DNA of 64,000 bases from Gigantopelta aegis. Its lineage: Eukaryota; Mollusca; Gastropoda; Neomphalida; Peltospiridae. Positions within the stretch are counted from its first letter, which is position 1. The number at the start of each line of letters is the position of its first letter. This document shows positions 1 through 64,000 of this stretch, piece by piece. Position numbers and translations under genes: made by a program. Under the pieces are notes generated by a model. The model was given only the letters and a program-made list of their open reading frames with translations, searched no databases and had not been told where the DNA came from. Location of the stretch: the NCBI RefSeq assembly GCF_016097555.1, contig NC_054706.1, positions 42,245,118 through 42,309,117 of the forward strand, written 5' to 3'.

Positions 1-2
1 AA

Positions 3-116
3 TGGCGTCCAGTTACTCACACTGTGTGTGGAGGCCTGTCGGGCTGTATCTCGACATTTGTTGTACAACCCATTGATGTTATTCGAACTCGATTTGTTGC
101 ACAAGGAGGAACCAAG
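3..116 (+). CDS. SLC25A19: SLC25A19-like mitochondrial carrier, internal exon (5' part of gene outside window)
   Basis: This exon reads in phase 0 from base 3 to a donor AAG|GTTAGA after base 116 (38 codons). It contains the start of a mitochondrial-carrier repeat, with CGGLSGC followed by the signature PIDVIRTR, which fits the Px[DE]xx[KR] motif. In the family this motif sits at the end of an odd-numbered transmembrane helix facing the matrix. Together with the two downstream exons the translation resembles SLC25A19, which imports thiamine pyrophosphate across the inner mitochondrial membrane (family knowledge). Upstream exons and the start codon lie outside the window, and the true 5' end of this exon is not visible. 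The following intron (117-11423) is almost wholly occupied by a CA-rich array. Another SLC25 member is possible, but the exon 3 motifs favour SLC25A19. Confidence 0.85.
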
Positions 117-374
117 GTTAGAGGAAACACACACACGCACGCACGCATGCACGCACAGAAACACACGTGAGCTTCACTCACAGACACACACACCCGTGAG
201 CTTCACACACACACCAGTGAGCTTCACACACACACACACCAGTGAGCATCACACACACACACACACACCAGTGAGCTTCATACACACACACCAGTGAGCT
301 TCACACACACACACACCAGTGAGCTTCACACACACACACACCAGTGAGCTTCACACACACACACACCAGTGAGC

Positions 375-414
<40 letters not shown>

Positions 415-699
415 AGTGAGCTTCACACACACACACCAGTGAGCTTAACACACACACACCAGTGAGCTTCACACACACACACACACACCAGTGAGCTTCA
501 CACACACACACACACACACCAGTGAGCTTCACACACACACACACACCAGTGAGCTACACACACACACACACCAGTGAGCTACACACACACCAGTGAGCTA
601 CACACACACCAGTGAGCTACACACACACACACACACCAGTGAGCTTCACACACACACACACACACACCAGTGAGCTACACACACACACACATCAGTGAG

Positions 700-1634
700 C
701 TACACACACACCAGTGAACTACACACACACACCAGTGAGCTACACACACACACACCAGTGAGCTACACACACACAAACCTGTGAGCTACACACACACACA
801 CACACCAGTGAGCTTCATACACACACACCCGTGAGCTACACACACACACACACACCAGTGAGCTTCATACACACACATCAGTGAGCTTCACACACACACC
901 AGTGAGCTTCACGCACACACACACACCAGTGAGCTTCACATACACACACACACCAGTGAGCTACACACACACACACACACACACCAGTGAGCTACACACA
1001 CACACACACACCAGTGAGCTACACACACACACACACCAGTGAGCTACACACACACACACCAGTGAGCTACATACACACACACCAGTGAGCTACACACACA
1101 CACACACACCAGTGAGCTACACACACACACACCAGTGAGCTACACACAAACACACACACACCAGTGAGCTACACACACACACACCAGTGAGCTACACACA
1201 CACACACACCAGTGAGCTACACACACACACACACACCAGTGAGCTACACACACACACCATTGAGCTACACACACACCAGTGAGCTTCACACACACACACA
1301 CACACCCCAGTGAGCTACACACACACAGACACCCCAGTGAGCTACACACACACACACACACCAGTGAGCTACACACACACACACACACCAGTGAGCTACA
1401 CACATCAGTAAGCTACACACACACACACACACACCAGTGAGCTACACACACACACACACCATTGAGCTACACACACACACCAGTGAGCTTCACACACACA
1501 CACACACCAGAGAGCTTCATACACACACATCAGTGAGCTTTACACACACACACCCCAGTGAGCTTAACACACACACCAGTGAGCTACACACACACACACC
1601 AGTGAGCTTCACACACACACACACACCAGTGAGC

Positions 1635-1672
<38 letters not shown>

Positions 1673-1779
1673 AGTGAGCTTCATACACACACATCAGTGA
1701 GCTTCACACACACACACACACCAGTGAGCTTAACACACACACACCAGTGAGCTTCACACACACACACACACCAGTGAGC

Positions 1780-1813
<34 letters not shown>

Positions 1814-3951
1814 AGTGAGCTTCACACACACACACACACACCAGTGAGCTACACACACACACACACACACACACACACCAGTGAGCTACACACACACCAG
1901 TGAGCTACACACACACACACACCAGTGAGCTACACACACACACACACCAGTGAGCTACACACACACACACCAGTGAGCTACACACACACACACATCAGTG
2001 AGCTACACACACACCAGTGAACTACACACACACACCAGTGAGCTACACACACACAAACCCGTGAGCTACACACACACACACACACACCAGTGAGCTTCAT
2101 ACAGACACACCCGTGAGCTACACACACACACACACCAGTGAGCTTCATACACACACATCAGTGAGCTTCACACACACACACACACACACACACACCAGTG
2201 AGCTTCACGCACACACACACACACCAGTGAGCTTCACATACACACACACACCAGTGAGCTACACACACAAACACACACCAGTGAGCTACACACACACACA
2301 CACACCAGTGAGCTACACACACACACACACCAGTGAGCTACACACACACACACCAGTGAGCTACATACACACACACCAGTGAGCTACACACACACCAGTG
2401 AGCTACACACACACACACCAGTGAGCTACACACAAACACACACACACCAGTGAGCTACACACACACACACACCAGTGAGCTACACACACACACCATTGAG
2501 CTACACACACCAGTGAGCTTCACACACACACACACCAGTGAGCTACACACACACAGACACCCCAGTGAGCTACACACACACACACACCAGTGAGCTACAC
2601 ACACACACCAGTGAGCTTCACACACACACACACACCAGTGAGCTTCATACACACACATCAGTGAGCTTTACACACACACACCCCAGTGAGCTACACACAC
2701 ACACACACACCAGTGAGCTTCACACACACACACCAGTGAGCTACACACACACACACCAGTGAGCTACACACACACACACACCAGTGAGCTACACACACAC
2801 ACACACACACCAGTGAGCTTCACACACACACACACACACACCAGTGAGCTTCACACACACACACACACCAGTGAGCTACACACACACACACACCAGTGAG
2901 CTACACACACACCAGTGAGCTACACACACACCAGTGAGCTACACACACACACACACACCAGTGAGCTTCACACACACACACACACACACCAGTGAGCTAC
3001 ACACACACACACATCAGTGAGCTACACACACACCAGTGAACTACACACACACACCAGTGAGCTACACACACACACACCAGTGAGCTACACACACACAAAC
3101 CTGTGAGCTACACACACACACACACACCAGTGAGCTTCATACACACACACCCGTGAGCTACACACACACACACACACACCAGTGAGCTTCATACACACAC
3201 ATCAGTGAGCTTCACACACACACCAGTGAGCTTCACGCACACACACACACCAGTGAGCTTCACATACACACACACACCAGTGAGCTACACACACACACAC
3301 ACACACACCAGTGAGCTACACACACACACACACACCAGTGAGCTACACACACACACACACCAGTGAGCTACACACACACACACCAGTGAGCTACATACAC
3401 ACACACCAGTGAGCTACACACACACACACACCAGTGAGCTACACACACACACACCAGTGAGCTACACACAAACACACACACACCAGTGAGCTACACACAC
3501 ACACACCAGTGAGCTACACACACACACACACCAGTGAGCTACACACACACACACACCAGTGAGCTACACACACACACCATTGAGCTACACACACACCAGT
3601 GAGCTTCACACACACACACACACACCCCAGTGAGCTACACACACACAGACACCCCAGTGAGCTACACACACACACACACACCAGTGAGCTACACACACAC
3701 ACACACACCAGTGAGCTACACACATCAGTAAGCTACACACACACACACACACCAGTGAGCTACACACACACACACACCATTGAGCTACACACACACACCA
3801 GTGAGCTTCACACACACACACACACCAGAGAGCTTCATACACACACATCAGTGAGCTTTACACACACACACCCCAGTGAGCTTAACACACACACCAGTGA
3901 GCTACACACACACACACCAGTGAGCTCACACACACACACACACCAGTGAGC

Positions 3952-3989
<38 letters not shown>

Positions 3990-4096
3990 AGTGAGCTTCA
4001 TACACACACATCAGTGAGCTTCACACACACACACACACCAGTGAGCTTAACACACACACACCAGTGAGCTTCACACACACACACACACCAGTGAGC

Positions 4097-4130
<34 letters not shown>

Positions 4131-4740
4131 AGTGAGCTTCACACACACACACACACACCAGTGAGCTACACACACACACACACACACACCAGTGAGCTAC
4201 ACACACACCAGTGAGCTACACACACACACACACCAGTGAGCTACACACACACACACACCAGTGAGCTACACACACACACACCAGTGAGCTACACACACAC
4301 ACACATCAGTGAGCTACACACACACCAGTGAACTACACACACACAGCAGTGAGCTACACACACACAAACCCGTGAGCTACACACACACACACACACACCA
4401 GTGAGCTTCATACAGACACACCCGTGAGCTACACACACACACACACCAGTGAGCTTCATACACACACATCAGTGAGCTTCACACACACACACACACACAC
4501 ACACACCAGTGAGCTTCACGCACACACACACACACCAGTGAGCTTCACATACACACACACACCAGTGAGCTACACACACAAACACACACCAGTGAGCTAC
4601 ACACACACACACACACCAGTGAGCTACACACACACACACACCAGTGAGCTACACACACACACACACACCAGTGAGCTACATACACACACACCAGTGAGCT
4701 ACACACACACCAGTGAGCTACACACACACACACCAGTGAG
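700..4740. repeat. Kilobase-scale direct duplication inside the CA array (offset about 2.3 kb)
   Basis: The order of rare variants in about 700-2400 recurs in about 3020-4740. Examples are the ATCAGTAAGC variant near 1404 and 3724, the CACAGACACCCC variant near 1326 and 3646, and the CATACAGACACACCC variant near 2098 and 4409. Offsets are about 2.31-2.32 kb. The match of variant order, not only of the unit, shows block duplication rather than local slippage. Confidence 0.75.
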
Positions 4741-5588
4741 CTACACACAAACACACACACACCAGTGAGCTACACACACACACACACCAGTGAGCTACAC
4801 ACACACACCATTGAGCTACACACACCAGTGAGCTTCACACACACACACACCAGTGAGCTACACACACACAGACACCCCAGTGAGCTACACACACACACAC
4901 ACCAGTGAGCTACACACACACACACACCAGTGAGCTACACACATCAGTAAGCTACACACACACACACACCAGTGAGCTACACACACACACACACACACAC
5001 ACACACCATTGAGCTACACACACACACCAGTGAGCTTCACACACACACACACACCAGTGAGCTTCATACACACACATCAGTGAGCTTTACACACACACAC
5101 CCCAGTGAGCTACACACACACACACACACCAGTGAGCTTCACACACACACACCAGTGAGCTACACACACACACACCAGTGAGCTACACACACACACACAC
5201 CAGTGAGCTACACACACACACACCAGTGAGCTACACACACACACACACCAGTGAGCTACACACACACACACACACACCAGTGAGCTACACACACACACAC
5301 ACCATTGAGCTACACACACACACCAGTGAGCTTCACACACACACACACACACCAGTGAGCTACACACACACACCAGTGAGCTACACACCAGTGAGCTACA
5401 CACACCAGTGAGCTACACACACACACACACACACTATTGAGCTACACACACACCAGTGAGCTTCACACACTAGTGAGCTACACACACCAGTGAGCTACAC
5501 ACACACCATTGAGCTACACACACACACACACACACCAGTGAGCTACACACACCAGTGAGCTACACACACACACACACACACCGGTGAG

Positions 5589-5621
<33 letters not shown>

Positions 5622-8305
5622 AGTGAGCTTCACACACACACACACGCACACACACCAGTAAGCTTCATACACACACATCAGTGAGCTTTACACACACACA
5701 CACCCCAGTGAGCGTAACACACACACACACACCAGTGAGCTACACACACACACACACACACACACCAGTGAGCTTCACACACACACACACACACCAGTGA
5801 GCTACACACACACACACACACACACACACCAGTGAGCTTCACACACACACCAGTGAGCTACACACACACACACACCAGTGAGCTACATACACACACACAC
5901 CAGTGAGCTACACACACACACCAGTGAGCAACACACACACACACACACACACCAGTGAGCTACACACGCACACACACCAGTGAGCTACACACACACACAC
6001 ACCAGTGAGCTACACACACACCAGTGAGCTACACACACACCAGTGAGCTACACACACACACACACACCAGTGAGCTACACACACACACACCAGTGAGCTA
6101 CACACACAGACACACCAGTGAGCTACACACACACACACACCAGTGAGCTACACACACACACCATTGAGCTACACACACACACCAGTGAGCTTCACACACA
6201 CACACACACACCCCAGTGAGCTACACACACACAGACACCCCAGTGAGCTACACACACACACACACCAGTGAGCTACACACACACACACACACACCAGTGA
6301 CCTACACACACACACACACACACACACACCATTGAGCTACACACACACACCAGTGAGCTTCACACACACACACACACCAGTGAGCTTCATACACACACAT
6401 CAGTGAGCTTCACACACACACACACCAGTGAGCTTCACGCACACACACACACACCAGTGAGCTTCACATACACACACACACCAGTGAGCTACACACACAC
6501 CAGTGAGCTACACACACACACACACACCAGTGAGCTTCACACACACACACACACACACCAGTGAGCTACACACACACACACATCAGTGAGCTACACACAC
6601 ACCAGTGAACTACACACACACACCAGTGAGCTACACACACACACCAGTGAGCTACACACACACAGACCCGTGAGCTACACACACACACACACCAGTGAGC
6701 TTCATACACACACACCCGTGAGCTACACACACACACACACACCAGTGAGCTTCATACACACACATCAGTGAGCTTCACACACACACACACACCAGTGAGC
6801 TTCACGCACACACACACACACACCAGTGAGCTTCACATACACACACACACCAGTGAGCTACACACACACACACCAGTGAGCTACACACACACACACCAGT
6901 GAGCTACACACACATACACACACACCAGTGAGCTACATACACACACACCAGTGAGCTACACACACACACCAGTGAGCTACACACACACACACACACCAGT
7001 GAGCTACACACACACACACCAGTGAGCTACACACACACACACATCAGTGAGCTACACACACACCAGTGAACTACACACACACACCAGTGAGCTACACACA
7101 CACAAACCCATGAGCTACACACACACACACACACCAGTGAGCTTCATACAGACACACCCGTGAGCTACACACACACACACACCAGTGAGCTTCATACACA
7201 CACATCAGTGAGCTTCACACACACACACACACACACACACACCAGTGAGCTTCACGCACACACACACACACCAGTGAGCTTCACATACACACACACACCA
7301 GTGAGCTACACACACACACACACACCAGTGAGCTACACACACACACACACACCAGTGAGCTACACACACACACACACCAGTGAGCTACACACACACACAC
7401 ACACCAGTGAGCTACATACACACACACCAGTGAGCTACACACACACCAGTGAGCTACACACACACACACCAGTGAGCTACACACAAACACACACACACCA
7501 GTGAGCTACACACACACACACACCAGTGAGCTACACACACACACCATTGAGCTACACACACCAGTGAGCTTCACACACACACACACCAGTGAGCTACACA
7601 CACACAGACACCCCAGTGAGCTACACACACACACACACCAGTGAGCTACACACACACCAGTGAGCTACACACATCAGTAAGCTACACACACACACACACC
7701 AGTGAGCTACACACACACACACACACACACCATTGAGCTACACACACACACCAGTGAGCTTCACACACACACACACACCAGTGAGCTTCATACACACACA
7801 TCAGTGAGCTTTACACACACACACCCCAGTGAGCTACACACACACACACACACCAGTGAGCTTCACACACACACACCAGTGAGCTACACACACACACACC
7901 AGTGAGCTACACACACACACACACCAGTGAGCTACACACACACACACCAGTGAGCTACACACACACACACACCAGTGAGCTACACACACACACACACACA
8001 CCAGTGAGCTACACACACACACACACCATTGAGCTACACACACACACCAGTGAGCTTCAGACACACACACACCAGTGAGCTACACACACACACCAGTGAG
8101 CTACACACCAGTGAGCTACACACACCAGTGAGCTACACACACACACACACACTATTGAGCTACACACACACCAGTGAGCTTCACACACTAGTGAGCTACA
8201 CACACCAGTGAGCTACACACACACCATTGAGCTACACACACACACACACACACCAGTGAGCTACACACACCACAGCTACACACACACACACACACCGGTG
8301 AGCTA

Positions 8306-8336
<31 letters not shown>

Positions 8337-8730
8337 CAGTGAGCTTCACACACACACACACGCACACACACCAGTAAGCTTCATACACACACATCAGTGA
8401 GCTTTACACACACACACACCCCAGTGAGCGTAACACACACACACACACCAGTGAGCTACACACACACACACACACCAGTGAGCTTCACACACACACACAC
8501 CAGTGAGCTACACACACACACACCAGTGAGCTTCACACACACACACACACACCAGTGAGCTACACACACACACACACACACACACACACCAGTGAGCTTC
8601 ACACACACACCAGTGAGCTACACACACACACACACCAGTGAGCTACATACACACACACACCAGTGAGCTACACACACACACCAGTGAGCAACACACACAC
8701 ACACACACACCAGTGAGCTACACACGCACA
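4290..8730. repeat. Second block duplication inside the CA array (offset about 2.73 kb)
   Basis: Variant order in about 4290-5980 recurs in about 7020-8730 with an offset near 2.73 kb. Diagnostic pairs are CACACTAGTGAGC (5466 and 8186), CACCGGTGAGC (5579 and 8294) and ACGCACACACACCAGTAAGC (5644 and 8360). The 2113 block is therefore present three times, near 2113, 4424 and 7160. Confidence 0.75.
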
Positions 8731-9895
8731 CACACCAGTGAGCTACACACACACACACACCAGTGAGCTACACACACACACACACCAGTGAGCTTCACAC
8801 ACACACACACCAGTGAGCTACACACACACACACACACGAGTGAGCTACACACACACACGAGTGAGCTACACACACACACCAGTGAGCTACACACACATAC
8901 ACACACACCATTGAGCTACACACACACACACCAGTGAGCTTCACACACACACACCAGTGAGCTTCATACACACACACATTAGTGAGCTTTACACACACAC
9001 ACCCCAGTGAGCTTAAAACACACATACACACACACACCAGTGAGCTACACACACACACACCAGTGAGCTACACACACACACACACCAGTGAGCTACACAC
9101 ACATGTGCACATACACACACACACCAGTGAGCTTCACACACATACACACACCAGTGAGCTTCACACGCGCGCACACACACACATCAGTGAGCTTCACACA
9201 CGCACCAGTGAGCTGCACACGCACACACACTCACACACACACACACCAGTGAGCTTCACACGCGCACACACAGACACACACACACACACCAGTGAGCTTC
9301 TCACACACACACACACCAGTGAGCTACACACACACACACACCATTGAGCTACACACACACACCAGTGAGCTTCATACACACACATCAGTGAGCTTTACAC
9401 ACACACACCCCAGTGAGCTTAACACACACACACACACCAGTGAGCTTCACACACACACACACACACACACACCAGTGAGCTACACAGACACACACACCAT
9501 TGAGCTACACACACACACCAGTGAGCTTCATACACACACATCAGTGAGCTTTACACACACACACCCCAGTGAGCTTAACACACACTCACACACCAGTGAG
9601 CTACACACACACACACCAGTGAGCTTCACACACACACACACCAGTGAGCTTCACACACATACACACACACACTAGTGAGCTTCACACGCGCACACACACA
9701 CGTCAGTGAGCTTCACACATGCGCACACGCACACACACCTGTGAGCTTCACACACATACACACACACACTAGTGAGCTTCACACGCGCGCACACACATCA
9801 GTGAGCTTCACACATGCGCACACGCACACACACCAGTGAGCTTCACACGCACACACCAGTGAGCTTCACACAAACACACACACACCAGTGAGCTT

Positions 9896-9928
<33 letters not shown>

Positions 9929-10433
9929 ACACCAGTGAGCTTCTCACACACACACCAGTGAGCTTCACACACACACACGCACATGCACACACACACAGCA
10001 ATGAGCTTCACATACACACACACATGCACACACACATGCACACACACATGCACACACACACACCAGTGAGCTTCACACACACACACACCAGTGAACTTCA
10101 CACACACACAGACACACACCAGTGAGCTTCAGACACACACACACCAGTGAGCGTCACACGCCATGTGCACACATGCACACACACACACACACACACAAGC
10201 TTCACACACTCATGCACACACACAAATACTCAAACACGCATACATGTACACTGACGCACACACACACATACACACAAATACACATATGGGCTTGTATTCT
10301 ACACTAACGCTACATGTGTATATGGTACTGGTTTGTGTACAAGTAATAAATGTTTACAGATTTCTAAACGTGTACACTGATCTATTTGTATGGTCAGCAA
10401 TTATAGCAAATAGATTATCTAGCTAATTAATAG

Positions 10434-10640
10434 TCGGTGGGTCCACTGGGCTATTTCTCGTTCCAGCCAGTGCACCACAATTGGTTGTGATATGTACTAT
10501 CCTGTCTGGGATAGTGCATATAAAAGATCCCTTGCTACTAATGGAAAAATGTAGTGGGTTTCCTCTCTAAGACTACATGTCAAAAGTTGATGATTAATAA
10601 ATCAGTGTGCTCTAGTCTTGTCATTAAAGAAAACAAACTT
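10434..10640 (+). repeat. tRNA-type SINE (family 2), 5'-truncated
   Basis: The body matches other copies in the window: CCACTGGGCTATTTCTCG, CCAGCCAGTGCACCAC, TGCATATAAAAGATCCCTTG, and the tail GTGCTCTAGT..GTCATTAAA. The tRNA-like head is missing. It lies in the SLC25A19 intron just right of the CA array. Confidence 0.8.
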
Positions 10641-11199
10641 TTAGCTAGTAAATAAATTATGCAGTTCAGTTTGAGTAAAATCATAGTTATTACATATTGT
10701 TATTAGTATGTTTAGGAAGATTTATGGAACTCAGGTGAACATTCTCATTATAATATCTGTTTTAATAATTACAAATCATAAGTTTGTCATCAAATGTCAT
10801 TATTGGTAGTACTACAATTTATTTCATATACCATATTTCTTCTATAATAATGATCATATTTCAATTCAATAAACAATAATTTTCAGCCATATTTATAGAC
10901 ACAATTATCTGTTAGTGACAAATCAGTGAATGTTCAATTAAGAGTGTTTATCATTGATAGAAAATATAGAATTAATAATTGACACACTGAAGTGTGAGAT
11001 TCCTTTGTTGAGAGACTGTTACAAACTATTTACACTTGTTTGTTTAAAATAAATAATTGTATTTTACCTACTTGTGTCATCATTGCCATGTATAGTTATT
11101 TGGTAGTTTGTTATTGTCTAATCACAATTATTCAGACCCCTCGGTCATGACGATATGTCCCTGTGTATGACAGACATTGCTGATTTTGTTGGTTCAACA
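10641..11199. other. AT-rich intronic sequence, nothing recognised
   Basis: This is non-repetitive AT-rich sequence inside SLC25A19 intron. I see no open frame, RNA gene or repeat signature. Confidence 0.6.
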
Positions 11200-11325
11200 T
11201 CCCACAGAGATGCCAGGCAGTAATGGTGCACTGGTTTGAATCGAGATACAGTCCAATGGGCCCACTGATGGGGACCGACCACCCAGCAGTAGAGCTTTAC
11301 CAATGCTACGTTCCGCCTCTGTCAT
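11200..11325 (-). repeat. Degraded SINE family 2 fragment
   Basis: On the minus strand it carries the tRNA-like head region (counterpart of GGGCCCACTGATGGGGACCG and the TTTACCA..GCTACGTTCCGCC segment) seen in the copies at 20780 and 25040. Only the head and middle remain. Confidence 0.6.
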
Positions 11326-11423
11326 CACAAAATTATTGAATTTGTTGTTTATGATGTATAATAAGTGATATAATTGTTTTTTGCTTTAATTTATTAAATA
11401 ATTATTTTAATTTTATATTTCAG

Positions 11424-11610
11424 ATTTACTTTAATGTATATCAAGCGTTTTTTCACATTGCACATCAAGAGGGTGTTCGAGGTTTTTACAGGGGACTAAC
11501 TCCTGCCCTGTTGCAAATAGCTCCACAGATGGGATTGCAGTTTGGTCTCTATTCTTTCTTTACTCTAATGTGGGACAATATTAAAGGCACAACATCTTTC
11601 AAAATACCAG
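11424..11610 (+). CDS. SLC25A19: SLC25A19-like mitochondrial carrier, penultimate exon
   Basis: The exon follows acceptor TTTATATTTCAG and ends before donor GTAAAT. It is 187 bp, phase 0 at the start and one extra base at the end. It encodes the rest of the second carrier repeat, including GFYRGLTPALLQ and the helix PQMGLQFGLYSFF. The G-F-Y-[KR]-G-L-x-P pattern is the even-helix signature of SLC25 proteins, and its order after the PIDVIRTR exon matches the family. The reading frame is intact with no stop, so the 10 kb array upstream has not destroyed the gene. Confidence 0.9.
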
Positions 11611-14600
11611 GTAAATTTATAAATTTAATATTAATTTTATTTATTTATTGATGTGTGTGTCTTAACTGTAATCCATGTAGTGTACTGCATATCAAGTCAA
11701 ATTTAATACAGTGATCACAATTATTATATTATAATGTTTTCATACCAGGCCCTTGCTTATCATTTTTAACTTGAAAAAGTCCAGACTCCAGACATTTGCA
11801 GGCTATTTGTATGAGGAGAATACTAGTACTTGAGGATATTGAAATATTGAATATGTAGTAAACCTACAGCATTGTGTAATTCGCTGGGCTCTGATAGATC
11901 ACTTAGAGGCACATGGTCCTCTAAACATGTTGTAAGGTGTTTCTTGTTACAACTTACATTGCCAGGCTTAGATAATAGAATAGTCATTTTTGTACATTCA
12001 TTGTCCTAATAGAAACAAAGCAATATCTTCATATAAATATTTTGTGCTTGCCAGAATTTTGAAGATTTAAAAAAAAAAATTTTTAAGTATATTTTAGAAA
12101 TGCGTCATACTGAATAGTCTTAATATGTATCAATTGAGAACAATTCAACTAATCAAGAACAGTAGCATTTACTCATCTCTCGGTTGTGGGGTGCCAAATG
12201 ACTTTGTAAGTGATTATTCACTCAACAATCAATAATATCACATCTAATCATGTGAAACAGAAACATTCCAGCACAAAATATACATTGACTATGGTAAATA
12301 AATGAATAAATTGATCATAAACATCAACAAATTGATTAGTGATGTTAATCATCAATTTGTTCATTTATGTACAATTATTTGATACACATTATTTGATGTG
12401 ATAAAGTTAGGGGATAATACTGTAACTGTGTTTTGTTGTTAATTAAAACGATTTAACACAAGATAAAAAACATTTTAAATTGTTAAATTTAACACATAGA
12501 AAGACAATGATAGATACATAAAATATAGTTCATATATGAAAGAATAAGTATCATCTCTTTTTAACTTAGCCTCACCTCATACAATGGCATATGTTAGTAG
12601 TCTGGTCCGAACATCCCAACAGCCAATGGGATGGCTTAAAATCTATCTGCTTCCAGTTCCTGTCACGTGATTGAAGCTTCCTTCTTTCTCCTTCACTGTT
12701 GCGGTCCAGACATCGTTTGTTTATACTCCTGTTAAATCTAAGTCATTGTGGTTTTCCTGTTGGTTTGATTGAGTGATTTTAATGCATCATAAATAAAAAA
12801 GAAATAACAAAACAAACAACAAATTAATTAAAAAACAAAATCCCCCCCCCCAAAAAAAAAAGAAGAAGAAGAAGAAAAAAAGAAGCTTATTCAACCCCCA
12901 GCAAATTTTCATTTTTTTTCCCGATTATTTTCCCGGCTGGTGTCTGGACACCCCTTATAAAACTCTGCTCACCTCAGTCTAGATTCCCTCTTGCTAAAAT
13001 TCCTGCACACGCACCTGCAGTGGTCCTGGGTACGGTAGCTCCATAAAAAAGATAACAATAATAATACAAAAAATAAATAAATAAACCAACAAGAAAAAAA
13101 GTTCATGTTCCTACTGTATATTTATTTTATTTCAGTGTATTCACCATTATTTTGTCATGAAATAATATATTTTTAATTATTTGTCATGGTCATTTATATA
13201 TCATTCAAGGGTACATTACACAGCTGTTGTATATATAGCCTCATCACTACTCTGTTTTGCTGTACATTTTAGGCTTCTCGTAAAAGAGTTCCAAGATTTA
13301 AAAATGAACTGGTTGTCATGGAATTCTCTCCAACATGGTTCAATTAAAATGTTTTGGATGATACATTTTAGCGAAGTTTGGTATTCCAAATGAATGTGAT
13401 TTCCAGTTATAATCCATATTTTGAGAAATAAGGCCTGCTAAATTTGTGACAGAGTGTCTTTAATCATCAATTTTTTTTTTTATAATTTTTTTTTATTTCA
13501 CAAAACATCATGGACATTTTAAAAAAAATTTGCCACGACTATTTTGCCTTTTTCCCTACGTTGATACAAACAAAAATTATATATGAAAAACATGTTTTGA
13601 AAACTAAAAGCAGACTATGGCTATAGTCTATATAGACGGATGGTATATATTTCAGTACTAGACTTATCCTTCTGCTAGTTAACGAGTCTATCACTGCTGC
13701 ATGCGATAGTCAAACACGACATACATACAATATTATAAGATTCCATCATATGCTGTCATGTGAGATAAAAATGTACACCAGAGGTGGTAGCAATTTCGAC
13801 CTGGGACGATGCAGCTTGACATTTTCACCACCAAGGTGTTAATTTAACACTACAAATTAGCAAGATCGCTTTTATAATGCAGGTTTTAATAGCAAAATAT
13901 TGATTTAAAACTGTTGTCTGATGACCTTACATCACCATCTCACATTAATATCACATCATATTATCAACGACATCATGTTGAGCACAAGCACATGATATCC
14001 CATGTAAGATATAACGGCTATTTCATGGTTTTCTTTCATAGCTTTCTTTCATGGAACAGCTCTGTCCTATATATCCAGTACCAGGTTTGCCCACTGTTTC
14101 ATGCATGTACATGTAGCTTGTTGGCACCATGCGTATGGTTGGTTAAGTCTGTAAGGTGTGGACGATTCGATGCCACAGGTTCGAGTCCCAGCAATGACAT
14201 GAGACAATTTGTGAGGCCAGAAAGGATTTAATTATCCCCTGCACCAGTCGGTTAATTGTTTCAAGAATATTACACGAGCCTGAGGGTGGAATAGCCGTAT
14301 CAAACAAAAGTGCATGTATCCATGGATGCTATTTTTCTCCCATTTACTGAACCAATATTTTTGTACAAATAGTCCTGGGTTTTTTTTCATTGTTCAGTAA
14401 TATTTATATTACCCCGGTACCATTAAAAAGTATAAATGAAAAATAACACTATGTTTTATCTATCTCATCATGTTTTCTTTGTTTTGTTAAAATAAATAAA
14501 AACATCATATATGCCAAAACTACTTAGGTCAACAAAATCATTTGGTCATGCAAGAAAAATTTATTCTGTATTGGGTGACATCTTGGAATGGGTCTGTCTT

Positions 14601-15233
14601 GCATAGTTAGGGATGGGAGAAATATATATTTGCATCTTGTTTTCTCATTCTGAAACAAATAATAAAAAAATCCTCTGACAATTATTGAAAAAATCAACAA
14701 GATTCCATATCCATATCATAATAGTTCCGTAGCAGTTTCAGTATCTATATTAATATGATTTAGTCATAGATATTATATTTCTTTAATAATTGTGTTATTT
14801 ACTTCAAAATGCAATATATACAAACACATTTCATTATATATTTTAAACTAATAATAATCAGGATACCTAATTTTAATAAATTAATACCATTAATACACTC
14901 TAAGTAGATGTCCAAATATATGTATATTATGTTATTTTTGAAGTGTATGGCATTTGTTGTTTGTTATACTGCATTGTTAATATGAGTTTTAAGTGTTTTT
15001 TGTCTTCTCTTGAAACTAATCAGGAAAAATATCAAAACTATGCATGAAAAATAAGAAAAACGCCATACCAAAAACTGATTAAGTAATGTCATCATTTGAC
15101 TACAACTTGGCAAAACATTTTTTTGTCTGGTTTTAACTTGACTTTAATTATAATAAACAAAAGTTAACATTTAACATACATTATATGCTATTAGTTTGGT
15201 GGTTTTTATTTCTAAAGTGCTGTAATTTTTCAG
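11611..15233. other. SLC25A19 last intron, no gene seen
   Basis: The intron runs from donor GTAAAT to acceptor GTAATTTTTCAG. It is AT-rich, with a C-run then A-run near 12842-12860 and a purine GAAGAA run near 12861-12890. A SINE-like unit lies at 14105-14312. The short open frames inside lack codon bias or recognisable motifs. Confidence 0.7.
14105..14312 (+). repeat. tRNA-derived SINE (family 3) with intact A/B-box-like promoter
   Basis: The head has TGGTTAAGTCTG (A-box-like) about 38 bases before GGTTCGAGTCCC (B-box). The body contains ATATTACACGAGCCTGAGGG and AATAGCCGTATCAAACAAAA. It has no acceptor stem, so it is a SINE head and not a functional tRNA. Boundaries are approximate. Confidence 0.65.
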
Positions 15234-15538
15234 GCCCTGTGGAAAGTTTTTTCTGTGGTACTGGAGCAGGATTTCTCTCAAAGATGATCGTCTACCCACT
15301 TGACGTAATCAAGAAGAGACTTCAGATTCAGGGTTTTGAGAAAGCACGAAAAAACTTTGGTACATTCCATACATACTATGGGTTTTTGCACTGCTGTCGG
15401 CATATTGTGCTAAATGAGGGAATTCGTGGACTATATAAAGGACTGTTACCAAGTGTTTTAAAAGCTGGCGTGGTGTCTGGCACAATTTTTTGTGTGTATG
15501 ATCAGATCATAGCTGTTCTTATTCTATTACATAGATAA
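15234..15538 (+). CDS. SLC25A19: SLC25A19-like mitochondrial carrier, last coding exon
   Basis: The exon starts after acceptor TTTTTCAG, completing a codon begun in the previous exon, and ends with TAA at 15536-15538. It encodes the third carrier repeat: CGTGAGFLSKMIVYPLDVIK with the signature PLDVIK, then KKRLQIQGFEKARKNFG, and finally GLYKGLLPSVLKAG. The GFE.AR.NFG stretch after the third signature is what most suggests SLC25A19 rather than other carriers. The product is an inner-membrane protein of the mitochondrion. The C-terminus (IIAVLILLHR) is short, as usual. No obvious polyadenylation signal follows before the SINE at 16028. Confidence 0.9.
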
Positions 15539-16014
15539 TTGTCATAGACCTTGTTTTGCCAATCTCACAGGTGGTGAAACGTTTTATAGAGCGATATATT
15601 CCTATGACTGTTAAGATGGTAAAAAAAAGATAAAAAAGAAGGCATTTCAGTCAGTGTTGAGATTTTACTGTTACCCGTTTTGCAGAAGTGAACATAATTT
15701 CAGGTATTGGTAGAAGAACATAACTAGTTTTTGCATGAAAGGTCAAGGTTATTTGACAGTATATGACAAATGAGACAGTTTGATGCCTCATGGTAAGTGT
15801 TCATTAGGCCTACATCTTAACCTGATATTTTGTGCTTAAGAATGTGAGCTCTCTGTGCAGGACAAAAGTGAATTGTTAGTGAGACAGAATTGAGTGTAGT
15901 GGCTTTATGCCTCCCCACTGAGCTATCAATAAGCACTCAATATGTCAGCCACTGAGGCCATGTTTACTATTTCTCATACAATGGCTGTAATATAACAAGA
16001 CTATGTCATTGGTC
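15539..16014. other. Probable 3' UTR/flank of SLC25A19
   Basis: This is non-coding sequence directly after the stop codon. No AATAAA is seen before the SINE, so the transcript end cannot be placed. AATAAA-like words at 16256 and 16404 belong to the SINE. Confidence 0.4.
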
Positions 16015-16431
16015 AGTTATTACATACACCGGCCTTGGTGGCGTCGTGGTTAGGCCATTGGTCTACAGGCTGGTAGGTATTGGGTTCGGATCCCAGTCAA
16101 AGCATGGTATTTTTAATCCAGATACCGACTCCAAACCCTGAGTGAGTGCTCCGCAAGGCTCAGTGGGTAGGTGTAAACCACTTGCACCGACCAGTGATCC
16201 ATAACTGGTTCAACAAAGGCCATGATTTGTGCTATCCTGCCTGTCGGAAGTGCAAATAAAAGATCCCTTGCTGCCTGTCGTAAAAGAGTAGCATATGCGG
16301 CGACAGCGGGTTTCCTCTATAAAACAGTGTCAGAATGACATATGTTTGACGTCCAACAGCCGATGATAAGACAAAAAATCAATGTGCTCTAGTGGCGTCG
16401 TTAAATAAAACAAACTTTAGTTATTACATAC
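16015..16431 (+). repeat. Full-length tRNA-derived SINE (family 1) with 13-bp target duplication
   Basis: The element itself is 16028-16418 (391 bp). It is flanked by perfect copies of AGTTATTACATAC at 16015-16027 and 16419-16431. The head carries GTCGTGGTTAGGCC (A-box-like) and GGGTTCGGATCCC (B-box-like). The tail ends CTAGTGGCGTCGTTAAATAAA. The perfect duplication implies a recent LINE-driven insertion (family knowledge). Confidence 0.9.
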
Positions 16432-18359
16432 CTATTCAATCTTACCATAGTGATAAACACATTTTCAAATCGTGTGATAAATTTATCTTGTATTTGGACC
16501 AAAATGTTTAAATGAGAAATGACTTATTTATTTTTACTGAAGTTATTGCCTTTTTGTTACTTACAGGTATGTTATATATGATTTACAAATTACATCACAT
16601 TGTATTTAAAACATTAGAGATTTCCACAGAGTATAATTCTTAATGTTAAGTAAATCCATAAAAGGAGTATTGATCATAGATCTTAGAAAGTTTAGTTATG
16701 TTAATTTAAAAATATTTTTTTTTTTTAAAGTAAAAGAAGGTACATGTATGCAATAAATACAGAACTTCACGTATGTTGTTTGTGCAAAATAAACTTGTTA
16801 ATGAAATAGGAAGCGAAAACAACGTGCTTTTTTTCTGTAAAATGTTAGTTGTCACTGTTGTATATACATGTAATACAGTACAGAGGTTGTGGAAGTCTTT
16901 GTGTTGTTTAGAACACAGGAGAGTGAGACTGCATAAGGCTTGATGTAGTTCATACCTACAGATATTACACATTTTGAATTGTTTCTTTGAGATCTGCCAT
17001 CTAAAAGATCTGATACTGTATTGTTACCTGTCAGGGCAGCCTGTTGAGACGCGTGATCTTCGTATTTCCCCATCTTTCATACAAAGTGTTGGTTATTTGT
17101 TTAACTTGATCATTACTTTGTTTTACTATGAAGCATGCTTTTATTCATAAAATTCTGTTTTACAAAAGTACTAAATAAAATGAAACATACATATATTAAA
17201 AAATAATGTAAAGGAAGAGCATTATTACTTTGTTTACTTACTAATCAATTCATAATTTAAAATCTGGTACACAGTATAGCAGGTTTTACCTCTAATATAG
17301 CGTAAGTGTTTTCAGTTTACTACTGCAGTATATTTATGACATATTTGGACAAGATTATATTTCACAAGTAATTGCAAGGTGAATATAAGAATTTAACATG
17401 AATATGCACAAACATCGTTTCATGCCATGTTTCCAGGTAATGATACTGGTTTATTATTTTGTTTTGTTTGAGGTTTTATTCTTTGTTCAATATTACATGT
17501 ATATTGGAAATTTACAACAGATTATTAATTATTTTTCAATAGATGACAGTTACTTTTTGCACCTTTAATATATGGCTTTGAATATATATTTAGACTGGTA
17601 AGTAGTACATTACAAAATGTTCTTCAAAAACAGTGAGGTGCATTAGTAATTCCTCCCCTCCCCCCCCCCCCCCCCCCCCCACACATGCACCCAGTTTATT
17701 GTTTTTGTAAGGAGATGCAAAGTGACTTCATGGAAATACTGACATCATTCAAATTCAGAATTAGCTATATTATTAACTAGCTATGTCACATAAAATAAAA
17801 ACTAGTCTACTTACGTACATGGACCCCTGTCAGAATCACAGGTATCCCCAAACCACAATGCCTGGTGTGCTATTTGGTTGTATTATATAATAACGAGTAA
17901 AGGTAAGACACTTCAAGATGGACTGATTTTAATAAAATTCAAAAAAAATTTAAAACACATAACAACAAACGACTGAAATAAACTTGTGGCTTTTCTATGT
18001 AAAGTCAGAGTTGATGTATGCTTCACTGACTGTATCCGTATTGAAATTCCCAAATTTGAACATCATCGGCAGCTCCTCTTCAGTGTTTTCATTATTTTTA
18101 TCATGAGCGATGCAATACACAATCTTACTTTGGCTTGTGGTAAATTGTGGATATGACCTTTCACTATTAAGAAAATTATCCAGTTAGTGAAACTTATTTG
18201 AAGCATGTCTGTAATGACAATGAAGACACATTTTAATAATTACTGTACCATAATTGTCCTTGAATACATGCATCTGTTGTTTGTGCTCCAGGTCAGTTGA
18301 GACCACTTCTATAAAAAGTGTGTAATAACCAAGAATAATGCTGACCTACATAGTTGGAA
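16432..18359. other. Intergenic AT-rich sequence with a poly-C tract
   Basis: No convincing gene is present. A C-rich run of about 30 bases at about 17655-17681 is the only simple feature. A short minus-strand frame at 16852-17073 is discussed among the rejected items. Confidence 0.5.
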
Positions 18360-19260
18360 TGCTGATCAACCCATATGCCTTCCCGCCCCCAGTTTTAATC
18401 AAAGGCTGAGGCTGCGGCAGACGGTGTAGCATCCAAAGTCGGAGGTCTTCTGGATTCACGCGTGGAGGTTGTCGAGTTTTCCCTACGAGGCACAGGATTT
18501 TCTCACTTGTCTCCTTGAAGTGCCAATCTACTGAAAGAGTTTACCAGTGCCACTGGAGCACTTGGGTTCATTGGGCAGGTGAAAGGGATTTGGATCCCTT
18601 ATCACCAATTGTCAATGATGTAGCTGAATACTTTCTGGCCTGGTCCAGGAAAGGAAGCTAAATGTTCAAACAGTAAAAAGTCACCGATCTTCCATCCTCA
18701 CTACTCTTAGGCAGTGTGGTCAGAAGGACTTTCCCACAAATCTTGTTTTGCATGATTTGCTGAAGTCATTGCAGACGACAGTTGAGAGGCCTTCAATTTC
18801 ACCCAAATGGGACATATTTCTGCTTCTTCATGTACTCAAAGGTCTACTTTATGAGCCATTGAGGTTTTCCAATCTTTGACATTGGACTTAGAAAACTTTT
18901 TCTTGTCTCACTTGCAGCTCAATGTAGATGTATTAGTGAGATTCATGCTTTTTTGCATGATTTGGTCGATTATAACTGATCCTATCTTTGTGGCGAAAAA
19001 CCAGGAGATGAGTTCCTCTGGCAATCATTTAAAGTTTGTCTCATATGTTGCCTTCAGATAATTTGGACCATTCAGGGTTTTAAACTATTATCCACATCAG
19101 TCATACTAATCTTCACTGTGAGAAGAAGAGGCTGTTTATTTCTTTTACTAAACAGCCGGGAGACAACAGAATGTTTTGTCTAGATGGATTGCTGCAACCA
19201 TCAAACTGGCGTATGAAACCGGGGGGATGATGTTCTTTGGAATTTCTGTCAGGCCTCATG
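18360..19260 (+). pseudogene. Degraded DIRS-type element: RNase H tail and tyrosine recombinase
   Basis: The coding trace is spread over three frames with stops. In order one sees NPYAFPPPVLIK (the end of the RNase H-like region of DIRS polyproteins), FWIHAWRLSSFPYEAQDF, then KWDIFLLLHVLKGLLYEPLR, then LTLDLENFFLSHL, and finally NVLSRWIAATIKLAYE. The last is the region before the recombinase catalytic tyrosine. In DIRS elements a tyrosine recombinase, not a DDE integrase, inserts the DNA copy. This copy cannot be functional. The tyrosine itself and the element ends are not identified. The identification rests on motif order read by eye. Confidence 0.7.
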
Positions 19261-19616
19261 AGATTCCATGAATTTTAATAATTCTTTGGACATAATCAAG
19301 GTGATGAATGCAGGAATGTGGAAGGATGGAAGATGGTTTGTCAGTAATAAAAATTCAAAACTAATTTTCTAATACACAATCAATTCTGCTTGCAACACCT
19401 TTTTTCATAAATAGACTTGGTAAATGTTTGTAAGTGTCCTACCTTTACTCTTTGATATATAATCTAATCATAGCACTGCAGGTTATGTTTGTAGGAACCT
19501 GTGGTCAAAATAGTTCCCAGTTAGATATTCATCAGCAGCTGGATGTCACATGTCACTATGTTTTTATTTTTCATATTTTTAGACAAGATATTAAAAAGTA
19601 CCATTTGTCAAATACA

Positions 19617-19618
19617 TG

Positions 19619-19689
<71 letters not shown>

Positions 19690-19690
19690 T
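19617..19690. repeat. (TCTA)n then (TA)n microsatellite
   Basis: About ten TATC/TCTA units are followed by about ten TA units. Open frames crossing it (Tyr-Leu-Ser-Ile runs) are artefacts. Confidence 0.95.
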
Positions 19691-20099
19691 ACGTACAAAG
19701 TCAAAACAAAGGTATGAAAAGTGACTGTCGTCAACTTTGGTTAATATATGTTATTAGTTATTTTACAATATATCTCGTTACATTTTTAGATTATTAGTGT
19801 TATGATTTTATGACATGTTAATATGTGTTAGCTTTTTAAAACATTTTGTACGGTATAAGGTTTTGTTTTGAAATTTTGTATTGCTAATAAACAATTAACA
19901 AATAATGACAGTTATTACTGTAAAATATTATGCTATTGAAAGTCTAGAAAGTCTAGACCTAGGCTATAAACAATTTTCATGTTCCTGGCCATAATAAAAA
20001 AAGGTAATAAAAATTTCAACTGTTTTTATGAAATGTGTCAAGAGGCATTTGTAGAATTATTTGTAGAATGCCTGAGATGAGATGAATAGTAACATTGAT

Positions 20100-20275
20100 C
20101 CCTTCAGTGGGCCCATTGGGTTATCCCCTCATCTCAACAAGTGCCCTACAACTGGTATTCTAAATTTTGGTATGCACTGACCTGTTTGTATCTGTTTGGT
20201 ATGAGTAGCCATGTACACGTGGCAGCAGCAGGTTTTTTTTATCTCATTATCTAGATCAAATGTCAAATTAACTAT
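20100..20275 (+). repeat. Degraded SINE family 2 copy
   Basis: It retains CAGTGGGCCCATTGGGTTAT, GTGGCAGCAGGTTTTTT and GATCAAATGTCAAATTAAC in the order of the family-2 body. The head and tail are lost. Confidence 0.55.
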
Positions 20276-20779
20276 AAGTGCCATTTAGCATAAAATCTGT
20301 GAATTTTTTTTACAGTTTTCAACAATAGTGGGTTTACTGTCTGTATTTTTATTTCTTACACACCCGTTAGTGAGAACATCATTATTTTTGATAACACATA
20401 TAGTGTTAACACACATAATTGCGATGACATTTTAAAGACATATGACTAACTGCTCCTAGGTGATCGCCAGGCCACCAATGCCATACCATCCAATGAAAAA
20501 AAGCACAGTCGAATTGATCACTCTGTGACGTACAAGTTAACCTGAAATTGATTTGTCTGTGATGCACAAGTTAACTATTAGCGCTAGGGCCGTACATAGG
20601 TTTTAGTTGGGAAAGTTGTTTAAATTTATTTTAAAACTGTTTTCTAAAGATATGTAAGAAATAGAATACCACATTCGTGTCCGTTAGAAACCATTTATCT
20701 TGCAACTCGTATCTAACGGTTGCTCATATAGCATTCTCTATTTGTATAAGTATCAGGTAAATACTTGATAAAAAAAATC

Positions 20780-20912
20780 AATTGATATGCCAGTCATGGT
20801 GCATTGGCTGGAATGAGAAATAGCCAAATGGGCCCACTGACAGGGATCGATCCTAGACAGATCATCCATCAGGCAAGCGCTTTACCACTAGGCTATGTTC
20901 AGCCTCATGTAT
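20780..20912 (-). repeat. SINE family 2 head fragment
   Basis: On the minus strand it carries the tRNA-like head: the complement of GGGATCGATCCTAGACAGAT and GCGCTTTACCACTAGGCTA. The body beyond CCAGTCATGGTGCATTGGCT is missing. Confidence 0.75.
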
Positions 20913-21029
20913 GTTTTGTAACCCAACCCAATAAATAATCCACTTTTATCACAGCATATGCCTTGAAATTGTGTGAATTCTAATTTCACTTGTGTCATAA
21001 TTAAGGAATAAATGAAAATGTAAGAATGT

Positions 21030-21470
21030 GATCTCATGAGAGGATCATTTGTACCAGCTTTCGTTGAAATCTTGAGAACAAGTCAAAAACCTCTCAGCCA
21101 ATGTGAGACTATGGCAGCCATATTACCATCACGAAAAATAACAAAACTTGACCAAAGTCATGAGAGAATCATTTTAACTACATTTGGTTGAAATCTGTCT
21201 GATGGAACTTGAGAAGTCGAAAATGTCTCAGCAAATTGGAGGCCAGAGTTTCCATCTTGGATTTTGGATTGACACTTGGTCATAGCCATGAGAGGATCAT
21301 TAATTGGTACAAAGTTTGGTTGATATATGCTGTTCGAAGAAGTTGAAAATGTCTCAGTCAATCAGAGGCCATGGTGGCCATCTTGGATTTTGAATTGGCC
21401 CTAAAATAACGTAACTTGGTCAGGGCCAGGAGTGGATCATTTGGACCAAGTTAGCTGGGAGGGCCATTTT
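21030..21470. repeat. Tandem repeat, about 120 bp unit, 3-4 diverged copies
   Basis: Units share GAGAGGATCATT, GGTTGAAATCTG, GAAAATGTCTCAG and CCATCTTGGATTTTG in the same order. Copies start near 21030, 21150, 21280 and 21410. Minus-strand frames here are repeat-derived. Confidence 0.7.
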
Positions 21471-21479
21471 TAGGATTTT

Positions 21480-21790
21480 GTTCTACTGGAGAGGGTCAAA
21501 GCAGTGGAGGTAAACTTTAAAGAGTATGTGTGGGGATCACTAGAGGTCATCAAAGGTCAAGGGAGTACAAATTTGACAAAAAAAGTAAATTTCTATTTTC
21601 TTCATAAATTTTATCCTCACAATTGTACCTTTTATGAGGAATTATTAATAAACATAAACAATACACCAAATTATCCAAACTGTTATTTAAAATTTCTATT
21701 TGCATAGTATTCAATACAAAAGCTCAGGTTTAATGTAATTTTTCTCAGTTTGACTGATATTTCAATAAAAAAAGTTTAAAATAGGATCTC
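21480..21790 (-). repeat. Inverted copy of the 360-bp satellite unit
   Basis: GTGGAGGTAAACTTTAAAGA, GGTCATCAAAGGTCAAGG, then ACCTTTTATGAGGAATTATT and GTATTCAATACAAAA are the reverse complement, in reversed order, of the units at 22560-23970. Confidence 0.6.
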
Positions 21791-22559
21791 ATTCTACTCT
21801 AGAGAGACTGAGAAACGGAGAGAGAGTGTGAGAGTGTCCATGGACCACAGCCGTAATTTGGTATCAGCCGGGCGGGCAATCTCTCATAGTGGTTTTAATA
21901 GCCCTATGCCTTTAGTTAATAATTTAATGTCATAGACTTTTGTAAGGAGTAACATTTTGGTGGATATCACTCCCATCAACATAGTGAGGCGAGGACAAAT
22001 TCTTGTACAATATTTTGGGGTAGGGGAAACAAAATGCATGATAACTTTGTAACCAATTTACACAGCCACACTGATTACCACTCAAAATGTTTATATTAAA
22101 CCACTCTACAATCTGATATATATTTGTACAAACTAGTTTCATAATTAGGTCACCAGAGGTGAAAATCTGACACCTTGGCATTAATGGTAGTACTTCTTCA
22201 TATATAAGGGACATATTTCAACCTAACTACCCAGGATGTGAATGATAGATGCCCTGTGAGTAATTAAAGAGGTCATTGTTAAACTGTTTTGAAAAATTGT
22301 GCTTTTAAAACAAACAACAGAAAGTCGTATTTACAAAAATAACATAAAAGTGTGAAAAACCCATAATTTGCAGACAATCAGTAGATCCTTACACACTACC
22401 AGTAAACAGTTGTAAATGTTTGATCATCGCATTAGTTTCCAACTTTTAAAATTGACCGCTTTTCCAGGATATGTTATGGTTGCCATCTTTGAATTCCAAA
22501 ATGGCTGCCATGCAAATAACTATCGGTACTAATACCACAGCACCCATGCCATCTAGACT
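21791..22559. other. No feature recognised
   Basis: AT-rich sequence. The minus-strand frame at 21930-22214 has no recognisable motif. Confidence 0.4.
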
Positions 22560-23970
22560 CGAAGTTTTTCTTTTGTTCTAACTTGGATATTATCTTCATA
22601 GTCGTACCTTTTATGTGGGATTATTTATAAACAAAAATAAAACATTGAATTAGCCAAACATTTGCTTTAAAATGTTGATTTGAATAGTATTCAATACAAA
22701 ATTTCAACTTTAATGTCAATTTTCAATATTATACCCCTTGACCTTTAATGACTTCTGGTGACCCCACACATTTTTCAAAGCTGACCTCCACTGGAATATG
22801 ATGCAGCACATCATCCTACATGGAACAACCATGGTTGTCGTTTTGACTGCCCTGGCAGAACAATATCCCATTTCAAACCCCCTTTTTAATCAATAAATCA
22901 GTCAAACTGAGAAAAGTAACATTAAAATTGAGATTTTGTTTTGAAAATTATAAAAATTTAAATTTTAAGGCAGTGGTTTGACTAATTCAATGTCTTGTTT
23001 GTGTTTATAAGTAATCCCACATAAAAGGTATGGCTATGAAGGTACTATTTATGAAAAAAATGAAAATGTAATGTTTTCTTCGAATTTATACCACTTGACT
23101 TTTAATGACATCTGGTGACCCTCTCACACTTTTCAAAGTTGAGCTCCACTAGAATATGATACAGCACATCTTCCTACATGGAATAACCACGGGGGTCACG
23201 ATAACTGTTTCTCTAGTAAAACAATATCCTATTTAAAATTAGGTTTTTGGATAAAAAAATATGTCAAACAGAGAAAAATTAGGTTAAATTTGAGGTTTTG
23301 TATTAAATACTATGCAAATTGAAATTTTAAAGCCAAACTTTGGCCAATTCAGTGTGTTGTTTGTGTTTTTAGGTGATCCCACACAAAAGGTATGACTATC
23401 AAGTTAATATTGAAAAAAGAAGAAGAAATGTTTTATTTAATGACGCACTCAACACATTTTATCCACAGTTATATGGCGTCAGACATATGGTTAAGGACCA
23501 CACAGATTTTGAGAGGAAACCTGCTGTCACCACTACATGGGCTACTCTTTCTGATTAACAGCAAAGGATCTTTTATTTGCGCTTCCCACAGGCAGGATAG
23601 CACAAACCATGGCTCACTGGTCGGTGCAAGTGGTTTTACACCTACCTATTGAGCCTTGCGGAGCACTCACTCAGGGTTTGGAGTCGGTATCTGGATTAAA
23701 AATCCCATGCCTCGACTGAGATCCGAACCCAGTACCTACCAGCCTGTAGACCGATTGCCTAACCACGACGCCACCGAGGCCGGTCAAGTTAATATTAATG
23801 ACAAAAATAAAAATGTACTTTTTTTCTTCAAATTATATCCCCTTGACATTTAATGACCTCTGGTGATCACCACCCAGTATCACTTTTCAAATTTGACCTC
23901 CACTGGAATATGATGCAGAACATCATCCTACATGGAATAACCATGGTGACCGCTTTGACTCTCGGTAGAA
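22560..23970 (+). repeat. Satellite with about 360-bp monomer, three copies, third split by a SINE
   Basis: The landmark CTCCACTGGAATATGATGCA (with variants) occurs near 22783, 23143 and 23897. The first spacing is 360 bp. The second is 754 bp, which becomes about 369 bp once the 385-bp SINE plus duplicated target is removed. Other shared words are CCCCTTGACCTTTAATGAC, ATCCTACATGGAA and GTATTCAATACAAA. Confidence 0.75.
23399..23796 (-). repeat. Full-length tRNA-derived SINE (family 1), inverted, 13-bp target duplication
   Basis: The SINE is 23412-23783 and is flanked by perfect TCAAGTTAATATT copies at 23399-23411 and 23784-23796. It is the same family as 16028-16418 in reverse orientation, and carries an extra ACACATTTTATCCACAGTT..GGCGTCAGACATATGG segment near its tail. 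It interrupts the third monomer of the 360-bp satellite. Confidence 0.9.
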
Positions 23971-24004
23971 CAACGAAATCCTACAAATGTGGACTATTAA
24001 GAGT

Positions 24005-24870
24005 ATTCAACACAAAAAACAAGCACTGGTAATCTTTATCAAAATCCTTCCCGGTCCCTCAGGAGTGGTTGCATGTTGTTTACATTGTTTATTGGTGGTA
24101 CATATTAGCTTGGTAAGCACACCGATTTGTGTGTTGCAATGGGGAATAGTGGATGGGTATTCATTGTCTTCATATTCAGACATTACAACACCTTCCTTGC
24201 ATTCGTCAACATGTTCTAGGTCACTGGTCTTATCATAAGAATAACTGAAATGTTCCAATAGTTGAAAGTGTGGAGAATTTACATTTACTTGGTGTAATAG
24301 TTGAACTTTACTTTATAAGACATCATATATGGACATGCTCATCAAATGTTAGGTATTTTGTAACCAGGTAGGCCTGATTCGTATGATGTTTTACGTGATC
24401 GAATCGACAAACAAGAACCTTTTGTATCGTTCACCACCAAGATTGGCATCGTAGAGTGCCATGAGCAAACACCCACTGTTATTGGTTGAGGACCCAATTG
24501 TTCAATGTCACCATGGACATTTGTACATATATATCTTGTGATACTGGATGTCAGACTTTTGCAAGCACACTGAACCAATTTACTGCAGGTTCTTGTCTCA
24601 TGGGTCACAGATAGTGTCCCACACAAGAATCTAGCATTGGTTGTCTTTATAACAAATCCTCGACCATCCGTCTGGAGTGTGTGCATTTTGTTCATGCTGT
24701 TCACTTGTAGACCACACCCCAGCTTGGTAAGTAACTCGTTTTGAGTATTTGAGTAATTGCAGCAGGGCATCCTAGGTGGGTGAAATGGTTTCTATTGTCA
24801 TCTTCTTTTGACAGTACAACACCTTCCTTGTTTTGCCAACATGTTCCAGGTCAGTAGTCTTAGCATACAA
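24005..24870 (-). pseudogene. Unrecognised decayed coding sequence present as a direct duplicate
   Basis: Two blocks, about 24005-24240 and 24640-24870, share CTTGGTAAGCACACCG / CTTGGTAAGTAACTCG, ACAACACCTTCCTTG and AACATGTTCTAGGTCA / AACATGTTCCAGGTCA in the same order. On the minus strand both read [DE]LEHV, then LTKL, then a short stretch to ARFLCG or ACFLC, with further frame at 24342-24770 (142 residues) containing VCSWHSTMPILVVNDTKGS. I do not recognise the protein. It behaves like a duplicated, decaying exon of an unknown gene, possibly from a mobile element. Confidence 0.4.
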
Positions 24871-24879
24871 GAAAAAAAG

Positions 24880-25192
24880 AGTTAGTTTTGTTAAACAACA
24901 CCACTAGAGCACAGTGATTTACTAGTCATAGGCTGTTGGATGTCAAACATTTGGTAATTTTGACATAGTTTTAGAAAGGAAACCCACATTTTTTCATTAG
25001 TAGCAAGAGATCTTTTATATGCACCATTCCACAGACAGGATAGCACATACCATGGCCTTTGGTATACCAGTCATCGTGCACTGGCTGGAACAAGAAATAG
25101 CCCAATGGGCCCACCGACGAGGATCGATCCCAGACCGACCGCGCATCAAGCGAACGCTTTACCACTGGGCTCGTCCTGCCCATGGCATATAA
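24880..25192 (-). repeat. SINE family 2, nearly full length
   Basis: In reverse orientation it has the tail ACACCACTAGAGCACAG, the body with GATCTTTTATATGCACCATT and GCACTGGCTGGAACAAGAA, and the tRNA-like head GGATCGATCCCAGACCGACC..GCGAACGCTTTACCACTGGG. Target duplications are not clear. Confidence 0.85.
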
Positions 25193-25691
25193 TATGACAT
25201 CATGGGTAAACAATATGTTGTAGAACCATCACGAGGGGTTTATGAATATTTATACCCTCTGCATACAAGATTTTCTTCAAACACATAGGGCCTATCCAGG
25301 TGCATTAATAATGCTAAAAAAAATATTTAAAAAAATAAAACATTCAATAGCAACAGTTCCCAGTTTTGTGTTATTATAGAGGGTTCCGCGATATGTTCTA
25401 AAAATAGCAATATTACCCATACCTCTGTGCGGCCGGCCATGGTGGAAGGCAAACAATAGCGTTTCATTGTTGTATACAAATACGAGCTTCGCAGTTTAAG
25501 ATTTATAACTTAAGCCCTTTTAAAAAAAAAAAGTTACTGTTAGTAGACACTGCATTATTTTGATAACATGCAGGATTATTTTGATACACTCGATAAGACG
25601 GCAAAAAGCAGATATGGAAAAAACTGGATATATTGGGAAGCAGGATTCATACACTACAAAATCGCCGGTCGAAAATGGCTTCAGGACCATA
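25193..25691. other. No gene recognised
   Basis: A minus-strand open frame (25520-25717) ends in low-complexity sequence and has no motif I know. GCGGCCGGCCATGG near 25430 is a GC island of a few bases only. Confidence 0.35.
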
Positions 25692-26068
25692 GGCACTTGA
25701 CACAGATTAGTAAACATGAATAAAAAATCTAAATTTGTTATATATCAGTAAATTTTATATATTTCCACAATATTTTGCTCATATTCTCTTCATACATGAC
25801 AAAATCATTGCCACTTAACGTATGTTTACAAATACCAAAAATTTCGATCCCTACTTGACAGAATTATTGTATAAATCAATGTAATATATTTGAATAAGAG
25901 TTTATCAAAATGAAATGTGTTTATTGTTTATTTATCTAAATTTCCACAATAATTGAATTTACTGTCTTAATACATGACAACTTTATTGTCATTTAACAAG
26001 TAATTACACGTACCAAAAATTTCGATTCCTACTATATAAAAGATAAAAGGTACGTCACTCGCCATTTT
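25692..26068. repeat. Left terminal inverted repeat (two tandem units)
   Basis: Unit copies are at about 25722-25860 and 25920-26062. Both contain ACCAAAAATTTCGATCCCTA or its close variant and the polar ATTTCCACAATA word. The inner edge overlaps the last codons and the stop of the helicase gene at 26055. Confidence 0.75.
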
Positions 26069-26756
26069 GGAGCGATTTAAATTTTTTAGGATACTGATAT
26101 CGTTCAGCTTTAATAACATTTTCTTTTGGACTGAATAAAGAAAAAGTAGTTTTCTCAAGTTTTAAAATACCACAATCAAATTGTATGGTGGGTCCATCTG
26201 CATCTAATTGTTTTACTGTGCCTTGCATTCCATTGACAAAAATTTTATTCAAATTTCTCAGTAGAATTACTGGAGAATTAAGTTTCAGGCATAAGTTCCT
26301 TTTGGCAGGTAAATTTTTCAGTTTGGTGTAGTCTCCTGAATCTTCGGATTTGTACATTACAATGTCTCCAGGAAGTTTTGCCAGTTCGGATGCATTGTGC
26401 CAGTCTACCTCAAAGTTTGTTCCATACAGAACTGTAGGGTTGATTGACGGTGGTAAATCATCTAGAGGCCTTGAAAGATTTTTCATGAAAGCATTTGTTG
26501 CAGGAGATGGAATACCTTTCTCTAACTCATTAATGGCATTAATTAGATGGAACTCATCTTGTCTCAATACAGTATTTAGTTGTATTTTGTGTTTAATAAC
26601 ATTCATCCACACTTGTGACTCAAAGCAATGCCTTCCTGGATCAGAATACATGTCATTTGGTACTGGTGGCAATTGATAAAAGTCTCCCACACAAACAACT
26701 TGCAGGCTGCCAAAGTATGATCCGACGTTTCGTATTCGTCTGCAGACAAATTCCAG
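26055..26756 (-). CDS. PIF1-like DNA helicase, 3' exon
   Basis: On the minus strand the exon begins after acceptor TTATTTTTAG at 26756, in phase with the upstream exon, and ends with TGA at 26055-26057. It encodes LEFVCRRIRNVGSYFG, then VCVGDFYQLPPVPND (helicase motif III of the PIF1 group), LNTVLRQDEFHL (motif IV-like), NSPVILLRNLNKIFVNGMQG (the PIF1 signature region before motif V) and TVKQLDADGPTIQFD. PIF1 enzymes are superfamily 1B 5'-3' DNA helicases. Cellular PIF1 is a single-copy gene, whereas transposon-borne copies are numerous in invertebrates. The tail is short and lacks the expected C-terminal motif VI. The exon itself is open throughout (234 codons), in contrast to the broken 5' exon. 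The stop codon sits inside the left terminal repeat. Confidence 0.8.
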   Translation of the reverse strand: MEFVCRRIRNVGSYFGSLQVVCVGDFYQLPPVPNDMYSDPGRHCFESQVWMNVIKHKIQLNTVLRQDEFHLINAINELEKGIPSPATNAFMKNLSRPLDDLPPSINPTVLYGTNFEVDWHNASELAKLPGDIVMYKSEDSGDYTKLKNLPAKRNLCLKLNSPVILLRNLNKIFVNGMQGTVKQLDADGPTIQFDCGILKLEKTTFSLFSPKENVIKAERYQYPKKFKSLQNGE

Positions 26757-28678
26757 CTAAAAATAAGAATATACAATTCATTTGACGTGTTGAAAGGAAA
26801 AATGATATACATACAATATGAATATTGTAACTGTAACTTTTTTACAATATTACATGTAATTGAAAAGATTATGAAAATCTGAAAATGAACTCTTTTTGGG
26901 GGGATAATACATTTAATTATGTGTATGTATTGCTACACATAAGTTTTATGCTGGTTGTCTAACGAATGTATTGCCAATAAAGTATGTTTGTGTGTAAGGT
27001 GAATTGACACTTTCAACATGGTAAAAGTTATTGTGTTGTATGAAGACCATTTCTAGTTACATGCATAATGAAAGTTTGATTTATTTTGGTAATATTTAAA
27101 GTTGATGTTGGTGTTAGCAAATTCACTGTTTAGTTTGTGTCTACAAAGTTACTATTTACTGTCATGACAATTTCATTAAGTTTGAAAGTGAAAGTGCACA
27201 TTATTTATTTCCTAACAGTATATTGCTTCATACATAAAAATGTACTGTGTATGTAATGTACATATGAGTGGGTTTTTTCGGTATCTGTAAACAATTATTA
27301 TTGAGTAATATATCAAGTACTTTGCCTCTTTAAGTTGAGTTCAAAGCAGCATATACTTATGCAATTACACTAATATATGTGTATATCAGATGCAATACCT
27401 GGTACTATTTTTAGAAATTACAATTCAAGTGTTATTTGGGTTTCTTTATATGTTAATTTTTATGTCTTTTTATTCATGTCATGCACATATAGATATTAGA
27501 CATTCAGTTAAGTGTTGATTGAAATGAATATTAACTACGGATAAATACTTTAATTATGCATCCTGGCAAATAAATGCCTAAATTTTAAAAGCATTTATGT
27601 TTTGTTGTATTTTTTTCACAGTGTCAATAATCTCAATGTGCGAACTAATTGAAGAAGTTCATAATCAAGCAGCTTGGAAATAGAAGTTAAATATGTTACT
27701 TTGCTTTTTTTTTAAATACTAATAATGTCGAAGATGTGAACAGATTCCTACATAAGAATGTTTCTCAGAAATAAAAAATAGTTAATGAATGAAGGTGCTC
27801 TAGTGGTGTCTTTAAACACAACAAATTTAAATGTTTTGAAAATGAACACAGGAGAGATATGCTTCATACGACTATATGATTAAGATACAAGAATCACTGG
27901 TTAGATTATTATTGTTTAAGCTAGTGAATGAATAATACAGTAGCTATTTGTAAAGAAATAGGCTGCTCTTTTATTTTTGCAGCTAGCTAATTCAAGTCCT
28001 CTACAATTAATTTAATATTACAATGCATATCCTGGGCTCAAACTACATTGACAAAATCACCAGTTGCTCATTTTTGTACAACGTGTGATGCAACATTAAA
28101 TCTGTGAATACTGAATTGGTTTTTTTTAATTAACCACTTCCAGGGAATGCAAATAGCTCCTTTTTTTTCTAACCGACAAAGTGTGGTTGGTTCACTTGGC
28201 CATATAACAGTATTTCAGCAGTCCACACAGGAAAGTAGCAGACTCACATAGCAAAATATTACAAGACATATCAATTATTTCTGTATACTTCAGGTGTATT
28301 ATTTTCTGTTTAATGACACCATTAGAGTGCAATGATTATGTTAGTATGTAGTCTACAAACTTGCAAACAGTGTCTGATTGAATGAAATATATAACACCTT
28401 AAGATCAGGTATAATGTTTATTTCAAAAAGCCATGATGGAGTGCAGTCAAATTCATCAATATTAGTCTGTTCCCATCTGTTACTGATATCTATTTGGTTT
28501 GATAAAAGAAGTAGCAATGACGTGTACTGACAGAAAATAAATGTATGAAAACCCCTAGAAATAAATTTAATTACTTTTTTAACAGTTTGAAAACAAAACA
28601 TTGAAATTGTGACATCTTTAGCTTCTATACTGTATGGTTACATTCTGTTGTAATCCATTAATTCATCAAAACATTTAC
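26757..28678. other. Intron of the PIF1-like gene
   Basis: It is 1.9 kb, AT-rich, bounded by GTAAAT (donor, minus strand, at 28678) and TTTTTAG (acceptor at 26757). It contains SINE tail fragments near 27798-27830 (GTGCTCTAGTGGTGTC, +) and 28295-28350 (TTTAATGACACCATTAGAGTG, -). No other feature is seen. Confidence 0.6.
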
Positions 28679-29049
28679 CTGATCAAATACTTTGGCGCTC
28701 AACATGCTAATCTCATCAATAATGAGGACCTGTGTTTCTTCAATTCGCCCTCTTGTGGTGCTATGCTCTTCTGCCTGCAGACGTTGCAGTAGTTCTTCAT
28801 TGCCATATCAGCCGTCTTGTAAACCAGCCCATGAATGCACTGTCACGGCATCATTGAATTGTGTAGAGGCTATTCCTGTACTTGCTACTACAGCAACCCG
28901 AATACCTTTAGCAATCAGTCTTCTCTGTGTTTCTTTAACTAACACTGATTTTCCAGTTCCAGCCTGTCCTAAAACTACTACATTGTCATGTGACCATTTT
29001 CAATAATTTTGTAAGCTAAAAGTTGATCTTCAGTTAATATGAATGCCAT
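28679..29049 (-). pseudogene. PIF1-like DNA helicase, 5' exon with frameshift and stop
   Basis: The minus-strand start MAFILTEDQLLAYKIIENGH is followed, after a one-base shift at about 28985-28990, by VVVLGQAGTGKSVLVKET (Walker A GQAGTGKS), VAVVASTGIAST (motif Ia), HSWAGLQDG, an in-frame TGA near 28808, and VLIIDEISMLSAKVFDQ (Walker B IIDEISML). It ends at donor CAG|GTAAAT in phase 0 with the 3' exon. So all N-terminal ATPase motifs are present but the frame is broken twice. Either the element is dead or the assembly has base errors here. The exon order matches PIF1-type helicases. Confidence 0.8.
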
Positions 29050-29139
29050 GTGTATAACATCTTTGTTAACAAATACAGGTGTTAAAATTCAAATTTCTTG
29101 TTGGTTTCCATCAGCTGGGTGAAAAATGTATATGAACAG

Positions 29140-29330
29140 TCAACAGTTATGCTACAAGAGCAAAGCGAATACCTTCTGTAATTAATCTTCATAATGCATA
29201 TTTAGCAGTCCCAGTGTGGTGTAAAACGACCACATTGTGTCCATTTCCAATACTTCACTCAGTTGAAAGTAAATTTCCAGCTGCTACGATGGCCATGTGT
29301 CAGACATGTTTGTAAACAAATGCACGTGTC
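29140..29330 (-). pseudogene. Diverged tandem duplicate of the helicase 5' exon
   Basis: The segment parallels 28890-29085. It shares GCTACAAGAGCAAAGCGAAT / GCTACTACAGCAACCCGAAT, CGACCACATTGTGTCCAT / CTACTACATTGTCATG..CCAT and GGCCATGTGTCAGACATG / TGCCATGTGTATAACATC in the same order. The Walker A region is mutated beyond use. Confidence 0.65.
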
Positions 29331-29474
29331 GAAAGCTATATTTGTGTTTTTTTTGTAAAATTCCGTTACGTCATGGACCAATGAAATGAGCTGAAAGTTT
29401 CTGCCCGAAGATTAACCCGCAATGTACTCGACTTCCGTGCTCGACAGAATGTTTTCAGGTATCCAGATGGGTAT

Positions 29475-29582
29475 AATATCCGCCCGGTCCCCTCCATTAT
29501 TATTTTTAGTTAGGGTTAGGGGTTAGGGTTGGGGTTAAGGTTAGGGTTAGGGGAGGGGGGGGGGGGGTACCGGGCGGATATT
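29475..29582. repeat. Degenerate TTAGGG tract and G-run inside a 14-bp inverted repeat
   Basis: Between AATATCCGCCCGGT (29475-29488) and its reverse complement ACCGGGCGGATATT (29569-29582) lie six or so TTAGGG-like units (about 29507-29552) and a run of about 14 G. TTAGGG is the usual animal telomere repeat. The tract could form G-quadruplexes, and the flanking arms could pair. Confidence 0.8.
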
Positions 29583-29945
29583 TTTCCCAAAGTCGGTCTC
29601 GACCACCTTCCCTAATACCGTTCACGGATATAACCGAAATATTGCCGGCAATTTTCGCAAATATATTTCACGGAAATGACCGAAAGGGCGCCATTGTTGT
29701 AAGTAGGATTATGGGATACAAAATGGATGCGCCCATAAGATAAAAGTTATTGTTTTTATGTGGCGAACAGATTACGAAATGCATACGCAAAATTCAACAA
29801 CTTGAGTCTGAATCTGGTAGACAACAGGATACTAGTATACGCAATACACAGTACTTGAAAAATATTAGCATGCACCGCGTGCACCCAGTTTTAAAAGTTA
29901 CATGCACACGCAAAAATTAGCATGCACCGGTGCATGTACTAACAT

Positions 29946-30889
29946 AGCCCGAGTACTCTGACTGTAAGAGAGCTAGACGGACATTTGGACATAAACACGC
30001 TTTCATTACAGTCAGAGACCAACCTATGTCTTTTTTTGGCAATTCCTGACTACCAAAAGGTAGGCAACAGTCCTGCTCTAATACCACAACAATCCTATGT
30101 TTGACGTCAAATACCTTTACATCAATCATTTTCGAGTTAAGTGATACAAAAAAATCCACATATTAATCACTAATACACTTACTACAGAAAGAAACCCGAC
30201 AGCACCCACATTCAGCTACGCTTCGTGACACTCCGTCGCAACAATTGCAAAGCTCGGCGATCTATTTCGAGACGTAGACCACGTGATCGCGCACTGGCCG
30301 ATTCCGCCTTGTGCAGCAGTTACAGGGGCCGTCTCATATCAAGCGAAGTTACAACATGGAAGAGTTGGCTAATGCCGTTTTGGATAAATTTGGATTTCAT
30401 TACGTCATTAAACCAAAACAATTACACATTATTGATTCCATTTTGAATTTGAAGGATACATTTGGGGTGTTATCGACAGGATACGGCAAAAGTATGTGCT
30501 ACGTACTGCCTCCTCTTATGAGACGACCCCTGTAACTGCTGCACAAGGCGGAATCGCCCAGTCTCGAAATAGATCGCCGAGCTTTGCAATTGTTGCGACG
30601 GAGTGTCACGAAGCGTAGCTGAATGTGGGTGCTGTCGGGTTTCTTTCTGTAGTATGTGTATTAGTGATTAATATGTGGATTTTTTTGTATCACTTAACTC
30701 GAAAATGATTGATGTAAAGGTATTTGATGTCAAACATAGGATTGTTGTGGTATTAGAGCGGGACTCGTTGCCTACCGTTTGGTAGTCAGGAATTGCCAAA
30801 AAAAGACATAGGTTGGTCTCTGACTGTAATGAGAGCGTGTTTATGTCCAAATGTCCGTCTAGCTCTCTTACAGTCAGAGTACTCGGGCT
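29946..30889. repeat. Large palindrome: inverted arms of about 375-393 bp around a 178-bp spacer
   Basis: The left arm 29946-30338 and right arm 30517-30889 are reverse complements at roughly 95% by eye. The arms run from AGCCCGAGTACTCTGACTG at the outer edge to CAGGGGCCGTCTCATA at the inner edge. The left arm has about 21 extra bases near 30278-30298 (around ACCACGTGATCGCG). A transcript through it could fold into a very long hairpin. The palindrome lies upstream of the PIF1-like gene inside the same composite element. Confidence 0.85.
30356..30535 (+). CDS. RecQ-like helicase N-terminal fragment in the palindrome spacer
   Basis: From ATG at 30356 the frame reads MEELANAVLDKFGF, then IKPKQLHIIDSIL, DTFGVLSTGYGKSMCYVLPP and stops at 30533. 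The order of a Q-motif-like KPKQ followed by a Walker A loop STGYGKS and CYVLPP is typical of RecQ-type DEAD/DEAH DNA helicases. Only motifs 0 and I are present. The frame enters the right palindrome arm and ends at once (MRRPL). It therefore looks like the first exon of a helicase captured or truncated when the palindrome formed. It could still encode a 59-residue peptide, but no function is claimed. Confidence 0.6.
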   Translation: MEELANAVLDKFGFHYVIKPKQLHIIDSILNLKDTFGVLSTGYGKSMCYVLPPLMRRPL

Positions 30890-31043
30890 AGTACTAACAC
30901 TGCATTTCGAGCCCTGAAATAATGTCAAACAAAAATGTATACGAAAGCAGCACGTTGTACTTTGGTATTTTGAGTCTCCCGCTATTCATGATTTCGGCAG
31001 GTAATCGATTATTTTGTGTAAAATAATTAATTTATCAAAAAAT

Positions 31044-31245
31044 AAAATGGCGAGTGACGTACCTTGTATGTTTTATATAGTAGGGACTAGGGATCTAAAT
31101 TTTTGGTACATGTAAATACACGTTAAGTGGCGATAAATTTATCATTTATGAAGATCGTATAAGCAAAATGTTGGGAAAATATATCAAGTTTATCGATATA
31201 CAACAAATTTTGAATTTTATTCATGTACAGTAGTATGATTATGAA
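31044..31245. repeat. Right terminal inverted repeat, inner unit
   Basis: It is the inverted counterpart of the left terminus: AAAATGGCGAGTGACGTACC, TTATATAGTAGGGA and GTTAAGTGGCGATAAATTTA. It is separated from its outer unit (33804-34004) by an inserted Mutator-like element. Confidence 0.75.
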
Positions 31246-31470
31246 TAGTTCATCAAGATAAACGTCTCCGGCACTATATTTATTATTGTGATAGTTATTG
31301 CTGTGCCATAACGTTTATCCATTGGATCGAATTTTCCATTTGCAATCACGATTTAATAAAATCAGGCATATGTGCTTTATTTAAGAGCCTCAACACGTAC
31401 AACAACATATTTTAATAAATTTCAGACAAAAATATTAGTACAATACCTTTGGTAACCTTTCCAGGATTAG

Positions 31471-31677
31471 ATGTTTGAAGATGACACATTTAAACATTTG
31501 AAAGCTATTTTTATCATGGCACATCGAAAATGCGGAATGAAAATATTGCGGAACGAGAATTATTCGTATCAAGCAATAAAAAGAAATATTGTTGAACTGA
31601 ATGGAATTGATTATTTATTTTGTTATTTTTGTTTCTATATATGTGCTTTGTGTGGGTTGCATTATATGCATTATTAA
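31471..31677 (+). CDS. Short open frame conserved in both copies of the Mutator-like element
   Basis: It encodes 68 residues, including LAHRKCGMKI-like MAHRKCGMKIL and GIDYLFCYFCFYICALCG. The other copy (54069-54290, minus) keeps a 73-residue frame with HRKCGMKIW and GIDYSFCYFCFYICALCG. It has no recognised domain. The cysteine-rich C-terminus could be a membrane segment. Conservation may simply reflect DNA similarity of the two element copies. Confidence 0.25.
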   Translation: MFEDDTFKHLKAIFIMAHRKCGMKILRNENYSYQAIKRNIVELNGIDYLFCYFCFYICALCGLHYMHY

Positions 31678-31915
31678 TAATAATATCACATTCAAGTTTT
31701 GGGGTGTATTATTCTTTTTTATTATTATTAAAAAATAATGATTGTCAGTACAGGCCATTACTTATTTTAAGGCCTTCATTTATTTACTTTTTTAAAAATT
31801 ATTAGTATTTTTTTTTAATATTATTATTACAGGCCATTGCTTACATGTGTTTCAAAGGTTTTTCTCTTCTTCTTAGTTTAATTATCATTGCAGGTCATTA
31901 GTTATTTTAAGGGTT

Positions 31916-31950
<35 letters not shown>

Positions 31951-32205
31951 TTAATTTTTACTCTTCTTTTTTTTTTTTTTTTTTTTTATTATTTTTTTTT
32001 TTTTAGCTATAATTACTGGTTATTAGTTATTTTAGGGTTTTTATTTAATAATAAAAAAAAAATTAATATAAATGTCTTGTACTTAACATGCAAGTTAAAA
32101 ATCATTGATTATAATAGTTTCATTAATCTTTCATAATATTTATATTAATCTTTTATAGCAAGTTCTGGGGAAAGGTGAATAGACACACAAAGAAATGGGG
32201 AAACA

Positions 32206-32930
32206 CAATTTGAAAGTTAAACTGGCTGTTGAAAATATTTTATACATGTAAATCTAAAATGTTATAATGATTGTCAGCTCCATCTTATTTATTCCTTGAA
32301 ACATTCATTTAACTACTTTCAAAAATTGTACTATAAGTCATATGTAGTTACATAACAAATCTGCACAGCATTGTAATTACAAAACATGTTCATATGGTTG
32401 TGAGGCAATCGTCAACAACACAGTTAATGTTCAAACGGTTAAGTAGGAATCAAAGTACACATCGGTTTAGGTAATGTGCAGACAGGTACAAGGCAGTTAT
32501 CACAAGCAGCAATTGTCATCAAGTCACACTTATGTATTAATTACAAAACATTGTCATATGGTTGCGAGGTTATCCTCAACAACACAGTTGTATTGCACTG
32601 ATGTGTTTCATTCATACTGTTGATGACAACTGCTGTTCGTGATAATTTATTCCTACTTGACTAATTTAACATGAACTGTGTTGTTGAGGATTGCCTAGTA
32701 ACCAGATGAACATTTATTGTAATATTTAATGTATAACTGTGACTGCTTGTGATAACTGCCTTGTTCCTGTCTGCACATTGGCTAAACCGATGTGTATTTT
32801 GATTCCTACGTAACCATTTGAATATTAACTGTGTTGTTGAATGTAATTAATTCATAAGTGTGACTTGGTGACAATTGCTGCTTGAGACAACTGCCTCATA
32901 CCAATGTGTGTTAAACATGGGTAAGCACAC
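32206..32930. mobile_element. Foldback insertion within copy 1 of the Mutator-like element
   Basis: The segment is absent from copy 2, where GGGGAAACA joins directly to TAAATTACGAATAATGCAC. Its interior is a long imperfect inverted repeat: about 32390-32600 (GTTGTGAGGCAATCGTCAAC, CACATCGGTTTAGGTAATGT, CACAAGCAGCAATTGTC) pairs with about 32670-32890 (GTGTTGTTGAGGATTGCC, ACATTGGCTAAACCGATGTG, GGTGACAATTGCTGCTTG). No coding sequence is seen. Confidence 0.7.
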
Positions 32931-33803
32931 TAAATTACGAATAATGCACATTAATTACGAATAATGCACATTAACAATAAAACAACAAGAAACAAGCAAA
33001 TGTGTGATCTCTTGCTACCCCGTTTCATCTCTCTATGTCTGTCTCCCCCAACCCCCCTCTGTCTTGTGTGTATATAAGCGTGTGTGTGTGTGTGTCATGG
33101 AAACATTTATAAATGAAAAAAACACGTTTTCATTTAGTTAATAATTAAATTAATGAATTAATTTATTATTATTATTATTAAATCAATAATTTATTTATTA
33201 TGTTATTTATTATAATTACTAACATTATTCAGTAATTTACTATTATATTATTATTTATTAAGTATTAGTTAATTATTTATTATATTATTTAGTTGTTATT
33301 ATTAATTAGTTTATTATTTATTAACTGATTTAAAAAAATTTTTATTCATTAATTAGTTTATTTATTATTATTAGTAGTAGTAGTATTATCATTATTATTA
33401 TTATTAAACGGGGAACTCGTGAACCAGAGACGAATAATAAAAATAATCGGATTCCGCTAAGAGTTTTCAATCACATTTTAAATATGCTCATAATGGCCGG
33501 CGGGAATATTCGAGATTTTGTTCGTAACTGACAATTGGATTAATGCAGGATTACTATTTGGACAAACTGTCTATTTATAAGTAAAACGTAAGTCGGGAGG
33601 TTTTCTTTATACAGTAAGTGTTTATATTTGTTAGTACATCTCATATTTCGCCACGAAATAATTAATTCTATGGTTGTATCGATTCCGCCTGAAATCTGGG
33701 CAGAAAACGCACGCTTGTTTTTGCTATTAAAGTTGTAAACATCGGGTCCAATAAATGTCAAAATGTTAAAAAACGGACCGTAGATGTTTACCTTGGTGAA
33801 CTA

Positions 33804-34004
33804 GATTATGAATAGGCCTATGTGTCAAGTGTCTTTCATATAGTAGGGATCGAAATTTTTGGTATATGTCAATACACGTTAAGTGGCAATAAATCTGTTA
33901 TGGTTGAATTGAGTATGAGCAAAATATTGCGGAAATATATCAGATTTACTGATATGCAACAAATTTAGAATTTTATTCATGTATACTAATCTGTGTCAAG
34001 TGCC
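33804..34004. repeat. Right terminal inverted repeat, outer unit
   Basis: It contains TAGTAGGGATCGAAATTTTT, CACGTTAAGTGGCAATAAAT and ends CTAATCTGTGTCAAGTGCC, the mirror of 25692-25860. Confidence 0.75.
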
Positions 34005-34039
34005 TGTGTTCAGGACTCCCATTTCTATCCATCATTTAC

Positions 34040-34795
34040 GTATGCAGATCTGATAAATTACCTGATTTTTAGCCAAGCCCTTTTTATACGCTTGAGGACT
34101 TCCAGCATTATAAAAGTTTGGATGCATATGACCGTTTTGTGTGTGGTTGGGTGAGGAATGTTGGTGTTTACATCCATGATTCAGTCCATGTGTTACGTGC
34201 AAGGGTGATGCATTCACGACGGCTTAATAACACATCACTTTATTCGTGGATTATTTTCGATAAAGCTGGTAAAGTTCTTTGTGCCCATTGTAACTGTAAA
34301 GCAGGACTTGGCGAATAATTTTCTTATGTGGCATCCACGTTATTTTATATTGAAGCCAGTGTAAGGTTAAGGGAAAGCAGCACTGTGAAACAGGAACCAG
34401 CCTACTGAATGTTGCCTGCATCACGAACTTCTGTTGACTATGCACCACTTAAAAACATTAACTTCACTACATCAAGAACTTTAAAAAAAAAAAAACAGCT
34501 GGTGAGCAAGAAAAAAGTATCAACTGCTGTCCAGTCACTTGACACACGTTTTAATGTGGAAAATGAAAAATCCTCAGAGTACTTTGCCCAAAGACGGTGT
34601 ACCAGAACTGCCGACTGATCCATCAATTCTGGTGCTACACTTGACAAATCAGATGAAGATCCAGCACTATATTGTATTTGCGATGAATGATCGCATTCTA
34701 TTCAGGAGACTGTCCCCACAAGCCATTTGAATGGTTTCATTTTTCTTGTATGAAATTAAAGAAAGCACCCACTGGAGAGTGGTATTGTATTGGCT
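34040..34795 (+). pseudogene. Decayed SWIM zinc-finger and PHD-finger protein
   Basis: The trace crosses frames and stops. It reads YADLINYLIFSQAL, shifts one base, then YTLEDFQHYKSLDAYDRFVC, GWVRNVGVY, HSRRLNN, and KVLCAHCNCKAGLGE followed by a stop at 34316. This is the CxC half of a SWIM finger (CxCx(n)CxH); the second half has become FSYVAS. After two more stops the frame reads DPALYCIC and, one frame over, CPHKPFEWFHFSCMKLKKAP and GEWYCIG, the C-terminal half of a PHD finger. Proteins combining SWIM and PHD fingers, often with a YqaJ-type nuclease, are repeated in cnidarian and mollusc genomes and are probably mobile-element derived (my recollection of the family). This copy is non-functional. 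Confidence 0.65.
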
Positions 34796-35003
34796 ATAGG
34801 AAGGGAGTGGCAGTGAAGAAAGTGAAATGTTTTAATAAAACTAAAAGAAAATAACTTTTCAAATACAAACTACTGTACACATTTACAGGTATTTATTATC
34901 ACTGCTGATGGATTTATGAGCATTGAATTTAATTATAAAACTATGTGAACTATACATGTACTTATTATAAATTATGACACTCACCAAAGAACTCACCAAA
35001 AAA

Positions 35004-35084
35004 ACACGTCTGCAGTTTTCTTATCAATACTAATTGATATGAAACCCAAGCTGCACTGATGAGCCCTGGGAGGGCGAAACGTGT
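35004..35084 (+). ncRNA. Type III hammerhead ribozyme motif, complete core
   Basis: Reading 5'-3': ACACGT (35004-35009, stem III), C17 at 35010, predicted cleavage between 35010 and 35011. Stem I follows as TGCAG (35011-35015) and CTGCA (35051-35055), with an apical hairpin TATCAAT-ACTA-ATTGATA. The core CTGATGA is at 35056-35062, stem II GCCCT-GGG-AGGGC at 35063-35075, GAA at 35076-35078, and the stem III partner ACGTGT at 35079-35084. All conserved hammerhead bases (CUGAUGA, GAAA, UH) and all three helices are present, with stem III open, so the topology is type III. Hammerheads are known in Penelope-like elements and in small retrozymes of animals. Which family this copy belongs to is not visible. 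Confidence 0.85.
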
Positions 35085-35227
35085 ACACAGTCCAAAAATG
35101 GGGGAAAAATTACAGGCCTCAATATTGCAAGTTAAATTCAGTTATGATGATTATAATTTAACAACACTTTTTTAGTGATTAGTTATTTTGTCAGCACCTA
35201 TATAGGTGTCATTACTTTGTTACATAG

Positions 35228-35745
35228 GGTCTGGGACGTAGTCCAGTGGTAAACTGCTTGTCTGGTGTGGGATCGATCCCTGTCTGTGGGCACATTGGGC
35301 TATTCCGTGTTCCAGCCAGTGCACCACGGCTGGTATATCAAAGGATGTGGTATGTGCTACCCTGTCTCTGGGATGGTGCATATAAAATATTCCTTGCCAG
35401 TGATAGAAATAAGCTCAGTGTTTCACTAGTCCACAGGACAAGTACATCTAGAAATATACTTGTCCACCAATATTGTCACCTGTCCAAATAACTGGTTTGT
35501 TTAATTCACATACATGGACATTAGTTTTGATTCGAAATGAAGATGCATTGAACAATACACAGAGGTACATTTTATCTCTCTTCCCCCCCCCCCCCCCCCC
35601 CTCCCCGAGTAGATTTACACGTTTCTTGCTACTTGGAAACAAGTAGTGGGTTTCCATTCTAAGATTATTTGTAAAAATTATACAAATGTTTGACATCCAA
35701 TAGCCGGTGATTAATAAACAATATGCTCTAGTGGTGTATTTTGAA
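35228..35745 (+). repeat. SINE family 2 interrupted by other sequence
   Basis: The tRNA-like head (GGGACGTAGTCCAGTGGTAA, GGGATCGATCCCTGTC) and body (CCAGCCAGTGCACCACGGCT, GGTGCATATAAAATATTCCT) lie at 35228-35405. The tail (GTGGGTTTCCATTCTAAGAT, TTTGACATCCAATAGCCGGT, GCTCTAGTGGTGTA) lies at 35645-35740. Between them is an unrelated segment with AGGACAAGTACATCTAGAAA and a run of about 20 C at about 35583-35602. Confidence 0.8.
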
Positions 35746-35946
35746 TGGTGTTTATTAAATGACTAATGAAATTTTTACTTTTTGGTGGAGGACATAGGTT
35801 TTTTTTTTTTTTTTTTTTAAACTGTACCAAAACTGGGCAGCACATACCACTCATATGGTAATCAATTTGTTTAAAAAAAAATTGCACACAAGTACTAGGT
35901 AGAACACAGGCGACCAATATTTCTTACACCATTACCTAGTTCATTA

Positions 35947-36064
35947 ACATGTTTCGCCCCTCCCAGGGCTCACCAGTGCAGCTAGTGTTATTCACTAATC
36001 AATGACTGAAAATTACCAATATTCTCAACAGTGACTAGTAATAAACAGTAAACTGCAAACATGT
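35947..36064 (-). ncRNA. Second hammerhead motif, opposite strand, core mutated
   Basis: On the minus strand: ACATGT (36064-36059), U17 at 36058, stem I TGCAG (36057-36053) with CTGCA (35981-35977), core CTGGTGA (35976-35970), stem II GCCC..GGGC (35969-35956), GAA (35955-35953), stem III partner ACATGT (35952-35947). The helix sequences of stems I and II match the motif at 35004. The core has A6 changed to G (CTGATGA to CTGGTGA), an invariant position, so it is predicted to be inactive. The stem I loop is much longer (about 71 nt). Confidence 0.7.
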
Positions 36065-36136
36065 TTGGAGGATTATTTTTGTTAATATATTGAGTTCATT
36101 TTGGAGATAATTATTTTTCAAGTTAATCTGTTTTGA

Positions 36137-36319
36137 ATGTATTTTTTCCCAGGGTATTCAGATGCTAATTATAAATGTCCTAATAAAACATATTTACAGG
36201 TGTGTGATGGCATTTCCATTCTTCAGTTAAATGGAACAACTGATGGGTACATACTTGTAATGGCACAACACACACAATTTTATCAAAAACTGGGTTTGAA
36301 CTGTCAGTTTTTGTTATAA
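36137..36319 (+). pseudogene. Possible YqaJ-type nuclease remnant
   Basis: After an acceptor-like TTTTTTCCCAG the frame reads GYSDANYKCPNKTYLQVCDG and GTTDGYILVMAQHTQFYQK before a stop at 36317-36319. The spacing KCPxK and then xHxQFYQ is faintly like the catalytic E-x-K(CP) and Q-x-Q region of YqaJ-fold exonucleases seen next to SWIM domains. The match is weak and the catalytic glutamate position is N or Y here. Unrelated open frame is the alternative. Confidence 0.25.
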
Positions 36320-36439
36320 GATAATCAATAGGACATGTCCTAGGTCCGATTGGTTTATAGCTGAAACTTAAACCAAACTGAAAAGTTTGGGCCAAAGCCT
36401 CCTTCGTCTTTCACTTTTTTCTTTAGTTTCTTCACCCTG

Positions 36440-36500
36440 GTGCGTCATAATGCTAGGAAGCCCCAACCCCCCCCCCCCCCCCCCCCCCCTCCAAAAATTA
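36440..36500. repeat. Poly-C tract
   Basis: About 27 C residues interrupted only at the ends, one of several long C-runs in the window (17655, 35583, 36467, 54940). Confidence 0.9.
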
Positions 36501-36532
36501 AAAACAAAAAAAATCCTTTATTGTCTCTCCCG

Positions 36533-36792
36533 TAGCGGGCATTACAACTGACAATGCCACAAGTAGTCGGCATTATGTTGGTTCAGGACGAATGAAATCT
36601 AACAAAAAGATTCGACAAGTATCCCTGGCACTGCCTCTCTTCCACAACTTCATAGGATGTGACACTACCCCTGCTTTCTTTGGAAAAGGTAAAAGGACAG
36701 CTTGGAACTGCTACCCTGACGTGACTTGTGCCTTTACCTGCATGGCGCCCAACCCGTACACCAAAGTCATTGTAGATGCTCTACTCTTCTAG
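36533..36792 (+). pseudogene. Fragment of a mobile-element-associated 'GCDTT' protein
   Basis: The frame reads AGITTDNATSSRHYVGSGRM, KKIRQVSLALPLFHNFIGCD, then TTPAFFGKGKRTAWNCYPDV, and ends with TAG at 36790-36792. The pattern LP.LH...GCDT..AF.GKGK..AW is recurrent in uncharacterised, repeated proteins of cnidarians and molluscs (recollection). It resembles the helix-turn-helix (G-x-D) of FEN1/PIN nucleases, which is inference. The N-terminal part is absent. Confidence 0.5.
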
Positions 36793-37434
36793 CTAATGAC
36801 ACATTTCACAGTTATCTTGTATAATAAGACCAGCTACCTGGAACATGTTGACGAAGCAAGGGAATTGAACTGCCAGAATAGGATTCAAATGAAAGCTATT
36901 ATTCCACCCATCAAATATGCCCTACTGCTAGTGTTGAGAATCGGTAGGAATTTTACCATCGATTATTGATCAGTTATACTCGGTTGTCACCAACCATTCA
37001 ACTTTAGATCGGTTACTGTTATATGAACAAAATTTTAAAAAATAAAATAAAATTATAAGGACAATCCACCTGTCATGTTCACCGCAATACACCATACAAA
37101 TCGCCAATTCTACTTTTAATAACTAACTTTTTTTTTTAGTATGTAGACATGAAAAAGAATCCCAACCCCAACATATTTACATCATTTGGACTAGAGGAAG
37201 AATTACACGTAACATTTTCCCCACACAATCAATTACGGATTTTTACAATATATTTAAAAAACCCCTAAAAACTGCTATACGACTATAATTTTTTTTTAAT
37301 GAATCATACTCTACGGTTTCAATAAACTGTTGAAAAAATTAATTAAAAGATATCGAAATTACTAATCGACCATCACATCAGCAGGGGTAAACCGATCAAT
37401 TTTCGATTATAATCGATTATTGGAACATTATTAC
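36793..37434. other. No gene recognised
   Basis: AT-rich. ATCGATTATTGATC near 36956 and CGATTATAATCGATTAT near 37404 are short palindromic words, probably parts of old repeats. Confidence 0.35.
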
Positions 37435-37804
37435 CTAGAAACTAGGGCCTCCAGGAGACCAAACTATTGAACTCGAGTACTCAAGGGTCAAACTCGACCC
37501 GGATCCGAGTACCCGACATTTAATAAATAAAAGGAATAAAATAAAATAGCATTATGCATGTTAATTCCTGGGCTGAAAACGAATACCAAATCATGCCATT
37601 CTAGTGCATTCCACGCATTCGAATTTTTTGCCCTTCATGTCTCATAGCCCTACAATATAACCAGCGACAAGCATATGGCAAAGCGACGTAAAAAATATAA
37701 TTAAATGAGTGTTCTTCTTTGCACGGGTACTCGAGTCCTGTAAACAGACTAGGCCCATGCCCGAGTAGGCTTACTCGAGTACTCGTGGAGACCCTACTAG
37801 AAAC
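37435..37804. mobile_element. hAT-type MITE, 354 bp, with 8-bp target duplication
   Basis: The element spans 37443-37796, between perfect CTAGAAAC duplications at 37435-37442 and 37797-37804. Ends are TAGGGCCTCC and, inverted, TAGGGTCTCC. Subterminal ACTCGAGTACTC words occur on both sides. An 8-bp duplication with TAGGG-type ends is the hallmark of hAT elements. No coding capacity. Confidence 0.85.
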
Positions 37805-38387
37805 GGCATCATTCAAAATAGTGGAGCGGCGAGGGCCACTCCCCCACCCGGTTTAATGCACTGGCCGTGGTTATTAGGCAGCGTAAAACAATTATGGTAA
37901 GTTGCAAGTAGACCTACTTGTTACCTACTAATTACGCATTTCTATTCGCCACACAGACCATTTACAATTTGTTTTAAAATGTATTTTAGAATGTAGATGA
38001 ATTTCAAAACTAAGACATTTACTGGCACCGCAAACTTTATCAAAGAAATATTTGGGTCAATGGAGCCTCATTTTCCGGGATTGTCGAAAAGGTAACTTAA
38101 ATTTCAAATGCCAAACACGAACCGTAAACAATTTACATGAAAAAATCTGTAAGCAACTGTCCAAAAATTGTATTGCTGTATGACTAGTATGTTTATTTAT
38201 GTTTAAGGACGCAGTCAAAATTTATTAATCTCCCCATTTATTATTTTATCAATTTTTGATAGTAATTTTCTAAATTTCTAAATTGTCCCTATATTTAGGC
38301 TTTTCCTGCCCCGAGTCAGACCCCCGAGTATATCGGAAGCCGGACTCTGGATGGGCGTGTTCGAAACCATAAAGGTATATGAGCATG
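37805..38387. other. No feature recognised
   Basis: Mixed sequence without a clear frame, repeat or RNA motif. Confidence 0.3.
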
Positions 38388-38893
38388 TTAAAACCCTATC
38401 CAAGTTCCAAGCTGTATCACTGAACAGCATCTGTGTGATAATAATGCACGAATACCACTGACAATATCCAGAAACAAAATATAAGTAGTGTTAGCCAAGG
38501 GGAATATATCGTTTACAAAACGTAAAGAATCGTGTCTTTTTATCCTGCTTCTAATAAACTGGAATAAATACAGAGAGTTTAGTTGAAAGTGTTTTAATAA
38601 AATTGTGTTTTTCGAAATCATAGTCTGAATAGTTGGTGCACCCTCTTTCGTCGGTGATGTTTCCCCTTTCTTTTTTGAGTCAGGATATACAATTTTAAAA
38701 CTTTGACGTTGATGCAGAACACTCAATGTCTTTCCTTCGCCTTGGTATTTGAAAGTTCAACCTCTTTCATCCAGGACATGACGTCTGTATTCGAAGTCAC
38801 CCTCGGGGTTTTCTGTTGAAGCGTGACGATTTCAGTTGAAGACCGACATTGGGCTTTAGAGCGATAACAACGGAATGACCTTACTTCATCCAT
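38388..38893 (-). CDS. Unrecognised short coding candidate (two overlapping minus-strand frames)
   Basis: A 56-codon frame starts with ATG at 38893 (MDEVRSFRCYRSKAQC) and runs, through QQKTPRVTSNTDVMSWMKEV, to TGA at 38723-38725. A second frame (38388-38726) then carries SVLHQRQSFKIVYPDSKKKG and ETSPTKEGAPTIQTMI. Together they could be one exon broken by a one-base shift near 38725. The composition (Lys, Ser, Thr, acidic mix) is more protein-like than the flanks. No domain is recognised. Confidence 0.3.
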
Positions 38894-38896
38894 AAT

Positions 38897-39118
38897 GGGA
38901 CACGATCTAGCTCAGGCGGTAGAGCGTCATAGGATCGAACCACCTCAGTGGACCTATTCTTTGTTTTCCCCATCTCATACAGTGCTCCATGACTAGGCCG
39001 TGGTATGTGCTGTTCCTGGAAAATGTAGCTGGTTTGTCTACGACTTCGTGTCAAAACTTACAAATGTTTGACATCCAATAGCTGATACTGATTGAATGTT
39101 TAATGACATCCCAACACA
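38897..39118 (+). repeat. SINE with tRNA head (family 2-like, rearranged)
   Basis: The head reads GATCTAGCTCAGGCGGTAGA and GGATCGAACCACC, then GGCCGTGGTATGTGCTG, GTCAAAACTTACAAATG, and TTTGACATCCAATAGCTGAT. The B-box-like GGATCGAACC is present. The head differs from the other family-2 copies, suggesting another source tRNA. Confidence 0.65.
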
Positions 39119-39458
39119 CAAAAAGTACATCGGCTTTTGGGTGTCAAACAAAGGTAAGAATTTAAATAAATTCATGATTAATGTCAATATACAAACTTTT
39201 AAAGTGACATTGAAACAGTGTTAACAGATGTGCAAAAATAGAAATATCACAGATGTATGTAAAGAGACTATCCCGAGTTAGCTGCCATTGTAAGATGTTC
39301 CGATTAACAGAATCTCCATGCAGGGTTTCTGCCAGAAACATTTCATTCCCCCAAAATATATTCGGTATGTCGCCATACCCAAAAATCTTTGCATAGCCTT
39401 TTTTTTTATTTTTTTGTTGACCTTTTGACAAAATTAATGACTTATCATTACCGTACGA

Positions 39459-39849
39459 TTAAAGGGACATTCCCGAGTTTGCTGCCTTGTAAGATGTTTC
39501 CGACTAATAAAATGTTTCTACGATTAAACTTACATATTAAATATATTTTCTTGTTTAGAATACCAGTGTCTGTATATTCAATGTATTTCTGGTCGTCTTA
39601 ATATTTGTGAGAAGCCCAAACTGGATTTTGTCTTCAAATAATTTCGTACGTACGAAAAAATCTTTTTTTAGGAAATAAAATGAAATTTAGCCTAGTACAT
39701 ATATTAGAACGATCAGGAACACGTTTAATATACAGCCACTAATATTTTATGCAGAAAGATATATTTGACATGTAATTGCAATCATTAAACAGTCTCAGTT
39801 AGTCGATAACATCTTAAAAATTGCAGCAAACTCAGGAATGTCCCTTTAA
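39459..39849. mobile_element. MITE flanked by TTAA, 383 bp
   Basis: TTAA at 39459-39462 and 39846-39849 flank ends AGGGACATTCCCGAGTTTGC and, inverted, AGGGACATTCCTGAGTTTGC. Similarity between the arms continues to TAAGATGTT and CGACTAA, about 45 bp. TTAA targets are used by piggyBac and Kolobok elements; which one applies here is not decided. A fragment of the same arm (GACTATCCCGAGTTAGCTGC) is at 39267. Confidence 0.8.
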
Positions 39850-40149
39850 TGTGTCGATTCATTGGAGAAAAATCCACAGCCTAACCGTAACAGGATATAT
39901 TTTATTGGAACATTATATTTTATTTAAAATGCTCACGATTTTGAAGAATTTTATTTTGTGCACAAAAACGTTGATGAACACCATGGAATTTGTATCACAT
40001 AAGGCTGTAAAATACGTCTGGGGGTTCCTAAATGCCAAAAACACCCACATTCTCAAAACACAATTCCGTGTATATATTTTACATGTACATGTGTATTTAC
40101 AGTAGCAAAAACTGGATTTTACCTTCTAATAATGTTTTGCACGTGTGCA

Positions 40150-40153
40150 AAGG

Positions 40154-40195
<42 letters not shown>

Positions 40196-40245
40196 GGTTA
40201 GTAAATTAAAAAGAAGCATGAATAATAATAATAATAATAATATCT
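40150..40245. repeat. (CA)n, (TA)n and (AAT)n microsatellites
   Basis: CACACA at about 40154-40180, TATATA at 40180-40195 and ATAATAATA at 40220-40243. Confidence 0.95.
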
Positions 40246-40249
40246 CTAT

Positions 40250-40720
40250 TTTCACTGTCCTGTTCTCTTCTATATTATCTGTTTTCTATTTGTGGATCTT
40301 TCTTCTTTTTAGTTTTCCTTATTTTGTTCCCCTTCATTCTATTCTGTGTCACTTTTATTTTATTTTAATTTTGATTCTTCTATACATGTACTCGTTCTCC
40401 TGTTTTCACTGTCCTGTGTTCTCTTCCTTCTGTTTGTCTTTGTTTTCGATAAACAGAAGGGAGAGAACATAGGTGAGTGAAAATAGGAGAAAGAAAGAGT
40501 AAATAAAAGATTAAGAGAAAATAAAATTGTCAGAGAATAGGATAAAGGAAAGGGGAAACTAAATGGAAGAAAGATGGATAAATAAAAACCAAAGATAATA
40601 AAGAAGAGAAACAGAAAAAGAGAGAACAGGACAGTGAAAATAGGACATAGAAAAAATAAATAGGAATAAGATAATAGAAAGACAAACAAAATCAACAAAG
40701 ACAAAAGGAAATAAAATAGA
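40250..40720. repeat. Polypyrimidine/polypurine imperfect inverted repeat
   Basis: The left half (40250-40450) is rich in C and T with TTTTCACTGTCCTGTTCTCT. The right half (40460-40720) is rich in A and G, with AGAGAACAGGACAGTGAAAA and similar words inverted. The centre is near 40455, where CTTCTGTTTG...AACAGAAGGGAG forms a tight hairpin. Open frames in it are composition artefacts. Confidence 0.7.
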
Positions 40721-41556
40721 TAAACTAAACTATATAAAATAAAACATGATAAGCAGACAGAAAAAGAAAGAAGACAAAGAAAAATGGAAATGTAAAAAAA
40801 ACCCCAAAAAACCGAGGGGACTGTCGGGGCCTGCTTTACATTGCGAGGGGGAATTTCACCCTTGTAAAAACGAGTCCCACACTATTAATGGACGATTTGA
40901 TGAAACTGACGAAATGTTAACTCCAAAACAAAACAAACAGATATTGTAAAGTATGTTTATTTCAATAAGGGTGTCTGGCGTACATATTTAATAATCATCT
41001 GTATAGGTGACAAATCATAACTCCATATGTCAATTCACTTTCTAAAATTACATTTTGTGCCAGAAAAATCCAAAAAATTTATTTTTAAAATATTAAAACC
41101 TTCCTCAAACGTTTTTCTAATTATGATAGGTTTTGCTTTTTCAATAAGAGTATCAGACGTAGTTGGGTAGTTCTTGACTAATCTGGTCAATTACTGTCGC
41201 CATGCATTTTCAGAGAAAACGGTCGTAATAATTGTCACATAATTAAAGTTCTGCAAGCTAGAATCAATGATAATGTTGGTATCCATTGAACTCAAGTTAA
41301 ATCGACTGATAATATAACGGTATAAGCACAATAACGATCATTAACAAATACATTGCATGCCAAAATGCGCTGTCGCATAACGATTCCACGCTCTTTGTTA
41401 GCAGATTTTGACGTTAAATATCACTTTCAGAAGACTGAAACTTTAGCAAAACATTGATTATAGTGTTAGTATTTGCACCCAATGACAATTTTATACGTAA
41501 TTACAATGAAAAGAAAAATATTTCTACTTTTTACCCCCGTCGCCGAGTTAGGCGTA

Positions 41557-41757
41557 AGTACCGTAACCAATAGAATTCGGTGACGTCATATGATAAGTGA
41601 TGACGATATTAAGCACTGGGTCACGTGTACCAACCTAGTGGACAATGCCGCCATTTTTACAGCAGTCGACGGGGCGTGAAGGAATCTAAATCTCGAGTAT
41701 TTCAAGTTTGTCCTGAAAATATAGGTACGTATTCTTATTCAAAATAAGTACCGTAAC
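41557..41757 (+). promoter_or_regulatory. Candidate promoter region of the DDE transposase: repeated AGTACCGTAAC, a CRE and a first-exon donor
   Basis: AGTACCGTAAC occurs at 41557-41567 and 41747-41757. Between them lie TGACGTCA (41581-41588, a palindromic CRE-like site), CACGTG near 41622, and a donor-like ATATAG|GTACGT at 41724. The transposase ATG at 44997 lies eight bases after an acceptor (TACCTTTCAG, 44979-44988), so a non-coding first exon ending at 41724 is plausible. This is inference from signals only. Confidence 0.35.
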
Positions 41758-41898
41758 ATGGTTTTTCTAAAGATCAAATACTTGATAATAAAAATTTATA
41801 TATTTGCCGAGTAGTCTGAAGTTTCCTCTCGGTCGACGCATCAAAACGGCAAGCATTGCTTTTTGTATTGAGCTCGTGTGACGGATATGAGTAAGTGG

Positions 41899-44167
41899 TC
41901 TTCATTGTCAACAAGTTACACATGTTTACAAACTACATGCTATCCCCTGTCACTTCAGTCAAACAGTTGCCACTTCATAGCTGTCTGCCATGAAATAATC
42001 ACAGTCAAACAGCAGACTACTTGCGCGGTGAAACTTCTGGATTTTCGACAACCAAATGGGAAGATAACTGTAATCTGAGGCCTATCAGTCCATTTTTTCC
42101 CCTGAAAACTGGCCCACACTAATGCATTCCAATGATATACATATTAAAGCAATGCTCGGTAAGTATCGGTATGTCACCTTTAAACTGAGAGTATACAGAG
42201 GCTGTGTTAAAACACCTACCACAGTGCCTTGCCATGGCCAATTTTAGCAATGGAAACTTGAGGGACACCAACTTCAAAATGTAATAACTTTATCAAATTT
42301 TGGAATTTCTTCATACAATGAGCAGCAATTTTTTCTTCTACATATGTTCTATCTGCACAGTGTTGTCTTGGAAAGATTTTGAAATATTTAAAGGAAAAAA
42401 AATCAATCATTAGATTTTACTTCATTTTTAATTAAATATTAAACTTAAATTTAAATTTTTGAAAAACAAAAAAATCTAAAACTGTAAAATTTTACATTTT
42501 AGATATGATAAGTGGAGGCTTAGTAAAGATATGGTGACTGAATTCATGATACATTATTAGAAATGTGTCAGAGGGATGGTGAAAGTCACAAAATTGGGGC
42601 CATTTGCAACAAATGTTTACACACTAATTTCAGGGAAAATTAGACATGATAGGCCTCATATTCAATTTTGACCTGCTGTATTTACTTAATCTACTTCATT
42701 TACTGTATTAGACATGTAGCCACTTTGTAAAAGGCAAAACAGTCCATATAAATGCATATTAATATGAATATGCCCTACAGATATTACTTAGGTATACACC
42801 ATAATATTTTTTTTGTTGACGACAACTTTGAAAATGAAGATTTTGTTACAAAATGCTGATATAAATCCTACCAAGAGGTACTTGCACCATATTTTTCAGT
42901 TTCCAGTGATAACTGTTAACAAGTGTAGTCATGTGCCAGTGTCTGGGATACCTCAGTGTAGTATTTCTTGATTGGAAGGATGTTTGTAGTAATGACCACT
43001 GAATATGCATTATGGATTATTCTGCCATATGTATTACAAGCCAAATGTTAACATTTTTGGCACATTTTCTGCAATAAACTTGACAAGTATACCAGCATCT
43101 GATTACTGAACACAATAAATACATTCAGACAGCATAGAATATTAGCCTATTAGATTTTCTAAGGATAAAAGACCATTTTTGAAAAATGACTGAAGTGTGT
43201 AATTTACATAAATGTAGGTGAAATGTATTATTAGAGTACTTAATCTTGTTAAAAACTGTATACTATTTATTTAAAGTGTTTAATTACATTTAGTAGTGAT
43301 ATATTCATTATATTTAGATCTTCTGTCCAATTGCAATAATTGAGAAACTCATTAAAATTCAATATGTAAAAAATTTTAAAATCTCAATATTGACTAACAA
43401 AACCAACTTTTGCTCTTTTTTACCAAATTATTAGCTCAAAACTGTTAAAAAATATTGCAACAACCTGTAGTAACATCAGAGGTCATTTTATGCTATTTTG
43501 GAGGATACTGAAATTTAAAAGTTGAAAATTTTAATTTTAATTTTTAATAAATTCAAAAAAAATGTTTTTTAATTTAATAAAATATTTAGAAAATAAATAA
43601 ATTAGTTTTCATATTCCTTGTGGTATGCACAATCAGTCTGTGTAATTTCACCTCTCTGGTTATAATACTTTCATCAGAATCAAGCATTTAACCGGTGTAA
43701 TGTGTGAACTATATCAGGCCTCAGACCACAATTAATTTCGCTATATGTTTCTATATAGCCTTAGTGGCTATAACATTTTTATTAATATCAGCAGGCCCGT
43801 GAAGTTTTGTATGTACCTTTGTCTGCATGGGGGACACATACCCTGAAAAGGACAACCCCTGTTGTCCAGCTCTTTCTCCCAGCATATTGGTTTAAACAGA
43901 CACACCCTCTAAACCAGGCCGGAGTACACCCATTTTACACAAAAAGCACTACTTTTGCATGGGCCGGAATTACCACAAACAAGTCTTCAATGTCAACAAG
44001 TTACACATGTTTACAAACTACATGCTATCCCCTGTCACTTCAGTCAAACAGTTGCCACTTCATAGCTGTCTGCCATGAAATAATCACAGTCAAACAGCAG
44101 ACTACTTGCGCGGTGAAACTTCCGGATTTTCGACAACCAAATGGGAAGATAACTGTAATCTGAGGCC
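41899..44167 (+). repeat. 184-bp direct repeat, copies 2085 bp apart
   Basis: Copies at 41899-42082 and 43984-44167 differ at only two or three positions (for example TTCATTGTC/TTCAATGTC and CTTCTGGAT/CTTCCGGAT). Both keep an open frame of about 57 codons (STSYTCLQTTCYPLS...). The second copy is followed directly by AAGTACCGTAAC. The 1.9 kb between is AT-rich and featureless. Confidence 0.85.
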
Positions 44168-44168
44168 A

Positions 44169-44213
44169 AGTACCGTAACTAAGTACCATAACATATTCAC
44201 GTGTTACGGTACT
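44169..44213. promoter_or_regulatory. Cluster of AGTACCGTAAC motifs in both orientations
   Basis: AGTACCGTAAC at 44169-44179, AGTACCATAAC at 44182-44192 and the inverse GTTACGGTACT at 44203-44213. The same 11-mer recurs at both flanks of the transposase gene, which suggests a binding site used by the element. Confidence 0.5.
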
Positions 44214-44336
44214 TACTATTCGTTACGCTACTGATCAGTCAGACTCAGTCAGACTTAAAGGGATATACTTATGTCACCAACTGGACTGATTTGTCCAGTT
44301 TTCTCTTTAAAAATATTGACACTAGCTTCATATATA

Positions 44337-44551
44337 CTGAACAGCAAAAGAAACGCAACAGCTATAACGTTTTACTGCTATTGTAAGCCAATGTAGGACC
44401 AACAAATTAATCCTGTTTAATCAGATTACTGGATTAGACAGATGCCAGTTTGGAGAAAAAAAAAATGCACTGTATGTATAATAATACATGCATTTATTTT
44501 AATAAAAACGCCTAGAAACGTTATGGCCATTGTGTTTCTTTTGCTGTTCAG
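44337..44551. mobile_element. Tc1/mariner-type MITE, 215 bp
   Basis: The ends CTGAACAGCAAAAGAAACGC and, inverted, CTGAACAGCAAAAGAAACAC lie between TA dinucleotides. Arms extend to about 35 bp (including the CATAACG/TATAACG word). There is no coding capacity. Confidence 0.85.
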
Positions 44552-44996
44552 TATATTATTGATGTCATGACCTTAGGCCCCCCTATTGCGCTGCGGCCGC
44601 AGTCTGTACGACGCTCTCTTTGCAATTGTAGAATAACTTATTTTAAACTTACATTTCATCAGTGAATTATTAGTAAGGAAGGGATGCAAAGGATGGGTGG
44701 CATCCTGGGATACATGCATAAATGACTACTTTAAGAGGTTGTAATGAATCAAGTTGATCTGTATAAAACAGAAACAGTGACCCGACCTTTAGGAAGGTTT
44801 TAATCAACATGTTAGAGAAATTTGTATAGGTATGGATATCCATCCTAAACTGGGGGTATGGAAAGCCATTCAAGGGCCCCTTCTAGACTGATTATGTGGG
44901 ACACAGAATTTTTTTCCAATTGGTCTAACAAGAATGAATAACAATAATTATTTATTCATTATAATATAATCTTGATATTACCTTTCAGACTGCAAG

Positions 44997-47731
44997 ATGC
45001 CCCCTAAAATGGCAAGGCCATTGACGGGAAAAGAACGGCAAAAGAAGTGGCATGAAAGACAGAAGGCCAACCTCGAATCCCATCAGAGGTACTTGCAGGC
45101 AGAAAGTGAACGTTATGCACGAAGGATAGCAGAAGGAAAACGTAAACGTGTTGCTGACATGACGGAACGTGAACTCCGAAAGCAGAGAAGAAAATGGAAG
45201 CGTGACTCGAAAGCTTGGCGTCAGAGGCAGAAGACAAGCATTGCTGCAATTATGACTCCACCTCAAAGTCTGCATCCTGATGCTGCTGCTGCTGAGCCAC
45301 AACCCGGTCCGAGTAGGGAACAACCAGGTCCTAGTGTTATGAAGACGAGTGGTCGAAAAAAGGTTCGTCGTGACAGGGCAAAAGCCTACCGAACCATTGA
45401 AAAACTAACCGTCAAATTGCAACATGAACAGTTAAGATGCAAGAGGGTGCAGAAACGCTATGAAAGGGCATGCGCAAAATTGTCAAAAGATCCAGCAACA
45501 CCCAGGTCTGAATCAAAGAAACTCTTGCAATCAGGCAATCTGAAATCGGTTCAGAGATTTGACGTTTTCATTTGCTCTAGCTAGAGGTATTAAGGAACGA
45601 TACAGAGAGCTTAGCAACCAACGTGAGAAACAATTGGTTCGCAGGATCTTTCTTAGTGCCTTCCTGAAAAAATATCATATGGCAAAACACTTTTCGAACA
45701 AGCTTGGTCTAAGCAGAACACTTGCGCTTAAAGATGTAGCATCAATGGCGAGGAAACGCCGGCGAGACCGCCACTCTGACAAAATTGTGAATGCAATTCG
45801 AGAATTTTTATTGTGGGATGACAACAGCATGATGAGGCCAGGTAAAAAGGACAAAAAAAAACGCAGGAGAAGAATGAAATGCAAAAACGTTTCCTTTTAG
45901 ACTCCATGCTGAATCTGCATCACAAGTTCATGTCTGAAAATGGGCTGCGTATACGGGTATCGTACCAGTTTTTCTGTCTGCAACGACCATTTTGGGTTGT
46001 GAAGCCTAATCTGTCGGACAGGGAAATGTGTCTCTGTCGCACCCACGAAAACATCCAACTGATGGCCGATAGACTTTACAAGCTGAAGATAACCGATGAG
46101 AAAGATGCAGAGAAACATCTCGAAGTGATATGCTGTTCGACGAAAAGCAAGGAGTGTATGTATCGTGAGTGTGACACGTGCAAAGATAAGCGCATCAAAT
46201 ATAAACCATATGAGCAAACAGACACCACCTGGTGGGATGAGTGGACGATTCAAGACCATGAGTATCTAAACAAGACAACAGGAAAAATAGAAGTCACCAA
46301 AAAACCCTGTGAAACATAGGGTTGAAGGAACTGTTGTTTCCCTGGCGGAGAAATTTGAGGAAGCTTTGAACAGGAAGCTTAGTCGTCACGTGTATAATAT
46401 TTGTCATCAGTACATTCAGTTGCATCAGAAAAGGCTTACTCTTGCAGAGAATGAAGCCATGATTCATATGGACTTCAGCGAGAAATATGGTCTAAAGTAC
46501 AACCGTGAAATTCAAAGTGTGCATTTTGGTACATCAAACGCACAGGTCACATTACATACCGGCATTGTGTACACAAATAATGAAACATATGGGTTTGCTA
46601 CTATTTCAGAGTGCAGACGACATGATGCACCCGCCATTTGGGCGCATCTGAAACCTGTCCTTGACGGTATATCAAAGGATCGGCCTGAGATTGATACACT
46701 GTATTTCATATCCGATGGCCCAACAACGCAGTACCGTTGTAAAACCAACTTCTATTTACTATCAACCCTTCCCTTTGAATGGGGTTATAAGATTGTCAAT
46801 TGGTCATTTCTCGAGGCTGGCCATGGCAAAGGGGCAGCCGACGGTATAGGGGGCACCCTCAAACGCACTGCAGACCGCATCGTAGCCGAAGGTAAGGATC
46901 TCACTGATGCACAAAGTGTACACATGCCTGTCAAAGAACACAACTGTCAGGTTGTTTCTGGTGACCGAGAAGGACGTTGCTCCAATTGACGCATATGTAC
47001 GACCGATCCTGCTCAAACCGATACATGGAACCATGACCTTCCACCAATTGGTTAGTGTTCACAAGCACCAGGTGATCTGCAGACGCCTTACTTGTTTCTA
47101 CATGGAAGATAAGCTATGTGATTGTTATAACCCTGTTCATCACAAGTTTCCAGAAAGGCCCGTCGAAGGTATCCTACAAACTGAAAATGGCATCCCCATT
47201 GACAGGTCAGCAACGGGAACAGCGAATAAACATGATAACGTGAGTAGTAGTGCTGTACTAGTTCAAGATGTACCTCAAGACCAATCAGCCACCAATAGCC
47301 CTGAAATAGTTCAAGATGCACCTCAAGACCAGTCTGCTACTACTAATAATGATTTGACAGCTCCTGTACAAGATGTACCTCAAGACCACAAGTCGCATAG
47401 TGGCAAACAGTCCATACTACAACCAGTGTATGTCTTCGAGGAAGAACTTGTTGGCAAGTACTGCATTGTTAGATACGACAAAAAAGCCTACCCAGGCATT
47501 ATTGAGGACGCAGACGAAGAGTCAGTCAGGGTAAATACCATGCACAAAGTGGGACAAAATAGATTCTTCTGGCCTGGCAGGAAGGACAATGATGTCTGGT
47601 ATGAGTATACAGATATAATTACGCTCATACCACAGCTCCAACGGGCAACCAGCCGGCATTACAAAGTAGAGCCGAAAATGTGGGAGGCGGTCCACAAGCA
47701 AGAGGATGACGATGAATGGGACCGTAGTTAG
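44997..47731 (+). pseudogene. DDE-type transposase gene with four frameshifts
   Basis: Five overlapping frames make one protein of about 900 residues: 44997-45584, 45559-45900, 45879-46319, 46309-46989 and 46907-47731. Shifts lie near 45560, 45880, 46300 (an A6 run) and 46915. The N-terminus is strongly basic (MARPLTGKERQKKWHERQK). The core has HMDFSEKYGLKYN, YFISDGPTTQYRCKTNF and NWSFLEAGHGKGAADGIGG, which I read as the D, D and E of an RNase H-fold transposase. Next come three VQDVPQDQSAT-like repeats, then VGKYCIVRYDKKAYPGIIED and RFFWPGRKDNDVWYEY. Homologous uncharacterised proteins are widespread in fish and molluscs. The superfamily is not certain (Sola-like is my best guess). Apart from the four shifts the frame has no internal stop, so either death is recent or the assembly has indel errors. 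Confidence 0.7.
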
Positions 47732-48160
47732 CAATAATTCCATCATTCCAAATTGTTCCAGGAGCCATATTATTGTTGTAGGCCTACATGAATGAATATC
47801 AAACAAATGTAACCAGGAAAAAAAGTATCCTAGGTGGCGACATGTGTCCCTTTAAAGTGCTATGATGCAAAGTGAAAATAAGTTGTTGGTTTTTTTCTTG
47901 TTTGTTCTGTTCATAATAAGCCTCCTGTGCACGGCCACTGGTTTTCATAAGGTTTTTAAGGTTCATGCCGAGTGACTTGGGTATCGCCAAGAGTAGTGAC
48001 AGATATCTACAACTTCTTTACTGAAAATAAAACCTTTCGTTCTTTAAAACCAATTATTCATGTTTTGTTTATTCCGACCAGATGCATTGGGTTTATCAGC
48101 ACTCCTGGGAATACGCGGGATTCAAATCGTTAACGAAATGGTCGTTCTCTGGTGTAGACA
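47732..48160. other. 3' flank of the transposase gene
   Basis: Non-coding. TGTCCCTTTAAAGTGC near 47846 resembles the end of the TTAA MITE family. AATAAAACC near 48026 is a possible polyadenylation signal. Confidence 0.35.
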
Positions 48161-48162
48161 TC

Positions 48163-48213
48163 AGTACCGTAACGATGGCATCAGTACCGTAAGGCTTCTG
48201 TCAGTACCGTAAC
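48163..48213 (+). promoter_or_regulatory. Three AGTACCGTAAC/G motifs at 20-bp spacing
   Basis: Copies begin at 48163, 48183 and 48203, each preceded by TC or ATC. They mark the right flank of the transposase element and face the same way as the left-flank copies at 41557 and 41747. Confidence 0.55.
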
Positions 48214-48755
48214 AGGCCAAAACATACCTCTTAGTCTGCACAGATAGGAACACTTGTTTTGACTTGACATATTGAAGTGGCCTTATGTCTATTTGGTGTG
48301 GTATTTGCAAAGAATGATTAACATGGTACATTAAAACGTAAGACAGGAATACAAAATTCCAAATCCATTGCAATTGCTCAGTACTGAAACTGGGGGCAGT
48401 TTTGTTATTTTGCATCACACTAGTATTCAAATCCCAATAAAGGTTGCACATAGTTTGCATCCGCAATTATGAAATTGTTATAGTCTAGTCATGCAGAATG
48501 TACAGCACAGCAGCAGTGTATAATATGTTTGTTGTATACAGGGAAGAATCGGCTGTTCCAGGTGTCACGATTTATGTTAGTACTAATACGTTTATCCAGC
48601 CACTTACCTATCTCCATCAGATATACTTGCCGTCCAATGTTCACTTGCTTCCGTCGTTCCTGATACTGCAGTGTCGCAAATAATGCAACAAAAAAGCTTC
48701 TTTTTTAATTGAGTAGGAGTGGGGTGTAAGCATTATCTCGCATTATCCATACGTG
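48214..48755. other. No feature recognised
   Basis: No gene or clear repeat seen. Confidence 0.35.
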
Positions 48756-48756
48756 A

Positions 48757-48930
48757 TAGGGGTGCGGTACGTAGCCCAGTGGTAAGCACTCGCTTGATGT
48801 GCGGTCGGTCTAGGATCGACCCAGCCAGTGCATCACGTCTGTGGGATGGTGAATACAAAATATCCCTTGCTGCTAATTGAAAAATGTAGCGGTTTTCCTT
48901 TCTAAGACTATACGCCAAAATTACCAAATG
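48757..48930 (+). repeat. SINE family 2, head and body
   Basis: Head GTGCGGTACGTAGCCCAGTG, GTAAGCACTCGCTTGATGTG and GGATCGACCC, then GATGGTGAATACAAAATATC and GTAGCGGTTTTCCTTTCTAA. Part of the body is deleted between GGATCGACC and CAGCCAGTGCATCACG. The tail is missing. Confidence 0.85.
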
Positions 48931-49019
48931 GATGGGGTGTAGGCATTATCTCACATCATCCATACGGGGTTTTGTTTTGTTTTGTTTGTTTTTTGTTTTT
49001 TTAAAGTTTATTATCCCCA

Positions 49020-49072
<53 letters not shown>
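49020..49072. repeat. (TA)n microsatellite
   Basis: About 24 TA units. Confidence 0.98.
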
Positions 49073-49073
<1 letters not shown>

Positions 49074-49149
49074 ATTTTAATAAAATAAAATAAATACATG
49101 AACAATAAGAAGGAAGATAAATAAATAAATAATTAAATAAACAAGCATT

Positions 49150-49645
49150 ATGAGAGTACATTTAAAGGAATACATGACCCCTACCCAACTGAAACGTTTT
49201 TCGTATCTCCTAAATTCAAGGGCCATAGGTCTCACTACACAGATGTCATCTGCCATTGAAACCCATGTTAAACTGCCCAATTTCAAGTGAAGATTGTCCA
49301 TAGAATGGGTTCTCGTTGGCACTAACAACATACACCATTGCGAACATACATTATATAAGCATTTATTTTCATTCCAAAATTGTGAACATTTCCATCTCAG
49401 TATTTTGCTATATGACCGCATCTGGCTGTAGTACCGGTCCGAACAGGTGGTCCATAAACCGATTCACTCCGGCTGTCACTTGCACTATATACCCATGTCC
49501 CAAAAGGTCGATGCACAATATTACAAAATAACATGGGCAAAATACAGCCAGAAGGCTTACCATTAAACATACATATTGTTTTAATTCTTCACCATTTCCT
49601 AGAAGTGAATATGTGAACCATAACATGTGCCACAATTAGGAACTC
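49150..49645. other. Unique-looking intergenic sequence with one outlying satellite word
   Basis: GTATCTCCTAAATTCAAGGG near 49203 matches the satellite at 49690. The rest shows no gene. Confidence 0.35.
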
Positions 49646-49689
49646 TAGTGGACCGTCATCAATGAACTCTCACCCGTAAGTGATCTGTG

Positions 49690-50075
49690 TAGTGAGACCA
49701 TACCTCTGTGAAAAGTGGGTAAATCACCATAAAAGTTAAACTTGATCAGTAACAGTACATGATAAAAGTATATACAAAATTTCATATCAATATCTTCAGG
49801 CATTGCAAAACAAAAGTCTGGAAAACTAATTTTTGTATCTCCTAAGTTCGAGGGATATAACTCCATCGACAAGAGGTAAATTGCCATCAAAGTCAAACTT
49901 GATCTATAACATTACATGACAAAGATATACACAAAATTTCAGGTCAATATCTCAAGGCCTTCTGAAAAAAAGAATCCGGAAAACAAATTTTCATATCTCC
50001 AAAGCTTAAGAGCCATAACTCCGTCAAAAATGGCTAAATCGCCATGAAAGTCAAACTTGATCTGTAACAGAACGT
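49690..50075 (+). repeat. Tandem repeat with 157-bp unit, about 2.5 copies
   Basis: AAACTTGATC occurs at 49738, 49895 and 50053 (spacings 157 and 158), with AAATTTCA..TCAATATCT and GTATCTCCTAAGTTCGAGGG / ATATCTCCAAAGCTTAAGAG in each unit. Confidence 0.85.
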
Positions 50076-50077
50076 GA

Positions 50078-50250
50078 TGAAGCTGCATATAAAAGATCCC
50101 TTGCTGCTAATCGAAAAGAGTAGCCCATGAAGTGACGACAGCGCGTTTCCTCTCTCAATATCTGTGTGGTTCTTAACCATATGTCTGACGCCATATAACC
50201 GTAAATAAAATGTGTTGAGTGTGTCGTTAAATAAAATATTTCTTTCCCTA
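50078..50250 (+). repeat. SINE family 1 tail, 5'-truncated
   Basis: It contains GCATATAAAAGATCCCTTGC, GTAGCCCATGAAGTGACGAC, CATATGTCTGACGCCATATA and ends GTGTGTCGTTAAATAAAAT. It abuts the end of the 157-bp satellite and lies about 190 bp before STUB1 exon 1. Confidence 0.8.
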
Positions 50251-50437
50251 GCAAATTTGTGTTTACTGGAACCGGAAACAGAAAGAAAGGAAGAATTACC
50301 AAAAAGAAGAAACAATATGATAGTAAAAGAAAACAAATGTTGAAAACTCAGTGATTTTATCGACATGTAGACACTACTATTAAAATATTCAACTGATTAT
50401 TGCGGCTTTTAATTAAAATACAAAAGCCGTATCTACC

Positions 50438-50527
50438 ATGAACGCATTGGATTTGAAAAATCAAGGGAATCGATTGTTTTTGGCCCGAAAATATGATGAT
50501 GCCATATGCTGTTATTCCAAAGCGATA
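50438..50527 (+). CDS. STUB1: STUB1/CHIP, exon 1
   Basis: The exon starts with ATG at 50438 in good context (CTACCATGA) and ends at donor ATA|GTAAGC after 30 codons, phase 0. It encodes MNALDLKNQGNRLFLARKYD and AICCYSKAI, the first helix pair of the TPR domain. Lys7 and Asn11 (LKNQGN) correspond to the clamp residues that bind the C-terminal EEVD of Hsp70/Hsp90 in CHIP. The N-terminus is about 20 residues shorter than in vertebrates. The gene product is a cytosolic co-chaperone and U-box ubiquitin ligase that sends chaperone clients for degradation (family knowledge). No TATA box or other clear promoter is visible upstream, and the 5' UTR may contain the SINE edge. Confidence 0.9.
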
Positions 50528-50671
50528 GTAAGCCGACGTGAAAATATTTATAATTTTTCTTATAATGTAACTGTTAGCCATGCTATATTTACTTTCATCT
50601 TACCATACAGTGTTCATACTACAATTTATTTTAGAAATAGACTGGATCATGAAATATAGTGCAAGTCAATA

Positions 50672-51041
50672 TTAAAGGGACATTGTCACATGCCTGAGTT
50701 TGCTGCATTCAAGCATTGTAAGATGTTTCCGACTAATTAATTACAGTAATAAAATATTTCTACGATTAAACTTACATATTAAATATATTTTCTTGTTTAG
50801 AATAGCAGTTTCTGCATATTCAATGCGTTTCTGGTCGTCTTAATATTTGTAAGAAGCCCAAATTGGACTTTGTCTTCAAATAATTTTGTACGTACGAAAA
50901 AACAATATTATAGGAAATAAGATGAAATTTAACCTAGTACAAATATTAGAACGATCAGAAACACGTTTAATATACAGCCACTAACATTTTATGCAGAAAA
51001 ATATATTTGATATGTAATTACTATCGTTATAAAGTCTTTGT
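50672..51041 (+). mobile_element. TTAA MITE, second copy, right end cut off
   Basis: It starts TTAAAGGGACAT with CCTGAGTTTGCTGC and follows the 39459 copy base for base to GTAATTACTATCGTTATAAAG. It then stops at the terminal repeat of the Mutator-like element at 51042. The missing end is not found on the other side of that element (54512 onward), so more than a simple insertion occurred. Confidence 0.75.
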
Positions 51042-51585
51042 TAGTTCACCAAGGTAAACATCTACAGTCCGTTTTTTAACATTTTGACATTTATTGGACC
51101 TCCGATTTATTGGACCTCCGTTTAATGGCTGAAACAAGTGTGCATTTGATAAAAATCTTGGTATTAATTATTTTGTGGCGAAATATGAGATGTACCAACA
51201 AATATAAACACTTACTGTATAAAGAAAACCTCCCGAGTTACGTTTTACGTATAGACAGTTTGTCCAAATAGTAATCCTGCATTAATCCAATTTTCAGTTA
51301 CGAACAAAATCTTGAATATTCCCGCCGACCATTATAAGGACATTAAAAATGTGATTGAAAACTGTTGGCTGCAAATAATTATTTTTACAATTATTTGTCT
51401 CAGGTTCACAAGTTTCTACCACAATATATGATATTTAATGTAATATCACGTTTAATAATAATAATAAATAATAAATAAACTAATTAATTAATATTAAAAA
51501 AAAATCAATAAATAATAAATTAATAAATAATAAAAACTAAATAATATAATAAAAAAAATTAATACGTAATTAATAAATGATAATA

Positions 51586-53226
51586 TACTCTGTCAAAAAA
51601 GAAACACATAGGCGAAATATTCAAGGAATTATCTCTTTAATACAAAGTGGCATAATTTCGTTATTTATGATGGTATCACAGTAAAATTTGACATGAGTAT
51701 GTGACAATGTTCTTGCTATGGACTGATGGCAGTGGAGGCGTTTTCGTCACCAAACAGCATCGCACGAGGGCGCTGAAATCCAGTGTTTCCCCTAGGGGCC
51801 GGAAGGACCCTACACCGACCCCGTGAATTTCTTTACTGGGACCGTAAAAATTGTAACCATTAAAAATGCATTTCTGTGATTAATTCGCCGATATTATAAA
51901 AAAAAAGAACCAAATGCTAGTAGTCATAAATATACTAGTATTTCACAAATATGTACATTGTTAGAGCCCGGTGACCAGTGAGGGAAAAACAAATAAACCA
52001 TCATGATGATGATTGAATGAAAATTAAAAAAAAAAAATCAATCAACATCGAACATATGTAAAAAGGAAAACGGATCTACAAGTCAGTACTTTCGATTTCC
52101 TTTCACATGCAACAGTTCACTAATGAATATATGGTCACCAGTAATCTATGCCCCATCCCTGAAATGAATATACTTACAGATGTAATTTTATTAAAGTCCA
52201 AGTTAACAAAATGTTTAACTGTTAAGTGACTGGTACCCAAACAGATGTTACTCCAACACAATGCAGGCTTAACAAAATAAACGGTGACCAGTCTTGTCAG
52301 ATCAGGGAGGTTTTTTTTAAAGGTTGCACATAACCATATTGTTTTACAAACTTCCAAAAGTTTGGGGGTTTTTTGGTCTGTTTTTGATTTGGTGGTGTTG
52401 TTTAAAAAAATTGGAAATTTAAAAAAACATTAGTGGGCAGCATGCCCCCGAACTCCCCTAGCATTTTCGCACCCTTTGGGGGCTTAATTAACGTCAAACT
52501 ATTTTGCCAACCTTCTGAACAAAAATCCTGGGAGAAACACAGGAAATCAGTACCTTGTGTGGCCACCAGCAGCAGCAATCACTGCACGACATCTTGGCAT
52601 AGACTGAATGAGTCTTTGAATCTGGGCACGTGGAATCCTAGCCCATTCTTCCTACTGAAAGAGTTCTCTCTGTTGATCCAAAATGGGAAGCATGTGATGG
52701 CGAAGAATTTCATCCCGGTAGCGTACAGCTGTCAGGTTGCCTTGTACGAACAGAAGTTCACTTCTGCCGGTGTATGAGATGGCTCCCCACATCATGACAC
52801 TCCCTCCACCGAATCTGTCAACTTGAGCGATGCAGTTGTTGGCAAAAAGTTCACTGCGGTGTCTGTAAACATGTCGTCCATCACGCTGTTGTAGAAGGAA
52901 ACCGCCGCCAGTTTCCCAAGTTCCACCCCTGTACATTTGTGCACCAGTGAACACGTAAATGTCGATGTTAATGTCGCGGGACGGGGCCAACATACGGTCT
53001 CCTAGCCCGTAAACCAGCTTCTCAAAGTCAGTTCCGAATGGTTTGTGCAGACACCCTTCTCAAACCAGGTATGCGTCCAGCAGTGTTCGTTGCTGTGGCA
53101 GTTCAGTGATGCAAGTGCAGAACCCGGATGTAGCGATCTTGTGCTGCAGTTGTTATGCGAGGTCTTCCACTTCTGGGCCGGTCTTCAGCTGATTGAAACT
53201 GCTGGTATTTTTTTAACAGAGTATAT
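51586..53226 (-). mobile_element. Tc1/mariner element, inactive
   Basis: Ends CTCTGTCAAAAAAG and, inverted, CTCTGTTAAAAAAA sit next to TATA sequence in the AT-rich part of the Mutator-like element. The element is about 1.64 kb and lies wholly within copy 2, so it inserted after it. Confidence 0.8.
52540..53200 (-). pseudogene. Tc1/mariner transposase with stops, shifts and an internal deletion
   Basis: On the minus strand the trace gives RPRSGRPRITTAAQDRYIRV (linker of the paired-like DNA-binding domain), IPGLRRVSAQTIRN (helix-turn-helix), then in another frame VDRFGGGSVMMWGAISYTGR (catalytic core), GNLTAVRYRDEILRHHMLPI, and EEWARIPRAQIQRLIQSMP with AAAGGHTRY at the C-terminus. The stretch between MLPI and EEWARIP, which in the family holds the second catalytic Asp and the Glu, is missing. 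The copy therefore cannot encode an active enzyme even without its stops. Confidence 0.85.
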
Positions 53227-54545
53227 AATAATAAATTACTGAATAATATTAGTAATTATAATAAATAAATAACATAATAATTAAATTATTGATTTAATAA
53301 TAATAAATAAATAAATTTAATTATTAACTAAATAAAAACATGCTTTTTTCATTTATAAATGTTTCCTTTACACACACACACATACACACACATACACACA
53401 CATATATATACAGATACACAACACAGAGGGGTGGAGGAGACCGACATAGAGGATGGAACGGGGTGGCAAGAGATCACACATTTGCTTGTTTCTTGTTGTT
53501 TTCTTGTTCAATTAATGTGCATTATTCGTAATTTATGTTTCCCCATCTCTTTGTGTGTCTGTTCACCTTTTCCCAGAACTTGCTATAAAAGATTAATAGA
53601 AATATTATGAAAGATTAATGAAACTATTATAATCAAAGATATTTTAGGTTGTGGGGTTGGGGATTGTGTAGGTTTATTAAAAAATATTTATAATAATTTT
53701 TTTGTTTGAAAAATTGAATAAAAACCTTAAAATAAGTTCTAATAACCAGTATTTATAAAAACAAAAAAGAAGAATAAAAATTAATAATAAATAAATAAAT
53801 AAAACCCTTCAAATAAGTAACGGCCTGCAATAATAATTAAACAAAGATTTTTTTTAAGAAAAAAAAGAGAAAAACCTTTGAAACACCACATGTAACCAAT
53901 GGCCTGTAATAATAATGATAAGAAAAAAATTCTAAAGGAAGTAATAATTTTTAAAAAAGTAAATAAATGAAAGCCTTAAAATAAGTAATGACCTGTACTG
54001 ACAATCATTATTTTTTTAATAATAATGAAAAAGAATAATAACCCCCAGAAACTTTAATGGCATAAATATTAATAATGCATATAGTTCAACCCACACAAAG
54101 CACATATATAGAAACAAAAATAACAAAATGAATAATCAATTCCATTCAGTTTCAAAATATTTCTTTTCATTGGCTGTACGTAAAATGTTTGATACAAATA
54201 ATTGTCGTTCCGCCATATTTTCATTCCACATTTTCGATGTGCCAGGATAAACATAAATTTCAAATGTGAAAATGTGTCATATTCAAACATCTAATCCTGG
54301 AAAGGTTACCAAAGATATTGTAATTAATATTTTAGTCTACTAAAATTTATTAAAATATGTTGTTAGATGTGTTGAGGCTAAGCACATGTGCCTGATTTTA
54401 TTAAATCGTGATTGCAAATGGAAAATTCGATCCAGTGGATAAACGTTATGGCACAGCAATAAACATCACAATAATAAATATCGTGCCGGAGACGTTTATC
54501 TTGATGAACTAGATGATGATGGCAGTGATGCCTGATGACGAGGTT

Positions 54546-54606
54546 AGCTTAGGTAACCTCTAGCTCTCCCATTATTGATATGTTGTAGGGGAGAGCTAGA
54601 GGTTAG
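54546..54606. repeat. Perfect-stem hairpin, 17-bp arms
   Basis: TAACCTCTAGCTCTCCC and its reverse complement GGGAGAGCTAGAGGTTA flank about 14 loop bases. It could be the end of the adjoining inverted-repeat unit. Confidence 0.7.
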
Positions 54607-54616
54607 CTGGAGCTAG

Positions 54617-54797
54617 TCATGACATTAAAATTACTTGTTAACCAGTACCAATGTGTCATGTAGGCACACACTTTGCTCTACGTTACCAGTATACCACAAG
54701 AAAGTACAGCACATATGTTCGTTTTACACAGTAGAGTCATCAGGTTTCTTCATGTAGCATTGGTACTGGTTAACAACATGTAAGTTTAATGTCATGA
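54617..54797. mobile_element. Small inverted-repeat element, 181 bp
   Basis: Arms of about 37 bp begin TCATGACATTAAAATTACTT and, inverted, TCATGACATTAAACTTACAT, and continue to GTTAACCAGTACCAATG. No target duplication is evident. Confidence 0.75.
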
Positions 54798-56037
54798 CTC
54801 GACTCGAGAATAATCAAATTAAAGTAGAGCTGGGCGGTATTGAAATTTTAGGTTTGATATCCAATGTTCTCACCGAGTGAAAATTAAAGGAGGGTGGCCG
54901 TGCGGCACCACACCCTTCAAAAAACCAAAACAACGCAACCCCCCCCCCCCCCCCCCCCCCCAATAAACAAAATGCAAAAAAAAAGGGGGATGGGGAGAGC
55001 TTGGTTACCATATTGTATATATACAAGCAAACACGTCTTTTAATTGAACCGAAGATGTTATCAGTCCAACATTCACAGGCAGTTCCGGTTTTGCTGAACC
55101 GATCAAAGTTTTAATATTATTATTTTTAATAAAGATTTCAAGATATACGAAAAACAATCAAGATGTTTGTAAGGTGATCCCCTAATGTCAGATACATTTT
55201 TTGTTATTTCCATCTTCATTGAATGAATCGATCGCTGTGATAAAATATTATCGCCAGCTGATAAAAAGTTTCGTTTTTGTAAAGGCGGTGTATATATTAT
55301 TTGGCACCCAAGATAAATTATTTTAATGATAAAGACTACCACTTCCGTTGTTTTTGTAAGTGGTGATATCCCCCCAAAATTAAAAGTTTACAATATTGTA
55401 TAAAGAACTGCTGAATAAACAGAATGACAAATGACAGAAAGTAAAATTACAACCAAGTATATCTGCAATTGAGGACAAAATATCAGACGATAGTGGAAAC
55501 AAGACAGAATAACAGTTCTGATCATGTGTCAAATTTGGCACCAAATAAATGAGTTTTTGTTCAGTTGGAGATTCCGAATCTGTAAAAAATAAAAAAAATT
55601 CATTGCTCAAATAAAATATAACTTTTATTGTGTGTATTAAACATACAAATGGATATACATGTAGGTATGGGACAAAATAGAGGCTGTTAAAAATACTGTA
55701 AATTATGTTACGATAACTGTTTTCTGGGGTCAATAAACTTTATAAAAAAGCAAAAAAAAAAAAAGCAAAAAAAAAGCTGTGAATGATCAACACAACACAA
55801 CATACCAAAAATATAATCTTCGCAAAGACAAAATTGTCAGACCAAAATGAAAAACATATTTGAAAACATTATCACATGTAGACCTTGTTTTAAAATTTCT
55901 AATAGATACTGAATATGTGCTATATTTGTCACTTGCAAGGAAACCCATGAGAAAGTTGCCTCCCCTGCACCATGATGAGGAACAGCACACACCTTAGTGA
56001 ATGCCAGTACCTTAAATTATTATTTTCTTTGTTTCAG
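54798..56037. other. Remainder of STUB1 intron 1
   Basis: A run of about 22 C lies near 54940-54961. No frame with recognisable motifs occurs on either strand. Confidence 0.5.
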
Positions 56038-56236
56038 AATAAAAATCCTGGAACAGCAACATTCTTCACAAATCGTGCTCTCTGTTACCTGAAACTGCGG
56101 CAGTGGGAAACAGCAGTTCAAGACTGCCATCGTGCTCTAGAGATTGAGAGACAGTTGGTGAAAGGTCATTTTTTCATGGGCCAGGCGTTAGTGGAGATGG
56201 GCCAATATGATGAAGCTATAGCATCCTTAAAGAAAG
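56038..56236 (+). CDS. STUB1: STUB1/CHIP, exon 2
   Basis: The exon follows acceptor TTTGTTTCAG and ends at donor AAAG|GTACTT, 199 bp, phase 0 to phase 1. It encodes [20 protein letters not shown], then [32 protein letters not shown] and IASLKK: TPR repeats 2 and 3. Asn42 (TNRAL), Lys72 and Phe75 (VKGHFF) match the remaining chaperone-clamp positions of CHIP. All clamp residues are therefore conserved and the product should still bind Hsp70/Hsp90 tails. Confidence 0.93.
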
Positions 56237-56457
56237 GTACTTGCATTTTGTATTACACTTACATGATCAACCAGAGAATTCGGTCACAAAAAATTTGGTT
56301 TATAATACTTTGCATTTACACTACAGAGTAATACATTGATTTTTATTTTATAAAGTAGATTGCCATGTAACTTGAAACCATTAACTTTATGTAATGTTTG
56401 TTCCAGTCTACAGAAAAGTGCATATTAAAAATTGCTTGCATTGTAGGAGTAGTGTGA

Positions 56458-56540
56458 TGCAGTGGCAGCAGGTTTATAGCTCACTTTTTTTAACCAAGTG
56501 GCAGCAGGTTTATAGCTCACTTTTTTTAACCAAGTGTCAA
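56458..56540 (+). repeat. Tandem duplication of a 37-38 bp SINE-like word
   Basis: GTGGCAGCAGGTTTATAGCT followed by CACTTTTTTTAACCAA is present twice in a row in STUB1 intron 2. It resembles the family-2 SINE body. Confidence 0.85.
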
Positions 56541-56715
56541 AATAACTATGTTTAAAATTTGCTCAAGTTTCTAGGGCATGTATAAATATAAGACATGGTT
56601 TTAAGGGGTGACAACTGTAGCACATGTCGTTACAGATCACACATTAATACATACATGGAGTTTGTTCCTTGGTATTTTATGCTGCAGTAATGTTATATTC
56701 TGATTTTGTTTGAAG

Positions 56716-56881
56716 CTTATGATCTTGCAAAGGAGCAGAAACTAAATTTTGGTGATGACATTACTAGTGCCTTAAGGATGGCCAAGAAAAGACGCTGGAA
56801 TATGATAGAAGACAAACGCATTCAACAAGAGATTAAACTCCAGAAATATCTTAATCAGTTGTTATCAGAAGAGCATAAACG
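56716..56881 (+). CDS. STUB1: STUB1/CHIP, exon 3
   Basis: Acceptor TTTGTTTGAAG, donor ACG|GTAAGT, 166 bp, phase 1 to phase 2. It encodes [36 protein letters not shown] and [20 protein letters not shown], the end of the TPR region and the start of the helical dimerisation segment. The LNFGDDI.SALR.AKK.RW sequence is diagnostic for CHIP. Confidence 0.95.
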
Positions 56882-56999
56882 GTAAGTGTAGATTATAATT
56901 ATATTTCAGTATGTTTGTAAGAATGAATGATTCTGATTGGATGCCTACTAATCTTTGAGGTAGTAAAATCAGCGTTTTACCAGCTACAGATTTTGGATG

Positions 57000-57720
57000 T
57001 GCATTTCAGTTTATGACATCATTGGAGGCATCTCCTCGGACCTTCGACCGCCACTCGACTTAGAACTGATTTGTGACGCAGACTTGTCACTTCCGGTTCG
57101 TCCAACACTGGTCGAATTGACCATGGTCGGATATCAACTTCAACTTTACTGGAGGAATTGGAAACTCCTGTGCAGCGATCCTTTTGTGACCTGTGCTCTA
57201 CGATACGGCTACAGCCTGCAATTGTCTGTCACCCCACATTTAACCTTGTCTCCAGGTGTTGCAGCAGCCGTAAACAAACTGGTGGAGAAGGGAGATGTCA
57301 GATAGATCTTGATCAACGTCCAACTCCAGGATTTTATTCGGAGATCTTCCTGGTTCCCAAGAAAGACTCAGAGGATCTTCGTATGATTCACAATCTTGCC
57401 TACTTCAATCAACATTACGTGCTTCCACCTCTGAAATTCAAGATGTTGATGTGCAGGATGTGAAGACGGTGGTTCAATTGAAGGACTGGCTGGCATCTCT
57501 GAATCTCAAGCATACTTCCCTGCATGTACCCGTCCATCCAGATACCACAGATATCTGCAGTTCATCTTCCAAGGGACTCCTTACGAGTGGGTGGTCCTGC
57601 CGTTTGGTATGTCAGTGGCTCCTTGGCTGTTCACCAGGATCACAGCACCGATGTCACGGTTCCTACATCGCAAGAGTATTTGGTTTTACTCTTATTTTGA
57701 CAAATACCTAATGAAGTGCT
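57000..57720 (+). pseudogene. DIRS-like reverse transcriptase fragment in STUB1 intron 3
   Basis: The trace in three frames reads VGYQLQLYWRNWKLLCSDPF, GVAAAVNKLVEKGDV, then PGFYSEIFLVPKKDSEDLRM, HNLAYFNQHY, LKDWLASLNLKH, LQFIFQGTPYEW, VVLPFGMSVAPWLFTRI and SIWFYSYFDKYLMKCW. This is the RT fingers and palm of a DIRS-group retroelement. The catalytic box that should read Y-x-D-D is YFDK, so it is inactive, and stops and shifts confirm this. Recombinase and ends are not seen here. The DIRS fragment at 18360 may be from the same family. Confidence 0.75.
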
Positions 57721-57926
57721 GGAACAGAGAGAAGTTACCTGTACAGCAGCCCTTTTGTTGATATTTGATATGACTACTCGTTTTTGTAATATAGGTAAAA
57801 CGGAATAACTGGATACGTATAGTAGTAATTACAGTGTTATGGTGAGAAAACATGATGGACAAGTTTGTCAGGGCAAACTGTCATGGTCAATTAAATGTAG
57901 AGGTGCAGTATGTATATATATATATA

Positions 57927-59872
57927 CAGTCAGACCTGGTTACAACGACCATGTTTGTCCCTGGGTCACTTTGTCGATATATCAAAATTTCCGGTGTATA
58001 GAATTGTCATGAGTTGCCTCCATTGCCAAAATAACGTAACAAAAAATACTAATTAATATTAACTGATGACTCAATAGCATTTAAATAATTAATGCATTGC
58101 AATTATTTTTAAAAACAACAAACACACATACATACATTAAATGTGTTTTTGAAAAACATCATTAAATATAAAAACAAGGCACATTCACTGTCAGTCTAAT
58201 CAAGACATCTACGATTGATACCTGTCTCGTTTACAAAATATTATGAAATAGAAGATTTTATTGTTCAAAGTTAGTCCTTTAAGGGTGTATACTACCAAAT
58301 CCAATCCCATAGATGACAATAGTAACATGTGGCTAAAACTCCTACTGCAACGTATCAATCGATATAAACGCCACGGATATAAATACTACCACCCCTCGCC
58401 CTTAAAGTGAATAACAAAAAAGTGGGTGTCAAGCAAACTAAGTGATTATTTAAAAAAAAAAAAAATATTTGGAGATCTAAAGGTATGTTTAACAAGCTTA
58501 TTGTTATGTATAACTAAGAACAGAAGGCACAATAGTGACAACAAATTTAATTATGTCTTTGGTGAAGTTTTTCTTTAAATTTATTTTAAATTTTGCATAA
58601 AACTACAAATTTGTCTAAAATATAACTTAGCATCCTATAAATTTGTCAAAATGACAATAAAAATCAAATTCTTTACAAATTTGAGTTTTCAGAATTTCAT
58701 ACATGAAAAATTAACTATGTTAATGGAAACTAAAGACATTAATCCACTATTGACACATGTTATTTTTAATATAAAAATAAATTACTATTAAAATCTTAAT
58801 TCAGGTTGCCTATATATAACACCATATTTAAGAGCAGTTGTATATGACAAGTCAAATACCATGTAAAAAGAAATTATTGAAATATTTACAGTGAATTATA
58901 GGCCAAAACCAACTTTTCCTCAGTGCTAACTTTGATTCAAACTCCATTCAGAGCCATGTACAGTGATTAGTGTCAAGGTCAAGGTCATTGTGAACTTGTG
59001 TGGTCCAGTGACAGCTAATTAATCAACCAGTATAGTTTAATTAAATAAAATCACAAAATCATAATATTTTTTATTATGCACTGAATATGTTCTGTAGGGT
59101 GTATACTACCAAATCAAATCCCATAGACGACAATAGTAACATATGTGGCTAAAACTCCTACCTGCAACGTATCAATCAACATAAACGCCACAGATATAAA
59201 TACTACCACCCCTCACCCTTAAAGTGAATCACAAAAAAGTGGGTGTCAAGCTGCTCATTTCTGAGATAACGGGTAGCGTCTATGACTACCCTAGTTCTGC
59301 ACAAAATTTGAGTACTTTTTGTTTACAGGTACCCCATACATGTTCCAAGCACAAGGCTACTTGACACGGTGGTACTAGATGAAATAAAATTACATACATT
59401 TTTAGCCCAGATGAAACTAATTTTTTTTACAACCAACACACTCACATTTATAACCAATCACAGGACTTGTGGTGTTCACTTCTCTATCAAAAGTTGGGTG
59501 CACCTCGAACTTTGACCCAGCCGGAAGTTATTTGGTTTAGTACTACCTTAATTGGTTAACTAAAGGCTTATTTGCAAAAGCAATACATGTCTACAGATTT
59601 CGCAGAAACATCTGTAGCTTGGACAGCATGTGACACAATTGGCTGTGTGTATACTGCCAACGTGCTACAGTATCTGTGATTATGTAATATTGTTGTAAAG
59701 AGCTGAAAGAGGTCGGATGCACGTTTTTTCCTAATTTGCTCTGTCGGTGTCAAAAGGTGTGAATTCCGGTGTAATGAACAAAATAACACTGATGTACGTT
59801 TGTTCCCGACAATTTGTGGTTGGATGGTGTAAATATTGTAGTAATGATGGTCGTTGTAACGAGGTCTGACTG
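57927..59872. mobile_element. pogo/Tigger-like non-autonomous element, 1946 bp
   Basis: Ends CAGTCAGACCTGGTTACAAC and, inverted, CAGTCAGACCTCGTTACAAC differ at one position in 26. TA flanks both sides (57925-57926 and 59873-59874). No transposase frame is present. Inside are direct repeats of about 150 bp at 58283-58433 and 59096-59250 (GGTGTATACTACCAAATC, CCATAGAYGACAATAGTAAC, AGTGGGTGTCAAGC). Confidence 0.8.
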
Positions 59873-59874
59873 TA

Positions 59875-61029
59875 TATGTATGTATCCATTATTAAGAGAC
59901 AGAAATTGGAAATTATCAAAACTGATTCCACAGTCTTTACCAAAACATTTGTTATTGGTTGTGACTTGCCCATTTATCACAGTCAGATTGGCATTTTAGA
60001 CTTGGTCTATATGATGTAACATTTCTTCTTGATATTTTAAAAGCAGATTAGTTCACCCTTAAAACATAGACAGATAGAGGTGAGCATAAGAATATAGATA
60101 TCTTTACATATACATTGTAGATATTTTTTTAATGGATTGAAACACTCTAAATGTTGCAGATGATTTCAAAAAGATTGTTTTAGGTGATGCATATGACACA
60201 TTACTTTGTTTTTACAACCATCCTAAATTCTGGAAATGATAAAATTTCTCTGTAAAAATTGAATGTCAGAATTGAATACCATGTCCCCTAGAAAACCCTG
60301 TATTTGAAGTAAAAATTATTGCTTAAAGTAAAATAGAATACAAGATATGGCCAATTCCTAACATCACAATCTTGCTATAGTAGATGTTAAGTGAGATAAA
60401 TTATAATTTTCTTGTTCTGACTGCTATAGTGGTGGCCATCTTGGATGTAAATAATGTTGTAATGTCTTGATTAGCTGGGAATAGTTCAGTATGACCCCTA
60501 AAACACTGACGAATATCAAGTTTTGTCATAGTTGATAAAGTATTGGAGATGTTTCCAGTTCTGTTTTGATAGTCATCTTGAATATTTAAAAAAGCTCAAT
60601 GATACCAAATTTACACCTCTCGGATCCTTAATAAGCACTTGAAAAAGAAGCAAAAACCACAAAGAACATCATGGATACGGATCTGCAAGGTTTATAAATG
60701 CTTCAGTAAACACTGAAACACAGATTTCTTGATTACCTGAATAATAAATGTTAAAAGTGTGATAACTAGGTAAAGCTACCCTCTTGAAAAGTCCATCATG
60801 CTTCTTTGTTTTGTTCTCGGGTGTACTAAAACAATTATAACAGTTTTGTTTGGTGGCCTGAGATGGTACCAATTTAAAAGGCTATATAGTGGGAAGAACT
60901 GAAATGCCATCCAAAACCCTTATTACTACATGCATGGCATCTGATTATCATAATATTATTTGCAGTTCTTAGTCAAATGCGAGCAGTGTTTTTCTAATGT
61001 TGTACAATATTATTGATTTGTAATTTCAG
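59875..61029. other. Right part of STUB1 intron 3
   Basis: No gene or clear repeat recognised. The intron ends at acceptor TTGTAATTTCAG. Confidence 0.6.
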
Positions 61030-61105
61030 ACAGTTGATGTCATTTAAGCAGTCTGCAGGAGATCAGAACTACAGTGAGGAGATTGAAAGTTTAGAGCAGT
61101 TTTAT
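61030..61105 (+). CDS. STUB1: STUB1/CHIP, exon 4 (last exon in window)
   Basis: Acceptor ATTTCAG, donor TTTAT|GTAAGA, 76 bp, phase 2 to phase 0. It encodes RQLMSFKQSAGDQNYSEEI and ESLEQFY, part of the coiled-coil/dimerisation region that links TPR and U-box in CHIP. The U-box exons lie to the right of the window. The last 18 bases of the exon (TTTAGAGCAGTTTTAT region) together with the donor start a tandem array that continues for 2.3 kb. Confidence 0.8.
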
Positions 61106-63422
61106 GTAAGACCATTGCTCTGTTAGTCAGACAACATGTCAATGAATGTTTAGAGCAGTTTTATGTAAGTCCATTGCTCTGTTGTTAGTCTGGCAACAAG
61201 TCATTGAACGTTTAAAGCAGCTTTATGTAAGTCCATTGCTCTGTTGTTAGTCGGACAATATGTCAATGAATGTTTAGAGCAGTTTTATGTAAGTCCATTG
61301 CTCTGTTGTTAGTCTGGCAACAAGTCATTGAACGTTTAGAGCAGTTTTATGTAAGACCATTGCTCTGTTGTTAGTCGGGCAACATGTCATTGAACGTTTA
61401 GAGCAGTTTTATGTAAGACCATTGCTCTGTTGTTAGTCGGGCAACATGTCATTGAACGTTTAGAGCAGTTTTATGTAAGTCCATTGCTCTGTTGTTAGTC
61501 GGGCAACATGTCATTGAACGTTTAGAGCAGTTTTATGTAAGACCATTGCTCTGTTGTTAGTCGGGCAACATGTCACTGAACGTTTAGAGCAGTTTTATTT
61601 AAGACCATTGCTCTGTTAGTCGGACAACATGTCATTGAACGTTTAGAGCAGTTTTATGTAAGACCATTGCTCTGTTGTTAGTCGGGCAACAAGTCATTGA
61701 ACGTTTAGAGCAGTTTTATGTAAGACCATTGCTCTGTTGTTAGTCGGGCAACACGTCACTGAACGTTTAGAGCAGTTTTATGTAAGACCATTGCTCTGTT
61801 GTTAGTCGGGCAACACGTCACTGAACGTTTAGAGCAGTTTTATGTAAGACCATTGCTCTGTTGTTAGTCGGGCAGTTTTATGTAAGTCCATTGCTCTGTT
61901 GTTAGTCGGGCAACATGTCATTGAACGTTTAGAGCAGTTTTATGTAAGACCATTGCTCTGTTGTTAGTCGGGCAGTTTTATGTAAGTCCATTGCTCTGTT
62001 GTTAGTCGGGCAACATGTCATTGAACGTTTAGAGCAGTTTTATGTAAGACCATTGCTCTGTTGTTAATCGGGCAACATGTCATTGAACGTTTAGAGCAGT
62101 TTTATGTAAGACCATTGCTCTGTTGTTAGTCGGGCAACATGTCACTGAACGTTTAGAGCAGTTTTATTTAAGACCATTGCTCTGTTAGTCGGACAACATG
62201 TCATTGAACGTTTAGAGCAGTTTTATGTAAGACCATTGCTCTGTTGTTAGTCGGGCAACAAGTCATTGAACGTTTAGAGCAGTTTTATGTAAGACCATTG
62301 CTCTGTTGTTAGTCGGGCAACACGTCACTGAACGTTTAGAGCAGTTTTATGTAAGACCATTGCTCTGTTGTTAGTCGGGCAACACGTCACTGAACGTTTA
62401 GAGCAGTTTTATTTAAGACCATTGCTCTGTTGTTAGTCGGGCAGTTTTATGTAAGTCCATTGCTCTGTTGTTAGTCGGGCAACATGTCATTGAACGTTTA
62501 GAGCAGTTTTATGTAAGACCATTGCTCTGTTGTTAATCGGGCAACATGTCACTGAACATTTAGAGCAGTTTTATTTAAGACCATTGCTCTGTTAGTCGGA
62601 CAACATGTCATTGAACGTTTAGAGCAGTTTTATGTAAGACCATTGCTCTGTTGTTAGTCGGGCAACATGTCATTGAACGTTTAGAGCAGTTTTATGTAAG
62701 ACCATTGCTCTGTTGTTAGTCGGGCAGTTTTATGTAAGTCCATTGCTCTGTTGTTAGTCGGGCAACATGTCATTGAACGTTTAGAGCAGTTTTATGTAAG
62801 ACCATTGCTCTGTTGTTAATCGGGCAACATGTCATTGAACGTTTAGAGCAGTTTTATTTAAGACCATTGCTCTGTTAGTCGGACAACATGTCATTGAACG
62901 TTTAGAGCAGTTTTATGTAAGACCATTGCTCTGTTGTTAATCGGGCAACATGTCACTGAACGTTTAGAGCAGTTTTATTTAAGACCATTGCTCTGTTAGT
63001 CGGACAACATGTCATTAAACGTTTAGAGCAGTTTTATGTAAGACCATTGCTCTGTTGTTAGTCGGGCAACATGTCATTGAACGTTTAGAGCAGTTTTATG
63101 TAAGACCATTGCTCTGTTGTTAGTCGGGCAGTTTTATGTAAGTCCATTGCTCTGTTGTTAGTCGGGCAACATGTCATTGAACGTTTAGAGCAGTTTTATG
63201 TAAGACCATTGCTCTGTTGTTAATCAGGCAACATGTCACTGAACGTTTAGAGCAGTTTTATTTAAGACCATTGCTCTGTTAGTCGGACAACATGTCATTA
63301 AACGTTTAGAGCAGTTTTATGTAAGACCATTGCTCTGTTGTTAGTCGGGCAACATGTCATTGAACGTTTAGAGCAGTTTTATGTAAGACCATTGCTCTGT
63401 TGTTAGTCGGGCAACATGTCAG
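61085..63422 (+). repeat. Tandem array of about 40 units carrying STUB1 exon 4 end and its 5' splice site
   Basis: The unit is about 62-66 bp: GTTTAGAGCAGTTTTATGTA, AGACCATTGCTCTGTTGTTA, GTCGGGCAACATGTCATTGA, AC. The first unit is the real exon-intron junction. At least five units are truncated (GTCGGGCAGTTTTATGTAAG), and about seven have GTAAG changed to TTAAG, losing the donor. Variant order repeats on a scale of about 300-600 bp. No unique spacers exist, so this is a minisatellite. Confidence 0.95.
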
Positions 63423-63487
63423 TTCATTAAAATATAACATTTACACCTTCAGATAAAGTTATAAGAAGACATGAATAACATTTTATA

Positions 63488-64000
63488 CAGTCAAACTTCG
63501 ATAACTCGATCTTGAAGGGGACGAGCAAATAGTTCGAGTTTCAGGGAGTTCGAGTTTTCGAAATTAATATATAATTACATGTATAAGAGCTCAAATTTAA
63601 AACTGCATTACAACTGGATGATTTCGTTTGATATTGTAAGAAGAGTGCGCTTAACTGCCTGTAATACATTTTGTTTGCGTATATTGTAAAAGTAAGTAAA
63701 TAACAAAACAAAACGATAAACCAGATGAATTTAAAATATATATATGCTTGGTCATATACATGTATTTAATGACAAAAAACAAACACAAACGAAGGCATTT
63801 ACATACATCATTAAATAACACAAATGCAAATCAGGAACTAACATTTACATGTATAAGTATCGGTTGACAATAAAAGTTTCACATTAACAATTGCATACAA
63901 TCTCTCTGAAGTTCATGAGGTAGCACTATCCAAAAAATTCTGTAATTAAAGATTGTTTGGCACACCTGCTTAAAAAGTCGTCTTTCATTACTGTGTCGGT
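63488..64000 (+). mobile_element. Left end of another pogo-like element, continuing past the window
   Basis: TA precedes CAGTCAAACTTCGATAACTC, followed by AGTTCGAGTTTCAGGGAGTT and CGAGTTTTCGAAAT, a type of terminus typical of pogo/Tigger families. The other end is not in the window. Confidence 0.5.

Follow-up and report, generated by a model that had tools for sequence, protein, structure and literature searches.

The 64,000-nucleotide stretch of the Gigantopelta aegis genome analyzed here (contig NC_054706.1, hereafter the window) contains the decayed copy of an ISL2EU-like DNA transposon (PHIS superfamily) with terminal inverted repeats (TIRs). Remnants of two convergent genes were found in it, gene 1 on the plus strand and a transposase gene on the minus strand. 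A hammerhead ribozyme motif lies 3' of the stop codon of each gene, on the sense strand. We refer to the plus-strand motif as HHR+ and to the minus-strand motif as HHR-. Positions of the features are collected in Table 1.

Table 1. Parts of the transposon copy and of the element nested in it, in window positions.
Feature	Position	Strand	Basis or remark
Left transposon end, TIR starting TATAGAGGGTTCCGCG, up to gene 1 start	25375..25697	+	Runs directly on into 34009 in short copies
Nested unrelated TIR element, 8.3 kb, ends CAYAGGCACTTGACACAG, PIF1-helicase ORF	25689..34008		Inserted in gene 1
Gene 1 remnant, coding for SWIM-like and PHD-like portions of a SWIM-YqaJ-PHD protein	34009..34854	+	Stop TAA 34852-34854
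HHR+, hammerhead ribozyme, extended type III	35004..35084	+	Core, pairing, Rfam RF00008, RNA fold
Predicted pseudoknot formed by CCCA in the helix-I bulge (35045-35048) and TGGG in loop II (35067-35070)	35045..35070	+	Pair count
HHR-, second hammerhead, architecture as HHR+	35947..36064	-	Predicted cleavage between 36058 and 36057
Transposase C-terminal remnant	36223..36340	-	Stop TGA 36225-36223
Transposase N-terminal remnant (MPTTCGIVSCNARYGRDN.., then LPSI.THQGEETKEKSERRRRLW)	36373..36573, approximate	-	THAP-like by eye only
Last bases common to other copies	36596..36621		Right TIR (..CGTAACCCTCTATA) missing in window

Hammerhead motifs on both strands

The invariant elements of hammerhead ribozymes are the core CUGANGA, the GAAA and a U-H cleavage dinucleotide. 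In HHR+, which starts 149 nt 3' of the gene 1 stop, the core reads CTGATGA (35056-35062) and GAAA (35076-35079). Stem III is formed by ACACGT (35004-35009) with A35079 and CGTGT (35080-35084), stem I by TGCAG (35011-35015) with CTGCA (35051-35055), and stem II by 35063-35075 (GCCCT/AGGGC), with a helix II of 4-5 bp. An apical 7-bp hairpin occupies 35022-35039. C17 corresponds to position 35010, so that cleavage is predicted between 35010 and 35011. An open helix III and three helices, the type III arrangement, are present in the folds of these hammerheads. The original prediction of a complete type III hammerhead at this site was thus correct in coordinates, core bases and helices.

A comparison with the Rfam hammerhead models, proposed as a check, identified a match to the type III model RF00008 (40.0 bits, E = 1.6e-7 for 301 bases scanned). 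When the whole window was scanned with 4227 Rfam families, the E value was 3.5e-5. Because this falls short of the 48.5-bit gathering score of RF00008, a default Rfam scan lists nothing at HHR+. The gathering score is a listing threshold and not a structural definition. Compared with the model, helix I of HHR+ carries a 33-nt insertion. The predicted RNA fold has an energy of -27.4 kcal/mol (z = -4.43), and none of 200 shuffled sequences folded equally well. A search of the 1.15-Gb genome with a pattern made of stem I, core and loop II returned 57 exact matches, and the reversed control returned 0. The motif is beyond chance, as had been claimed, and we predict from the motif that HHR+ is self-cleaving. 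A pseudoknot between the helix-I bulge and loop II is also predicted. Three to four complementary bases were found in the 8 rows compared, with three of the four pairs holding in at least 7 rows and the fourth in 4. Altogether 84.4% of the cells were paired, with 0 compensating changes.

HHR- lies 0.9 kb from HHR+ on the opposite strand, 158 nt past the transposase stop. BLAST matches between the two ribozymes (88% over 43 bp and 77% over 31 bp) identify them as homologous to each other, with little similarity outside the ribozyme. In one pair of stem III, both bases are different on the two strands (C-G versus U-A). In the window, the HHR- core reads CTGGTGA, suggesting that this copy of HHR- is probably crippled. 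A palindrome extending over everything from one ribozyme to the other was considered and rejected, since the ribozyme alone gave a reliable match; a weaker 52-bp match joins 35336-35387 and 35860-35811. Positions 35225-35400, between both ribozymes and in the portion that the copies have in common, are presumably a tRNA-derived SINE-like sequence.

The carrier transposon and its copies

The original prediction placed HHR+ beside a SWIM/PHD gene remnant. SWIM/PHD-type coding sequence does adjoin it, and turned out to be the carrier's own gene 1, from which the YqaJ part is deleted at about 34490 in the window. Four copies (L015, L023, L026, L032) keep approximately 1 kb that is missing from the window type, and this stretch encodes YqaJ (Pfam 3.5e-11). 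A read-through query built from L015 matched 130 proteins, the best of them about 600 aa long with YqaJ and PHD-type domains. Among named relatives, two Haliotis proteins ranked first and a protein of the sea star Patiria third, followed by Saccostrea, Pecten and others, in keeping with a mollusc origin. No Pfam match to SWIM was obtained with the gene 1 pieces tested, and the SWIM assignment, made by eye and from the names of relatives, is putative. The PHD of the window had a Pfam score of only 0.13, which is below the cut-off.

The C-terminal transposase remnant is 77% identical to the transposase end of L062, a copy from a second family described below (81.7% in a global alignment). The N-terminal piece gave no Pfam match to THAP, and a PDB search with the THAP-like piece was also empty. 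Two copies sampled by their right ends (L060 and L061) contain no recognisable transposase; L061 has a reverse-transcriptase-like fragment, which we interpret as a LINE insertion.

Alignment of the flanks, suggested as a way to find the carrier, revealed sharp TIR ends shared by the copies of the window type (family 1). The left end starts with TATAGAGGGTTCCGCG and the right end finishes with CGTAACCCTCTATA, together forming an imperfect inverted repeat, and the TIR starts with AGAGGG or GAGGG. The expected setting in a transposon cluster was confirmed, with HHR+ in a TIR DNA transposon that itself holds a nested TIR element. The carrier is a DNA transposon with TIRs and not a Penelope-like element or a retrozyme, the two sources from which, according to the original prediction, animal hammerheads are mainly known. 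One copy (L018) is inserted in another repeat, a copy of the nested element's end, of which unoccupied relatives are present in the window. Its target flank reads T/AT/A. Comparison with one paralogous empty site is equally compatible with a duplication of TATA (4 bp), of AT (2 bp) or of 0 bp.

In the window, the nested element severs the left end of the transposon from the rest. Its inverted ends (25688-25855 and 33842-34008) are 87% identical, and it is flanked on both sides by TTCAGGAC(C/T), an 8-9 bp duplication; its outermost few bases, first or last, possibly belong to this target duplication. The PIF1-helicase ORF is at 26058-26756 on the minus strand (Pfam 1.2e-6). We had also considered 25689-34008 as part of a longer parent element, which is ruled out by the nested TIR insertion with its duplication. 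The stretch after 36621 was likewise ruled out as part of the parent element. At the position of the right TIR another repeat family begins instead, and the upstream sequence of those copies that were read differs. The start of this family (36622-37250) has coding remnants (LPLFHNFIGCDTT..) and 54 genome matches including the window, the others at 70-88% identity. Elsewhere in the window, a run of long plus-strand ORFs (44976-47731) looks transposon-like, with no Pfam match above the cut-off in four pieces tested, and a long inverted repeat (40389-40501) matches several microRNA models, all below their cut-offs.

HHR+ had been described as an isolated copy, and a lack of other genomic copies had been named as a point against it. 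Both can be excluded. A 201-bp query (34950-35150) identified at least 40 matches in the 1.15-Gb assembly, namely the window and 39 others at 88-98% identity, a lower bound as 40 of 134 candidates were scored. The 57 exact pattern matches and the second hammerhead nearby also contradict isolation. Seven of the pattern matches are 55-56 nt long and represent a second family by their loop; the remaining ones are 59-60 nt long. The units are dispersed, with no tandem ribozyme arrays in the loci fetched. The exact pattern had 0 matches in viral contigs and 0 in the prokaryote genomes scanned. A whole-genome RF00008 search returned 0 matches, as did its controls, and is thus uninformative on absence.

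For family 1, we sampled 20 regions from the 201-bp match list and 6 more. All 12 scored core positions of HHR+ and the H at position 17 were kept in all 27 rows tabulated, which comprise the window and 26 copies, and every pair of stems I-III in 20 of 27, although these rows were chosen by the motif pattern (exact or loose) and are biased toward intact copies. A copy left out of the table (L022) has a U in place of C3, bringing the family 1 copies with an intact core to 27 of 28. A further sample consisted of 10 of the 40 places that match the right end of the element, all outside the 201-bp match list. HHR+ with CTGATGA was present in six of them, one of which (L058) lacks part of stem I, and was absent or cut in the other four.

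The HHR- stretch is covered by only about 13 of the 26 family 1 rows. Among the 13 full-length rows, picked by pattern, the core was CTGATGA in 2 (L015, L033), CTGGTGA in 10, including the window, and CTGGCGA in 1; partial ones, omitted from this count, read CTGGTGA (L010) and CTGATGA (L023). In a set that includes copies sampled by their right ends, CTGATGA was found in 0 of 14 rows, some of which overlap with earlier copies (L044 is L028, L048 is L011, and L051 and L052 are one place). Since the core is mostly CTGGTGA or CTGGCGA, the minus-strand ribozyme is probably weak or crippled in most amplified family 1 copies, including the one in the window.

A less decayed family and conservation of the ribozymes

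A search of the genome for YqaJ identified 8 places of a second family at 66-69% identity. Three of these (L062, L063, L064) were read as 2.7-kb pieces; the YqaJ and SWIM parts of the family were read in L065. In family 2, a YqaJ-PHD gene on the plus strand and a DDE_Tnp_4 transposase gene on the minus strand converge, with a hammerhead 85-165 nt past each stop. In L062, the YqaJ-PHD ORF ends at 720 (PHD 1.1e-4, 22.6 bits versus a cut-off of 24), and HHR+ follows at 885-963, about 165 nt past the stop, with an Rfam score of 40.4 bits (40.6 bits for HHR+ of L064). The L062 transposase (2700-1804, minus strand) matches DDE_Tnp_4 (PF13359, 6.8e-52) and HTH_Tnp_4 (PF13613, 7.4e-17). Its HHR- begins at 1715, 85 nt past the transposase stop, with the core CTGACGA. 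Rfam scores it at 22 bits (E = 0.55) and does not list HHR- of L063 and L064. The HHR- core is intact in 3 of 3 copies (CTGACGA) and the HHR+ core in 2 of 3 (L062, L064), having decayed in L063 (850-1000, GCTGAATAG). In L064 the transposase is fragmented. The L062 element has the right end TATAGAGGGTTCCC and a candidate left end. Both L062 ribozymes and the minus ribozyme of L033 (as a piece starting inside stem III) fold with z scores of -3.3 to -3.6.

In order to compare the families, the window was aligned with L062, one copy per family, and scored against shuffled sequences. The ribozymes were 92.4% (HHR+, z = 18.7) and 80.7% (HHR-, z = 13.0) identical, the last 169 coding nucleotides of gene 1 72.2% (z = 16.0) and the transposase end 81.7% (z = 17.1). 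The spacers between stop and ribozyme scored z = 1.8 for gene 1 (19 of 300 shuffles as high) and z = 1.7 for the transposase (23 of 300), and the 150 nt after the ribozyme z = 0.1 (HHR+) and z = -2.0 (HHR-), all close to or at the level of the shuffled sequences. In this comparison of sequences, both ribozymes are islands of conservation within noncoding DNA.

Base pairing was counted in 8 rows on joined halves without the apical loops, as MAFFT misaligned the long loops. The fraction of paired cells was 96.7%, and 1 of 19 pairs was changed on both sides. The covariation alone is not strong, since 40 of 500 shuffles reached its score. Within family 1, HHR+ had 1.6% minority bases compared with an average of 4.0%. 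Several other bins were equal or lower, and this low divergence alone is not unusual enough.

These data bear on whether the motifs could be inactive and simply inherited with the transposon. Such hitchhiking would fit the family 1 copies examined, which are decayed or internally deleted and in most rows carry a mutated HHR-, and it would fit the low HHR+ divergence, which other bins share. We nevertheless regard it as unlikely, because the core bases of HHR+ are maintained and because two islands of this strength stand out from noncoding DNA that is otherwise poorly alignable between the families.

The same islands argue against a captured ribozyme pair, one per polarity, left behind by a circular RNA of the hepatitis-delta or viroid kind. 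The ribozymes are conserved without the adjoining 150 nt on their inner side, each ribozyme is located 85-165 nt past the stop of a gene on its own strand in two diverged families, and the sequence between them is presumably SINE-like. Such a relic is therefore improbable, even though toad and termite HDV-like RNAs do possess homologous hammerheads of the extended type III form, one for each polarity (PMC7936874).

Conservation could also act on DNA, for example on a palindromic site for protein binding or recombination, given that the motifs lie 0.9 kb from each other in inverted orientation and that their stem sequences are short palindromes. This is very improbable. Core positions that form no pairs in the RNA are also retained, and the apical hairpins differ in sequence between families and retain their fold.

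A possible role at transcript ends and known systems

We consider it likely that the element is an ISL2EU-like transposon in which two convergent genes each carry a self-cleaving extended type III hammerhead 3' of the stop as a control of the 3' end. The parent element would have had a SWIM-YqaJ-PHD gene on the plus strand and, converging with it, an HTH/DDE transposase gene on the minus strand; a sense-strand ribozyme behind each stop is evident from the sequences of L062-L064 (family 2) and of the window remnants. Transcription past either stop would yield a transcript that folds and, judging by the motif, cleaves itself after nucleotide 17. Cleavage would separate the coding part from RNA further downstream, for example convergent antisense read-through or a poly(A) tail. 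Most likely, this would prevent overlap between the two opposing transcripts and limit how much stable transposition mRNA accumulates.

Neither AATAAA nor ATTAAA occurs between either stop and its ribozyme in the window. The first such signals past the ribozymes are at 35713 (plus strand) and 35756 (minus strand), and uncut messages using them would therefore meet. In the window, an AATAAA is also present at 34834, within the final part of gene 1, and L062 has ATTAAA or AATAAA signals ahead of HHR+, at 688 and 863. Messages ending at signals before HHR+ would be made without the ribozyme, which weakens a strict tail-removal model.

That a retrozyme or Penelope-like retroelement overlaps the DNA transposon by chance can practically be dismissed, for although most animal hammerheads are carried in this way (PMC7229834), those found here are of type III and not type I, do not form tandem arrays in the loci fetched, belong to a single element that has TIRs, DDE and YqaJ genes and a target consistent with TATA, and, lying on opposite strands unlike those of retrozymes, could not cut one transcript twice to excise it as a circle.

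The preferred reading, 3'-end control by two hammerheads, offers a testable function, RNA self-cleavage in a DNA-only element, and points to ISL2EU genes of other animals, at their 3' ends, as a place to look. Mammalian Clec2 hammerheads, located in a 3' UTR, are likewise behind a stop codon, but they are discontinuous and part of a non-mobile host gene. Among the titles and abstract openings listed by literature searches that covered few subscription journals, we found no report of a hammerhead in a cut-and-paste transposon.

In the literature consulted, animal hammerheads are tied mostly to retroelements or circular RNAs (PMC7229834, PMC3088659, PMC6155905, PMC7761336, PMC8490949, PMC6431247, PMC12477314, PMC11167929, PMC7936874). 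Animal non-LTR retrozymes resemble the present case in having a hammerhead in a repeated mobile element, with a mussel example known, but they are described as non-autonomous short tandem repeats with type I ribozymes and circular RNA (PMC7229834), whereas the hammerheads here are of type III and dispersed. Penelope-like elements and Terminons also have a hammerhead in a gene-bearing mobile element and differ in being retroelements with type I variants (PMC7229834, PMC6431247).

The transposon itself agrees with the ISL2EU description consulted (PMC4482050) in its DDE/HTH transposase (Pfam domains in family 2, remnants in the window), its separate YqaJ gene (deleted in the window) and its animal host. 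The target is consistent with the AT duplication of ISL2EU, with TATA or 0 bp fitting equally, and the THAP domain of ISL2EU has a THAP-like counterpart by eye, without a Pfam match (PMC4482050). Unlike ISL2EU, the ends are AGAGGG and not the usual GG, and the target is T/AT/A and not A/AT/T. That description mentions no hammerheads, of which there are two here (PMC4482050).

HDV-like RNAs of toad and termite have been described as carrying extended type III hammerheads with a pseudoknot on either polarity, and such motifs are also known from termite and dipteran genomes; the termite genomic copies are reported to have no recognisable ORF within 2 kb (PMC7936874). A DNA transposon with a conserved ribozyme behind each of two convergent genes is a candidate carrier for a form to which the literature consulted assigns no carrier in termite genomes. 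More tentatively, the twin hammerheads may be a standing part of the ISL2EU-like lineage that cuts the 3' ends of both mRNAs and, at the same time, the source from which HDV-like RNAs and the genomes of flies and termites obtained their orphan hammerheads of extended type III, making the lineage a possible origin of the ribozymes of HDV-like agents. In line with the toad and termite ribozymes, those of Gigantopelta have a 5-bp first stem in helix I, an internal loop, an apical hairpin and a (here predicted) loop-loop pseudoknot, and there is one ribozyme per strand, the two being mutually homologous (PMC7936874). They differ in helix II, which has 4-5 bp here and 6 bp in the HDV-like extended type III form, and in their carrier, which is a two-gene DNA transposon here and a circular RNA there (PMC7936874).
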